In this document: in pieces, positions 1 through 64,000 of the stretch
Layout: the number at the start of each line of letters is the position of its first letter
Numbering within the stretch: the first letter of the stretch is position 1
Notes under the pieces: model-generated
What the model was told of the DNA's origin: nothing
Database searches by the model: none
Seen by the model: the letters and a program-made list of their open reading frames with translations, nothing else
Position numbers and translations under genes: made by a program
From: Lineolata rhizophorae
Lineage: Eukaryota > Ascomycota > Dothideomycetes > Lineolatales > Lineolataceae
NCBI GenBank assembly: GCA_010093515.1
Contig: MU001690.1
Span: 483,916 to 547,915 of the forward strand
Length of the DNA: 64,000 nucleotides
Reading direction: 5' to 3'

Positions 1-2322
1 ACGGAGATATAATGAGCCCTAAGATGCATTGAACGACTCTAAACAGACCATTTTCTGCCTCGCATCGGTCATGTGTAGTTTTCCTGCCAATTGATCGGAA
101 GGATGGTACGCGACACTTGGCGTTTAACTCATCGTAACGGAGCTTTGGGCACAAAGGTACGTCCATGATGCGGGGTAGCTTCCATTCCGGTGGCCGGGAT
201 TCCTAGATACCATTCCGTTGTGGGTAATCAGAGCATCCTTGGCGCCACTGTTTGGACCGGAACCTGGGTCGCGGCCCTTGCGAATCAGGATAGGTGAACG
301 AGAAACGGGGTGGTCCCTTGTCACATGCCTTTAGGGATGGGTCCTTTTTCAAGTACGAATCAGATGAGTGTCTGATACTGAACACCAATGTACAGGTCTG
401 AATAGGTAGTCAAGATCTTTTGATTTCCTACACCCAATTAACGTCAACTAGGGCCACCCGAGCCGAGTTCATGCTAGAACTTAGTTTACGTAGACATGAC
501 GTGCCGCCTTCTGTTCCGGTTGGGTATTTTGAAACTGTTGAACTGACGTGCATAAGGTACCTTGCTTGAGGCACATACCTAAGGAGCCACAAGTGGAGCG
601 GATGGGTCCCACTTTAGGTGCTGGTTAGAACATGACTAAGAGGAGCCCTAACAAGCCATCCAGAATTTCCAAAACTGGCATTGACAGGTACCTAAAATTG
701 GAGCTGGCGAGGCCGAACGGGGTCTGGACCAGAACCTCCTACTCCACACTTGAACCAAAATGCACCTTGCTCACCTACCTCTTCAATCTTATCAAATCTC
801 CTCAGCTAAAGATACCATTCTGAAATTCCTGCACATGTCGGTAGCTAGTAAGGGCCCCCGCCACTGGAGACCCGGACGGAGGAGGTTGAACCCACCTACA
901 TCATAGCAGCAGCGGAGGCGCGACGACAACGTACGGTGGCATGATAAAGTAATGGGCTGCCAATAAAAAACAACCCCAGTCTCAGAACCGACCCCACCAA
1001 CACAGAGAGTCGATCGATCACGCATCCGCATAGGCCAGTTCGGACAGACCGAGCAAGTGGTCGCCTCGACCATCCTTCAAGCCCAGCTCTAAGGGACAAG
1101 GGCTCGCGCGGCGTGGGGGTGCAGCAGCTCACAATAAAATAACATCATCCGCAGTCGGTCAAGTCACCTCCGGGGGAGGCAGGAAGCGATACCAGTCCGG
1201 ACGGGGAAGCTGAGAGACGCGCCTTTTTCGATAGTCGATACGAAGGCGGCAGGCCGGACGGTGAGGTAAGGGTGCGAGGGGCTGGCTGGTGGGGTGGTGG
1301 GGTGGTTCGAGGTGTCGAGACCGCCGCGACGAGAACGAGGGACGCGGCGCCGCTGATTGGCCGCTGGACGGACCCGGCAAAAACCGCTTATAGGGCTCGT
1401 ACGCGCGTTTTCCGGGGTCCGCCCTGGTCGCGGCTATTTCTGTTCGACGACGGCCTGCCTCTTTTTTCTTTGTTCTGTTCCTGTTCGCGGCGAGGTCCAT
1501 CGGCCATCGGCGCAGAAGAGCTGGTGGGCGCAACGGCTAAGGCAGGGAGCACTGGTGGCAGTGAGCTGAATCCGTCGTCCCGGGAGCTGCGCCATTTCCA
1601 ACAAAGTATGTGATTGGAGCACGCGCAAGAGCTGAGTTCGTGCGTGCGTACGTGCGTTGTCGCATCAAAGTTTGAATGTACATTTTTAACCGAAAGAGGC
1701 TTTCCGTGCGAGCGGTGTGGGTAATGCCATCAGGTTTTTGCGGTCATTCTAATTTCCGTTGGGAAAAAGACGTCTAAACAATAATGAAGGGGCAAGGCGA
1801 AAGGGTAGCACGGCGGTAGGAGCTTTGATATACCAAAAATGCCGCCAATATTCTATGAGTCATGAAGTTGGTAATAAGCGGGATGACTGGGAAATGCGGA
1901 GTGGGAGGTAGTGAGACCAAAAAAAAGCGCGAGAGGGACCGGAGGAAAAAGCAAAACCGCTAGTGCTGGTGTTGTCGCCGCCTTAATAGCAAAAGTCCAG
2001 ATTATTATCAGGCGTCAGTCCATGTTGAAGGAAAGGCTCAAATTCCCTCCTTGTGGGTTCCCCCCCAGGGGAATAACGCGAAGTCCTGTTCATTAAACCA
2101 AACAACCCAGTGGTGCCGCGAAAATGAAAATGAAAATCCAAACCAGTAAGACAACGCCGAACATGCATAGGTGTGCGAACGCGACGCGGATGAGGCTGGA
2201 GGAAGTGAAGCCGGAATTTCGTCCAGAAAGCCGATCAATCTGCTGGAGGGGAAGACGCAGGATCGAGAACATGCGAGAGGCGTGGGTGGGTGGTTAAGCG
2301 CATCAAGAGGGTTGTAGCATAA
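1..2322. other. gene-free stretch at left edge
   Basis: I find no open frame here that looks like a protein domain and no RNA gene. The longest frames (for example about 113-124 codons on both strands around 1159-1613) are Arg/Pro-rich, overlap on opposite strands and have no matching splice structure. Around 1260-1310 there is a G-rich tract of repeated GGTGGGG units, and around 1340 an ATTGG (inverse CCAAT) box is followed by a TATAGGG-like sequence, so a promoter for an unrecognised transcript is possible. The part from about 2170 leftward should hold the 3' UTR of the APRT gene, which reads leftward. Confidence 0.5.
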
Positions 2323-3289
2323 TTATTTCTCTTGGCTAGAAAGTAGGGTGTGAACCGGTGCATCGAGTTTGTCGCGACCTTTGAGGAAATCCAGTTCGAG
2401 GATGAAGAGGTACCCGAGAAGAGTGCCGCCGAGCTGTCTTACCAGAGAGCCAGCAGCAGCCGCGGACCCGCCTAATTGAGCGAACCAGCCGTCAGCCAAG
2501 GCGTGTACATATTTCAATTTGTTGCTGGGCCAAGCACTTACCAGTGGCAATAATGTCGTCGACGATGAGGACGCGCTGGCCGGGTTTGACGCCACCGCTC
2601 TGCATTTGGAAAAAGTCCTCGCCATACTCCTTTTTGTAGCTCGCCGTCTCCGTCGGGCCCGGCAGCTTCCCCTTCTTCCTGACCGGGACGAAGCCGACCC
2701 CCAGCCGCAATGCCAGCGATGGACCGAACAGGAAGCCGCGGGCCTCGAGCCCGACGACCACGTCGACAGGTCTGTCGGCGCCCGCGGCGGCGGCGGTCGC
2801 GGCGGCGTAGTCGCGGCGGACCTGGACCTCGAGGGCGCGCACGAGGGCGTCGTGCAGGCCGGCGTCGGCGAAGATGGGCATGATGTCCTCGAAGAGGATG
2901 CCGGGCTCCGGGAAGTCCGGGAACTGGCGGAGAGCGGCGCGCAGGCTCACTTTAAGACGGGCGAGTTCGGCGGCGCTGGCGGCGGCGGCGGCGGCGAATC
3001 CTCCTTGGGCGGCATGGCTGCTGCGCCCGAGGGCGGCGGCGGCGGCGGTCGACGGAGGAGATGACGACGAGACCGCGACGGTGGGATCCGGCTGGTCGCG
3101 CGGCGGGTGCGCCGACGTCGCGGGCAATTGGCTGGCGCTGCGGTGCGAGGACGGCGGCGCGGCGGACGTGGTGGCTGGCGCCGTCGTGGAGGCGGTGGTG
3201 GTGGCGGAGGTGGTGTTGGTGGTGGAAGGCGGGGGAGGGGCAGCGGAGGGGGCTTGGGCGGGCGATGGCGGCGGCGGCGCGGAGGACAT
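2323..3289 (-). CDS. adenine phosphoribosyltransferase with long N-terminal extension
   Basis: Predicted adenine phosphoribosyltransferase, the purine-salvage enzyme that makes AMP from adenine and PRPP. Two exons are joined over a 70-bp intron at 2472-2541 (GTAAGT...TTAG), giving 298 residues. The start at 3289 precedes a low-complexity Ala/Pro/Ser/Thr tract of about 110 residues; the frame stays open upstream of it but is not obviously coding. The catalytic domain then begins: a FPDFPEPGILFEDIMP segment (typical of APRT), VVGLEARGFLFGPSLALRLG, and the PRPP-binding loop VLIVDDIIATGG, which the intron interrupts after ATG. APRT enzymes are usually about 180 residues, so the N-terminal tail is extra. 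The family call is firm; the true start could lie further inside the tail, and I cannot say whether the tail is a targeting signal. Confidence 0.88.
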
Positions 3290-6200
3290 GATGGAAAAGA
3301 AAAAAGAGAAAAAGGGAGAAAGGAGCGAAAGGGCGTGGGCGGGCGGCGGGATAAAGAGGGCACGCAGGAGCAAAGCGCTGGTTGACAACGACACTGACGC
3401 TGTCCCGTCGTACTTTACCTTACCGTGGGTAGTAGCGAGCGGGCACAGTAAGACGCTCCGGGCGGTCCCTGCGCGCATTGGGCGCGCCGTGGGATGCCCG
3501 GAGACGCGGCCGCGCCGTGTCGCGAACCAAGATGCGACAGCTAGCAGAGTTACTTAACGCGCCCGTACTGCCCCCCTCCGCTGCGCCCAGCTCCGCCGCC
3601 AGTCTGCCCCGATCGCGAACAAGCAAAACCCGCCGCTGGCGCCTTCGTTTTTGTGGGACTCGGTGCGCTCGACCGAGCCCGCTGCCCCGGCCCCCCCGGC
3701 CTGCCGGGCATGTAGCCGGTACCTCCGTGCCAGCGCTGGACGGCCTTCCGTGGGCCGCGGCCGCCGGCGTGGCAGCGTGCAGCCATGCTGGAGCCTGACG
3801 GGCGTGCGAGGTTTGATGATAAGCCTGTCCCACGGCCGCTACCACCGGCACCACTGCGGGCTGGGCTGGCTGACTTGTCAAGCTACCTCCCTTGGACCTC
3901 CCCGTCGTCCAGCCCTCCAAGTCGCCGACGGGAGCTGAGAATATACCTGCGCACGCAGCATATTAGTAGCGCCCCGCGGCCCGCGCGGCAAGCCACCACC
4001 GCCTGGGAATGGACGGCCATTGCTCCCCTTCGCCGCGTACCTTCGCGCCCGCCGTGGCAGGCGGTTGCGACGCTCGCGACGGGAAGCCCCTTGCTTTTCT
4101 CTCGTCCAGCGCTAGAAGCACACCACCCCGGCCGGCCAGCACGTTTTCTCCTTCACATGGGAAAGTTCGCCAGTCGCACCACCGGCCGGGCCCAACCTTG
4201 AAGGCGGGCCCTGGCCGCGCGGTGCTTGGCTCTGCGCCCGCCATTGGGCCCAGCCCTTGTCTCTTGGCCGGCCCCGACTCACGCCCACATGCTGCCCGGG
4301 AGGCGCCCGGCGCTGCCACACCGATACTTTTTTGATATCGCGAACAACCACGACGAACCCGCCGCCCCTTGACATCCTTCGGCCGTGAAAAGCCAGCTTC
4401 CGGCGGCGGGGATGCGACACGCGCTTCCGCGACCCGCCGACGCAAGCTTGCCGCGACCGTCTCCATGCCTTGCCCCCCTTTGGCCCCGTCTGCGCCCGTC
4501 GGCAGCTCCGCTCCCGCCCCGGTCCTGCCTGATATTCCCGCTTTTGTGCCCATCTGCCCGGCCGTCTTTTCCCCTTGCGGTGGCCCCCGGTCCAGCGCCT
4601 GGAAGTTATGTAGCGCCCGTCGGCAGATGCATGTGAGAGCCGCCCGTCGCCGCGTCGTGCCGCAAGCCGTTACCTTTGCCAAGTGTACCAGGAGTACATG
4701 CCAGCTGCCGAAAGCTCTACCTAGAAGCTGGCTTCGCATATTGCCCATGTATTTGAATTTCCATGTGCTCCGTTTTGGGCATTGGACTGGCTAGTAACTG
4801 CTGGGTGCGGCGGGCCGAACGGAGAGGAGGGGCTACATAGGAGAGCTGGCTTGTCCCGCCCTTTACCACGTCCGTGTTGTTGGGCCGGCCGAAAGTGGGC
4901 ACCTCGGGCTGCCGCCAGGCGAAGTACGTATTACTTGCGCCCCCCTCGTACGGTATTGCCGCCACGGGAAGCCAGCTTTGGATTCGTGGCCTTGGCCGGG
5001 GCTCTGGTGGTGTGCGGGTAAGGGGGGGTGGCACATGCCTACCTACGGTATGTAGGTGGTCGGTATAACAAAGTGCGTGCGATCTCGGGCTTCCATGGGA
5101 TTCAACGCGTCTTCTGGAACGTCCGCTAGCGCAATCGGAAAGTGCTTTGTAATCTCTGATCTCAATTCTCCGTCCACTTATCTGGGCCCGCGTTAGCGAA
5201 GTCGAATGCAACGAGCGAGTGCGTTGGCCGTCTGGTTGGCTAATGAGCGGTGCCAGATATCGGCCGCCGGGCGTGGGGTGGCTTGACCGCTTGATTCTTC
5301 GGGCTTCGAGGACTGGCTTGTTCGATACGGCAGAGGGAGATATCAGAATACGTTACTCCGTACTGCCTATTCGGTACATACAGCACGTACCCTGATGGCA
5401 CGCCGGGCCTATTCGTGCTTCTAGAACAGCGCATGTCGCAATCCCTGTGCGACACGCCAAGTTTCACCGACGGGTTCGAGTGTGATGACTACCACATTCT
5501 TTCCGCTTGCTTGATCCCAGTCGCTCGTCTCAGCCCTATGGAGGATCCTGCTCTACGTAGTAGAACTTCAGAACGAGACAAAGGCGTCCTAGGCAACAAG
5601 TGGATCTCGGTCTAGGGGTCGTTGTCTACCGGAAGTGGTCCGCATGCCGTGCTAGTAGTATACCACGTATCCGTCACTCGACTCCCGACGGCGCAGCAAA
5701 AACGGCGTCCACTCCCCTTTCTCCAGCCCGTGAGTTATTTAGTTATTTTCACTTCCGGGCCAATGGCAGACGTTGAGAAATCAGGGGTTATGCTTGCACA
5801 CAACGAATTTCTCAAGTAATTCACCCGGAGCAGTTTCTTGGCGGTCCATCTCCCTTTGGCAACGACGTGTTCGTGATAAGTCATCTAGGCAGCTACTTCC
5901 AAATGGAAGGGATATATGTAACGGCGCCGTTCTATGCAAATAGTGCTAGATCGTTGCGTATCCCGAGTAGTCACACAGCTTTCGACCGCATACTACGAAT
6001 TCATGCCGTTGCGAGCGGCAGTCTCTTCCATGCAAGACTGCGCGGACGTGCTGATTTAACCGCATTCTCAGCCTAGAAGCATAACACCCCGCGCTATTTC
6101 GAAGCAGTGATCATTAGATTTCAGATGTATTACGTCCAATTTGTGTATCGCGAGATTAAGAAACGCCACGGGGGTTCAACTGGATGTGTCTGTTTGACCG

Positions 6201-7164
6201 TAAATGTCCCAGCCGATTAGTCGCAAAACTCTACGATGGTATGAGCATAACACGGTCTCGATATTAGTCGCGAGCAGGAGGCAAACTTAAATCTGAATCT
6301 CGTAGTAGTTTTTCTACGGCAAAGCATGTCCTCAGAGACATCTTTTTAATCTATACATTTCTGTATATCATGTTTATACTTTCACCACTATCCAAACCTA
6401 GATAGTTGGGGGGAAATCATGACCGGCAAGTATGGTTATGTATTTCCCAGTCGAATACATCCCTGAAAGGCTGCATCTTTGACATGGGGTTTCATACGAG
6501 AATCTATAGATACGTCAGTTTGCACAGTCAAGGGCGCGTGTGTTAAGCCTCTGCTCAGTCTGAAGGTCTGAGTAGCTTGACCAATAAGGGTTGGAACGGA
6601 GAACATGACAAAAAGACTTGCATAGTCAACAAAAGGAGTCTATTCAGTTGCCATGCTCTATGCAGGACTGCTAGTTGTACAAAGCGACTCTAGAGAGGAA
6701 CAGGGGAGGGGAAGGTACCTATGTGCTGACATGCATTAGCCCGGGTGACCGTACGTGGTAAGGTTGGGCTTGGCGGTTGAACTTTAGCGGCGAAATGGTA
6801 ACGATGGGCCGGGCGAGGGCAGCGAGCGGAGCTCGCTTGGCCCGTTTCCTTCGCCCGCTTGGCGATTACCATTTAAGCCCAACCCACCCCGTACGCTGAA
6901 GTAAGCCCCGCCCCCTTTCGTCTTCCCACCTCCCCAACCTCTTCTCGCCAAATTTTACGGCACGTAAGTTATCGACTCAGCCCATCTTCATCCGCCCCAC
7001 ATCGCTCGTTGGCCGTCTCAAGCGCGTCCGGGTTCCTTCATTGCACCGAGGCCCCGTTGCATCGCGCTTCGACGCGGTGACAGTTGAAGCCGTCGCCCCC
7101 GCCCGACCCAATACATCACCTTGGTGGAACCGTTGGGTTCGTATTGGACTGTCCACCTGCAGCC
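3290..7164. other. 3.9-kb gene-free block, GC-rich then AT-richer
   Basis: Between the starts of two divergent genes I find no supportable gene. From about 3300 to 5100 the DNA is GC-rich and pyrimidine-rich and carries chance frames, the longest 261 codons on the minus strand (3963-4748), whose product is Arg/Gly/Ala-rich with no recognisable domain. From about 5400 to 6700 base composition is mixed and only short frames occur. A nested inverted repeat at 6751-6894 is described separately. The ends should hold the promoters of the APRT gene (left) and the BED/TenA gene (right). Confidence 0.5.
6751..6894. repeat. 144-bp nested imperfect inverted repeat, MITE-like
   Basis: The two ends are imperfect inverted copies (GTACGTGG... 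on the left, ...CCCCGTAC on the right). Inside lie a perfect 10-bp pair GGTTGGGCTT (6762-6771) and AAGCCCAACC (6875-6884), an AAATGGTAA (6793-6801) against TTACCATTT (6866-6874) pair, a GGGCGAGG against CCTTCGCCC pair, and a central AGCGAG/CTCGCT stem near 6821-6837. The whole can fold into one long hairpin. Size and shape fit a miniature inverted-repeat element, but no target-site duplication is clear and no second copy is visible in the window. It could instead be a folded promoter element; it lies about 270 bp before the BED/TenA start codon. Confidence 0.5.
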
Positions 7165-8549
7165 ATGGGTCGGCACGCGAATCCCGATATAAAACGCGCC
7201 TTCGCCGAGTATCAGGACGCGGATACTCCATCGAAAGTACGCGACTTCACCAAGAACACACATTATTGCTCGCAGCCACCGCAAAGGTTCGCTGACGCGT
7301 CCGCCATAATAGTGTAACAAAGTTCGATGCCTCCATTGCGGTTTTGTACGCGCGAAGAACACGACGCGCCAAATCGAGCACTTGCAAGAGTGCCAGGCGT
7401 ACCTGCAGTCTCCCGATGCGCAGCTGCATTTGCAGAGCCAGGAATCGCGTGTCAATTCAATGGCCAACGAGGGAAGTGAGCAAAATGCGGGAATGCTCAA
7501 TGGCTCTCATCCGAACCCAAACCTTCAGATTCACCGCCGTGGCCCGAACCAGACCAAGCGTGGAAGGGAGTCAATTGCGCCAGCCCCGGTTGCGCCAGCT
7601 CCTACGCAGTTCGTACCGTCCTTGACTGCGCATCTTCTCAACGTTGCCCAACAACCGTTCAACTCTGCGACCCAGCAGCCGTTCCTTTCGCACGCAGGCT
7701 GCGGTACCCTTTCCGCCGGCGCGCTGTCACAGTGGATGGTGCAGGATGCCCACTACGCGCGGGGATACATCATCTTTCTCGGACAGCTGCTGGCGAAGCT
7801 GCGACTTCCTGTGGTGCCCAACTCGCAATTTCATCCCATGTATAGGACAATGGATCTGCTCATCGCGGCGTTAAATAATATCCGGCGCGAAATGAACTTT
7901 TTCGATATAACAGCTGCCAAGTACGGTCTGCAGCTTACCGACGAGGCCCCGAATCACATTACTCGGAGCTACCTTGATCTGTTTGCCAATGCGAGCAGCG
8001 CGAGCGCATCGCTTCTGGAGGGTATGGTGGTCCTGTGGGCGACCGAGCACGTATGCTTTCCGACTCCATAACTTGTCCTTCTATTGTACTAAAAGTCGAT
8101 AGTGTTACCGAACTGCCTGGATGTATGCCGCCAACTTCAGCCACTCGCTGAGCACTCCTTCTCAAGAATCTCACATCGTAGCCCTTCACCAAGCCCTGAT
8201 CCCCAACTGGACGTCACCAAACTTCCACAAATTCGTCGATGCTTGCAAGGCACTTGTCGACGAGCTCGCCAACACCACGAGCACGCCTAATGGCAAGGAG
8301 GAGATGCAGCGTTGCGAGCAGATCTTTCGCCACGTATGTTGGCTCGAGGAGCGTTTCTGGCCGGATGTCGATGGCATGGGCGAGGAGGACGAGAGCGGTA
8401 GGTTGGCCACGAGCCATAACACGATGTCCTCGGCTTCAATTGGGCCGATGGGGCAGAATATGGCCCAGGGGTTGGATTCGTCGGACGACAACCAGTACCG
8501 AGGGGTATTGAACGGTGTCACCGAGGCGGCGGCCGGGACGTCATCGTGA
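7165..8549 (+). CDS. BED-type zinc finger protein with TenA/THI-4-like C-terminal domain
   Basis: Three exons (7165-7236, 7313-8050, 8103-8549) encode 418 residues; introns are 76 and 52 bp. Splicing creates an N-terminal finger: CNKVRCLHCG...NTTRQIEHLQEC, with Cys30, Cys33, His47 and Cys51 spaced as in a BED-type finger. A Gln/Pro/Asn-rich linker follows to about residue 130. The rest is helical and resembles the TenA/THI-4 (haem-oxygenase-like) family: LSQWMVQDAHYARGYIIFL matches the TenA 'QD..Y...Y' helix, ATEHCYRTAWMY matches the TenA_E pattern 'E..Y..AW', and the end EQIFRHVCWLEERFWPDV matches the closing 'F......E..FW' helix. TenA proteins hydrolyse thiamine-breakdown pyrimidines; TenA_E members lack the classical Cys. 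Whether this protein is an enzyme or a DNA-binding regulator is open. The first intron uses a weak donor (GTACGC), so exon 1 is less certain than the rest. Confidence 0.75.
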
Positions 8550-9994
8550 TCTTTTCTTTGGTTGAGTGGCGCGGTCTTATTTTACTCGTGGGTTTGTGTT
8601 GGCTTATTTTCTCTCTAGCCGTCCTGTCCTCTATTCGGTGGTTTCAATTCCCCTTTTCACATTTACATTTTCCCCTTCGCCGTTATTATAAGTTTGAGAG
8701 GCTAGCAAGCACGGATTCTGCTATCTAAGGAGTTCGCGTAGTTGCACGGCTTATCTCCGTAACGTTCTCGAATACCTGGGGTACTAGGAGGTTGCGGTTC
8801 GAGATTGGAGTTGAAGGATGGGGAGGTTTGTACATTACTTTGCTTTCATTATTTCGCTTGGAAGCTCCCCTTTGCAGAACCCACAGGCACCACTCAGGCC
8901 ATACAGTGCTTTTGTTACTGATGGTGTGGAGAATGGGTGTTTACATTGAACTGCTGTTTGAAATTTGGTATATGGTCAAAGTGACTTATGAATCGATTGA
9001 GCGGTCAAAAACTTTATGCGACAATCTCTTCGGTCATATCCTATAATCTCAAAGGCGCCCTATGCGTGATAGGAGTTTGTTCACTGGAATTGAACAATGA
9101 GACAGCGAACCTCGCTCGTTTTACTAAACTCGATATATTACGGCACGACGGATTGATGTCCATATGGAAGAAGGTGCAGTAGGAAATCTCTCAATCCGAG
9201 GAGTGTACAACTTTGAGATAAGCCGTGTAACTTTGAGGAAGAGATTTTGATGGTTTCATGAAATTATAGAATGCCAAGCAACCGTACAAACTTAGATTAT
9301 CGCTAGAAAGCCGGCGGTGCATACTACTGATTTGAACGTGCGGAGTAAGTCAGTAACGAGACGCAGGCATCGGCGGTTATTTCGAGGCCTCCCGCATCCA
9401 ACGGGTACTGTAACCAATCCATCTAAAACATTTCTTGAAAATAGAGAAGCGAAATAATTACGGACGTCAGACGTGACCGGCCCGTATCGTGCGTTCGAAA
9501 GCTCGACTTCTAATAATTACCTGGCCGGAATGCCTTGGGTACCTTGATATACTGCGCATTTCTAGACCCGAACCCGCTGGATTTGAAGTTGCTACCTCGC
9601 AGATTTATGACGCCACCACAAAAGTCTCCGATCGTTGTGAAGTTGACAACGCTGCGCCCAGTTTTTGTACACAGAAGCGGCGACAAAATAGAAAACCGTT
9701 CCACTAATAGCAAAATCAAGCAGCAATACTAAAGGGAAACATGTGAGCCACGTGCACGGCGTACGCAGAAGGTTGGCGGCGGTGGCAGCAAGTGACAGTC
9801 CCCTTGTACATGCCCCTCTAGAAGTTTCGGGATGGTGCGGCGAACGAGAGGCGACTGCGCAAGCGTCATGGTCTTGGCGTCTCCGGGGTTCGTCCGGCGA
9901 TCGCTTCTAAGCTCCCTCGCCGACCCTCAAGCAGCTTCTCTCCTACAACCACCACATATCTCGTCGTCCATCGCCGTTTCAACCATCGACCGCA
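8550..9994. other. intergenic, no gene seen
   Basis: The left end should be the 3' UTR of the BED/TenA gene (T-rich to about 8700). The middle is AT-richer with only short frames of under 85 codons in several phases. The last 200 bp before 9995 are pyrimidine-rich (runs such as TCTCTCCTACAACCACC), which fits the promoter and 5' UTR of the next gene. Confidence 0.5.
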
Positions 9995-11143
9995 ATGGCG
10001 TTCCTACTCCGGCGGCCTTTCGCCATCACGGCGACGCTGCGGCAGGCCTCGAGCGAAGCTCCGGCTGCCGTACGCTCCTTCCACAGCTCGCCACTCAAGC
10101 AGTATCAAAGAACGTTTAAGTCGCAATTCACATCGTCGCGCCCGCTCGCGCAACAGTCGCGCAATGTCTTCCGGGCGACTTTCCGGCGTGGATACATGCA
10201 GGAAGCGCAGCCTGCGCGGCCGGACGCGGGCGAGCTGAGGCAGAAGCTCATCTACGGAGCGGGCATCTTTGGTGGCACCGTGGTGGCGATCAACCTGTAA
10301 GGAAGCCCTCTCTTTTTTGGCCGTGGAAAATGGGGACGAGTGCTAACATCCGAGCAGCATGTTCAACAGGGAAACCAGGGACGACGGCGGGATGCCCCCG
10401 TTTGAGCGCAGCTACCTGAACGACACCTTTATGCACACTGGTCTCGGTCTCGGCATGATCGGCGTCGCTGCCCGCGCGCTGCACACCAGCGGATGGAGCA
10501 TTAGGCTGATGACGGCGAGCCCGTGGCTGGTTATTGGTGTCGGTTTGGCTGGCTCCATCGGGACCATGATGGCTACTCGCGCGATTTCTCCGGAGAAGTA
10601 AGTCAGAACGGAACTCTATACCCCGGCTACGTGTAACTTTAATGCTAACATGTTGGCAGCTATATCCCCAAGTACGCCATGTGGACCGCCTTCAACATGA
10701 CGCAGGCCGCCCTGCTCTCCCCGATGATGTTCCTACACCCGGCGCTCCTCGCCCGCGCAGGCCTCTACACCCTCGGCGTCATGGGGTCCATCAGCTTCGT
10801 CGGCGCCACCGCCAAGCAGGACAAGTACCTCTATCTGGGTGGCCCACTGCTGGCCGGTCTGAGTGTCGTCTTCTTGTCCGGTCTCGCCCCGCTCGTCGTG
10901 CCCGCCACCGCCGCCCGCACTCTAATGTGGTCCGAGCGGATCTGGCTCTACGGCGGCCTAGCCGTCTTCGGCGGCATCACGCTCTGGGACGTGCAGAAGA
11001 TTTTGCAGCATGCGCGGTTGGCGGAGCGGGGGCTCATCAAGAGGGACGCGGTGAATGAGTGCATTAGCTTAGAGTTGGATTTCATCAACATCTTCATCCG
11101 GATGGTTCAGATTCTAGGGATGCAGCAGAATAGGAGGCGGTAA
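9995..11143 (+). CDS. mitochondrial Bax-inhibitor-1 family protein (GHITM/MICS1 type)
   Basis: Three exons (9995-10296, 10358-10597, 10660-11143; introns 61 and 62 bp with CTAAC branch sites) encode 341 residues, close to the animal GHITM/MICS1 protein. The first 60 residues are rich in Arg, Ser and Ala with no acidic residues until Glu21 (MAFLLRRPFAITATLRQ, then FHSS), as in a mitochondrial presequence. A transmembrane segment near LIYGAGIFGGTVVAINL is followed by about seven hydrophobic helices. The C-terminal part (FGGITLWDVQKILQHA, then SLELDFINIFIRMVQIL) carries the BI-1/TMBIM signature with its conserved Asp and 'LDFINIF' segment. Family members sit in the inner mitochondrial membrane and act in cristae structure and calcium/proton exchange. 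The placement in the GHITM branch rests on length and presequence. Confidence 0.88.
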
Positions 11144-12477
11144 AGAGGCGGCTTCGGCTAGGTTGCGGATGAATGTCCGGGTGCATGGTAGGACACTGGT
11201 TTGAAGCTATTCACCGGCGGAGATTGCGAGTCCTTCCTGCTATCGTTCAAGAAACTCCTCTCTAGGAACGGAATGACCGGGAAACGGTCTTGGCGTGAGA
11301 AATGTAAATACTGAAGCATCAATAAAATTAAGTCTATTCAACAGTGTCTATAGCACGTGGCTGCGTGAAACGATTCTAGGTTGTTACATGTTTAGATGCA
11401 GCGCAGCAACTGAGAACCAGGTACCTCGGTGTGTCGGCACCGATGAAACACCACAGTCGGTGTTTTGAGCTTGTTTCTCGGCGAAACATCAGGATTATGA
11501 GGGGATGGAAAGGTAGCTAGAACGACTGCCTGGCAGGCTAATTGAATAATGGTGAATTCTTAGTCGCATAAGGCTTTCATCAAAAGGCCATTAGGATCTG
11601 TCGGCAGTCTATAGCGGGCACAGCCACTTTTAGAAAATGAATTCCGTACGCTCGGGCGCGACAAAATATCAGCCCATGGGACCATGGCTTAATATATTTT
11701 TGCGGCCTTTGAATGCCCGGTCCCGCACCTGCACTCCGCACTCCGCGAGGCGGGCTGCCTGTTTGGGCCGGCCGCTTGCCGGCCAGACGTCGACGCACAA
11801 AGGGTTTCAGCGGATCGCAGGGATGCATCGAGGCCGCTAGTGAAGCCACAATTAGAAGGCGATTTGATCTGGACACTGTGTGCCGTAGATCAAATGTCTA
11901 GATGGCGCTCGGTTGCAGTGTACATATCTCGTTGACCTCTGCACTTGTGGCGATTCCTTTTGACTCTCATAATCGCAGCGAAACAGTGAGCATAACCCGA
12001 CTCCAATCAGCGTCAGTGGCAGTGGCCCGAACGACTCCGGGCCCCAGCGCTATTTCTGGCTGGTTCCCGTCAGCCGCAGCGCTCGCGGCGCCCAGCCCTC
12101 GCTTGCTCAGCCCTAGCGTGGCTCCGCCCGCGGCCTTTCCCCCCTTGCGTCCTCTGCCTGCCATCTCCGCTTTGTAATTGCCCCATATTATTTTCTCGTG
12201 CAAATCCCCAATTCACTGCCTTTCCTTTTAGTCCCTGGGTCCACACGTCGTCTTTTATCTACCGGTGTTTTGCTCTTCTGCAGCGCGCAACTTTCCTTGA
12301 CCGGCTGAGCTCTCCGCGTATGAACCGGTCGCATTCGCATCCGTGTCCGAGCTGTCGCATCTTGTCGCCAACCTTCAAATCAGCAACCGTGGCTTCCTCA
12401 TAGCCGCTGGAGCCCTTTACCAGGGCAAATACACTCTCCTTTGGTCTCTCCCTCGTATTCCGACCGGTCCGACGACA
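11144..12477. other. intergenic: 3' UTR and promoter of the copper ATPase gene
   Basis: No gene is supported. An AATAAA signal at about 11322 may end the upstream transcript. The region 12000-12477 is pyrimidine-rich (for example CTTTCCTTTTAGTCCC near 12220) and looks like the 5' leader of the ATPase gene. The ATPase reading frame stays open back to 12343 but without an ATG before 12478. Confidence 0.5.
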
Positions 12478-15400
12478 ATGGCGCGTTCTCCGTACCTGCC
12501 CGTGTCCACGCAGGACGCCGACGACGACGGCACCGGCGGCGCCGGCGGCAAGCGCCGCGGTAAGGGGTCCAGCGGCGCAGCATCGCCGCAACATATGGCG
12601 ACCACAACGCTCAAGGTCGAAGGCATGACATGCGGAGCGTGCACGTCGTCCGTGGAGAGCGCCTTCAAAGACATCGACGGCGTGGGCGACGTCTCGGTCA
12701 GCTTGGTCATGGAGCGCGCCGTCGTGGTGCACGATCCGGAGAAGGTGCCGGCGGAGAAAGTGCGTGAGATGATCGAGGACCGCGGCTTTGACGCCGAGGT
12801 GCTGTCGTCGGACATGCCGGAGGCGGCGACGGCAGCGACGGAAGAGGAGGACGAGGGGCAAACCGAGGAAGAAGACGGTGAGGGAGGGTCGCTGTTTGTG
12901 ACGGAGTTGTCCGTCGGAGGCATGACGTGCGGCGCGTGCACGTCGGCTGTGGAGGGCGCCTTCAAGGGCGTCCCGGGCGTGGTGTCCTTCAGCATATCGC
13001 TGCTCTCGGAAAGGGCGGTGGTGGAACACGATGCCCAACTCCTCGCGCCGAACCGGATCGCCGAGATCATCGAGGACACCGGGTTCGATGCGTCCATTAT
13101 CGACACCAAGCAGGCGCCAAGGAAGATCGCGCCTAAGAAGTCTCGCCGAAAGCCCAGTTCTGCTCCGACGGTAACGACTACGGTGGCAATCGAGGGAATG
13201 ACATGCGGCGCGTGCACCTCGGCCGTCGAATCGGGATTCAAAGATGTGGACGGCGTCGTTCAGTTCAACATCAGCTTGCTTGCGGAACGTGCCGTGATCG
13301 TACACGATCCTGCGAAGCTATCTGCATCTAAGATTGCCGAAATCATCGAAGATAGAGGATTTGATGCCAAGGTCCTACAGTCAATTGAGAGCTCCGCGTC
13401 TGCGGCCGTTTCCACGGCCCACTTCAAGATGTTCGGAATGCCAGATGCGAAGGCTGCTATGGATCTCGAATCATCGCTCAAATCCCTTCCGGGAGTGACT
13501 GCAGCCACTGTCAACTTTGGTACATCCCGCGCCACGATTTCCCACAAGAGAGCCAGTATCGGCCTTCGTGCGCTCGTTGAACACATTGAAGGTGCCGGAT
13601 TCAATGCGCTTGTTGCCGATGCCGAGGATAACAATAGCCAGCTCGAATCTCTTGCGAAAACCAAGGAGATTCAAGAATGGCGAAATGCTTTCCGCACATC
13701 ACTTTGCTTTGCGATACCCGTCTTCCTGACTAGCATGTTTTTCCCTATGTGCTTGCGATTTCTGGACTATGGCAGATTTCAGCTGATACCGGGATTGTAT
13801 CTCGGAGATGTTGTTTGCTTGGCACTTACTATACCGGTCCAATTCGGCATCGGTAAGCGGTTCTATATCTCAGCGTATAAGTCCCTTCGGCATGCTTCAC
13901 CTACCATGGACGTGCTGGTTGTTTTGGGGACCTCGACGGCGTTTTTCTTTAGCTGCGCGGCCATGATTGTCTCCATCATTACGCCTCCGCATTCTCGGCC
14001 TGGCACCGTGTTTGACACCAGCACGATGTTGATCACCTTCATCACTCTTGGAAGATATATTGAAAATCGCGCTAAGGGGCAGACTTCGAAGGCCCTGTCT
14101 CGGTTGATGTCTTTGGCACCGTCTATGGCCACGATCTATGCGGACCCTATTGCTGCTACTAAAGCCGCCGAAGCATGGAACAATCAGGAGGTAAAGGTTT
14201 CTGGTGAATCATCGCTAGATTCCGTCGAGCAGAAGACCATCCCCTCCGAGCTCATTGAAGTGGGCGATGTGGTCATCCTCCGACCTGGAGACAAGATCCC
14301 CGCGGACGGCACAATCATTAGTGGGGAGAGCTACGTGGACGAGAGCATGGTCACTGGCGAGGCTATTCCTATTCTAAAAAAGCATGGTTCACATGTCATG
14401 GCGGGAACCGTCAACTCAGCTGGCAGGCTTGATTTTGCCGTCACCCGCGCGGGCCGCGACACGCAGCTAAGCCAAATCGTGAGGTTGGTACAGTCCGCAC
14501 AGACTAGCCGAGCTCCGATTCAGCGTATGGCCGATGTCGTGGCAGGTTACTTCGTCCCGATCATTATCACGCTTGGTTTGTCGACCTTCGTGGCCTGGAT
14601 GGTGCTCAGCCATGTCCTTGCCGACCCGCCAACGATTTTCATGGACGAGGAGAGTGGAGGCAAGCTCATGGTCTGCGTCAAGCTGTGCATCTCCGTCATT
14701 GTTTTCGCTTGCCCCTGTGCGCTCGGCTTGAGCACGCCCACGGCCATCATGGTCGGGACCGGGGTTGGTGCGGAGAACGGCATTCTTATCAAGGGAGGTG
14801 CCGCACTAGAAAAGGCCACGAAGATATCCCACGTCGTGCTTGACAAGACTGGAACGTTGACCGTCGGTAAAATGAGCGTCTCGGAGACCTCACTCACTAA
14901 GGACTGGACGGAATCTCCTGAGCGTATCCGCTTGTGGTGGACATTGGTGGGTCTAACTGAGATGGGCAGTGAGCATCCGATCGCAAAAGCCATCGTCCTT
15001 GCTGCAAAGGAGCAGCTCGGCGTTGGCCCAGAAGGGTCCTTTGATGGAAGCATCGGCGATTTCGAAGCCACCGTAGGAAAGGGCGTTTCTGCTACGGTAG
15101 AAGCTGCGATGTCTTCAGGACGTGAACGCCACCGCGTTGTCGTCGGAAATTCTTCCTATCTCCGCTCTCAAGGTATCGAAGTCCCCGCGTCTGCGGAAGC
15201 GGACCCCAAGTCTGCCCTCACTACTCCCACCACTCCGACCGCTCCTCGCAGACCTCACTCGGGCAAGGGCCCGTCCGCAGGAACCACGACTATCCATACT
15301 GCCGTTTATCCCAACTATACAGGCACGCTCGCTTTGTCGGATTCTCTCAAGCCCGCTGCGCGTGCCACTGTCCAGGCGCTCGCTCGCCTGCGCATCTCGT

Positions 15401-16128
15401 GCTCCATCGTGACGGGCGACGCGCTTGAGCCCGCCCTGGTGGTCGCCTCGCAGGTTGGCATCCCGCCCGAGAACGTGCACGCGAGCGCCACGCCCGCCGA
15501 CAAGCAGCGCATCATCGAGGAGCTACAAGTGCCGACCGCACAAGGCGGGCCTGGCGAGTTGGTGGCCATGGTCGGGGACGGCATCAACGACTCACCCGCG
15601 CTGGCGACGTCGGCCATCGGCATCGCGCTCGCGAGCGGCACCGACGTGGCCATGGAGGCGGCCTCCATCGTGCTCATGAAGCCCGACGACCTGCTCTCGG
15701 TGCCGGCGTCGCTGCACCTCTCGCAGGCCATCTTCCGCCGCATCAAGCTCAACCTGCTCTGGGCCTGCGTCTACAACGTCGTCGGTCTGCCCTTCGCCAT
15801 GGGCTTCTTCCTCCCCTGGGGACTCAGCCTGCATCCCATGGCCGCCGGCGCCGCCATGGCCTGCTCGAGCGTCAGCGTCGTCGCGAGCAGTTTGGCGCTG
15901 AGGTGGTGGGGTCGGCCGGGCTGGATGCGCGTCGCGGTGCTGGATCCGGCAGCGGGTATAGATGAGGAGGTCGAGTACAATGTCAAGCCGAGTCATAGGC
16001 CAGGACTAGTGCACGAGTGGATCGTGCAGGCGAGAGAGTGGATGCGGGGAGGGAAGAGGAATAGGAGGGGTGAAGATGATAGGGACGGGGTTGGTTATGT
16101 GCCATTGAGGGATATGGGCGATGTGTAA
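12478..16128 (+). CDS. CCC2: copper-transporting P1B-type ATPase (Ccc2 type)
   Basis: A single 3.65-kb exon encodes 1216 residues. Three heavy-metal-associated domains each carry GMTCGACTS, with the first Cys at residues 52, 151 and 243. A fourth HMA-like fold follows (FKMFGMPDAKAAMDLESSL) without the CxxC pair. The P-type core is complete: actuator loop with VTGEAIP (Thr626), the metal-binding transmembrane motif ACPCALGLSTPTA (Cys745-Pro-Cys747), the phosphorylation site DKTGTLT (Asp789), the SEHP motif, and hinge GDGINDSPA (Asp1034). The CPC motif assigns it to Cu(I) pumps. In fungi Ccc2 loads copper into secreted oxidases in the late Golgi. A Pro/Thr-rich insert of about 35 residues lies before HTAVYPNYTGTLAL. 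No intron is needed. It is convergent with the next gene, 383 bp apart. Confidence 0.95.
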   Translation: MARSPYLPVSTQDADDDGTGGAGGKRRGKGSSGAASPQHMATTTLKVEGMTCGACTSSVESAFKDIDGVGDVSVSLVMERAVVVHDPEKVPAEKVREMIEDRGFDAEVLSSDMPEAATAATEEEDEGQTEEEDGEGGSLFVTELSVGGMTCGACTSAVEGAFKGVPGVVSFSISLLSERAVVEHDAQLLAPNRIAEIIEDTGFDASIIDTKQAPRKIAPKKSRRKPSSAPTVTTTVAIEGMTCGACTSAVESGFKDVDGVVQFNISLLAERAVIVHDPAKLSASKIAEIIEDRGFDAKVLQSIESSASAAVSTAHFKMFGMPDAKAAMDLESSLKSLPGVTAATVNFGTSRATISHKRASIGLRALVEHIEGAGFNALVADAEDNNSQLESLAKTKEIQEWRNAFRTSLCFAIPVFLTSMFFPMCLRFLDYGRFQLIPGLYLGDVVCLALTIPVQFGIGKRFYISAYKSLRHASPTMDVLVVLGTSTAFFFSCAAMIVSIITPPHSRPGTVFDTSTMLITFITLGRYIENRAKGQTSKALSRLMSLAPSMATIYADPIAATKAAEAWNNQEVKVSGESSLDSVEQKTIPSELIEVGDVVILRPGDKIPADGTIISGESYVDESMVTGEAIPILKKHGSHVMAGTVNSAGRLDFAVTRAGRDTQLSQIVRLVQSAQTSRAPIQRMADVVAGYFVPIIITLGLSTFVAWMVLSHVLADPPTIFMDEESGGKLMVCVKLCISVIVFACPCALGLSTPTAIMVGTGVGAENGILIKGGAALEKATKISHVVLDKTGTLTVGKMSVSETSLTKDWTESPERIRLWWTLVGLTEMGSEHPIAKAIVLAAKEQLGVGPEGSFDGSIGDFEATVGKGVSATVEAAMSSGRERHRVVVGNSSYLRSQGIEVPASAEADPKSALTTPTTPTAPRRPHSGKGPSAGTTTIHTAVYPNYTGTLALSDSLKPAARATVQALARLRISCSIVTGDALEPALVVASQVGIPPENVHASATPADKQRIIEELQVPTAQGGPGELVAMVGDGINDSPALATSAIGIALASGTDVAMEAASIVLMKPDDLLSVPASLHLSQAIFRRIKLNLLWACVYNVVGLPFAMGFFLPWGLSLHPMAAGAAMACSSVSVVASSLALRWWGRPGWMRVAVLDPAAGIDEEVEYNVKPSHRPGLVHEWIVQAREWMRGGKRNRRGEDDRDGVGYVPLRDMGDV

Positions 16129-16511
16129 AACTTCCTTCAAGATTTTGTCAACGGAGTTCGATTGGCGTCATCTCTCTTCTGTATTTATTAATTTTATAGG
16201 TATGGTCTGGCAGTAGCGGCGCATTTTCACTGCTGAGATATTTCCTAGTGTTTGTAAGGCCGTTTCTAGCGTACCCATTCTAGCTCTGCTGTGTATGGAT
16301 TGCTATACTCTTAATTACTAGGCTCATGCTGTCACGCGGTGCAGCCTGTTTATTGTCGAGATTCAAGCGTGCACACCGTTTGTAATTGGCCGTCAGGTAC
16401 ATCAGCAAAAGTTCCAAAGAGATATCAAACCCAAATTCCATCACGAAGGACCACGGGCTCGGATTCCGTGCAGAAGCAAAGAAACAACAAGCAAAAACAT
16501 GCGCTTGACCT
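16129..16511. other. convergent intergenic spacer
   Basis: This is the 3' ends of the copper ATPase gene and the leftward membrane-protein gene. It is AT-rich with TATTTATTAATTTTATAGG near 16180, suited to transcript ends. I see nothing else. Confidence 0.5.
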
Positions 16512-18013
16512 TTACGGCACAGATTTCTCGGCTTTTGACCTTCTAGAGTACTCGTCTAAAAGCTTCCGCATCGCAGCTATGCTCTGTTCCTGAGAGAATA
16601 ACGCAGATTCGAAAGCACGTAAAAGTGCAGTGTCTTGTTTTCCTAGCCGGGGTATATCCCTTACAGCCGCTGCGGGTGGGGTCTGCACGGTAAGTTGGAT
16701 CTTACCATGGTTTGTCGTAGGCCCAGGTCGATCGTTTGCGCTTCCCGCACCTCCGTCCACGCCCTCTTGAGAGTTCGTACCTATTGGTTGCGGCTGTTCT
16801 GAAGCAGCAGATTGAAAAGACCCAGCCCTTCGTAGGTGCTCAGTCATTGCAGGTTTAGCCGCTCGTTGCTGAGGTCTAGTGGTGTCTTGCCGTCTATCCC
16901 ACCAAGTTGCAGTGTCGTCTGAGGCCGTAGAAGCGTAAACACCAGCTTCACCTTTTGCCAATAGATCGAGGACGGAGGACACCCCGGCCGGGACTGCTCC
17001 TTGTCTGTTGCGAGCAATCCGGTTTAGGATATGTTTCCACCGACGTATCCATGACAGTTCCAGATCTTTGAGCGTAGAAGGTATGATATAGAGCAACAAG
17101 CTTAGCAATGTACCCACAACGTAGACGATCAGAATGGGGGTGTAGGTCGATTCTGAATTCTCCAAAGTTCGCGTTGCCAGAAAGCCAAAATAAATTCCCA
17201 ACCCGACGAGAAAACTGCTAACAGAAGACTTCAGCAGTATTGTTGGTGATTTGACCATCAGGATCGCAGGCAGGGATGGAGAGTTCCACATATTTTGCGC
17301 TACGAATAGTCGGACTGCCGCTTCGAACGATGCGACCTTCTCGCTGTTATTTGCGCCATCTTCTGGAATGTCTTTGTTGCTTAAAGCGCGGACGAGGCGA
17401 TCGAACTCTGCCTCTAATTCTGTCACCCGTCGAGAGCGTGGTGCGCCGAAGACGGATTTGATTTCTTCAGTTGTATTAAGGCTGCCAAGTTTCTGCTGGA
17501 CTAGACAGGCGAAAAAGACCGATAGGCCGCCTGCTACTAGGCTGAGTACAAAAGCAGCTTCAGCAGACCAGTGCGCTTGATCAAGACCTTGGAGGGAATG
17601 TCCGGTAATAGCTACCTGGGCCATGATTGCAGCCTAAATAGTGGTAAGCAAGCAAGTGTACTATTGCAACTGCAACATTGACTTACTGCAACGGCCAACA
17701 TGGTACAGTCCTGTGACATAGATTCCCGAAGAAGCACAACCGTGTTCTCTTGGGCGTACAATATCCGCCGCTCAACTTGTTCTAGAACGTGATTCGAATC
17801 GGAGAAGACAAATATAAGCGACAATGCCCAAATGATACCATATCGCTTTCGTAAAGCAGAATATTTCTGGCGGAAGCTACGGAAGGTAACAGCTTCCCAT
17901 ATCTTGTGTGGCGTAGGATTCTCAAGTATGAAAGAAGTTATCCAGAGAACAAGGGAACCAATAGAAGATAAGACAAAAATGTTTATAGCTTGGGAAGGAA
18001 TAACTATATCCAT
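16512..18013 (-). CDS. uncharacterised multi-pass membrane protein
   Basis: Two exons (17687-18013 and 16512-17633; 53-bp intron GTAAGT...TTTAG, phase 0) encode 482 residues. I do not recognise a named family. Hydrophobic segments include AINIFVLSSIGSLVLWITSF and IIWALSLIFVF in exon 1, then AAFVLSLVAGGLSVFFACLV, SVSSFLVGLGIYFGFLA and ILIVYVVGTLLSLLLYI in exon 2, so about five membrane passes. Between the third and fourth is a charged loop of about 90 residues with possible coiled coil (RVTELEAEFDRLVRAL). The last 170 residues are polar and rich in Gln, Thr and Pro, ending with an Arg/Lys/Ser stretch. The first ATG is at 18013; the frame is open a little further upstream without an ATG. This layout is typical of fungal plasma-membrane proteins of unknown role. 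Confidence 0.7.
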
Positions 18014-18927
18014 ATCTGCGAAAAAGGTAAGCCAATATTCCAAGCACGTCTCACAAAATAGCTCATTAGTTGGGCTGAGAAGCTTCAGTCAATTACTTCA
18101 GTCAAACAGCGGAAATGAGGGGGTAGGAAGAAGAGGGCTGAGAAATTAAAATCCAGATCCCTTCAGGTCTTTAAGTAGCTTGGGTAGTTCCAGCCTTTCC
18201 ACGCCATCTGGCTAGTGAGATAGTTTTGCCAAGCAAAACTAATCATAGGCCATTCACTGTGTACTTCTTGCCATCTTTATACTTGCACTGCACGACATAG
18301 GTAGTATGTATCACTCAGCAGACTAACGCTATCAATACTTCGTCGCTATTTTGGATAGATTTGGTCTGCACTATTCTCATTGGCACTCTCCACTGATCTT
18401 CATATCTAAAAGCGTATTATTTTCATTCAGAGGAAAAAAAAAGACGAAACAAGGAAAGCTCTATTTGGGGTTGTTGAATTACTGTATACTTGGACCCAGT
18501 GCCGCACCTCAAATAGCTTCGCACCACTTTGACGTGAGAGATGAGAGGTCTCCATAAAGGTCTCCCATTCCGCTGCATCTCTATCAATTGATTGCCCCCT
18601 TAAAAGAAACATGGAAGTCCACGCTACACAGGCTCACCTCCCGCAATCCCACCATCCGCTTCTGTCTATGTCTCTTAGTAAACGTTTTGCTGTATTCTCG
18701 CTCCTCGCGCACACCTCCATTGATGACCTCTTGACTTCTTCTCTACCGCTCCCCTGCTCCCACTCACCACCTCCATTTTCACGTACAGCAGCGCTTCGTC
18801 TAAGCATATCCGCCACAACAACATTTTCACAACACCTGTCGCCAAATCTCTCAATGCAGCAACCTCGTTCACGCCCACCAGCTCGCCCACCGACTCGCCA
18901 ACTACTCCATCAACAGCCGCCACCCAC
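18014..18927. other. intergenic spacer between two leftward genes
   Basis: The left part is the promoter of the membrane-protein gene; the right part, from about 18927 down, is the 3' UTR of the TMA23-like gene. An open frame on the plus strand from 18611 runs into the TMA23-like gene as its antisense shadow. Nothing else is supported. Confidence 0.45.
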
Positions 18928-21693
18928 TCAATGCCGCGCCCTGTCCAACCAATCGCCCAACTTCTGCCTCTCCCCCTTGCCCAACCGCTTCCTCTCCCTC
19001 TTCATCTCCCTCATCTCCCTGCGCGCCTTGCGTCTCGCCTCCTTGATCTCCTGCTTGTTCGGTTCTGCTGTGGCGCCCGCCTTGCGCCGCTCGGCTATGA
19101 GGCCCGCCATCAACCGGTTCTGCACCGCCGTCTTCTTCTCCATGCGTTTGCGCGACCGCTCCTTCTTCGTTAGGGCCACCACGCCGCGCCGCTCCTTGCG
19201 CAGCGCGCGTCGGTGCCGCATCCATTCTAGCCGCGCCTTGCGCTCCGCCTTGGTCAGAGATTTGACGGGACGACCCTCCCAGACCTTGGGGTCGAGGGGC
19301 ACGCCACCTACGAGAGGCGCGGTGCTCGTCTGGAGGATATTGGGGTCTCCGGTAGTGTCGACGACGAAACCGAAAGAGGCGTTGTCCCCCAGTGCGGCTG
19401 CATCAGAAGTGCCAGCATTGGTACCGCTAGCAGCGGCTGGTGCAGCAGTTCCAACCACGGAAGCGGAGACAGTAGACCCGATCAAGCCATTCGTATCAGG
19501 CTTAGAGAGCTCAGCGGCGATTGCGAGAGCGGCAGGGACCTCGCGGCCATCTGACGTAGCCTTCTTTACTTCGCGATGCACAACGTAATCCTCAACGGAA
19601 AGCCCTTTTTCTTCAGCGCGCTTCTTGTACTTAGCAAGACGTGTCTCCGAGATGTTCTCAAGGAGAGGCTTGGTGATAGCCGCAATAGTAGCAGTTGCAG
19701 ACATAGCTGCATCGCCGTTGGTGCCGTTGGCACTAGTGCCAATAGATGAACCCACATCTGTGGCACCGTTCGTCTGCTTCGCTGGTTCAATACCTAACCG
19801 TTTCAAGATTTCCGCATGATCTCGCTCAATTATAGCCTCGCGCCTCAGACGGCGATACTCGCGATTGGTGAGACCGCCGCGCTTTTTGCGGAGCTCAACA
19901 AGCTCGGCTTCGTTCTCAGCGTCTTTCTCCGATTGTTCCTTAGCCATGTGTTCTATCAGCTCTTCATACGTAATGCCTTCCCTCATGGCTTGTGCCTCAA
20001 GCTTGACGCGGCGCTTATCGGCCTTGGTCGGGTACTTATCCACGGGTCCGATGCCAGGAACCTTCTTGACACGGCCCTTGCGCGTAACCGCCAGTTTGAT
20101 CTCATCAGCGCCTGTGGCGATGTCGTCAACTGTCGGCTGAGGCGCGACCTCTTCGCCCGCTTCTGCCGCTTCGTTTGTAGCTGCGGAAGGCGCACCAGCA
20201 GCATCGGCCGCCTTCGCTGCCTTGCGCTCTCCCTCAAGCTTCACGTGGATTTGCTTCTTCATTTCTTTCCTCTCGACACGGCGCTTCTTCTTAGCTTCCC
20301 TCACCTCCTCACGCCTCTTGGCTTTAGCTTCCATCTTGGCCTTCGTCGCAGCGGCTTTGGCCGCGCGTTCGTCCTTGGTGGCCTCACGCTCCTCTCGCCG
20401 CTTCTTCTTACGCTCCGCCTTACGTTCTTGACGAGTCTTCGAGGCTAGGCTGGGAATATAGTCTGGGTCCATCAAAACGCGTAGACGTTCTTTCTCCTGA
20501 CGTTTGGCTTCACGCTTGAGACGTTCACGCTCGTATTTGGCAGCTTTGTAAGTCCTCCTCGTCTGCTCTTCGGGAGATTCGCCGTTCTAGAAGAACCTGT
20601 AAGCCCTAGGAACGTTCCCTTCACTTCGCAAGGGTGACGGTAGGCGCATTGCAACGCGTAGTAGACAAATTTGAGCCAGGATGGGCTGAAACTGGACTCT
20701 TACCTCATCCGCCGCCTGAATCATCCTTGCCCTATCCGCATGCATCCACTTACGATCCTCCTTGGGTACCTTGCTCGGATGTAGCGGGACGGGCCCAAAT
20801 TCGCCCCGGTGGAAGGCAGATTTGACATATGCGTTCGCCATTCTGTCAATCTCTGCCTGCCGGCGTCGATTTTCCTCGGCCTCGTAGTCCCATGTGCCCT
20901 CTGCAATGGCCTTTTCGCGATTCGCAATCGTGTTCTCGAGCGTTGTCTGTTTGCGCGCTTCCTTGCGTCGTTTGCGAATAGCGTCGCGCGATTCTTTCTC
21001 TCGCTTGCGCTTGCGGTCCGAGTACAGGTCAAAATCGAGGTCGAGTTTGAAGTCTGGTGGAAGAGTGGGCACGGGTTTGGTGGTGGGGGCATTGTCCGTG
21101 GAGGGCGGGTCGAGAGCAGTGTCTCCAAACAGGCCATCCCCAAAGGGCACTTTGGATGCGGCCGGGGCCACAGACTCGGTAGCGGATGTCATGGCTGTAG
21201 ACGTAGAGGATGCGTGTGATGATGTGGACTTGGATGTGTGTTCCGAAGACGAGGATAGGTCGCCCTCGGAGCTAACAATTGTGCCTTGAAGGCCTTGACC
21301 TCGGACAAAGAAGTTGTAGAGGCTAGGTTTATTGGCGTTCTTGCCAGACAGTTGTGATAATGCGGTCTAGCCAACGAGGCGAAATGGGGTAAGCAAGGAC
21401 TTCACGATAGCAAGCTTCTGGCCCAACTGATCAAGAAAAGAATCGCAAGAGGGTGGCACAGCGTTGAGAGAAATTACCTCCTTTCCAGTCCCAGCGTTCT
21501 TCAGGCTCTGATCGTAGGCCTGCAGCCACCACTGGTCGGAAGAGACGGCGTGGCCAGCCTTCTGCTTTCCGAGACCGAGGCCGTCCTTCTTGTGCGAGAC
21601 AAGAAGCGGTCGAGCAATTCCGCGGTCCTGCTTGTCGAGGGAGTAGCCCAGTCCACGCCAGCCTTGTCCCTTGAGGTAGGCGGCTGCATCCAT
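18928..21693 (-). CDS. TMA23-like nucleolar G-patch protein with very long charged tail
   Basis: Three exons (21478-21693, 20704-21366, 18928-20586; introns of 111 and 117 bp) encode 845 residues. The start MDAAAYLKGQGWRGLGYSL, then RPLLVSHKKDGLGLGKQKAG and QWWLQAYDQSLKN, matches the fungal Tma23 G-patch domain. Exon 2 opens with the family segment NKPSLYNFFVRGQGLQGTI. Tma23 is a nucleolar protein linked to 60S ribosome assembly; baker's yeast Tma23 is only about 210 residues. Here, after residue 170, come long Lys/Arg/Glu-rich helices (DRKRKREKESRDAIRKRRK; ERKAERKKKRREEREATK) broken by Ala/Thr/Asn-rich linkers. The tail has two or three similar basic blocks, including GGLTNREYRRLRREAIIERD. 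The gene shares a 466-bp divergent promoter with the next gene, which contains an RRPE-like GAAAATTTT at 21812-21820. Splicing into one gene is well supported by frame. Confidence 0.8.
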
Positions 21694-22159
21694 GCGCAGA
21701 TTGACTCTACCGGTTGTAAAGTCAGTGGGGTCGCGGCCTCCGCGCTGTCACTCCCAGGTGCAAAGTGCTGGTGGTAGACACGGGAAGGTGCAGGCGAAGG
21801 CAGCGCTGGCAGAAAATTTTGGGTGAAATCTTGGCGCCTCTCGCTTCGGCCGCGGCTTGGTGGGCTTCGGTTCCGAGCGCTTGGCAGCTACGGAGCCGAG
21901 CCTGCCAAGGCTCTCCGTAGGGGGCCTTGTGCCCAAGCCTTGCGGTCAGAAGGGCTTTGCTTCAAGGCTTCAGCAATGAGAACTATCGTGGGAAGCTTGT
22001 TAAGTTGATCATAATCATCTTTCGTTTTCTCCTTTCCCTTTTTGCACATTCTCTCATTCCTTTCCCGCTGCGAAATGGGCCTTGTGCTCCGTAAATAATC
22101 TTTAGCGTGTCTCCGCAGCCGCATTGCACCGCGCATCCCAAGTGCTATATCCAAGCGCA
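21694..22159. promoter_or_regulatory. divergent promoter with RRPE-like motif and overlapping hairpins
   Basis: This 466-bp region separates the start codons of the TMA23-like gene (left) and the small unknown gene (right). GAAAATTTT at 21812-21820 resembles the RRPE element found before yeast ribosome-biogenesis genes, about 120 bp before the TMA23-like start. At 21880-21909 an 8-bp perfect inverted repeat (CTTGGCAG/CTGCCAAG) overlaps a second pair, CTACGGAG (21888-21895) with CTCCGTAG (21913-21920); the two stems exclude each other. The right part is T-rich (TTTCGTTTTCTCCTTTCCC) as expected of a core promoter. Confidence 0.4.
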
Positions 22160-22738
22160 ATGCCACTCGAACCCCTACGCATCCGTGGCCTCCGTGGCTT
22201 CACGCCTCTCTACAACCGGCACCACCAGGTTGGCCTCTTCGGCGAACGTAGCCTATTCGACCCCTTCGACCCGCAGCACCTTCTTGTGCAAAAGAAGCTG
22301 CGCGACCGAGACCGCAACGCCCTCTGGTGGCAAACGCACTGCGGTTTAGGCGTGTCCCCAAAGGCCGTAGTGCGCGTTTGGTGCGCGCGCCGGTTGCGGC
22401 ACGCGTTCAGGGAGGCGTTGGATGATCGGGGCTTGGATTGGCTAGCCAGGCCAAAGGGGCCCAAGGGAGATGATGGGGGAATGCAGCAGGACAAGAAGAA
22501 ACCGAAGGCGGCTATTTTAGGGTATTTGAGATTGAAGGGCAAGGAGACGTTGATCACAATGAAGTACGATACGATCAAGGAAGAATGCAGGCTCACGGTT
22601 GATGAGCTTCTAAAAGAACAGGAGCGGAAACGGACAGCGAAAATCCATGGGTCCTCGATATCTAAACATCTATCGGACCGCATGAGGCCAGATGCACACG
22701 AATTGCACAGTTCGTCGAGACTCTACCTTCTAGACTAA
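22160..22738 (+). CDS. small uncharacterised basic protein
   Basis: A single exon encodes 192 residues; the frame is open 36 bp further upstream from a TTG, but ATG at 22160 is the first standard start. I do not recognise it. The N-terminus has an Arg/Leu alternation (PLRIRGLRGFTPLYNRHH) that could serve as a mitochondrial presequence. A central basic block WWQTHCGLGVSPKAVVRVWCARRLRHAFREAL could be a helix pair, and the C-terminal third is Lys/Glu-rich (EECRLTVDELLKEQERKRTAK). It is transcribed divergently from the TMA23-like gene, which hints at shared control with ribosome-assembly genes, but this is only inference from position. Confidence 0.55.
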   Translation: MPLEPLRIRGLRGFTPLYNRHHQVGLFGERSLFDPFDPQHLLVQKKLRDRDRNALWWQTHCGLGVSPKAVVRVWCARRLRHAFREALDDRGLDWLARPKGPKGDDGGMQQDKKKPKAAILGYLRLKGKETLITMKYDTIKEECRLTVDELLKEQERKRTAKIHGSSISKHLSDRMRPDAHELHSSSRLYLLD

Positions 22739-24277
22739 TTACTAGGCAGGTCCTAGTAATGGTCTCAACAATTGCGCAAGGAAAATATTGAATAATCAAT
22801 TGATAGTCAACAATATCAACCAGAACATCATAGAACTCCCCACTGCCTCGCCCTCTTCTAATGTCTAGTAGCTTGCTAGGCTAACCTAATTTTGCTTGGA
22901 ATTTAAGAAATCGATACTCTGCTGGGAACCGAGTTCCACTCTGATGTCACTGTACTTTCCTTCGCCAGTCCTCTTGAATGCCTGCAGGGGACCGAGTATC
23001 CTAGCAGCTTCAGTCCATGGTTAGTCTTCAAGCGCTTCTTGCTCTCAGCGCTGTATGAGAGGGCTCTGCTAAACCCATTGGTGCCATTGGCTTGCGGCTG
23101 GCCGGGTTTCCCTACGGATATGAGCATATTGTAGCCCTGAGGGTATGATACATCGGCCAGGTTAGACCTTAGCAAGCGTGTGTTTGCGAGCTCAAGCTGT
23201 TAATAGAAGTTTCTACGGGAGACTACGGACTTTGTTGTTGCAGGGTATCGTAAATTGTGGTCGGGTGACGTACAGTTAGTAATGCGTTCTACCTACAAAT
23301 TTACCAGCCAAACACTCCCCCAACGATAGAGTGCGGTTTGATACTTAGGTATTTTAGTGCTTTGCCCTAGTTGTTCTGTGTTGGATGACTTCTTTGGTGG
23401 GCTCATGGTAGTACAGTAATATAGTTTCCGAAGTAACTAAGTGTAATGGCTAATAGACTTAGTGTAGAATGCTAGAGGACCAGGTCGCCTTACGAAAGTG
23501 TAGGCATGTTCGTCAACACTATTTAAATTTGTGTGTTGGGCCGTTCTATAATGTAATCAAGATAAGCAAGACGGCAATCCAGTGGAAATCATTAAGGGTC
23601 TCAGTGTCCCTTCATGATAGCATGCCTTCAAAGAATGAATAAATTGTTACGGCATATGGCCTCAACTCGTACAACGCCGCTGACTTTCAAGGGTATAAAT
23701 TATTAATCCCTTTTTAAGGTCTTAAGTTCTTCACGGGTTGTGCCGAAAGTTTGCAGATAAAGATAAAGCCAGTCATATTCGCAAACGAGTAAACCTTTGG
23801 CCAAACATGATTGGAACTACAACCTTGGAGTGGCAGAACCAATGGTAACAATACTCTGAAGGGCTAAAGGCTTTAGGCAGCACTAGATCCCATCTCACAC
23901 TGCAAGGTTCTAGTATTAGGCGTTTATGAGGCAGATGGTAGACCTGCCGCTCAGGCTGAGGTCTGATTGATGACCTCAACTCAATGTTGAACATATCCAA
24001 GGCATGAAGATGTATATATGCAATTGAAACTCGATTTTAATGCGTGTGGAGCAAGACCGTGGAACTTTGAACCCGCGAAAGTAAAATGTTAAATGGGGTT
24101 AGAGCTACTACGTCAAGACTGAACTCGCTTCACATCTTGGCTCAATACTAAATATGACTTAGCTCGGCGAATAGCTTCATGCGCTAGCGAGCCACATGAC
24201 CGACAAAGCCACATCAGCGCGGTATATGAGGGCATGGTTGCTGCCTTTCCTATGCACATCTTCAGCTGGTTAACCCG
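22739..24277. other. AT-rich intergenic, no gene seen
   Basis: From about 22750 to 24250 the sequence is AT-rich with frames shorter than 95 codons and no domain. There is no strong TA excess or loss of CA that would suggest heavy RIP. The final 150 bp should hold the promoter of the DUF6536 gene. Confidence 0.5.
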
Positions 24278-26429
24278 ATGAACAGAACTGAGTATCAGCC
24301 TATCAAACCCACCGAGGGCCCTGAATTCACATCCATTGTCCAGGCGTCTGAACCCCAGGGCCTTCATGAGACATGGTACAAGACGTCGCGAAGCCGGGGT
24401 TGGCGCGCGGGTGTGTTCTACGCCGCGACGGGGACGACGGTTGTGTTCCTCCTCAACCTAACCATCACGATCTGGGCGTTGACGACGCACGAGATCACAT
24501 TCGGCAGCGGCCTGCTGTACGAGGGCTCCTGCAGCACGACGAAGAACCTCAATATCGGCGTTCATTTGGTGATCAACGGTTTTAGCTCCATCATTCTGAG
24601 CGGTAGCAATTACGCGATGCAATGTCTGTCCGCGCCTACGAGATCCGAAGTCGACGACGCGCACGCGAGTGGCCGATGGCTTGACATTGGCGTGCCGAGT
24701 ATTCGTAATCTTAGGCGGATCGCTAAGAAAAGGAAATGGCTCTGGTTGCTGCTTGGTCTGTCGTCATTGCCATTGCATCTCTTGTGAGTCGTGTGCTCTT
24801 GTCCCAGCTTGAGCAGCAAATTAACGCTATAGCAGCTACAACTCCGTCGTTTTTACTACACTTTCTGCAAACGAGTATCGCGTCTATGTCATTAACGAAG
24901 CATGGCTATTTGCTGGCTCCGCAGCGCCAATGCCAGACGTGAGCGCTGCTCTTGCCGAGCGACTCTACGACGGTGTTAAGTCGGGAAATTTGGACCGTTT
25001 CGAGCCCATCGAGTGCATAGACGCATACTCACGAGCTTTCGTTTCCACGCGGAGCAATCTGCTCGTTGTTACCGTCGATAATTCCGACACACCAGAAGAT
25101 CCAGGACTATTCGACATCCTGTCAGGAGGTGGCATACATATAACTGGCTCTATGGATGCGGTGAATCTTGATCCATACCCATGGATTTGTGGCGATTCAT
25201 CATATGACCGGGAAACGTTTTGCGACGTGGATGCTCTAGGCGTTCGCGAAAGCCGGTCGAACTGGACGCTCGGAGGTCGAACAGTCAATTACTGCTTCAG
25301 CCAGCCCGAGGAAGAGCATTGTAAATTGCAGCTCAGCGCCACCATCGCAGTGCTCGTCACCGTTCTCAACTTTGTCAAGGTAGTTTTGATATACTTTGTG
25401 TGCTTCCGGATCAAGGAGGAACCTCTCATGAATATTGGCGATGCTGTTGCCAGCTTCCTAGAGCGTCCAGATATTGTGACGGAAGGGTCGTGTTTGTTAT
25501 CCAGGGCAGATGCGAATCGTAAAGGCGACCATACAAAGCTCTGGGGACCGCGTCCATTCCACGACGAGCGGAAGCGCTGGTTTGCTGCCTCAAGTCGCCG
25601 CCGCCGCCTCACTGTCTACCTCACAAGCTTTTTGGGCCTGGTTGTTTGTGCTCTCTTCCTCATCTATGGCCTACTCAAGATGCCCGGCGCATCACCCTCA
25701 GCAATTTGGTCCCTCGGCTTCGGCGAGGCCACAGAGCACACCCTTATGACGTTCCAGGGGATCCGCCGGCGCATGATTCGTACCGCGGGAACCCTCAACA
25801 ACGTCCTGATCGCCAACTCCGGCCAGACCATCCTCTCCTTCCTCTACTTCGCGTCCAACGGCCTCCTAACCTCGATGCTGCTCTCGCACGAATGGTCCAG
25901 CTACGCGCACACTCGCAAAGGGCTGCGCGTGTCATCTAGCCTGCAGGGCCACCAGCGCACCACGTACTTCCTGCAGCTCCCCTGGCGCTACGCGATTCCA
26001 CTGGTGTTGTCCGGCACGCTGCTGCACTGGCTCGGCTCACAGAGCATCTTCCTCGTCACGGTGGAGCAGTGGACCAATGACGTGGACACCGGCGCATACA
26101 TCCACGACGACTTCCATGACTTTGCCACCTGCGGCTATTCACCACTGGCATTGTTTATCTTCATCATCGTGGGCGCGGCCTTGCTGCTTGCATCGCTGGC
26201 AATGGGTTTCCGAAAGTTCAAGTCGGGAATGCCGGTGGCTAGTAGCTGTAGCTTGGCCATTGCGGCAGCGTGTCATCCGAGAATAAGAGAGGAGCCAAAG
26301 CCGATTGCGCAGTTGCCTCTGCAATGGGGCGTGGTTGGTGGTATTGCGGAAGGCGGGGCCGTGTTGTGGAGGTGCGCGTTCTCGAGCCAGGATGTGGTGT
26401 GTCCGGAGGGGGGCACCGTGTATGGCTGA
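24278..26429 (+). CDS. DUF6536-type fungal membrane protein
   Basis: Two exons (24278-24783, 24836-26429; 52-bp intron) encode 699 residues. The opening RSRGWRAGVFYAATGTTVVFLLNLTITIW and the following NIGVHLVINGFSSIILSGSNYAMQCLSAPTR match the fungal DUF6536 family ('GWR.G......VLL.N......NYCMQCL'). After the first two membrane helices there is a third (KWLWLLLGLSSLPLHLLFYNSVVF, split by the intron) and a large external loop with several Cys. Further helices follow: TIAVLVTVLNFVKVVLIYFVCF, YLTSFLGLVVCALFLIYGLL, TILSFLYFASNGLLTSMLL (this one with the family's 'YNALLT-like' position), PLVLSGTLLHWLGSQSIFLV and ALFIFIIVGAALLLASLA. Function is unknown for the family. The end is rich in Gly with a PRIREEPKPIAQLPLQWG segment that is common near the family C-terminus. 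Confidence 0.88.
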
Positions 26430-27354
26430 TCCGGTACGATTACGAGGTTGAACGTTGATAAGTCGTGGAATGAGCATCATTGGTGTTTGGCGTATTGTCT
26501 AGAGATTGAGCTACTACTACTCGCGTAGAGGGGTTGTGCTATTGGAGGGCGTATTCCGTGTGTATTGCAACCCTGTTAGCAGTCGATAGTCCTATGAGCA
26601 CATGGCATTGTTAGTAGTCTGGAGATAAGCAGAGGGTCTCTATACTCCCATGAGCACTCGGGCGTGTACACATCCCGAATTAAACGATCAATTGCAACGT
26701 GGAGCGCGAGACTTGCTAGTGAGGCATTGCCTGTAACGCGGCGGTGGGTCCGTAGAAAAGGGTCCGGGCCGGCGACCTGCCCATTGGCGGGCGCGACGAT
26801 GACTAAGCCGCGCGCTCCGGGTAGGCCGGACGCCCATACGCTCGGGCTGCACGGGCATCAATCACCACCATGACATCGTTTCCGAGCCCTTGTCGGCCCG
26901 TCCAATCCACTGTGCCCTGCCGCAGCCGGTCCATTCGCGCCGGACGAGCAATTCTTTCTCGAAGATAGCCTTTCTGTTATTTTTGCTACGGGCGCGCGGC
27001 CGCCTTGACGAGGCACTCGCGTCGCTCTGCGTGGACACCGAAGCCAGGCCCCTCGCCGCCAAAGGTCGCCTGCCTGCCTGCGCCACGGTCAGCCGCCCCC
27101 GGGCGCTTTTACTCCGCTGCCTGACAACGGACGAACCGTTCTTCCCCCCGGTACCTTTACTACATCGCTCCTAGGCTGTGCGCCTGTTCCGCCGTCCTTG
27201 GTCCTCTACCTCACCCTTTTCACCTCCTCGCGGGCTCTAGAGCCTTCCTTTGAGCCCCGCTGCTCTCGCGCCATACGCCTTGTCGCCCGTCGAACCTCCT
27301 CGTTTCTAGTGCTACTTACCAACTCCTCTCGCGGTCGTTCTCCCTCCCGTCACG
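26430..27354. other. intergenic: promoter and leader of the WASP gene
   Basis: The first part is the 3' UTR of the DUF6536 gene. From about 26990 onward the plus strand is strongly pyrimidine-rich (for example CCTCACCCTTTTCACCTCCTCG near 27210), which suits a long 5' leader of the actin-regulator gene. No protein frame is supported. Confidence 0.5.
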
Positions 27355-29698
27355 ATGCCGTCAATCCTCTCCGACGAGGACAAGCAGACGGTCAAGCGCC
27401 AGGTGCCTAAGCCCTCCAACAAGATCCACGCTGTAGCTGTCGCGCGCCTGTACGTTGCCTATCCGAACCGTCACCGATGGACCGACACGGGCCTTCAGGG
27501 CGCTGCAGTTCTGGCGAACGACCTGGTCGGCAATACGTTCTGGGTCAAGCTGGTTGATATTTCGGTACGAACATATTTCTCTTTGTTCGTGCGAATCCGA
27601 GTTGGGAACTATGGCGTAGAGCCTTCCCAGAACTTCGGCTTGGATCGCTTTTGGTGCTCTTGAATACGGCTAGTAACTACAGACTATGGTGATGCCAGTG
27701 CACTTTAAGACCCTGGTGCTAATTACGATTTACCATAGCCCGCCAATCGCGGTGTTATTTGGGACCAGGAAATATATGACTCTTTTGCCTATAACCAGGA
27801 TCGCACCTTTTTCCACTCTTTCGAGTTGGAGGATTGCATGGCGGGACTTTCGTTTGCTGATGAGAAAGAGGCCAAAACTTTCAAGCGCAAGATGGACGAG
27901 CGCGAGAAGAATGCTCACAAGAACACCAAATCCAAGCCTTTTGCCATAAGCTTGAGTGCTAGTCAGCGGAATGGGCCCTATGCTGGCGGCAATAACAATG
28001 GCGCTGGAGGTGCTAATGGTCGTCATGGGCACCACCATCATGGCAGTTCAGGTGGTGGTTTCCTAGGAGGCCTTTTTGGCCATAGGAGTTCTTCCGCAAA
28101 GGATCACCCACCCCCGCAGTCAATCATCCCACCGCGTGATATTAACGTTGCGTCTCCGACGCATACTAGCACGCCGCCTCCTCCAAGCCAACCACCCAAC
28201 AAGCGTGGCTCGGTCATCGATACTGCAGACCCAACGTGGCAGCCACTGTTGCAGGAACTGATGCAAATGGGTATCACGGAGGATCAGATTGAGGAGAACG
28301 CCGACTTCATCAAGATGTATATCGAGCAGAAAAAGGCCGGTGGGGCAGCATCAACTGAGCGTGCTGAGCGCGCTGCGAAGGCACCGCCTCCACCACCTCC
28401 GTCAGCTCCTCCGTCTGCGGCGCAGCGAGGATCATCTATTAGTCCACAAAACACGGGTAGCATGGCTACTTCGCGACGAGGTCCTCCCCCTGCGCCTCCA
28501 CCAGCTCGCCGGACCAAGCACGACGGCCCGGTGCATCGCCAATCCTCAGGGACGCCGTCTCCTCCTCGACAGGCATCTCCTCCGCCTGGTCCTCCGCAAC
28601 CCAAATTTCGTGCGCCTCCTCCTATCGCGGATGCCGGTAAATTCGCGCATACCAACGATGCTCCGCCAACACGCGCTCGTGCCTTATCCAATTCTCTAGC
28701 TAACCCGGGACCACTTCCCCCGCCAAGGCCACCGAAGACGCCCGTCGAGGATCATCAAGATGACAGCAAACCAGCGGGCCATAGGTTTGGCGTTCCTCCG
28801 CCGTTCCCGGGCAATCGCATCCCATCCGGCGGGGCGCCTCCAACTCCGAGCCGCGGGCCTGTACCGCCGCCCCCGCCGTCACGCGAGACACACACCTCAC
28901 CGCCTACAGCCTCCGCGCCTGCTGCACCACCTCCGCTCCCACCGAAGGCCTCAGCACCACCACCGAGCGTGGCTGCTCCGGCAGCACCACCGCTGCCGCC
29001 AGCGGCATCACGTCCGACACCCGCCCCGCCGGCGGCTCCCCCGCAACCTCCCCCACTCCCAACCGCGGCTAGACACCCGCCCGGGCTGCCTGCTAGCTCC
29101 GCTCCTCCTCCGCCTCCACCGCCACCGCTGCCAGCGTCCTCCGGCGCACCACCACCTCCGCCTCCGCCTCCGCCGCCAGCGTCCTCCGGCGCGCCGCCGC
29201 CTCCTGCTCCACCTCTCCCTCCATCCGGCGGTGCGCCCCCCCCTCCTGCTCCCCCACCGCCCCCCATGCCTTCGTCTGGAGGGGCTCCGCCGCCTGCGCC
29301 GCCGCCTCCGCCCGCGCCCGGTGGCGCGGCGCCGCCCTTGCCCAAGGCGACGGGTGGTGGTCGCGACAACCTCTTGGCGGACATTCGAGGCGGGGCCCAG
29401 CTGCGCAAGGTGTCGGACTCGGAGAAGCGTGACCGGAGCGCGGCGATGGTACCGGGGAGCGCGGATAAGGCAGCGAGTCCGCCGCCGGGAGCTGGAGGAG
29501 CGGGCGCTGGTGGTGCGGCGGCCGATGGCGGGCTCGCGGGGGCGTTGGCGAGCGCGTTGGCGCAGAGGAAGAGTAAGGTGGCGCATAGTGGTGAGTTTGG
29601 TCCCTTTACGCGCCTTTGCTACCTAGCTTTCTTTCGAGTTGTTGGATGCTCACTTTGTGTGATTTGCAGATGACGAGGACGACAAAGATGATTGGTGA
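27355..29698 (+). CDS. LAS17: WASP/Las17 actin-nucleation promoting factor
   Basis: Three exons (27355-27564, 27739-29590, 29670-29698; introns 174 and 79 bp) encode 696 residues. The N-terminal WH1/EVH1 domain spans about residues 1-120 (NKIHAVAVARLYVAYP; then PANRGVIWDQEIYDSFAYNQDR; SFELEDCMAGLSFADE). A conserved short block near residue 230 (DTADPTWQPLLQELMQMGI) follows. The middle third is proline-rich with long PPPPPP runs for profilin and SH3 binding. A WH2 motif near residue 612 (RDNLLADIRGGAQLRKV) binds G-actin, and the last exon supplies the acidic tail DDEDDKDDW that binds Arp2/3. No GTPase-binding CRIB motif is seen, as in yeast Las17. The protein should drive cortical actin patches in endocytosis. 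The tiny 29-bp last exon is well supported because it creates the family's terminal Trp. Confidence 0.93.
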
Positions 29699-30567
29699 AT
29701 GGGTTCAAAACTTTGGTGACATTGATGCGTTGGTTTTTCTGTTCCCTTGCTTTCTTGTGAAGGCAAGGTGGTTGGATTGGCCCTCGACACAGTGGAAGTG
29801 TTCCATTAGTGAACGAGGTCGGTCAAGTGGATATTGGCCAGTGTCACGACATCGAATCAGGGTTAGTGAGCTGAACGGACGAAATTTCGTCAGTCCGGCG
29901 ACATCTAGCTTGAATGATGTAGCTGGTGATGCGGTACGGTATAGAAGATTGGGAAATTAAAGCTTTCTGGGACCTTTAGGGACTTTGTCGTCTAAGGGAT
30001 ATTCGCTGAGGCGCGTGGCTGTATATAGACTGTTTGGAAAGAGGGGCGCTCTTCAACTTGGTCGAAAAAAAGCTTTTTTTTTTTTTTGGACTGTAAAAAG
30101 GGGATGGACGGGTCTTGAGAGCAGGCTAGGTAGGTGGGGCTTGATGGAGGGCGGGAAGACGAAAGCGGTGTTTCGCTTAAGTGAAAAGTAGTGAGTACTT
30201 AGGAGTAGAGGTATAGTTATAATTGACATTTATTGGTTGGGGTAGCTCATAACCATCCTATGTGAGACTAGAATGTTAACTAGACGATAACGCAGACAAT
30301 GTGCTTAGACGTAATATAAATTTGAACTGTGGCTGAGCTAGCGTACTGCATAAAGTACCTTATACAATGATGCAGACCGATACGGCTCTAGGCCATGATA
30401 TTTTCGCACTAATCAATACGTCGTACTCCAAGACCTTTTTTGTTTCTACACGATAATCCCAAATGTCCATACGAAATATCCCATAACCTAATCGTGTCCC
30501 ACGGCAAAAGCCCCAACCGTGCAAACGCCAAAGCCAACCATAGATTTTATGTACCACTAGAGCCTCA
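29699..30567. other. convergent intergenic with A7-GC-T14 tract
   Basis: The 3' ends of the WASP gene and of the leftward PEBP-like gene meet here. At 30065-30087 there is a run of seven A, then GC, then fourteen T, which contains a perfect palindrome and could act as a bidirectional poly(A)/termination region. No gene is supported. Confidence 0.45.
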
Positions 30568-31764
30568 TTACGCAAACATGCCCACAACACCCAACACCGC
30601 ACCCAGCGCCGCACCCAGACCCATCCCCGCCGCGCCGGGCGCCGCGGCCCTGCCCGCTGCCCCCGTAAACGACGACTGGGCCGCCGCAGTCGTGGCGCTG
30701 GCGCTGACGCCCGCGCCCGCGTCGCCGCTCGGCGTGACGACGCCGCCGGCAGGGCCGCTGCTGCCGCCGACTTCGGCCGAGGGCGTGGCCACGGGGGCAG
30801 ACGAGACGACGACGTCGGAGGAGACGCCGACTGACGGGGTGGAGGCCAGGATGGGAGAAGTGTTGATCGTCTGTAGGGTGGTTGCGGAGGTGAATGCGGG
30901 GACGGTGGTGGTGGTGGTTTCGTCTTCCTCGGTGGTCGGGACGAAGGTTGTGGCCGGGCGAGTGGACGTGACGACCTGGGAAGTGACGACCTGGGAAGAG
31001 GTGGGGATTTGGGCCTGGGAGGTGGAAGAGGGCTCTTCGACTTCTGAAGTGGAAGTGAGGCGGGCTGGTGCGGACGCTTGTTGGGTGGTTTGCTGTGGCG
31101 GCGGGGACGACGTAGAAACGACAGTCGTCTGCTCCGTCTCTTGCGGCGGGTTGTTGTTGTTATCGTTCCCGCCATTGCAGTCCACACTGCCCCCGAAGTC
31201 GACGACCATGGCCACGCCGGCTCGCGGATCGTCCAGATCGTTCGCGTCCTGGAATTCCTGCACATCGAACGCCTCGCCTTCGTTAGGTAGGCCTTGCACT
31301 GAGAAGCTGCTGCCGCCTCGGGGTTCGAAGTACAGCAGGAACGAGTATTGGTGGCGGCCTGTTTCGCCGAAGGAGCCTGGCGCCTGGTAGTCGAGGGCAG
31401 CGGGGCCGTTGTCCGCCGAGATCTGCGTCCGGTCGCCCGTGGCCTGGAACCCGGGCTGCGCGTAGTGCAGCACTCGGTTGTTGTCGCACGTCGTGTCGAC
31501 CATGAGGATGAGGAAGTTGAGCGCCGTGTTAACGCCCGTCGAGTCACCGAGAGCAAATACGGGCTCTTGGGATGTCTCCTGCTCGCTGAACTCAGTCCCG
31601 TCGGCAAAGCCTTCGGCGGCGTCGTTCTCGTAGCTGCATTGAATTTCAAAGGAGCCGCCGCTGGTGAAAGAGCCTGCTAGATCCGAGGGGATGGAATCTT
31701 GCGCGCGGCTCTGGCGCAGCAGCGAGAGCGCTGCAAGAAGGTGCGGAGCGTAGCGGACGTGCAT
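30568..31764 (-). CDS. secreted PEBP-like protein, probably GPI-anchored
   Basis: A single exon encodes 398 residues. A signal peptide (MHVRYAPHLLAALSLLRQSRA) ends near residue 21. Residues about 30-195 look like a phosphatidylethanolamine-binding-protein fold: FLILMVDTTCDNNRV, then GRHQYSFLLYFEPRG, matching the PEBP 'HRYVFLLY' strand, and a final 'GVAMVVDFGG' strand. The rest is Ser/Thr/Pro-rich with a TSQVVTSQVVT repeat and Asn-rich NDNNNN, as in cell-wall stalks. The C-terminus ends in small residues and a hydrophobic tail (GMGLGAALGAVLGVVGMFA), typical of a GPI-anchor signal. So it is likely a cell-surface protein; whether it binds lipid is unknown. GWT1, which acts in GPI-anchor assembly, is in the same window but not adjacent. 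Confidence 0.8.
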   Translation of the reverse strand: MHVRYAPHLLAALSLLRQSRAQDSIPSDLAGSFTSGGSFEIQCSYENDAAEGFADGTEFSEQETSQEPVFALGDSTGVNTALNFLILMVDTTCDNNRVLHYAQPGFQATGDRTQISADNGPAALDYQAPGSFGETGRHQYSFLLYFEPRGGSSFSVQGLPNEGEAFDVQEFQDANDLDDPRAGVAMVVDFGGSVDCNGGNDNNNNPPQETEQTTVVSTSSPPPQQTTQQASAPARLTSTSEVEEPSSTSQAQIPTSSQVVTSQVVTSTRPATTFVPTTEEDETTTTTVPAFTSATTLQTINTSPILASTPSVGVSSDVVVSSAPVATPSAEVGGSSGPAGGVVTPSGDAGAGVSASATTAAAQSSFTGAAGRAAAPGAAGMGLGAALGAVLGVVGMFA

Positions 31765-32936
31765 AGCGCCGATTTATTTAAAAAGTGATGAAGGAGAAGA
31801 AAAGAATGTCTGACCCGCAGTCCTTGTCAATGACACTATGAATAAGAAAGAAGACACCAGGTCAACGAAGAGTAGAAAGTCTAAAGAACGGGTTGAAGAG
31901 AATTAGATTTGAAGTCTCGAACTGAAGGCAATGAAGGCCCGGGTATCAAGAAGTAGAATCACAAGAGAGAATGAAATCGCTCAAAGAACGGTCCGGGACT
32001 AGAGAAGGAATCGAACACTGTACGTAGTACGGAACCAATTAAGGGCTAGGGGAAGAAGGGAGCGGCTGAACTCTTTAAAGGTGATCGTTCATGCACCGCC
32101 TTCTTTCCACCGAAGATCTTCTCTTGTCGTTTGCTAGCCGCGGGCAACTTGAAGCAAGGCGAGTCGCGAGCATGTTTCATGGTGTCTCGGCCCGGCGTCT
32201 CGACCTCGCCTCCCACGCAAGCACTCCCCAGGAACCGGGGAAAGGCAGCCCTACCACGCGGCTACTCTGCGTGCGGCGGAGGCTGGTCCGGCGGTGAGTC
32301 TGGCCCAAAGGGATCCAGGGGCACGCTTGTGATCTGGACCGCGACGAAGTGTTTGCGCGTCCACCCGTTTCTGAGATCCGCCAAGGGGATGGTCGGCGTC
32401 ACCACGGACGCCGCTGGTTGGACGAGGCTGCGCCCAGCGCGCCCGCGCCTCCCATGGTGCGAACGGAATCTCTCCTTTCCGGAGAGGTCTGTGGCTTAGC
32501 AGCTTCCAAATAGATGAAGATTGGAGCACCGAGGCCAAAGGCGCCAGTCGCAAGCGCGCAGCAGATACGATGCGTGCTGTAGCCACCGAGCGCTCGGGCC
32601 GCGCTAGGGGCGAACACTATTTTCAACCTTAAAACCTAACTCTGCCTGGAGCGGCCCAGAGCCAATCCTTCCTGTGAGTCACGATTCCTGTTTCGTCGTT
32701 TCTTTCCAGAATGCATGTGCGGCAGATAGGTACCTAAGCATGCGTCATAGAGCTATTCGTTTGCATTATGGTGACATGGTTTTACTCCGGGTTAACGAGA
32801 GAATGCCGCTAAGCTAACTGAGCGAGGGAATCAAGCGCAACCGACACCTTGCCTCCCACCGATCGGCCTCAAGACGAGAGCGCGCAGCCCGCTGAATGGT
32901 ATATTATATCCCCCAATCCAAAAACTACGACCGACC
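31765..32936. other. intergenic, no gene seen
   Basis: The left end is the purine-rich (on the plus strand) leader of the PEBP-like gene. From 32080 to 32640 there is a GC-richer patch with chance frames of up to 122 codons on both strands, without domains. The right end is the 3' UTR of the MFS gene. Confidence 0.45.
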
Positions 32937-34701
32937 CTAAGTGCTGCGGCTTCCAACCGGCGGCGGGAACCGTGCCCGCCACTGGCGCCCCTTGAGTTGC
33001 ACCGCGATGATGGAGACAATGAAGAACGCGACGATAGCAGCCTGGCACCCGAACGCGATCGCTGGTCCATTGTGGTGGACCCAGTCCAGCTGGAAATAAA
33101 CAACGCAGAAGCCACCTGAGACAAACGTTAGCAGGGTTCTACAAACACATAGCTTACGCTGAGGATGGCTCTTCCACTTACCGACAGTGCGCATTGCGTT
33201 CATCCACGCCGCGGCGAGGGCAGCGTGCTGTGGGAACACGTCAAGCACATACGCCGAGATCACCACCATACATCCCAAGGTCGAGAAGCAGTTCATGGCC
33301 CAGCCAAAGGCAATCCCGACCCACGACACTTGGTGCTGAAGCGTCTCTCCAAAGACGACGAGACCAATGATCCCTATAATCCAGGAGGGGTAGATCCCCC
33401 AGAGGCGGCTCTCTGGTCGATACGTGCCACCGTGAGTACGGATGTAACGGTTGCAAAGGAAGTCATTGAACCAGTGGCCCCAGAACTCAGCAAGAAGGGT
33501 TCCAATCATTGGTGCGAAGTAGAGAAGCGCCACAGCAGTGTTGCTGAAGAGGTAAGGCGGCGGCTTGACGAATTGTGTGATTGTAGACACGAGGCCAATG
33601 GTCCACATGGTGATCCAGGTGACGAAACCGAGAGCTTTTTTGAGGTGTCAGTCACTACCTTGTTTTATTTCCTTCAATTCTATTATGGGAGGACTTACTA
33701 GGTAGAAGAAGGTAGGGCCGGACAAAGACGGAGAACAGGTCCACAGTGACTTCCCATACACCAGGCTTTCCTTCAGACTCCATCACCCCGGTGACGCCAG
33801 TAAGCAACATCACCCTCCCAATGATACCTCCTCGCCTGGTCGGCTGCTTCTCGAGGTTGCGATTGTATAGCGTCTCGTCGCCCAAAAGGATGATGAGAAG
33901 GACAGAGAACCCATAGAACCCGCAAAGAACGCCGAAGGTGTTGCGCCAATCGAGCTCCTGGATGATAAAGCCAGAAACGAAAGGACCTAGGTACGGACCT
34001 AGCAAGAATGAAAACGCCCAGATATTGACCTTACGAGCACGTTCGTGGAAAAAGAACATGTCGTGGACTATGCTTAGACCAATGACTTGCGGCGGCGCAC
34101 CGAAGAAGCCTTGCAGAGTTCGGCAGGCTGTGAAGCCCGCATATCCAGAGGCATAAGTGGCGCCAATAGAGCACACCAAGGTCAAGAATTGTGACCAGAA
34201 GAGCACAGGCAACCTTCGATATTGTCAGTAACAGTCCTATGTGGCTGTGGAAGGACTTCGCGACTCTGTTGAACTCAGCGACCGAGGGGGAAGTCCGACG
34301 TACCTTCCATAGCGCTGGACCAAAGGAACAGCAAGCAGGCCACCAGGGCCCTGCATGAAGATTGCACCGCTGATGGAGTTCGCGACGTCTGGAACACTCA
34401 TATGCCAGTCCATCGCCTGCGCCTCGAACAGAGTCGAGCCCCAAGTAATGACCCAGTCAGTGAGAAAGCATCCCGGAAGGAGCGCAAGAAAGACGCAATG
34501 CTTCTTGATCCAAGACCAGTTGAGAGGATCATTCTGGTCGTCCGAAGGCTGTGGGATAAGGACGGTCTTGCCATCCTTGGCATGCTTCAGCTGGCTGTGA
34601 GCCCCAGTGCCGGCCTCGGCGCTGTTGTCCACTTCCTCCTTGACGATGTAAACATCGCCGGCACCTTCGGGGTCGGTTTTGGTGTTGACGCGTTCAACCA
34701 T
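32937..34701 (-). CDS. MFS transporter, DHA1-like
   Basis: Four exons (34304-34701, 33699-34213, 33182-33634, 32937-33115; introns 90, 64 and 66 bp) encode 514 residues. A polar N-terminus with DDQNDPLNWSWIKKH, the usual 'DPxNWxxxKK' entry of fungal DHA1 carriers, precedes twelve hydrophobic helices. LVQRYGRLPVLFW covers the loop 2/3 motif region (the usual 'D..GRR' is reduced to Q-R-Y-G-R). RTLQGFFGAPPQVIGLSIVHDMFFFHERAR and LLGPYLGPFVSGFI match family helices 4 and 5. The likely role is proton-coupled export or uptake of a small organic compound; the substrate cannot be read. The last intron keeps frame and has no stop, so unspliced RNA would add 22 residues. The gene is divergent from the FAT1-type gene, 2.2 kb apart. 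Confidence 0.87.
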
Positions 34702-36927
34702 GGCTGATTTTCAGACAATCGGAGAAGCAATGATGAGTGATCCAAAACCAGGCTGAGCAGGAGGGAGGCTCCTCCTTAAGAATTGGCCCCATTCCGGACC
34801 TCCACCGGGCTTGGTCTACATGTCCACTAAATGTCTTCGTCCCAAAAATGAGTTTCGAGACCAGGGTTCTGCTGCGTTACGTGAGAAGCTCCCGCGACTG
34901 GACGCCTTTACTCAGTAACGGAGTGCGGAGCCGGTTGCCCGGGCGTGCACACCGCAATCTATGTTTTGCACAGTTTTCCGGCCTCGCACCTAAGCTTTAA
35001 TATAATAGGACGCCATACGACGCCCTTCTGCATAATACTGTGCTGAGGCCCTGTACGATTGAAATTCGTGGTCATGCAAATCGGTGTGGCTGACTGACGC
35101 TGAAGCCATTGCGGAGTGATTGATCGACAACACATGGATCCTAGTCAGGATTTGGCCCGAGAGGACGGCCCGATCGACACGGGCCTCTTCAAAGGGTCCG
35201 AGATAATGGCCTATGGCCAGTAAGAAGGTCGCCCTTTTGGAAAGCGGAGTGGAGCCGGTGTGCCTCCCGTGCTGCCTTGATTTCCCCGACATGTTTGCGG
35301 ACTAGTCACGGCCCTGGGCCAATTATCTTCCATCGGAGATTTCACAGATTCACACTTCCATTGGACGCGCTTTGTCTGTGGTCAGCCCAACCTAAAAAGA
35401 GGTCGAAAGCGACTGATAACGGGAGCGCAGGTACATCCATACCCCGTAAGCGGCTACAGGAGTCGCTGCGTTGGCACTGAGACTGCCCAGGCCCACTTCC
35501 GTTTGCAGGAACAGCTGAGGGGTTCATCCTGTGATTGGATCACTCACGCCCAACAAAACCCCTGGCAAGCCGGGCACGTTTCGAAGGACCTGGACACCCA
35601 TTCACATGAAAGACACATGGCCCCCAAGCAGCAGGCCAGCCCGCCTTGCGCACGACCGGAGTAATCGTAGCACGGTTTCTTCTTGTGATCAGATCGCGTT
35701 CATAACCTTAAGTCACGACTAAGGATCCAAGCGTTCCACCCAAGTACGTTGGTTACTGCACTTCTTAAGATCTCGAGGACAGATGTTTTTGCTGATGGCA
35801 GCCCGGTCCTTTCCCCTCAAAACGCACTTCAGTACAGATAACACGCCCTATTTCCCGTCGGCATCGCGGGCAACCTTTGCAGATGCTCTGGCTAATGTGA
35901 GCGGCGCCCTTTTATTCAAGGTGCTCTCGTATCCGCGACTCTGAAATGCCCGCTCGAGTCGGCTAATGAGACACAGCGCAAACTGCCGAGGGGGACGGCT
36001 GAAGAGTGCGCGTCGCACGTACGGAGTACGGAGTACGGAGTAACATGCAAGAGGGAAAAGGAAAAATGAAAAGCTCGTCGCTCACGAGTGCGTCCCACCG
36101 AACGACACCAGAAGTCGACAGAGGGCTCTTCATCCACGTGAAGGAGAGTCAAGCCAGCTTTTATCTGCAAGCGCCCGGAGCTCATCAGCCCGTCTGATGG
36201 CGTACATAAGCAACATAAGCTCACATGATCGGGGAGCTTGGCCTAGCCAGTGACAACCCGCACAGGATTCGGGATGTCCAAGGGGCCTCGGACTGAACGC
36301 CCAGAATGTGGGGCATCTGACTGGAGCTGCACACAGCAGCGCCGCCCGGCACGGCATTTCTGCTTGTTAGTGCCGTCTGGGGTACAGTTGCTACGCTAAC
36401 CTACGTCCTTCACGCAAAAGGGATAAGTATAGACGAGAAGCCCACGCCGAGGCGTGATGCCGGGGCCCAAACGGGCAAAGCACCACCAAAAGCCGAGGCG
36501 ACTTGCGCAGTTGCCGACGCTAGATTGGATCACGGCGGCCCTCGGCGGGCCATGGCGGCCCGCGAGAAGCTTTCCAACCCGCCGCTAAGTCCAGTTGCCG
36601 GCGATACCTGGTCGTCCCTCGGCAATCCTCGCCTAATTCACGGCGTTGAGGCCCTGTGGACGAGCCAGCCTGCCGGCAATCCTTGAACGCAGCCGGCATA
36701 TAGATATTAACCGTGCCTTCTGGTCGTCTTTCGCTCTGTTGTCATTTCCCTTCTGCTTCCGCTACAGGTTGTCTGCGTCCTCTCTCTCTCGCAATCGTAT
36801 GCTCCCTGTCGTCAGCCTCTTCACGGCGCGTGCGTCGGGGAATTGGTGTCGCTGAGCGAGGTAGCACAGCACGACTGTGTGCTCTCGGCCGGAGGTTTTC
36901 AGGAGGCCCGGCACTTGTGTCCCGACC
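34702..36927. promoter_or_regulatory. 2.2-kb divergent region, CCTCGG motif cluster near the FAT1-type gene
   Basis: No gene is supported. The hexamer CCTCGG or its complement CCGAGG occurs at 35986-35991, 36286-36291, 36447-36452, 36493-36498, 36540-36545 and 36617-36622; a seventh copy lies in the second intron of the next gene at 37317-37322. This hexamer is the core site of the fatty-acid-responsive Zn2Cys6 factors FarA/FarB of Aspergillus and CTF1 of Fusarium. Five of the six lie within 650 bp of the FAT1-type start codon. The link to FarA control is inference, but the number in so short a span is far above chance. Confidence 0.6.
36021..36043. repeat. short tandem repeat of ACGGAGT
   Basis: About three copies of ACGGAGT follow one another. 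This TACGGAGTA-type repeat is common as a short simple repeat in Pezizomycotina intergenic DNA. A single diverged match on the other strand (TTACTCCGTAC) lies near 5350. Confidence 0.6.
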
Positions 36928-39420
36928 ATGGCGCTCGGTACGTGCTGCTTTTGGGTGCCACGGCGTCAACGCTCGGCATCGAGCTTTCAACGCCGTGCTC
37001 CCGCCGTCGTGCTCTCGCCGTCTAGACCGTCGTCGCTTTTCCCGCCGTGAAACACTCACTAATCTCGACTCGATTTTTCGCTTTCCCAGCGACCGCCGCC
37101 GCCGCCGTTGCCGGCACCACGGCCGCAGCTGCGTATATCGACGCCAAGTTCCATCTCCGAAAGGACTACGGGACCATCTCTGCCTTCAAGACAGCCCAAA
37201 AAGAGTGGGCAGCTGCCGGTACGTAGGTTCCACACGTCCCTCATTTACCGGGGATAAAAAGCCAATCGAGCTCGAGCTGCTGTCGACCTAAGTGCCGGAT
37301 GTCCCACCTCGGCAAATGTGTAAGCAGTGACGATGCAAGACCATTTGCCGTGCTAACCCATTCCCATTGGGCGCCTTTTCCTTTCCCAGAGAAATCCGGC
37401 CAAGCCTCCCTCTGGTACAAGTTCGAGGCCCAAGCCGAGCGTCTGGCCGACACGAACGAGGAGTGCGTCTGGTCCCGTCAGGGATGCTACTCGTGGCGGG
37501 AAACGTACGCGCAATGCTGCCGCTACGCGCAATTCTTCCACGAGCTCGGTATCCAGCCCGGCGAGCTCATGGCATTCTACCTCCAGAACTCGCCCGAGTT
37601 CGTCTTCAGTCTACTGGGTAGCTGGGGTGCCGGCTCGGCGCCCGCTCTCATCAATTTCCACCTCGCCGGGGACGCGCTTATCCACTGCCTTAGCGTCAGC
37701 GGCGCCAAAGTGATCGTCGTCGACGATGATGCGGTGTGCAGGGCTCGGATCGAGGAGTCGCGAGCCAGGATCGAAAACGAGCTGAGCATGCGCATAGTGT
37801 TCTTGGATCAGGCTACCAAGAATAGCATAAATGCCATGGAACCTACAAGGCCAGGAGACGAGCTCCGGGCACCTATCACAGGCGACTTCCCCTTTTGTCT
37901 CTTATATACCAGGTAAGCCATCTACACTAGATGAAGAGATGGTTCTTTTTTACTTCTACTATATGAGGTGCAAATTATTAGGCTGACATATCCCCGCCCC
38001 TAATAAAGTGGGTCCACTGGGATGCCTAAGGCCTGTCCTTTCCCAATGGGACGGGCTTGGGCCTTAGGGATGTTCCGTATAGGTGGCATCGGCCTGAAGC
38101 CCCACCCAGATGGCGACAGGTTCTACGACTGCATGCCTCTATACCACGGCACCGGCTGTACCGTGCTAGTATCATGTATGATAACTGGCCTCACGATCTG
38201 CATCGGCAATCGATTCTCCACATCGAGGTTTTGGGACGATATCAGGGCCTCCAAAGCTACAGCATTTGTGTACGTCGGTGAAACGGCGCGCTACCTGCTT
38301 TCGAACCCAAAGTCGGAGAAGGATAAGGACCATAATGTCAAAGTCATGTTTGGAAACGGCCTCCGGCCGGATGTTTGGTTGAAGTTTCAGCACCGGTTCG
38401 ACATTCCATACGTGTCTGAATTCTTCAATAGTACGGAGGGGATGTTCTCCTTAGCAAACGTTTGCGGGGGGCCTTACCTGGCGACTGCTGTCGGCCATCA
38501 TGGTGCGCTACAGCGGTACATGAACCGGAACACTATTGTCCCTGTCGAGATTGATCATGAGACGAACGACATCGTGCGAGACCCGAGAACTGGTTGGGCC
38601 ATCAGGAAGCCATACGAAGAAGGCGGAGAGATTTTGGTCGCGTGTCCGTCAGAGAAAGCCTTCGTAGGCTACTGGCGAAACCCGGAAGCCACGTCTAAGA
38701 GGTTCGTGAAGAATGTGTTCAAAAAGGGCGATATGTGGTATCGCACTGGAGATGCGCTGAGACGGACATCTGACGGGCGGTGGTACTTCATGGACCGGTA
38801 GGGTTCCCAACATATTCTATATATTTTTGCGAGTTTTGGGCATTGATTACTGACTCATACAATTAGGCTAGGTGATACATTCCGATGGAAGTCGGAGAAC
38901 GTGTCAACTTCGGAAGTCGCGACTGTTTTTGGGAACTTCCCCGGAATAGTGGAAGCCAACGTCTATGGCGTTGAAGTTCCAGGTGTGTTCTTAAAAGACA
39001 ACTCGCCTCTTTTCAGCTCCACAGAGGCCTTGAGCTAATTTGAAATCAGGCCATGATGGCCGAGCCGGTTGCGCCGCCATTTACATCCCGCCCGAAAACC
39101 GAGAGATTTTTGACTTCGCCGGATTGCTCCAACACGCGGAAGCGAAGCTGCCGAGATATGCAGTTCCTATTTTCCTCCGCCTCCTAGCCGAGCTGCAGCC
39201 GCTGCACAACAACAAGCCCATGAACAAGGGCCCGTTGCGAAAAGAAGGTATCGATCCTGACCTTGTCGACAAAGACAAGCCGGAAGGAAAGCCGCGCGAT
39301 GTGATCATGTGGTGGCCGAGTGCTTTGGGCCACCCGACTGTAGACGTGGACAAGGAAAAATGGATCGAGTTTACGAGGGACGATTGGAATTCCCTTAAGA
39401 ATGCTCAGGCAAAGTTGTAA
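36928..39420 (+). CDS. FAT1: very-long-chain acyl-CoA synthetase / fatty-acid transport protein (FAT1 type)
   Basis: Six exons (36928-36937, 37090-37218, 37390-37912, 38009-38797, 38867-38982, 39050-39420) encode 645 residues. It activates long and very long fatty acids to CoA esters with ATP, coupled to uptake. Exon 2 gives an Ala-rich membrane segment. [19 protein letters not shown] and [18 protein letters not shown] are typical of the family. Splicing restores the AMP-binding motif [10 protein letters not shown] (residues 219-228) and the FATP/VLACS motif [18 protein letters not shown] (from residue 484). It is near the usual 620-650 residues. The C-terminal peroxisome signal is not evident (it ends QAKL, a weak SKL-like variant). 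The first exon has only 10 nt before the intron and is the weakest part. CCTCGG motifs upstream suggest induction by fatty acids. Confidence 0.9.
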
Positions 39421-40680
39421 GTATCGCTTATTGCCGAAGCATCTCGAGCCTCTTTTGCAACACTCGCGGAGTCTTGTATATGGTATGAGAGATTATGCGT
39501 TGGGATGGCCATGTATACTGTATTGGAAACTCTGGAGGCTAGAGGACGATTTCGTTGCACATAGTTGGCAGTGCTTTGACGGATAGCGATGATTTTAAAC
39601 ATCTTTCCTGAACTGTGCTGCTCCGACTCGAATGCATTCTCGGATATTGGGAGAACTTAGGCCGATAACCCGACGCAATTCGCAAATTTGTCATATTAGG
39701 AATGAGCCTCCAAGCTTGTACCTAACAGCCCCATCGTAGATGAATTGGAAATTTCGAGACCAAGAAAGCATATCGCAACTTGCTTGAAAGGACGGCTTCG
39801 AACTATCGTTGATTTAAATGCAACTAGACTGGTGATTCCCGGGTGAAGTCCTTCAAACGAGTGCAGAATGCGAGCGTGGCGTGATTCAAGGCATTTATTG
39901 GGTGCATGCATGGGTCTCTCGCGATCTGAGCCTCATACACCTCTTGGAGGATGCCAAGCCACATCGCAAGCACTTCCATTTTAGGCCAAGTTGCAGCTTC
40001 ATCTGCCGCAAAAACCCCAGCCTAACCTTCGCTACAAAAGCTTCGCCTTTTTCCACATCCACTCTTACTTGCTTCCTACCCAATATGCTCAAGCCACTAC
40101 CACAGTGGGTCGTCGGTACGTTGTGCGAAAGAGGCGCGGTAGAGATGACGTATCAGTCTAAATATGGTTTCTACGAGAGTGACCACCCCTGCTTCTTCAT
40201 AAACAACCCTCCCCCTCCCCGGGGAGCAGAAATAGGGGTGGTCGATCTTGCACGACCCCTACACTATCTCAGAGAACTCTAAAGCGTGAAACAACTTGCA
40301 GTAGCCCCTCAGTTTCATTCGAAAGGACTAGGGCGAGATAATTACCTCTTTGGGAACAGCTTGCGAGCGCTCCAGGATGCATTTGGTATTGCGTCAACGT
40401 CACGGTAAGGCCTTGACAACACGCTCTATAGCCTTATTACACGTCTCTAGCATTCGCTGGCATTTGTTCTGTAGTATTTGAAGGTTCTCTGCCTCACCAG
40501 GTGTAGGATCTCATTCCAACATATTGTCGTATAATATCACCACTACCTCATATACAATATCTACCCAAAGCTTGGACGAGGAAAACACTTCACCACTTTT
40601 GTCCTTCAACATCTGGATTCGTCAGGCCTCAGGACGTTCCTCTGGTCTTTTGGCATATCCTGTCAACCCTCCAGAGAACC
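39421..40680. promoter_or_regulatory. intergenic with a cluster of STRE-like motifs
   Basis: The left part is the 3' UTR of the FAT1-type gene. In 40186-40309 the stress-element core CCCCT/AGGGG occurs five times (40186, 40212, 40234, 40256 and 40305), 370-495 bp before the RTA1-like start. A 12-bp perfect palindrome CTCCCCGGGGAG lies at 40215-40226. STREs bind Msn2/4-type factors in yeast. Short frames here have no domain. Confidence 0.4.
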
Positions 40681-42005
40681 ATGACTACCTTCGTTACGTC
40701 TGTCGTTCCGACGTTGACATCCACCATACGGAACACTATGCCAGGAAGCACCACGACATCAGCGCAGCCTACGTGCACAACCGCAACTCCGGGGAAATAC
40801 GGCCACGTCCCAGCCGATGCGTGCAATGCTTATTACAGTTATGATCCCTCATTTGTGGCCGCGGTGACTTTTGCCGTGTTCTTCGGGATCTCAACAGTCA
40901 CACACTTCGGCCAGGCGATATGGTACAAAAAGGTTCGTTTTGATTTGGCCAGTGATCAAGCCTTCAAAGGATATACAGACCTAGGTGGTCTCAAAAGGGT
41001 CGTTCGCATTTAGCTAACTTCTCTTGGTTTAGAAATATCTTTGTTCAGTGATTACGATGGCGGCGTTGTGGGAGACGCTGGCTTTTGTCGTCCGTGCACT
41101 GGGCTCCAGGGACCAACAAAGCCTTGGAATGGTAGTTATTGCCACTCTTCTACTTCTTCTTGCACCAATTCGTAAGTGTGGCGAGCATTGTTTTGACGAG
41201 ACCTTTACCGAGTTACGTACCTGACATTATATCGTAGTAATAAACGCCTTCGTGTACATGACCCTCGGAAGAATGATCTACTATTTCCTTCCAGAGCGAA
41301 GAATATGGCGATTCAAAGCCTCCTCACTGGCTAAGACTTTTGTGTGGCTTGATATATCTGCTTTTGTTGTCCAAGGTGCTGGAGGCAACATGATGTCTGT
41401 TGAAGACTCTCCCAGTACCAACGACACTGGCCGCAAAGTGTACATGATCGGTGTTGGCATCCAAGAGTTCTTCATCCTCATTTTTGTCACCATTGCAGCA
41501 AGATTTCATATCCGTATGAATGATCTGGAGAGGCGTAGGCAAATGGTCAGGAATACGCCGTGGAAGTTCCTTAGCTGGACCCTCTACACCGTTCTAGTGC
41601 TTATCACGGTGAGTTATCCTAAGTCCTAGCACGACGTGTTAAAGTTCAATGGGCTCGACTAACCTAACATACCAATAGATGCGAATCTTATTCCGTTTAG
41701 TCGAGTTCTCCTCCGGGACCGACCTTACGAATGATCTGCTCAGAAACGAGTGGTATGTTCTCGGGTTGGACGCACTACCAATGTTGATTGCCGTCTTCCT
41801 CCTCAACCTTTTCCACCCTGGAAGATCGCTGGTTGGACCAGGGAGCGAGTTCCCTCGCCTCTCTCGAAAAGAGAAGAAGGCTCTTAAGCAACAGAAAAGG
41901 GCTTCTAAAATTAGAGCTAAAGAAAGAAAGAAGACGACAAAGGCAGCGAAGAGGGCCGGAATATCGCTAGAGGATCACACTAGTCTCAGAGAATCTGCAA
42001 GTTGA
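40681..42005 (+). CDS. RTA1-like seven-helix lipid-translocating exporter family protein
   Basis: Four exons (40681-40932, 41033-41171, 41238-41608, 41679-42005; introns 100, 66 and 70 bp) encode 362 residues. After a Thr/Ser-rich start, the family segment begins: YDPSFVAAVTFAVFFGISTVTH, KKYLCSVITMAALWETLAFVVRALG, APILINAFVYMTLGRMIYYFLPE, DISAFVVQGAGGNMMS, and RLVEFSSG...NEWYVLGLDALPMLIAVFLLNLFHPGR. These match the RTA1 domain ('E..GY..R', 'DI.S...Q..GGG', 'RVIEF..G..G'). The C-terminal tail is very Lys/Arg-rich. RTA1/RSB1 relatives give resistance to sterol inhibitors and sphingoid bases. Here the Arg after WETLAFVV and the DIS...Q...G block are present. Exact function is unknown. Confidence 0.9.
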
Positions 42006-44661
42006 AAAATATGCAACCCGTCGTGAGGTCTTTTTTTTTTTTAGGACACTTACAAAGGTCTTTGGATGGTGTATACTTTCAAGGTTTGGCCAATCGCTGT
42101 ACGAGCTCTTGAGTTGGTGGATTTTCGTGCCTTGTTCTGAGGAAACTGGAAGTTTCAGAGTGGACTGTACGTAATGTAAGAAGATAGACCAGCTTTCTTA
42201 CCCCCAGCTTTTACGGAGAGCTGCAAAAGGAAAAAAAAGAAAGATGCCGAATAATTAGAACAATTGTGTAATGCTGCGGCTCGCGGGCTTCGCCACTGCT
42301 GCAGGATGAGCGTTCATGGAGTTGAGAGGCCGGAGGGGATCCAGATCAGTAGCACGCAGCAAGAATCGATGTAATTTTGATGACAGGGTGACACGAACAG
42401 GTCGGAACAACGCCGGCCGCTAATCTAAAAGTAAAACGCCGCCAATTGAGGGATCATCGGGGGAAGACCAACGTGAGTGCGTAACTGTATGAGGAGAAAC
42501 TCGGACTTCGACATAGACGTTACAACGAGACTACTTCTAATAGAAGCAGAGGCGCCAAGTGCAACCTGCTTGGCAAACTTCAATGCAACATCTTTGCCAA
42601 GCTGATGATACGGGCTCTTCCTGCAGAAGTGGAAAGAATTCTCGAAGAGCTACGTTAGCCGAGATGGTCTTCTAACGCCTTGGGTGGGTCCAGTTTCTTC
42701 GCTTCCCACGCGACCCCACTTTCCGTGGGTTTGGGCCCGGGAGCACATCACGAGATGGAGGAAGTGAATCCTTGTGTAGGCGCCCGTGATAGTGGCCTGA
42801 GTCAGTGTTGAGTAGCCGGCAAGGGCACGGAATGAACGAGGCCCTGATCCCCTCGGCAGTAGCCGCTGGAAGACTTCACGAATGGACGGACAGGATTGGT
42901 GGGGAGAGACGCCATGTCATGTCAGAAGCCTTTCCGTCTGGATCTGCAAGGGCCCGATATGCTTAAAAAATTGGCTCGGACCTCGTCTGATGCAGGGGTG
43001 ACCACAGCCGCAGCAACTTAATCGGACTTTGGCTCGATTCTCCACATTAGATCGAGCCAATGGCGTCGCGAAAAACACTCTGTTCCTGATCTTGGCGGCG
43101 CTGTTCAGCTGGCAAGTGTCAAAAGTCGAGTTTGAATAGCGGCCGTGCGCTGTATCTGGTTGCGAGGAAAAGGCGATGCTTATGTTGGATTGCACAGCCT
43201 CGCCCGACGGGAGCCACAGTCCGCTAAGCTTCGCCAAAGTCCGAGCTAAAACTTGTTTGGGCCAATCACGCTAGCCGCGCAGCCACGGGAAAAAGAAGCA
43301 TCAGCTTAAGGTTGTTTCACGCCCATCGGCTTGGGTTTTCAGCCTCAAAGTTCGGTGGGCGGGTGGGCCACAGCTGTTTCTGTCTCTCGTCTTCCCCGGC
43401 AGCCGGATCCGGCACTCCACCGGGAGGGCCGCCAATGACTCGTCTTTCGCACATAGTTGCTTGCGCATCCGACAGCCGACCGGAGCGCGAGCAAAGCGGC
43501 CCGAAAGCGGAATGAAGTTCAAGAGGATGAATTAAAGGCCTCTGGAGAGTTAGCGGGATGCGCAGGTTCCGGTCCCGCTCGGCGAACGCTGTGTCGGAGA
43601 TAGCTCCCCAAGTCTCTCAAGTCGAACTCGAGACAATGGCGTCGTAGCGGCCGCCGGCGACGGCACCCCATGGTTCGGAGCGAAGTGGAGCGTAAACGGC
43701 GCTGACCGGGGGTGTGGCGCATGGCCCCAGGGGCCAGTGATTTCGGGTAGCCCTTTCCAGGGCGCCAATTGGCCACCCAAACCTCGGGAAGGGCGCCCGG
43801 GCAAACGGTGGCGGGCCTGGCGGGCCTTGGCCCCCGACGTCTCCGCTAGCGAGGCCGGGTTCTGCCCACGTCAACTCGTGGCCATCGCTCGGCATCAGCA
43901 CCAGCCTCAAGGCGCTCGGCTCAGCCCTACTTGGCGGGCCCCGACTTCTTGTCGCTGTGTGGATTCGTCGATTTGGTGTCGTCACTCACCTTATCGTCAT
44001 TAAGCTCAGCAAGCTTTCTGGGAGGATGTCGGCCATCAGATGGGACCCCTTCCTCAGCTCCGGACGGAGCCTACGCGGCGGCTGCCCCATGGTCCTGCAT
44101 ATTCGGCCATCACTAGCTTGCGCCTCGCGATGCTGTTCCCAAAAGTCCGAGCTGACCAGGTCCAATAGGCCTTGGCGCCCTAGAAGAGCTGATTACTCTG
44201 GCGGCCATGGAGCTTTTCTGAAATGACGGAACGGTTACTCAAGTCTCCTACGATGGCCGGGACCAAACCTCACGAGTTAGGGACTTCAGACGCCATCGTC
44301 AGCCACACCTTGTCCGACCTAGTGGCTGCGGTCCTTGCGTTGCTGTTTCGCCGAATCATTTAGGATCTAAACGTTTTTCTACCTGGTAAGCGTGGAGTAG
44401 GACCCGAGGATCCAGACTAAACTCGGTGCCTGAGCTGCTGCCGCCCTCTCGCGAATTAGATCTGCAGATCGATGAGCTGGAAATACCGCTATCATTCAGT
44501 TTCTTTGGTGTAATATCACTCCACTCATTATGAAGACCGTATCATCAGCTTCAATGGCTCCAGTCGCGCAGAAGTAGGTCTACTTGGCTTCTCGCCACCG
44601 AAACATCTGTTCACATCATCCGTCTCTGATCGCCGCTATATAACCACCCCGATGTCTCTCC
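42006..44661. other. 2.7-kb gene-free stretch
   Basis: Starts with a T-rich 3' UTR (a run of T near 42031). From 42900 to 44300 it is GC-rich with many short frames (the longest about 122 codons on the minus strand at 43617-43985, no domain). GATC-containing and pyrimidine-rich DNA just before 44662 should be the next promoter. I see no RNA gene. Confidence 0.45.
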
Positions 44662-45885
44662 ATGGCAGGGCCTCTGGAAGAACAGGATTCACCACCACCG
44701 CCACCACCGCCACAACAGTCTTCAGAGTCTCGTTCTAGGAGCGAGCCACGCTCGATTCCTCAATCTAGCCTTTTAACCGTTCCTTTCTCTCGCTTCCGCC
44801 GACCCCATCGTTTGCGTTCCGAGAGTCCAGTCTCTAGAAGGAATCAGTATCTTTCGCGTACACCGTTAGCTTCGAGCAGCCTTTCTATTACAGTTCCGCC
44901 TCCACGTCCTCAACGGCCGGAGCCAGAAACTCCTCGACAATCCGAACCTCAAAACTTTTTCAGTTTTCCATTTCCAATCCGAGCGCGGCCGCCGCCGATC
45001 CTTCTCAGTCCGAGGGAACTCCCGCACATGTCGGTTTATTCCACCTCGTCTGTCGATTCGGAGTACAGCAATCCGCCCGCCCGTCAGTACTCGCTTCCTA
45101 CCTTCGACATCATGACGGACGGATCTCTCAACGAGGTATGGCATTCCCAGTTTTCCCTTTTACAGCATGGATTTGCCGCCACGGGAATAACTCTACATCA
45201 TGGCAAGGCTGCTGACTATTATGGCCAGCATGAGAAGGAGCAACTCATCCACTCGCTCCGCACGCATAGGCTCAACACCTTGGTAGAGCTACGCCGCGTA
45301 GAGAAGATCTTTGCGAGGCTGGGATCTCAGGACCTATCCGAGCCCATGACCACAGCCTGTGCGCATTCCCTCACAAGCACGACGCTAGCCATTCAATCCT
45401 ATGTACTGACTACTCCGATAGGGGCGTACTATGTCAATTCTCACACTCTTCTTACGGAGCTTAGGAGTCTAACGCGCAACTATCCTTTCAGGTATTGTTC
45501 TCTAGCTTCCCATTTGTTATCCTATCTAACCATCATTTGAAATCAGTTCGGACTGCTTGGATGAGGCCAAGCGTCGTGTCTACACCGATCCGACGAGCAA
45601 CAGAAGCTGGAACTTGTGCTGGCTTGTGCTCGTTAAAATGCAGAGCGAGTAAGTTTCGCTCCTCGGTACCCTCCACCATTGATTTGGTAATGCTCACCGC
45701 AAGGTTTTTGATGTAGTCGTCTCATACCATATTACGCTCAACATCAGGCCTCGCAACCGTCCATGTGGGGAAACCGCATCCCTTCCGCCGAAGGCGTCGC
45801 GCAGTTGACAAATGCATTTGTCGGCGAATGGGAAGGAGCTGTCGATCAGTTGCTCAGGAACTGGGACGTTCCGCCTTCTCGTTGA
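44662..45885 (+). CDS. uncharacterised Pro/Ser-rich protein with conserved-looking C-terminal half
   Basis: Three exons (44662-45491, 45547-45648, 45717-45885; introns 55 and 68 bp) encode 366 residues. I do not recognise a family. Residues 1-120 are disordered, with a run of seven Pro and many Arg/Ser. From about residue 150 the protein is ordered and helical: EVWHSQFSLLQHGFAATGI, HSLRTHRLNTLVELRRVEKIF, TTLAIQSYVLTTPIGAYYV, EAKRRVYTDPTSNRSWNLCW, LVKMQSDRLIPYYAQHQ, and a final GEWEGAVDQLLRNWDV. No membrane helix is evident. The last acceptor was chosen because only it keeps the frame open to a plausible C-terminus. Confidence 0.6.
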
Positions 45886-47297
45886 AGGCAATAGTGGTTT
45901 GTTTCACTCTTTCAGTCTCCGGATAGACTAGCCTTGCCACACGCAGGTTACGGTGCATTGGTTATTCCCGCACTCATGTCGCTGCTTTCATGTTTGCATT
46001 GCTGTCGTTTCTGTTGCAATCTATTAACGCCAGATAATCTTCATGGCTCTTTTTCCCTTTTAATTTCTCTTGTTTTTCGTATGGAATGTTTCATCCCTTC
46101 GAATTTACTCGTCTGGCACTAGCGTATATCCAAAAAAGTTACTTTTTGCTTTCCTATATTGTACAAACTCCTGCCATTCTTTGACCCGGTCTGTTTCCTA
46201 GAATATGTCCTGTTCAATGTAGCGTATCGCCTTTGCGGTGTCGTCTTGCGCTTGCCATCGTTGCTCTCTTACGCCTCAAGCTTCAATACCCCGCAGTAAG
46301 GGTTTAGTATTCCTTTGAGTTGTAATCCTTCAATTGGCTTAAGAACTCTTTTCTTTTAGAACTGATGGTCATTGGAGCTGCGATATAATATCTCTGTGTA
46401 TGCATCGTTTCTTTCTTCATATTCTATTCCATAATGATAGGACGACTTTCTTGGGATTCGATGTGACCGGGTTATTCAAGGAAGCGTGAGACTCACACTA
46501 CACGTTATTAGAATTTCATTTCTTAGACATTAAAAATGGAAAATGAAGGCAAAGAATGACGCACTTGCAGTGCACATTAACAATGACAAATATTGCGTTG
46601 CTACCCTGCTGTTGCAAGTTCGTGGCCGGAAATAAGGAGGGGAGGCAAAGTACCTTTTTACGCGGACTTACCTGCGACGATCAACTGCTATCCGCCGGTG
46701 TGCAAACCCGGCTTGTAAGTGCCCCGGAGTTATTTTAACTCCACCCCCGTTCTATCCCTGGACTCCAGTGAATACTAACCTTAGGCTTACATCTAGAACC
46801 TCATCTCCATCGGTAACCGGAATGCCTTACAGAATACATGTCGGCAAATCAGGCTTTGAGCGAACTATCAGGTATTAGCAAACTGACTAAACAGCTAGGA
46901 TTCAAGCGAAACACTCGTCTGCGGATCGGCTCAAGACAATGGAAACTTTTGCATTCAAATGAGCTTCTAATAAAAATAAGGGCGCGAAACCCTGATAATT
47001 GTGTAGCGATTGTGAAACCGGGGTTTACCGCAATTGACTGTTTTGATCCAATTTTGCCGCAAGGAGATGCTCGTTGCACCCCTGCACGCTGAGATAAGGT
47101 GGCACGGACCGGGCTCGGCAAAAGCTATTCCCGGTCTGTTTTTGACAGGAAGGATCCGGCGAATCATCACTAGCGCTCGAAGCTACGTTGCACCTTTGGC
47201 CAAGCCGCAATTGAGGTTACCCTCCTCTTCGTAATGGCGGTGCGAATATTTGTGACATAGGCCTCTACTCCTCCTTCTATTCCTGTTCTACTTAGCC
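45886..47297. other. AT-rich intergenic, no gene seen
   Basis: T-rich after 45900 (likely a long 3' UTR of the preceding gene), then mixed sequence with frames below 90 codons. The last 100 bp is the promoter of the GWT1 gene. Confidence 0.5.
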
Positions 47298-48958
47298 ATG
47301 GAAGATATTGCGGGCATGGAAGGCTTAGAAGGCCTGATCGCCGAGACTTACAAGGCTCGTAGGGAGGCCTTTGTGTCCAACCTCACTGGGACAACTGTGG
47401 AAGAAGTCAACCTGGTTACGCTTGTCGCAGCGGTATATCCCGACCTCACAACACCACAGCCACTTCCTTGCCAAGCGTTTTTCGTCTGACCGTTCTAGAA
47501 TAGGCAGCGATATGTCTCTGGTCAGCACTCCAGGCGCGTCAACGGTTTTTCACTCCTTACACAATTCTGGCCCTTGTAACCGACTTCCTCCTAAACTGCT
47601 GCGCCATTCTCCTTGCAACCACGCAATATTCCTCTGCGCCAGCGCTACTTAACACGCTCCTTTTTATACCGGCTCTTTTTCTCTACTTCAGCGAACCGAC
47701 CCCAGCCGTAAGGAGAGCCAATGCGGCGAAGAAGACCAAGGCCTCCAAGCTAGACAATGCAAACCCAAATTCTAGAAGCGTATCGTCAAAGCCAGATCCG
47801 CTTCCACTCAAGCCGTTCGTGACGACTTATCGTGGCAACATGATGGTCATCACGTGCACTTCAATTCTCGCGGTCGACTTCAACGTCTTCCCCCGACGCT
47901 TCGCCAAGGTCGAGACGTGGGGCACTTCGCTAATGGACGTGGGCGTCGGCTCTTTTGTCTTCTCCGGCGGTCTTGTGTCAGCGAGGGCATTGCTTAAAGC
48001 TGGCATGCAGACCAAGGGGCCGCTTTTAAGCCGCATGATTACCGCTTTGCGGCACTCCATCCCGCTCCTAGTTTTGGGCCTAGTGCGGCTTTATAGTGTA
48101 AAAGGTTTAGACTATGCGGAACACGTTTCTGAGTATGGTGTTCACTGGAACTTCTTTTTTACGCTTGGGCTTCTCCCACCCTTTGTCGCACTTTTGCATT
48201 CGTTTCCCTTCTTCAAAGCCGGCCCTAAGTCACTCGCTGTGCTGGCAGTGGTGGTGGCAGTGGCGTACCAAACTGTTCTCGATAGCACGGAATTGGAAGC
48301 GTTCATCTTGACAGCGCCGCGGGAGGATCTGCTGTCCAAGAACCGCGAGGGCATATCCTCCTTTGTTGGGTATCTCGCAATTTTTCTTGCTGGGCAGGCG
48401 ACGGGGATGTATGTTCTGCCCCGGGAACGATTGCCGCCATCACCGCCATCGTCTTCGGCAACCATCCTCGACAAATTGCGCCGTTGGTGCTGTACGACGC
48501 TCGCACGGCTGATCCTATGGGCTGGGATTTGGTCCGGGCTCTTCGTCATTACGACTGCAGACAGCGGACTCGCGATGCCTATTTCGCGCCGAATCGCAAA
48601 TCTACCGTACTTCTTGTGGATCACAGCGTTCAATTGCTGCCAGATTACATTATACGCCGTTGTTGAAGCCGTTTGGTTCCCGGGCATCTACGATCATGGC
48701 AACCGGCAGCAGAGCAATCGTGGAGAAAGCGAGCGCGAAAGAGGTCAAGAGGCGACAAGCAGATTGCTGCATGCTTTCAACCGCAATGGGTTGGCGATAT
48801 TTCTAATTGCGAACTTGTTGACCGGACTGGTCAATTTGACGTTGCCGACGCTGGATATGGGGCAAGGGCAGGCTATGGCTGTTCTTGTGGTTTATACAGC
48901 TATCCTAGCAGGACTGGCTTTGGGCCTGGATGCATGGGATATGTCGATCAAATTTTAA
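47298..48958 (+). CDS. GWT1: GPI inositol acyltransferase Gwt1
   Basis: Two exons (47298-47432, 47504-48958; 71-bp intron, phase 0) encode 529 residues, near the 490 of yeast Gwt1. It acylates the inositol of glucosaminyl-PI in the ER, an early step of GPI-anchor making (PIG-W in animals). Family features: the start KARREAFVSNLTGTTVEEVN, then a first helix AAAICLWSALQ, the diagnostic ITCTSILAVDFNVFPRRFAK followed by KVETWGTSLMDVGVGSFVF, RLYSVKGLDYAEHVSEYGVHWNFF, and LDTE-like 'NREGISSFVGYLAIFLAG'. About 13 hydrophobic helices run through the protein. All family-marking Asp and His positions in those blocks are present. The gene is 305 bp ahead of the Sfr1 gene on the same strand. Confidence 0.94.
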
Positions 48959-49263
48959 AATATGTATATTAGATAGTTCACAATGTCATAGCGGTTAAAA
49001 AGGGCTTTGGCTCCTTTGCAGCTAAAGTAAATGTGGATTTGCTCGGGTTTGATTATTGGTCCCGTGACAGCGCGCCAAAACCGCGAAGTCGCGACTCGGA
49101 CACGTCACTCGACCTCACCTCCGCCTACTTCCTACGACCCGTCGTCGCCCCCCACCACCTCTTCTCCACTTGGTGCTCCACATGTACTAGCTTCTACTCT
49201 GCATTCAACAGGGCTGAAATAGCTCGCTTACACCAATCGTGATCGCGTCCCTCGTAATTCAAC
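48959..49263. other. short intergenic spacer before the Sfr1 gene
   Basis: Holds the GWT1 3' UTR and the Sfr1 promoter. Pyrimidine-rich just before 49264. Nothing else seen. Confidence 0.5.
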
Positions 49264-50350
49264 ATGTCCACACCTGCGGCGAAGCGGCGCCGACTCGAGG
49301 CCAGCGCCAACGTTCTCTCGCGCCCTTTCAAATCGCCTTTTCGGTCATCGATTAATCCCCCTCAAGGCTCGTCCGAATCGAACGCCACGACATTAGCAAA
49401 CAATGCGTCGGCAAGCCAAAAAGAGACCAGCAGCGAAAAGGCCCTGTTGCGGGCCAAGACAAAATCCGACGTCAATCCCTACGTTGGATCTCCTGAAACG
49501 GAGCTTGGAGGCGATGGGAAGAAGCCCGGCGCCGAGCCGGTGCTTCGAGGTATGACCTGTGCCGGCACAGCGCAATCACCCATAACGCCGCGCGCAGCGC
49601 AGCCTTCCGCGTCACATCATCCCGCGCCATCATCTACAGCAACACCCACCGCTTCTACAATCGCACTCTCTACCAAGATCGCCGCTCTGCGCACCGAAGT
49701 CGACATGCTTACGCAGGCCATTGCCATCGTCTCACCACGTGGTCGCGAGAGGGATGCCGAGCTCGAGCAGCTGCGCGTCAAGTGGCGCGATGTGAGCCGT
49801 GCGGCGGCGGAGGAGGTCTTCGCGGGGTGCAAAGAGAGGGTGATGAGGATGGGAGGGGTTGGGGCGTGGAGGGAGAGGGAGAAAAAGAAGGAGGAGAGGT
49901 GGAAAGACTGGGAGGAAGGTGAGGAGAGTGATGGTGATGACAGTGAGGACGAAGAAGACGATGAGGACGAGGAAGAGGAAGATGAACGAGAGGATGACAA
50001 CAGGGAAGGGACGGGCAACTGCATAATGGATGCCGAAGCTCGTATGTGGGCGAGAGAGTTCAAGAGAGAAGCTAAGGAGGTAGCGCGAGAACAGAAACGT
50101 ATGCTAAAGGCCGCAAAGGAAGAAGCTAGACGCGAGAAAGAACTTGAGCAAGAGCGGCTCAAGGTAGAACAGGATGCGTTGGAGGAGAAAGATGACGATG
50201 TAAGTTTGTCCTTAAAGCACGTCATTACTTGCGTGAACTTCTATTCTAACCTATAAATAGACGTTCACAATGGACATGATGCTTAAAACGCTCAACGTTG
50301 ACCTCAAACTTATCGGGTGGGATCGAGAGTTACAGAGATGGGTGGATTAA
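49264..50350 (+). CDS. Sfr1/Mei5 (Dds20) recombination mediator subunit
   Basis: Two exons (49264-50199, 50261-50350; 61-bp intron, phase 0) encode 341 residues. The N-terminus is basic and disordered and has the motif RPFKSPFRSS near residue 20, which is typical of Sfr1/Mei5 proteins. A coiled coil starts near residue 135 (LSTKIAALRTEVDMLTQAIAI, then RDAELEQLRVKWRDVSRAAA). Exceptionally acidic (EDEEDDEDEEEEDERED) and Lys/Glu-rich helices follow. The second exon gives the family's end MDMMLKTLNVDLKLIGWD. Sfr1 with Swi5 stabilises Rad51/Dmc1 filaments. Length agrees with fission-yeast Sfr1 (about 300). The call rests on these short motifs, so it is good but not certain. Confidence 0.8.
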
Positions 50351-51233
50351 GGCAATGGCAGCGTAGGAGAAGAAAATTTGCTTCTATAGAACAACCGCGT
50401 GGAGTTATGGCCGAAGGTAGTGCATAATTATTATCATGAAGTGCTATTCATGAAGAATGGATGGACTAGTTGAAGGCTTAATCCAACAAGCGACGCGCGT
50501 GTGGTGAAAGATTCAAGACCATAGCCTTAGCTAATTACTTTGCTTAACTCGCACTTGCACAAGCATAGTATGATTTGCCTAGTTCATTACCTGGGTCCCG
50601 GAGACGCATTTAGGAATTTGTGCAAGCAAGTCCAGGTCTCCCAGCAAATTTTGGGCCGGCGCTTATCCGGCAGAAACCAATATGCGTAGAAATGAACACC
50701 AAGACCCTTTTCTGACTCCGTGGAGCCGTTCTAACAGAAACCGAGAAAGCAAAGGCAATTTGAAGACGGAGCTTAATATTATGGTTGAACCATAAGTCTG
50801 CCCCGTCAGACCACCGTAAACCCGGGCTTCAGAAAAGAGCTGCTTACTCCGATTTCATAACTCCTTATGAGACCTGGCGCCCGGAATGAAGCCGCCATGG
50901 AGCACCATGTCTCAGGCGCAGCTTGTAGACAAACCTAAGAATAAGTCCTATAGTTACATTCGTATCTTCAGTCCGGAAATCTCGTTGGATAGGTGGGTCT
51001 TACCTTGACTTCGGAAAAGAATGAATGGACATCCGGACCTAATGAAGAAAAAGCCGAAAGCATTATTTTCGGTCCAGGCGCGGTAAGAACTCGTTAATCG
51101 AAGAACCGAATCCTAGAAGCTAAGGTTACAGGCATGTTCTGACAACTTCGCAGCCAATGACCGTACTGGACGGGAGCCGCCTAAACTGTTCCACCCATTG
51201 GGTGTGCTCATAGGATGGACCCATAGGAGTAGC
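50351..51233. other. convergent intergenic, no gene seen
   Basis: The 3' ends of the Sfr1 gene and the leftward SRA gene face each other here. No frame above 66 codons and no RNA gene is seen. Confidence 0.5.
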
Positions 51234-52910
51234 TTATTCGACCCGACGAGCAGAACGAAGCTTGTCGTACGCCGCGATCTCCTCATCGGTCGGCCTAGCC
51301 TCAACGCCCTCAAACCGAATCGGATCCTGTCCCGGGCAACGCTTCAGGCGGAAACGGTACGACTCCTTGGAGCGATCGACTGACTCGTAATCGACCATGT
51401 CATACAGACCATCGTATCTAAAGCCGCGCCTAGGGCGGTAACGGTTTGCGACCTTGAGGTGGGTAGCGCGAATGACGCGAATAGGTTTGCGCTCGTTGAA
51501 AGGTAGTTGTGCGGTCTCAAGCATGTGCTGTGTCGAATCGGTGGGTCCCTTCCCTTCGGTGGAGTCCGTTCCAGTGTACCAGATGTCATCCCCGTTGTCC
51601 TCGTCTTCGTAGTGGTTCCCGCCAGAGAGAATGATGCTATATACGCCCTTGGAGCGTTCGCCGTAGATGCCACCTTGGGTGGCGCCGTGAAGACCATCGC
51701 GCACCATGCTAAGCTGTGTAGGGTACCAAGACCCATTGACATGTCCATTATTGCCGTAGTGGTAGGCATAGCGGCGGCCCGGATAATCCTTTCGAATCCT
51801 ATCAGTGGCGCGACTATCCTCGATCGTTCCATATTTCTTAGTGGTTGAGCTAGCCACCGAAGTTCTCATGTCGATACCACGTAGGAGGTCGGTATCAAAG
51901 TCTTCCATGGCCCACTTGTGATAAAGCTCTTCCGCATCGGCACGGATATCCCAAGGAACATGGATGCCGGGAGCAGGTGAAATAAGCCGCTTAAGTCCTC
52001 CGTCGTTGTGCAGCATTCGAGCGCCCCTAATCTCTTTTGCGGTCGCTTCGGTGAACTTAAACTTGTGAACAAGCGAACGTACGTGGTTGAAGTCCACTTT
52101 GGGAGCCTTAAGAGCTTCTTGAAGCTGCTTGAAGTAGTTGACTGTCGCTGGCCTAAATTTCAAACCCTGAAACTTCAGTTTGCAATACCACTGGGGAGGG
52201 GACTCTTGCGACTCAGCAGGTCTATTTAGCGGAACGTTCGACGCCTTCGGCGCCGTCGAGCGTCTGAACGAGGGCAACGAGCTGAGCACAGGTGGCTTGG
52301 CCGCTTCAACGTGATTAGAGCGCTGGGCCTTGGCCCTAGAGGCTGAAGCTGTGGTGTCAGCATCGTTACGAGCACGCTTAGATACTCGTTCATCAGAGTC
52401 GGTGAGCTGGCCGTCGGAAGGCGACGACGACATTGCTGTGTTATCATCATTCTCGGCATCCTTGAAGGCATCATCGACCACTTTCTTCCATTTCGCCTTG
52501 TCGCGCCGGTAGTCGCGCTCCAAGGCCGCGAACGTAGAAGAGTCAGCGGAAATGCTGGAGACTCCGGCCGGCAAAGTTTCTGGAATGTTGGGGTATTGGC
52601 GGACGCCGTTATCATCATACGACGCGTTCTCAAACGCGTCATCTATGACTTGCTTCCATTTCGCCTTGCCGAGCTGGTACTCGCGTTCCAATTTCTCGCA
52701 CTCTAAAGCTACGAGCGTACAAGGCTCCGCGGAAGCGCTGGAGGCTTCGGGCGGCAAGGTATCCAGAATCTTGGGGTATGGGCGGTCGCCGTTATCATCG
52801 TGCGGCGCATTGTCGAATGCGTCGTTGATGATCGTTGTCCATTTCGCCTTTTCACGCTGATACTCGTGCTCCATCTCCCATGCGTACTCTTTATCGATCC
52901 TAGGAGGCAT
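51234..52910 (-). CDS. SRA-YDG domain protein with tandem N-terminal repeats
   Basis: A single exon encodes 558 residues. The C-terminal third (about 392-531) is an SRA/YDG domain: HGATQGGIYGERSKGVYSIILSGG, EDEDNGDDIWYTGTDS, the RVIRATH strand and RGFRYDGLYDMVDY with the diagnostic Tyr499-Asp500-Gly501. SRA domains bind 5-methylcytosine or 5-hydroxymethylcytosine DNA by base flipping. Residues 16-158 hold three related units, each with EYQ/DYR..KAKW..(V/I)(I/V)(N/D)DAF followed by an acidic stretch; the first two also share YP.I..TLP. Residues 160-235 are disordered and basic with a possible nuclear signal (RVSKRARND). Residues 240-390 form an unassigned ordered segment before the SRA fold. 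No RING, SET or HNH domain is present. It is intronless, unlike most neighbours. Confidence 0.85.
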   Translation of the reverse strand: MPPRIDKEYAWEMEHEYQREKAKWTTIINDAFDNAPHDDNGDRPYPKILDTLPPEASSASAEPCTLVALECEKLEREYQLGKAKWKQVIDDAFENASYDDNGVRQYPNIPETLPAGVSSISADSSTFAALERDYRRDKAKWKKVVDDAFKDAENDDNTAMSSSPSDGQLTDSDERVSKRARNDADTTASASRAKAQRSNHVEAAKPPVLSSLPSFRRSTAPKASNVPLNRPAESQESPPQWYCKLKFQGLKFRPATVNYFKQLQEALKAPKVDFNHVRSLVHKFKFTEATAKEIRGARMLHNDGGLKRLISPAPGIHVPWDIRADAEELYHKWAMEDFDTDLLRGIDMRTSVASSTTKKYGTIEDSRATDRIRKDYPGRRYAYHYGNNGHVNGSWYPTQLSMVRDGLHGATQGGIYGERSKGVYSIILSGGNHYEDEDNGDDIWYTGTDSTEGKGPTDSTQHMLETAQLPFNERKPIRVIRATHLKVANRYRPRRGFRYDGLYDMVDYESVDRSKESYRFRLKRCPGQDPIRFEGVEARPTDEEIAAYDKLRSARRVE

Positions 52911-55894
52911 CTTGAATGACGAACGTTAGATCCATATGCGTTAGCGTAGGCATTTTGGGCGTGTGTGGTGCATATTCTTACAATTTGGAGCACTTGTGGG
53001 TTTAAGTCGCCGGTGACGAGCAAAGTCTCGCGGTACAGAATGCAAGCAGGTAGCAGTGGTTATGGGTTGGTAGCACTTCAAGTTGAGGGGGCTGAGAAGT
53101 TAGGTGTAGGTGTGTAGCTGTGGCAGGGTTGGTGAGGGTGGAAGAAGTAAACAAGCAAACGCAGAGAGTGCTCGGCAACGTAACGTAGGCCCGCCGAGTC
53201 GTGGTAGGTAGGACCAAGTTTATTGAGGGCCTCATTTGCCGACGGGCGTACTGGCGCACAGCTTCAGTTAAAACGTCAGCGCTATTTGAACATGACCTTT
53301 AAATTATTTCCGCAGTGCCAGTGTCCATGCCTCACTACTATGCATCAAAACATGACAAAAGTGAGTGTGATTACAAGTGGACATACTTGAGCGAGCGGTT
53401 TACAGATTTAAGCATCCCATATGTGCCTCGAAGAGGCTGCTATAACGGAGCAAGGTAAGAGAGGGCTGGTTGACCAAGGCAGAAGTGCAAGTCCATGTGA
53501 CCGGGATGTGCAGAATGTTCAATATGTGGGAGGAATGAAATGGCCACACAAATCGCAAACTGAGTGTCCACGTGCGAATAGTTGAAGTTATCTGCGTTGC
53601 ACGGATTGCTCTACGAAAAGCCAAATTCCGCTGCCTGCCCTACACGTGAAGACATAGGTTGGGGTCTTAGCTTCGGCTCCACGTGCGCAGTCATGTGATT
53701 TGGTGCCCCGATGAGAAAACTTACTCAAAATCCTACACATAGCTAGGCCATGTGCAGGAATAAAAGAGTATAGAACAGTGTAATGGCTTTAAGTGAGAAG
53801 TTAGGTTAGGTTACTAAAATGAACTGTGTCTTCCTTGGTTGTGCTTAGAGTATCTTGTGAAATACTATGTTTAGACAGGGAAAATTTGTTCATTCAACAA
53901 CGGCATATTCTAAATGAATAGGATGGTCATGCCACTAAGTACGCGGATATATGCTTTTATATCCGTCGATCCATCTTGCGAATGTGGATTGTTAAGTTGC
54001 AAGTTCATCATATTAAAAAGGTGTGCGGTCACATGACCTTACATACAACAATCACATTTTCATAATAAAAATTTTCTAGCAAGCAATAAGTGTTGCTAAT
54101 GCTTTTTGAGAGACAACTTAGATGGGCTCGATCATTTTCAAAAGAATAAGTTTATGAACTAGCGTTGCCTCCAGGTCTAGACTTGCCTAAGTAACCTTCT
54201 GTTTGTCTTTAGTGTAGTTGAGCTACGAAATGATACATTGCATTGCACTCTGATACAAGCATATTCGGGCGGGCGGAGTTCCGCATAGGTTGAAGTTTAG
54301 CTCTCCAAACATGACTCTGTGACAGTATACGTCCCTAACCTTTCCAGGGATTCCACCATTTTCCATAGTATCCTCAAGCCTGTAACCACCAAGACCGTAT
54401 CTCTTTGTATCCACGTATATTATTGCCTAGCCGGGTAAGCACAACGACCTTGCTTCCTTGAAAGACCCATCTACCATGGCTTGGCGTCGATCTTTTTGGA
54501 GCATGTCCGACTGAGTAGTTCTTGTTGTGGAGACGCAATCTTCCATTATCGGCAGTAAATGGCCGGCCTGAGGGCATTTGCGTCGCAATTCTCTGTTTTG
54601 CATATCCACTGCCCAAATAAGCTCATGTACAGGCAGTCAAGTTCTCTAGAAGTCATTGGAAACTCTGTCAGACAGCTGCGCTCGGCTGAATTTGCTCATT
54701 TGCATGCCTGGAACTGCGCTATCAACACCAAGCATCAAGGAACCTGTCGCGCTACACCAGAAAGCATCTCTCATGTCAGAATTCGGTAGATCCAAGGATC
54801 GTTCGGCCCGAGAAATGGAATCCGCATACCATAAGAGCGAAGACTAGCCACATGACGAATCTCCGCTCTGTGAAGCAACTGCAATTCTGTTCCTAAATTC
54901 TTCTGCGACAGTTTGCTTGTTAGTATTTAGAAGTTGCTGGATTACTTATTGGGGCTGTCTAGTCTGGTACCCACTAAAGTAAGTCGAGGTAGACTTGAAA
55001 ATATGGAGTTTTTTTTGTCACTAATTAGGTAGTGAAGCTCGTCCTCCAGCAAAGACTGGTACATGATAGACCTCCAACAATCTAGATGACAGACAATCGG
55101 TCTCGGGTATGCTCTTTCGCAGTTTTTCTCGTCCTAATTTCCCGCAACAGTCCGTAATACGTGAGACTCAACGTTCACGGGGCCGGGGTTTTAATATTCG
55201 CATATTTGTTGGTCAATCTGCTCCATACGTACAGCTTGCAGTACGGGGGTAGGTCAGGAGAAGAGGCCTTGGTGTGGAGAAAAATCTGATAACAGCGCCA
55301 AGGGAGCCGCTGCCGAGAGATTTTTGCTCGATACGGCCTAGCGGGTGCACCCGATCGGTTTTCTCGCGATTACGTCTGCCCCCGTCATCGGCCCTGACGG
55401 CGCGAGATGAAAAATCCCCAGCACTCGGCGTGCTCAACCATTGAAAAGTTACCTCTCTAGTTTAAGATTGTCGGTATTGGGCCCCTAGATCCAGAAGCAA
55501 GACGAAAACCTGGGCGCAATGAGTGACTGCTGGTAAGCCGTCGTGACGAGGCAGCGGGGCGATCGGACAATCCAGACCGCGGCCCGCGCCGGGGGCCTAG
55601 GCTCAAGAGCTCTTGGGCACAGCACTGCGATCTGCTGCGCGCTCTACAAAAGCTACTAGGCAGCCGCCCACATCGTGGCTTGCACCGCTCGTTACTTCCT
55701 CACCTTCGCCTCGCCACGGCAGCAACTCCGCCGCCACCCGCTCGCTAGCGCCTCACTCATATGGGCGCCAAAACGCGTCGTCGAGCTTCGTCCACCGTCG
55801 CCCTCCAAGAAGCTCCATCTCCGCGGTGACCCGCCCGCCCTCTCCGTCCGCCCGCTCCCAATCCGCAAACTATCGCGTCGCCGCACCGCCCGCC
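52911..55894. other. 3-kb gene-free stretch, AT-rich in the middle
   Basis: Holds the promoter of the SRA gene on the left. From about 53700 to 55100 it is AT-rich, with T runs (for example near 55010), a small perfect hairpin at 53944-53965 (CGGATATA/TATATCCG) and two copies of TTAGG at 53801. No protein domain, RNA gene or transposon end is seen. From 55500 onward GC rises; the frame of the next gene is open from 55613 without an ATG until 55895, so an upstream exon is possible. Confidence 0.45.
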
Positions 55895-57731
55895 ATGAAG
55901 CGCCACACACGCGTTCCCTCCTTCATGGGCCCTCCCCGCCGCAAATCCTCCACCCTGCACTACCAGACCTTCCCGACCAAGCCGCCCACCGGCCGGGGCC
56001 GACCGCTGCCCGGCTCCTCGACGCCAAGCCACGACGGCAGCGGCGGCACGGGCGGCGGCGGCGGCGGGAACAACAACGGCGCGAGCTCGCACAGCCGGCA
56101 GGAGTCGTCCTCGTCGGGTGCGCACCAGGAGTCGCCGCTGCCGAAGAAGCAGCTGGCCGTGCTGGCCGTGATCGCGCTGGCGGAGCAGACGGCGCTCAAC
56201 AGCATCTCGCCGTACCTGCCGGAGATGGCGGCGTCGTTCCCGGAGGTGAGCGCGGGCCAGGAGGGCATGTACGTGGGACTGATCGCGAGCGCGTTCGCGC
56301 TCGCCCAGTTCGCGACCAACTTCTTCTGGGGCTGGCTAAGCGACCGCATCGGGCGGAAGCCGGTCATCTTGACGGGCACGCTGCTCACGGCCGCGTGCTT
56401 CGCCGCGTTCGGGTTCTGCAGGACGCTGCCGCAGGCGGTTGTGGTGCAGGCGTTGATGGGGCTGGTGAACGGGAATCAGGGCGTCGTGAGCACGTGCCTG
56501 GGCGAGATCACGGATCGGAGCAATCAGAGCAGGGCGTTTACGTATTTGCCCGTGGTGTATGGGCTGGGCGGCATCACGGGGCCGGCTGTGGGAGGTTTGT
56601 TGGTGTTCAAGGAGAACCCGTTCAAGAAGGGAGAACCCAATCCATACCCGTACCTACTGCCGAATCTGTTTGCGGCGGCGATCCTCGTGATCGATCTTAT
56701 TATCTCGGCCGCCATGATGGAAGAGAGCCTCGAAGAGGCGCGTCGACTGCCTAGCTTGGGGCACCGTATCGAAAATCTCTTTACATGGTTGTGGCAGTTC
56801 GCCGGGTTTTCGACCCGTCCGTCCTACCTACGCAGCATTGGCCACCACCGTCAACACTCGTTCGAGAGCACCGCCGACGCGACGGCCGACGACGAAGGCG
56901 AAGCACGGCCTCTCATGGCGCCTACGATACTCGCTAATAACGAGACCATCGACCGCAAGGAGGTCTTCAACCGCGACACCATTCTCATCCTAATCACCTT
57001 CCTGCTCTTCCAGCTCTGCAATGTTGCGTACAACAGTTTGTATCCGATCTTCGGGGAGGCGGCTCCGCCGACGGGACGCGCATTGTCAGCCAAGGAAATC
57101 GGGCTTTCCCTCGCCTTTGCCGGTCTAGTCACCATTGTGTTCCAGGTGGGAGTGTACGGCAAGGTGAGGGAAAAGGCCGGGAACAGAGTCACGTACAGAG
57201 GCAGCATGGCGGCGTTCGTGATTGCCTTTTTGCTCATGCCGTTTGTGGGGTACAAAAAGAGTGACGGAAATGTGGTTGGGCACGGCAAGGTGTGGCTGTG
57301 GATAGAGCTGGGGATCGTCTTGATAATCAAGACAGTGGCGTCCGTCGGCGGACTAACTTCGGCCCTTCTTCTCGTAAGTTCCTTCATCTTGGACTCCTAC
57401 TTTTTCATTTCCGGGGCGTTCTCCGGTTAACGATACTGCCTGACAGATCACCAACTCAGCCCCTAATCACTCCGTCCTTGGGACTCTCAACGGTCTTGCT
57501 CAGACCTTGTCCGCCGCGGGCCGTGCCGTAGGCCCCTTCATTTCGGGCTCACTTTTCACGGCCGCCACGCGTGTCCGACCCAAGGGCGAGGCCCTTGCCT
57601 TCGGCATCTTCGCCGGCGTCGCCTTCGTGGGGTTCGTTCTTAGTTTCGGGATTAGGAGCGAAAACCTAGAGGCCGAGGACTGGGACAGCGAAGAGGCAGA
57701 GAGTGGGCGCGAGGATGAGAGTACCCGGTAG
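55895..57731 (+). CDS. MFS transporter, ZIFL/YCR023C-like
   Basis: Two exons (55895-57373, 57447-57731; 73-bp intron, phase 0) encode 587 residues from the ATG at 55895. The frame is open back to 55613 and rich in Arg, Ser and Pro, so translation could begin in an upstream exon. The first 85 residues are disordered, with a Gly/Asn tract. Membrane helices begin with QLAVLAVIALAEQTALNSISPYLPE, then AQFATNFFWGWLSDRIGRKPVILTG (motif A), the helix-4/5 block QALMGLVNGNQGVVSTCLGEITD with VYGLGGITGPAVGGLL (motif C-like), and a central loop of about 80 residues. The second half has LLFQLCNVAYNSLYPIF and, from exon 2, APNHSVLGTLNGLAQTLSAA with GRAVGPFISGSLF. This last block is typical of the yeast YCR023C / plant zinc-induced-facilitator-like group. 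Substrate unknown, vacuolar site likely for the group. Confidence 0.85.
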
Positions 57732-58877
57732 AGTAGTGGGTAGGTAGGCGGCGATGGTTACTATGCTGTCGCATTTCTTGGCTTCGACGTGGTCGGGCTT
57801 TCTTGAGGTTCAGTTTGTATCCTCATTTTTTTTATATGTACAGTTTATATGTCTTTGTCCTAATGGACGGGCAGCGAATGTTTGTTTACGAAGTGCATCC
57901 GCAGCGACGGCGTTTTAGGTGCTTTGTCCTGCCTTTTTGGGGAATTTCCTTGGGTCTTGGCAAAAGACCCATGTATTCTTGCGTGTATTGGTTATCTGCG
58001 TATCATAGAGATCTGCACGCGTTGCAGTGGTACCATTTCATTTAAGTCTATACCTTCTCACTATGCCTTAATATACTTCAAAAGCCGTACCCTTTTATCA
58101 GGCCGCGAGCACTTGGGCGGGTCTAGTGTTGTGAACGCATGGAGTTTTGCAATCGTCTGCAGGGTGTGATCGGAGGGTCTTCGGCCTATATCAAAGTAAG
58201 TTGGTCGCCTAGCAATATCTTCCCCTCGTACTGTGGATTCTAATGTGCCATTTGAGACAGAGTCGACCCGATCAATAAGCACTAGAATCTCGAAGAAGTC
58301 CGACGACAGTACGGTGTTGTGTAATCGGCCGACGGCAAAGTTGGGGTGAAAGAGCATATTTTTATCACCTGTCAATTGGTGAAAGGATGCTTTCGGGGAG
58401 GAATTCCACCTGAGTCGGCTTTGTCCGACTGTGCTCTCTTGCGACATAAGTCTAGGTCAAACGATACGATCGATCTCCAAACTCGGGGTCACTGTTTACG
58501 TCGATCATGTCCACAGTTGGTTTCGAGCAGACCCACTAACTTATTAGTTTTCGAAGCTTCTTGCGGGTTATTCGTAATGGACTACATCGCCCCGAATGCC
58601 CTACGAAGCCAAGAGAGAATGTGATTGTGCAAGCGGGAAGGCTCCCCATGGGCCGCATTCCTCACGCTGCGGCTCGACCCCTTTGTTCACCAACCCTCCC
58701 ATTTCCGCAACCGAAATTCTCGCACAGCATCATAAAGCAACAATGGCTCTCACTCAGACAGTATCCACAGCTTGTCGAGAACTGCGTTCCCCAGCCGACA
58801 ACTCTCGACATTGCAATTGATACAGCCAACGACAGCAAAAAGCACCGCAATCGACGAGTAATCGGAGGCAACCCGCC
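57732..58877. other. intergenic, no gene seen
   Basis: Left end is a T-rich 3' UTR of the MFS gene. Frames up to 177 codons (58561-59094) run into the next gene in another phase and are Arg/Pro-rich shadows. The region before 58878 is A/C-rich, fitting a 5' leader. Confidence 0.45.
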
Positions 58878-61109
58878 ATGGACGACGACGAAACACAACC
58901 TTGGTCGGAGGCGCCAGCGACAGACGCCCAGACCGAGGCGGAGCGAGCCGTCTGCCGGAAGCTGCGGATCCACGGTCTCTGGAAGCACCCCGAGGCGCAC
59001 GCGCTGCAAAAGCTGCACAGCACCGACCACTCGTCGCTGTGGCAAGCCTTCGCGTCGGCCTTCAAGCGCGACGCGCGCAGGTGGCGCGAGGTGAAGCGGG
59101 ACCTGCAGCACCTGTGGCTGTGCGCGCAGGACCCGCGCGGGCCCGTCGGGCGGCTGCGGCGCCGCGCGTACCGCGACATCGACGCGTACACGCGGGAGCG
59201 GTCCGACGGCGGCCGCGCGCGCGCGAGCCTGACGGACCAGGTGTGGCGCGAGCGGGCGTACGGCTCCCTGGCGGCCTGCGCCCTGCTGGCCGACGCCTAC
59301 GACGTCTTCGTCGTCGTGCACGTCGCGGCCGGCAACGCCGACGGCAAGACGGCGGCCTGGGACCTGCGCACGCGCGGCGCCGCCGCCGCCGCCCGCCACA
59401 CGGTGCACCTGGCGTACTACCCGCGGGGCGGGCTCCTGCCGGGCTCCGGGTGCTGGACGGCGCTGACGCTGCTGGGCGGGCCCGAGGACGCCGCGGCCGC
59501 GCCGCGGCCGCCGTCGGCGTGGGACGCGGGCGGGAGCGCGCGGGCGCTGCCGCTAGGGACGCTGCGCCTGGAGCCGCTGCCGCGGTTTGCGCGGCCGCTC
59601 GGCGACCGCAGCGCCAACTACATCTACCGGGACGTGGAGCTGGGCTTCAACGCGCACGGCGTGGCCAGCCTGGCCGAGTTCGACCGGCGCCAGCGGCTGG
59701 AGAAGGACCTGCTGGCGCGGCGCGAGCTGACGTCGCTGCTGCCCGTGGACCCGGGCACCGACCCGGTCGTCTTGCAGGAGGCGCCCGAGGGCCCGTCGCA
59801 CGGCCAGGACGCCCACCGGCTGTTCCGCGCCTTCGCCATCGCGCACTTCGGCAACGAGCGCCGCTTCGCCGAGGCGCGCGCCGCCGCCGCCGCCCTGCTC
59901 GACCATGCCCTCGCCATGGACGAGCGCCACTTCGGCGTCGCCGCCAAGCGCAAGCGCGTCTACCTGGCGCTGCACAACGCCAACGCCGGGTCCGCGGCCC
60001 CGGCCCCGGCGCCCGGCGCGGCCCCGCTGGCCGCCCAGATCACGGAGCCCGAGGCCCACGGCTCCCTCGACGCCGTCCAGGTGCTGGCCGACGCGTACGG
60101 CGTCGAGATCGTCGTCTTCTCGCCGCGCCTGGTGGCCGGCCCGCCGGCGCCGGCGCCGACGCCAGCGACACCGTCGCCGCAGCCTAGGGCCTCCAGCGCG
60201 CCCGCCGCCATTGCCCGCCGCAGCCGCCAGCCGGACGTGGAGCTCACGTGGGACGTGTACGTGCGCGGCGAGCTCGACCCGGAGGACCCGGCCCTGCACC
60301 GGCCTTGCGTCTACCTGGCCTGGTACCGTCACGCCGGCGGCGGCTTCTGGACCGCGCTCGACATGTACTGGCCGGCAGCGGCCGGCGACGGCAGCCGCGG
60401 GGGCGCGGGCGCGGGTGCGCTTACCACCACCGCGCCCTCGACCCAGCTCCCTCCTGTCGCGCCCCGGGGTCCGACGCCAGCGGCGGTGGCCCCTCGCCGC
60501 CCGGCCCCCGGCGACAGGTACGAAATGACGTCGCACCAGTCGGCGTCGGCGTTCGGCGTGCGCAGTCCCATCGTCGGGCTGGGCATGCCGGCGCCGTTAG
60601 CGCGGCGGCGCGCCGCCGACGACGAGCAGGACAAGCTGCCGAACTGGGTGGTGGAGGTGCGGCCGGAGAGTGGTCCGGGGAGCAGGGGTGCTCAAGGGGC
60701 CGGTTGGGGAGGCGGGAGTGACGAGGCGGAGCTGGAGAGGAAGAGGAGGGCAAGGAAATTGGCGGTCAGGAGGAGGGAGAGAGAGCAGGCGGAAAGGAGG
60801 AGGGCGGCGGGGGCGGGGCGGTGGAGTTTGTCTAACTGGTGGCCGTTTAGATGGTCAACGAGTAGGACGCCGTCGGCTGCGAATCGTAAGTCGGCGATGC
60901 TCCTCCCTGTGGTGCTGGGAGATCCGAGCTGCGGCACTGACGTTGCTTTTACTTGTGTAGGAGTCCGCTTTGACATGCCGCCGGGTGAGCGGGGCGACAA
61001 CGACCCTGTTTCGGAGCCACCGCTTCGTGAACGGCCGTTCTTGCCTACGCTGCCGGATACGGCGCGTAGTGTGCGCGCGAGGAGGGATGCCGTACAGGCT
61101 ACGCGTTAG
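58878..61109 (+). CDS. protein with two OTU-like domains lacking catalytic residues (predicted)
   Basis: Two exons (58878-60885, 60961-61109; 75-bp in-frame intron) encode 718 residues. Two halves share the same layout. Half 1: DHSSLWQAFASAF (from Asp50), RAYGSLAACALLADAYDVFVVV (127-148) and HLAYYPRGG...GCWTAL (177-195). Half 2: DAHRLFRAFAIAHF (from Asp311), AHGSLDAVQVLADAYGVEIVV (393-413) and YLAWYRHAGGGFWTAL (479-494). This follows the OTU deubiquitinase pattern 'DGNCLFRA ... WG...EL.ALA..Y...I.V ... HY..L', but the catalytic Cys position reads Ser53 and Arg314, and the terminal His position reads Cys192/Phe490 before Trp. The rest is Ala/Pro-rich linker and a basic Arg/Glu helix near 635-665. 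Codon third positions are almost all G or C, unlike the neighbours. The family call is inference from pattern; structure prediction would settle it. Confidence 0.6.
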   Translation: MDDDETQPWSEAPATDAQTEAERAVCRKLRIHGLWKHPEAHALQKLHSTDHSSLWQAFASAFKRDARRWREVKRDLQHLWLCAQDPRGPVGRLRRRAYRDIDAYTRERSDGGRARASLTDQVWRERAYGSLAACALLADAYDVFVVVHVAAGNADGKTAAWDLRTRGAAAAARHTVHLAYYPRGGLLPGSGCWTALTLLGGPEDAAAAPRPPSAWDAGGSARALPLGTLRLEPLPRFARPLGDRSANYIYRDVELGFNAHGVASLAEFDRRQRLEKDLLARRELTSLLPVDPGTDPVVLQEAPEGPSHGQDAHRLFRAFAIAHFGNERRFAEARAAAAALLDHALAMDERHFGVAAKRKRVYLALHNANAGSAAPAPAPGAAPLAAQITEPEAHGSLDAVQVLADAYGVEIVVFSPRLVAGPPAPAPTPATPSPQPRASSAPAAIARRSRQPDVELTWDVYVRGELDPEDPALHRPCVYLAWYRHAGGGFWTALDMYWPAAAGDGSRGGAGAGALTTTAPSTQLPPVAPRGPTPAAVAPRRPAPGDRYEMTSHQSASAFGVRSPIVGLGMPAPLARRRAADDEQDKLPNWVVEVRPESGPGSRGAQGAGWGGGSDEAELERKRRARKLAVRRREREQAERRRAAGAGRWSLSNWWPFRWSTSRTPSAANRKSAMLLPVVLGDPSCGTDVAFTCVGVRFDMPPGERGDNDPVSEPPLRERPFLPTLPDTARSVRARRDAVQATR

Positions 61110-61938
61110 CCGTTAGGCGGCGAGTAGGCTCTGCTTGGTCGAGGCATGTAACCTAAGGAGTGCGGGAAGTAGCGGCGTGGGCTCAGGAGGTGGGGAAACT
61201 AGAGGGAGACAGGGCTCTAGGAAGTAAGGCGGCCTAGTTGATGTACGGTTGCATCTGGGGCTGGCTTTTTCATGCTGACCTAGGTGTTTTGCAGGATAAG
61301 GGTTTTAGTAGATTCGGTAGACCATATAATTTTGATTTGAGGATTAGGGTGTGAAATCTGCACTTTGTCGAGGCAGCAGAAGAGTAGCGTGGTGTGGTTA
61401 GAACTTTGAAATTCGACGTACCTTTCACAAGAAGTAAGCATTATGCAAAGTTTTGAACACCTCCAAGTGATTTTCGAAAGCTAAGAATATGAATCTCCTT
61501 TCTACCCACCTACCTACAGCCTTCAATTCTGAACATGTCCGCACTCTTTAAAAAAGCAGAGAAGAGAAAGGGTCTCATAAGTTCATAACCCTCTCATTGG
61601 CCCCGGTATGAAAAGAGCAGAGTGTATGCACCCGAGAAGCCCAGGAACCAGTATATCCAGGCGAAGACAGAGCCACCTGTCCTCGCCGCCGCCCAGCCGT
61701 CGGTCCCATCCGGCTGTGCGTCTTCGCCATAGAACGCCACCGAAGCTTCTCAACTCCTGGGTAGTAAAAATAATAGAAAAGAGCAAAACATCGCAATCTG
61801 TACCCGCGCCGGTGATGCTTATGAGTGGGGCGCCGAAAGAAAGAGAAGACATTTAGTATGAAAACATATGCGCAACGGACAACATGAGACAACAAGAGGG
61901 TAGTACAACAGCCGCAAGAAAATTGACCCATAAAAAGC
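61110..61938. other. convergent intergenic, no gene seen
   Basis: 3' ends of the OTU-like gene and the leftward Rmd5 gene. Frames up to 128 codons on the minus strand at 61575-61961 carry no domain. Nothing else is seen. Confidence 0.45.
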
Positions 61939-63610
61939 TTAAAAGTAAACCACCATCGCATCCCTCGGATGACTCTCGCTCGGACAATACGGACATTTAA
62001 ACCTAGCTCCCTTCGAAATGCGCTGCAGGCTCTCCTTGCAAATGACGTGTCCGCACGGCATCATCATGGGCGGATTGCGATCGGTGCTCTGCTCCTTGCT
62101 AACCGGGCACACGAAGATGCTGTGGAAGTGGAAATCCGGCGGCAACGGTACCTCGATGGGCAGCTCGTCCCTCGAAGTCCACTCGGTCCGCTTCTCGCGC
62201 ATCACGACGCGCACCTTGAGCAGCATCGGCAGCGCTATGCCGCCCGCCGTGGCCGAGATGTACAGCGGGCTCTGCGCGCTTAGGCCTAGCAGCGAGCAGA
62301 ACTCGCGCGTGAAGTGCGCGGCTGCGTCGCGCCAGGCCGCCGGGACGCCGCCGTGTGCGTGCAGCGCGGCGCCGGCGCCAGACTCGTTGCCGCCGTCGGG
62401 CGCTGCCGTCGCGAACAACATCCCGTACGGCGACTCGGAGATGTTGGGGTGGTATGCAAAGGCGCCCATCAGGCGCTGGATGTCGCGCTTGTATTTTGAG
62501 GCGAAGGAGCCGAAGGTGGCGCGGGCGTACTGGTAAGCGCGGATGGGGCCGGACGAGACGCTGGGAGACTGCTGTTTGGAAAGCCTATCATAGTAGGAGG
62601 GATTTCCAGAAGACGAGTCGAGGGCGTCTATCATGGGAGTATCGCCGTCGTTGTCATCTCCGCCGCCCATGAAGTACGTTATGAATTGCAGTCGGCACAG
62701 TTCGAAGAGCAGATTGCTGCCCCGCGCATGCAGGTCATCGGCATGTTCCCGTGCCCAGTCTACAGCCGGCTGCAGGTTGCCCACTCGCATCATGTCTAGG
62801 ATGTGGTACATGTCGGCGAAGCGGCGCTGCAGGGTTGCCGTCTCCAAGGAGCGGCCGCCACCGCCGCTGCAACCGGCACCATCATTGGCGAAGTCACGCT
62901 GCCAAGCCAAATCGGATGCGCGGTCCCGTATTTCCACCCAGTACTCTATGGTGGCCAGGATGTCCTGCTTCATGCGTGGCGGCGGTGTCGAGCCCGTCTC
63001 GTCGAGGTAGTTCCAGCGCCCGAAGCGTGGCTCGGGCACCTTGTGCGGCGGGCGTGCGTTCACTTCGGCGATGAAGGTCTCGGCGGCGGAGAAGCGGCCC
63101 TCGCGCAGGAGGTGCATGACGATGGCGCGGTTGATGTAACCAGGAAATGGTGCGATGAAGTCGCTTTCGCTGTCGGGAATGGGCTTGCCGCGGAAGTGCT
63201 GTTCATTTGAACGTGTCCATGAGCATCTTTGAAAACCACATGCCGCCCTGCAGGGGGCATATAGGTGGGTTAAAGCGAATGGGCACGATCCCACCTTATC
63301 CAGAGTTTTGGTAAATGATTTGCTCGCCGAATCGACAGGCTTGAAGTCGTCGTTTATCTTGGTGAAGCTCTTGTTGAGGTTGTTCTGCAACTTGGCGAGT
63401 GCAATCGATCTCTGGACGGGACCTGGGCGTGCCGCCGGATATTAGTACAACGCGACAGCCTCTAACCTAGGGCCTACGGAGCTTCTTACGGGTCTCGAGC
63501 TGCTGCTTGCAGTCTTCTGCAGATGCGATCATCTTGTCAATCTCAGACAAGACTTTGGTGTACACAGCGCGGCCCTCGAGCTTCGTGCAATCCTGCGAGA
63601 CGGACTCCAT
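61939..63610 (-). CDS. RMD5: GID/CTLH E3 ubiquitin ligase subunit Rmd5 (Gid2)
   Basis: Three exons (63490-63610, 63295-63422, 61939-63198; introns 67 and 96 bp) encode 502 residues. The opening MESVSQDCTKLEGRAVYTK and a helical region with RSIALAKLQNNLNKSFTKI precede INRAIVMHLLREGRFSAAETFI, the LisH-like segment. CTLH/CRA follow: RRFADMYHILDMMRVGNLQPAVDWA, LLFELCRLQFITYF, then AYQYARATFGSFASKYKRDIQRLMGAF. The C-terminal RING is degenerate, as known for Gid2: Cys447, then PCGHVIC (Cys465, His467, Cys470) and CPYC (Cys485, Cys488). With Gid9/Fyv10, Rmd5 forms the catalytic core that marks gluconeogenic enzymes for decay. The 96-bp intron is divisible by three and stop-free, so retention would add 32 residues after KSFTKTLDK. 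The exon choice there is supported by the family pattern 'KTLDK...INRAI'. Confidence 0.93.
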
Positions 63611-64000
63611 CTTGGCAGGTGTGTTGGTGGCGGACGGACGTGTACGATGGCGACGACGAGCTTGAGAGATCAGATAAGGTAGGTCGCCGACGAGGCGAGT
63701 ACTTATTGTGCCCTTCTGTTCTGGAGAATTGCGAGTAGCGGATACAGGGGATGGTCACAGAAGATGGAGGCGGGCAGCAAGCTGCCATGCCCTTTCTCCT
63801 TGTGCAGCGGTGGGTGGTGAGGGAGAAAGACGTGAAATGGGCGCTGGAGGGGCAAGAGGTGGATGAGGTGGAGCTAGAGCGCGGGTCCATTGCTCCTGCC
63901 GCAGGGCCGGTTCTTCGCCTGACAGGGGCACGCGAGCTTCGGCGCCGGGTGGCTTGCGCGTCTGGACTGCGGCTTTCAACTATGTTCGTCGTCCTTCTGG
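63611..64000. other. upstream region of the Rmd5 gene, right edge
   Basis: Contains the promoter and leader of the leftward Rmd5 gene. Chance frames on both strands (such as 115 codons at 63543-63890) overlap the gene's first exon and have Ser/Pro/Thr-rich products. Nothing else is supported before the window ends. Confidence 0.4.

Follow-up and report, generated by a model that had tools for sequence, protein, structure and literature searches.

A probable tandem OTU-fold protein without catalytic cysteines encoded in the genome of Lineolata rhizophorae

The bacterial effector LotA carries two OTU domains in one chain, Drosophila Otu and CG3251 contain one OTU domain each, and FAM105A/OTULINL is a single-domain protein. 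Proteins with two OTU domains have been described in papers that, judging by their titles, concern mostly bacteria. Pseudo-OTUs as such are already known and were described in animals. In Drosophila Otu and CG3251, serine stands in place of the catalytic cysteine, and ubiquitin chains were not cleaved by either protein; CG3251 also showed no significant binding of ubiquitin chains (PMC4654579). Human OTULINL is presented as an inactive paralogue of OTULIN (PMC10318531).

The window analyzed here is a stretch of 64,000 nucleotides from the genome of the fungus L. rhizophorae. One of its ORFs (Table 1) encodes a protein that probably consists of two diverged OTU-fold domains of old duplicate origin, is catalytically dead and serves as a non-catalytic binder or scaffold.

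Table 1. Features of the tandem OTU-like gene and its neighbor (positions in the window)
Feature	Position	Strand	Remarks
Tandem OTU-like protein ORF	58878..61109	+	743 aa unspliced
N-terminal OTU-like domain	59004..59492	+	residues about 43-205
DHSSLWQAF (50-58)	59025..59051	+	matches D-G-x-C-L-F/Y-x-A Cys-loop helix
AYGSLAACALLADAYDVFVVV (127-147)	59256..59318	+	matches W-G-x-x-x-E-L-x-A-L-A helix and next strand
GCWTAL (191-196)	59448..59465	+	candidate H-Y/W closing motif; weak
C-terminal OTU-like domain, with low-complexity insertion	59733..60377	+	residues about 286-500
DAHRLFRAF (311-319)	59808..59834	+	Cys-loop helix, C-half
AHGSLDAVQVLADAYGVEIVV (393-413)	60054..60116	+	matches W-G helix and next strand
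Pro/Ala/Ser-rich insertion in C-terminal domain	60141..60233	+	residues 422-452, 31 residues
GFWTAL (489-494)	60342..60359	+	candidate closing motif, C-half
C-terminal tail, no recognised family	60378..61106	+	Ala/Pro/Gly-rich, basic charged and Trp-rich parts
Likely intron, 75 nt, frame-neutral	60886-60960	+	GTAAGT ... CTGAC ... TGTAG
Neighbor, convergent, CTLH + RING protein	61942..63441	-	

According to the alignment, the Pro/Ala/Ser-rich insertion of residues 422-452 is absent from the N-terminal OTU-like domain. Within the tail, at positions 60729-60854, a basic charged stretch begins at residue 618 and is followed by the Trp-rich sequence WSLSNWWPFRW (residues 649-659); these two elements might represent a candidate nuclear or membrane signal.

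Alignment of residues 1-255 (N-half) with residues 256-520 (C-half) gave a score of 103 (BLOSUM62, gap penalties 11/1). The shuffled C-half yielded a mean score of 40 and a maximum of 76, with 0 of 2000 shuffles reaching 103, and when both halves were shuffled, the maximum was 72 in 3000 (Gumbel P ~ 1.4e-6), so the alignment of the halves with each other proposed in an earlier note on this DNA was borne out. Aligned with the N-half, the best-scoring of 37 further ORF pieces from the window reached 57, and with the C-half, the best reached 66. Since the score of 103 exceeded all shuffles and all other window ORF pieces, the internal repeat is real. In the composition-corrected BLASTP self-comparison of the protein, the full self-match was listed alone, without the internal repeat, which thus lies below BLAST sensitivity. 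The paired motifs are DHSSLWQAF and DAHRLFRAF (from residues 50 and 311), AYGSLAA and AHGSLDA (from 127 and 393), and GCWTAL and GFWTAL (from 191 and 489); the three motif pairs quoted in the earlier note were all found in the 743-aa translation. The amino acid identity of the two halves was 36 percent (MAFFT alignment). Of the 51 aligned four-fold sites where both halves have the same amino acid, 29 (57 percent) also agreed in the third base; composition alone predicts 46 percent, and the duplication thus appears to be old. A recent duplication of the halves was rejected on the basis of these same values of third-base agreement (29/51) and amino acid identity.

The relationship of the two halves to OTU domains was evaluated using profiles. 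In the genome of L. rhizophorae itself, three matches to PF02338 were found above the cut-off, all of them detected by Pfam, and these genes (L001, L002 and L003) were read as Otu2-like, OTUD3/5-like and Otu1-like, respectively; the otubain family PF10275 was also matched three times, in a group on one contig. A profile built from the two halves aligned with the three PF02338 domains with an hhalign score of 35.6 (probability 64, E = 6.4e-5), in a register that paired DHSSLW with DGHCLY and matched YGSLAACALLADAYDVFVVV to the W-G helix and strand. Column shuffles of the two-half profile gave a maximum of 16.7 (0 of 150 reached 35.6), and 57 other pieces of the window, entered as single sequences, gave a maximum of 23.5, while the genuine OTUs scored 36.6, 55.8 and 62.7 in leave-one-out comparisons. 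When the alignment was extended to eight OTUs (the three from the same genome together with five PDB fragments, among them one printed as 7pl7 whose Cys column shows Ser), the two-half profile scored 32.1 (shuffle maximum 18.4), the C-half alone 26.3 (20.4) and the N-half alone 22.2 (21.4), with none of the 150 shuffles at or above the score in each case. The N-half alone against the three OTUs of the same genome was within chance, as 14 of 150 shuffles reached its score, and the hhalign probability was moderate across the comparisons (48-64).

When the single halves were searched, with filters switched off, using an HMM built from the eight OTUs, the C-half obtained 10.6 bits and the C-half without the insertion 12.3 bits, scores that no shuffle reached; the N-half obtained 3.7 bits, a score that one shuffle equalled or exceeded (1000 shuffles each, a score being reported in 325, 524 and 400 of them for the C-half, the C-half without the insertion and the N-half, respectively). 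In each half, two segments were matched in the same order and at overlapping model positions, and taken singly these segments were weak (0.6 and 0.5 bits in the N-half, 0.8 and 7.4 bits in the C-half). The comparisons point to a distant profile similarity to OTU domains that lies above the controls and follows the right order, and the OTU homology of both halves, which is distant only, is supported but not proven. The duplicated OTU fold suggested in the earlier note therefore stands as far as distant profile homology is concerned (35.6 versus 16.7 in shuffles) and lacks a Pfam match.

In the profile register, the position of the catalytic Cys is occupied by Ser53 (N-half) and Arg314 (C-half), as had been proposed and is now supported by profile comparison with controls, and the motif Asp is kept in both (Asp50 and Asp311). 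The cysteines of the protein are located at residues 26, 82, 134, 192, 477, 685 and 693; since none of them is near 53 or 314, a small shift of the register gives no Cys at the start of the helix. Consequently, neither half has the catalytic Cys that opens the first helix of OTU proteases. The candidate closing motif is Cys192-Trp193 in the N-half and Phe490-Trp491 in the C-half, so that the catalytic His was probably replaced by Cys192 and Phe490, which is less secure: the register of this motif is based on the internal repeat and the preceding strand, and the closing strand lies beyond the end of the hhalign alignments. Compared with the corresponding strand of the Otu2-like protein of the same genome, the score of the closing strand was reached by 20 of 5000 shuffles for the C-half and by 530 of 5000 for the N-half, the latter being a weak result, and His485 of the C-half is situated five residues before Phe490. 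The replacement of His by Cys and Phe that had been read from the sequence earlier is thus plausible, although less well supported than the loss of the two cysteines. If the closing register is right, the aromatic residue after the His position is kept as Trp in both halves. Replacement of the catalytic Cys, and probably of the His too, means that ordinary OTU protease function is ruled out for both halves.

The following mechanism is proposed. An old internal duplication would have yielded two diverged OTU-fold domains in a single chain; without the catalytic Cys, and probably without the catalytic His, both domains would be incapable of cleaving ubiquitin by the OTU mechanism. The two OTU-shaped pocket domains lying side by side are predicted to act as a non-catalytic binder or scaffold, with Trp presumably retained in both halves where active OTUs have the residue after the catalytic His, and with a long tail containing a basic stretch placed after the two pocket domains. 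The leading candidate ligand would be ubiquitin or a ubiquitin-like protein. A binder or scaffold is favored because the catalytic Cys is missing and because Drosophila Otu, CG3251 and OTULINL are inactive.

A narrower form of this proposal, in which the tandem pseudo-OTU is a reader of ubiquitin or of its chains and the pockets bind successive ubiquitins, can be put forward only tentatively and is doubted here. It is consistent with the presence of two domains in a single chain and with an adjoining RING-CTLH gene, although this neighbor may be a coincidence. The Trp that both halves retain next to the His position also fits, given that the aromatic residue following His is described as the gatekeeper of ubiquitin Gly75, which it contacts, in most deubiquitinase families (PMC7391069); however, CG3251 was without significant chain binding (PMC4654579), which argues against a reader.

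The neighboring gene at 61942..63441 is a possible partner of the tandem OTU-like protein, and its CTLH-RING product is taken here to be Rmd5/Gid2-like. A more far-reaching suggestion, namely, that the protein represents an undescribed fungal family of tandem dead OTUs that read or shield ubiquitin chains and are possibly tied to the adjacent GID/CTLH-type ligase subunit, is regarded as unlikely. Elsewhere in the window, an ORF with a SAD/SRA domain (51237-52925, minus strand; Pfam E = 2.4e-26) presumably encodes a methylated-DNA reader, and a long ORF at 12301-16125, which we assume to be copper-pump-like, combines a P-type ATPase with four heavy-metal-associated stretches.

It is quite improbable that the halves are a duplicate of another alpha/beta fold whose likeness to OTU motifs is merely local. 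Such a fold would agree with the absence of Pfam matches, with the low confidence of both predicted structures and with the lack of OTUs among the best 50 matches of the C-half model; against it stand the two collinear motif matches per half, obtained with controls, and the first rank of OTUs for the N-half model built without OTU rows. For this model, the AlphaFold input consisted of the N-half with the C-half as a second row and contained no OTU sequences. In the resulting model (mean pLDDT 42.3, pTM 0.41), the Cys-loop helix opens a series of five helices, after which come four strands; two extra helices lie upstream of the Cys-loop helix and a short helix after the strands. In the Foldseek comparison with the PDB, ranks 1-29 were of the OTU class (one was named only Deubiquitinase), as were 39 among the best 50 of 58 matches; the best E-value was 0.13, and TM was at most 0.31 by query and at most 0.39 by target, so that none of these OTU matches was significant. 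This ranking is not fully independent of the sequence, since Foldseek also uses amino acids. Among viral predictions, the best match was unnamed (E = 4.8e-3), and 6 among the best 50 of 89 were named OTU, with many unnamed. In the C-half model (mean pLDDT 39.6, pTM 0.29), the order is similar: five helices counted from the Cys-loop helix precede four strands, between which a short helix is inserted, and no OTU was found among the best 50 of its 72 Foldseek matches. The models can therefore be regarded as suggestive of an OTU fold for the N-half and as negative for the C-half. A confident model without an OTU core, which the earlier note had held to speak against its proposal, was not obtained with either half (pLDDT 42.3 and 39.6), and a better profile match to another family, named there with the same meaning, did not appear in Pfam.

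Searches of family libraries gave the following results. Pfam yielded zero matches at E-values up to 10 for the whole protein, the halves and five fragments, the protein remaining below the curated cut-off of PF02338 with no profile match, and nothing was matched in NCBIfam. In the PDB searched by sequence with the single protein, the best E-value was 1.9, with nothing credible, and the best match for the two-half profile, D-serine dehydratase (E = 0.011), was taken as chance. Only weak matches to families of unknown function were found in PHROGs (best E = 0.022). When contigs were scanned with the protein, which reaches close relatives only, no pattern match was found in viral contigs and none of 29 pattern matches was confirmed in prokaryote contigs; of the 23 pattern matches obtained in viral contigs with the OTU alignment, 0 were confirmed. 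No relative was detected in the phage collection by tblastn with the protein, and a tblastn-type search of the fungus's own genome revealed neither a further copy of the whole protein nor one of a single half.

A further alternative, an OTU fold with changed chemistry whose N-half would use Ser53 or Cys192 in an active site of altered arrangement, is considered very improbable. It would be in keeping with the N-half residues at the nucleophile position (Ser) and the His position (Cys), but the His is missing at its expected place, the C-half has a single Cys (477), and ubiquitin chains were left uncut by Drosophila Otu and CG3251, in which Ser replaces Cys (PMC4654579).

The gene model underlying the tandem pseudo-OTU reading is an open frame at 58821-61109 on the plus strand, with the first ATG at 58878, a stop codon ending at 61109 and 743 codons. 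The GC contents at the three codon positions (GC1/GC2/GC3) were 0.76/0.57/0.95 for residues 1-255 and 0.79/0.57/0.96 for residues 256-520, a pattern that fits the frame; base composition alone would leave 743 consecutive codons open with P ~ 1.4e-5. With a codon model trained on six other genes (3636 codons), the whole-codon score of the frame was the best of six (-0.058 per codon; runner-up -0.163), whereas its synonymous-choice score was the lowest of six (-0.073; other frames -0.042 to 0.015). The coding evidence is thus mixed but favorable. The signals GTAAGT, CTGAC and TGTAG conform to the consensus for splicing that was used for calling the intron, and the 3' part of the gene probably holds the intron 60886-60960, which the earlier note does not mention; as it is frame-neutral, the spliced protein would be 718 aa. 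The GC content is 0.77-0.79 over most of the core of the gene, so that open frames arise easily there. That 58878..61109 is a chance open frame in a GC-rich stretch and no gene is nevertheless hardly credible: the GC of up to 0.79, the other frames open here for up to 441 codons and the lowest synonymous score speak for it, and the GC pattern by codon position, the intron signals, the improbability of the open run, the highest whole-codon score and the internal repeat in the encoded protein speak against it.

If the proposed reading is true, the OTU pocket was reused as a binding module in a fungus, in a protein missed by the profile libraries searched. No title on a fungal tandem pseudo-OTU was found in openly licensed papers, which is no proof of absence, and the protein may belong to a well-populated, unnamed fungal family; should a laboratory fungus carry such a tandem pseudo-OTU, it would provide a haploid system for asking what pseudo-deubiquitinases do.

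Compared with the canonical OTU deubiquitinases (PF02338, including the three genes of the same genome), the tandem OTU-like protein shows its Cys-loop helix, W-G helix and strand in an identical order, and the motif Asp and hydrophobic residues are common to both; however, canonical OTUs have a single domain, possess the catalytic Cys and are detected by Pfam, whereas the tandem protein has two domains, lacks this Cys and is undetected. It resembles Drosophila Otu and CG3251, relatives of OTUD4, in the change of Cys to Ser and in the absence of deubiquitinase activity, which is predicted for the tandem protein, but these proteins are recognizable as OTUD4 relatives, unlike the tandem protein with no family match, and CG3251 keeps the His that was probably lost here (PMC4654579). 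FAM105A/OTULINL is a eukaryotic OTU paralogue whose inactivity matches that predicted for the tandem protein, and it differs in belonging to the OTULIN class and in its location at the endoplasmic reticulum and nuclear envelope (PMC10318531). LotA, which shares with the proposed reading the presence of two OTU domains in a single chain and for which the title of the paper states a dual catalytic activity, is bacterial, whereas the tandem protein is fungal and has no catalytic Cys.
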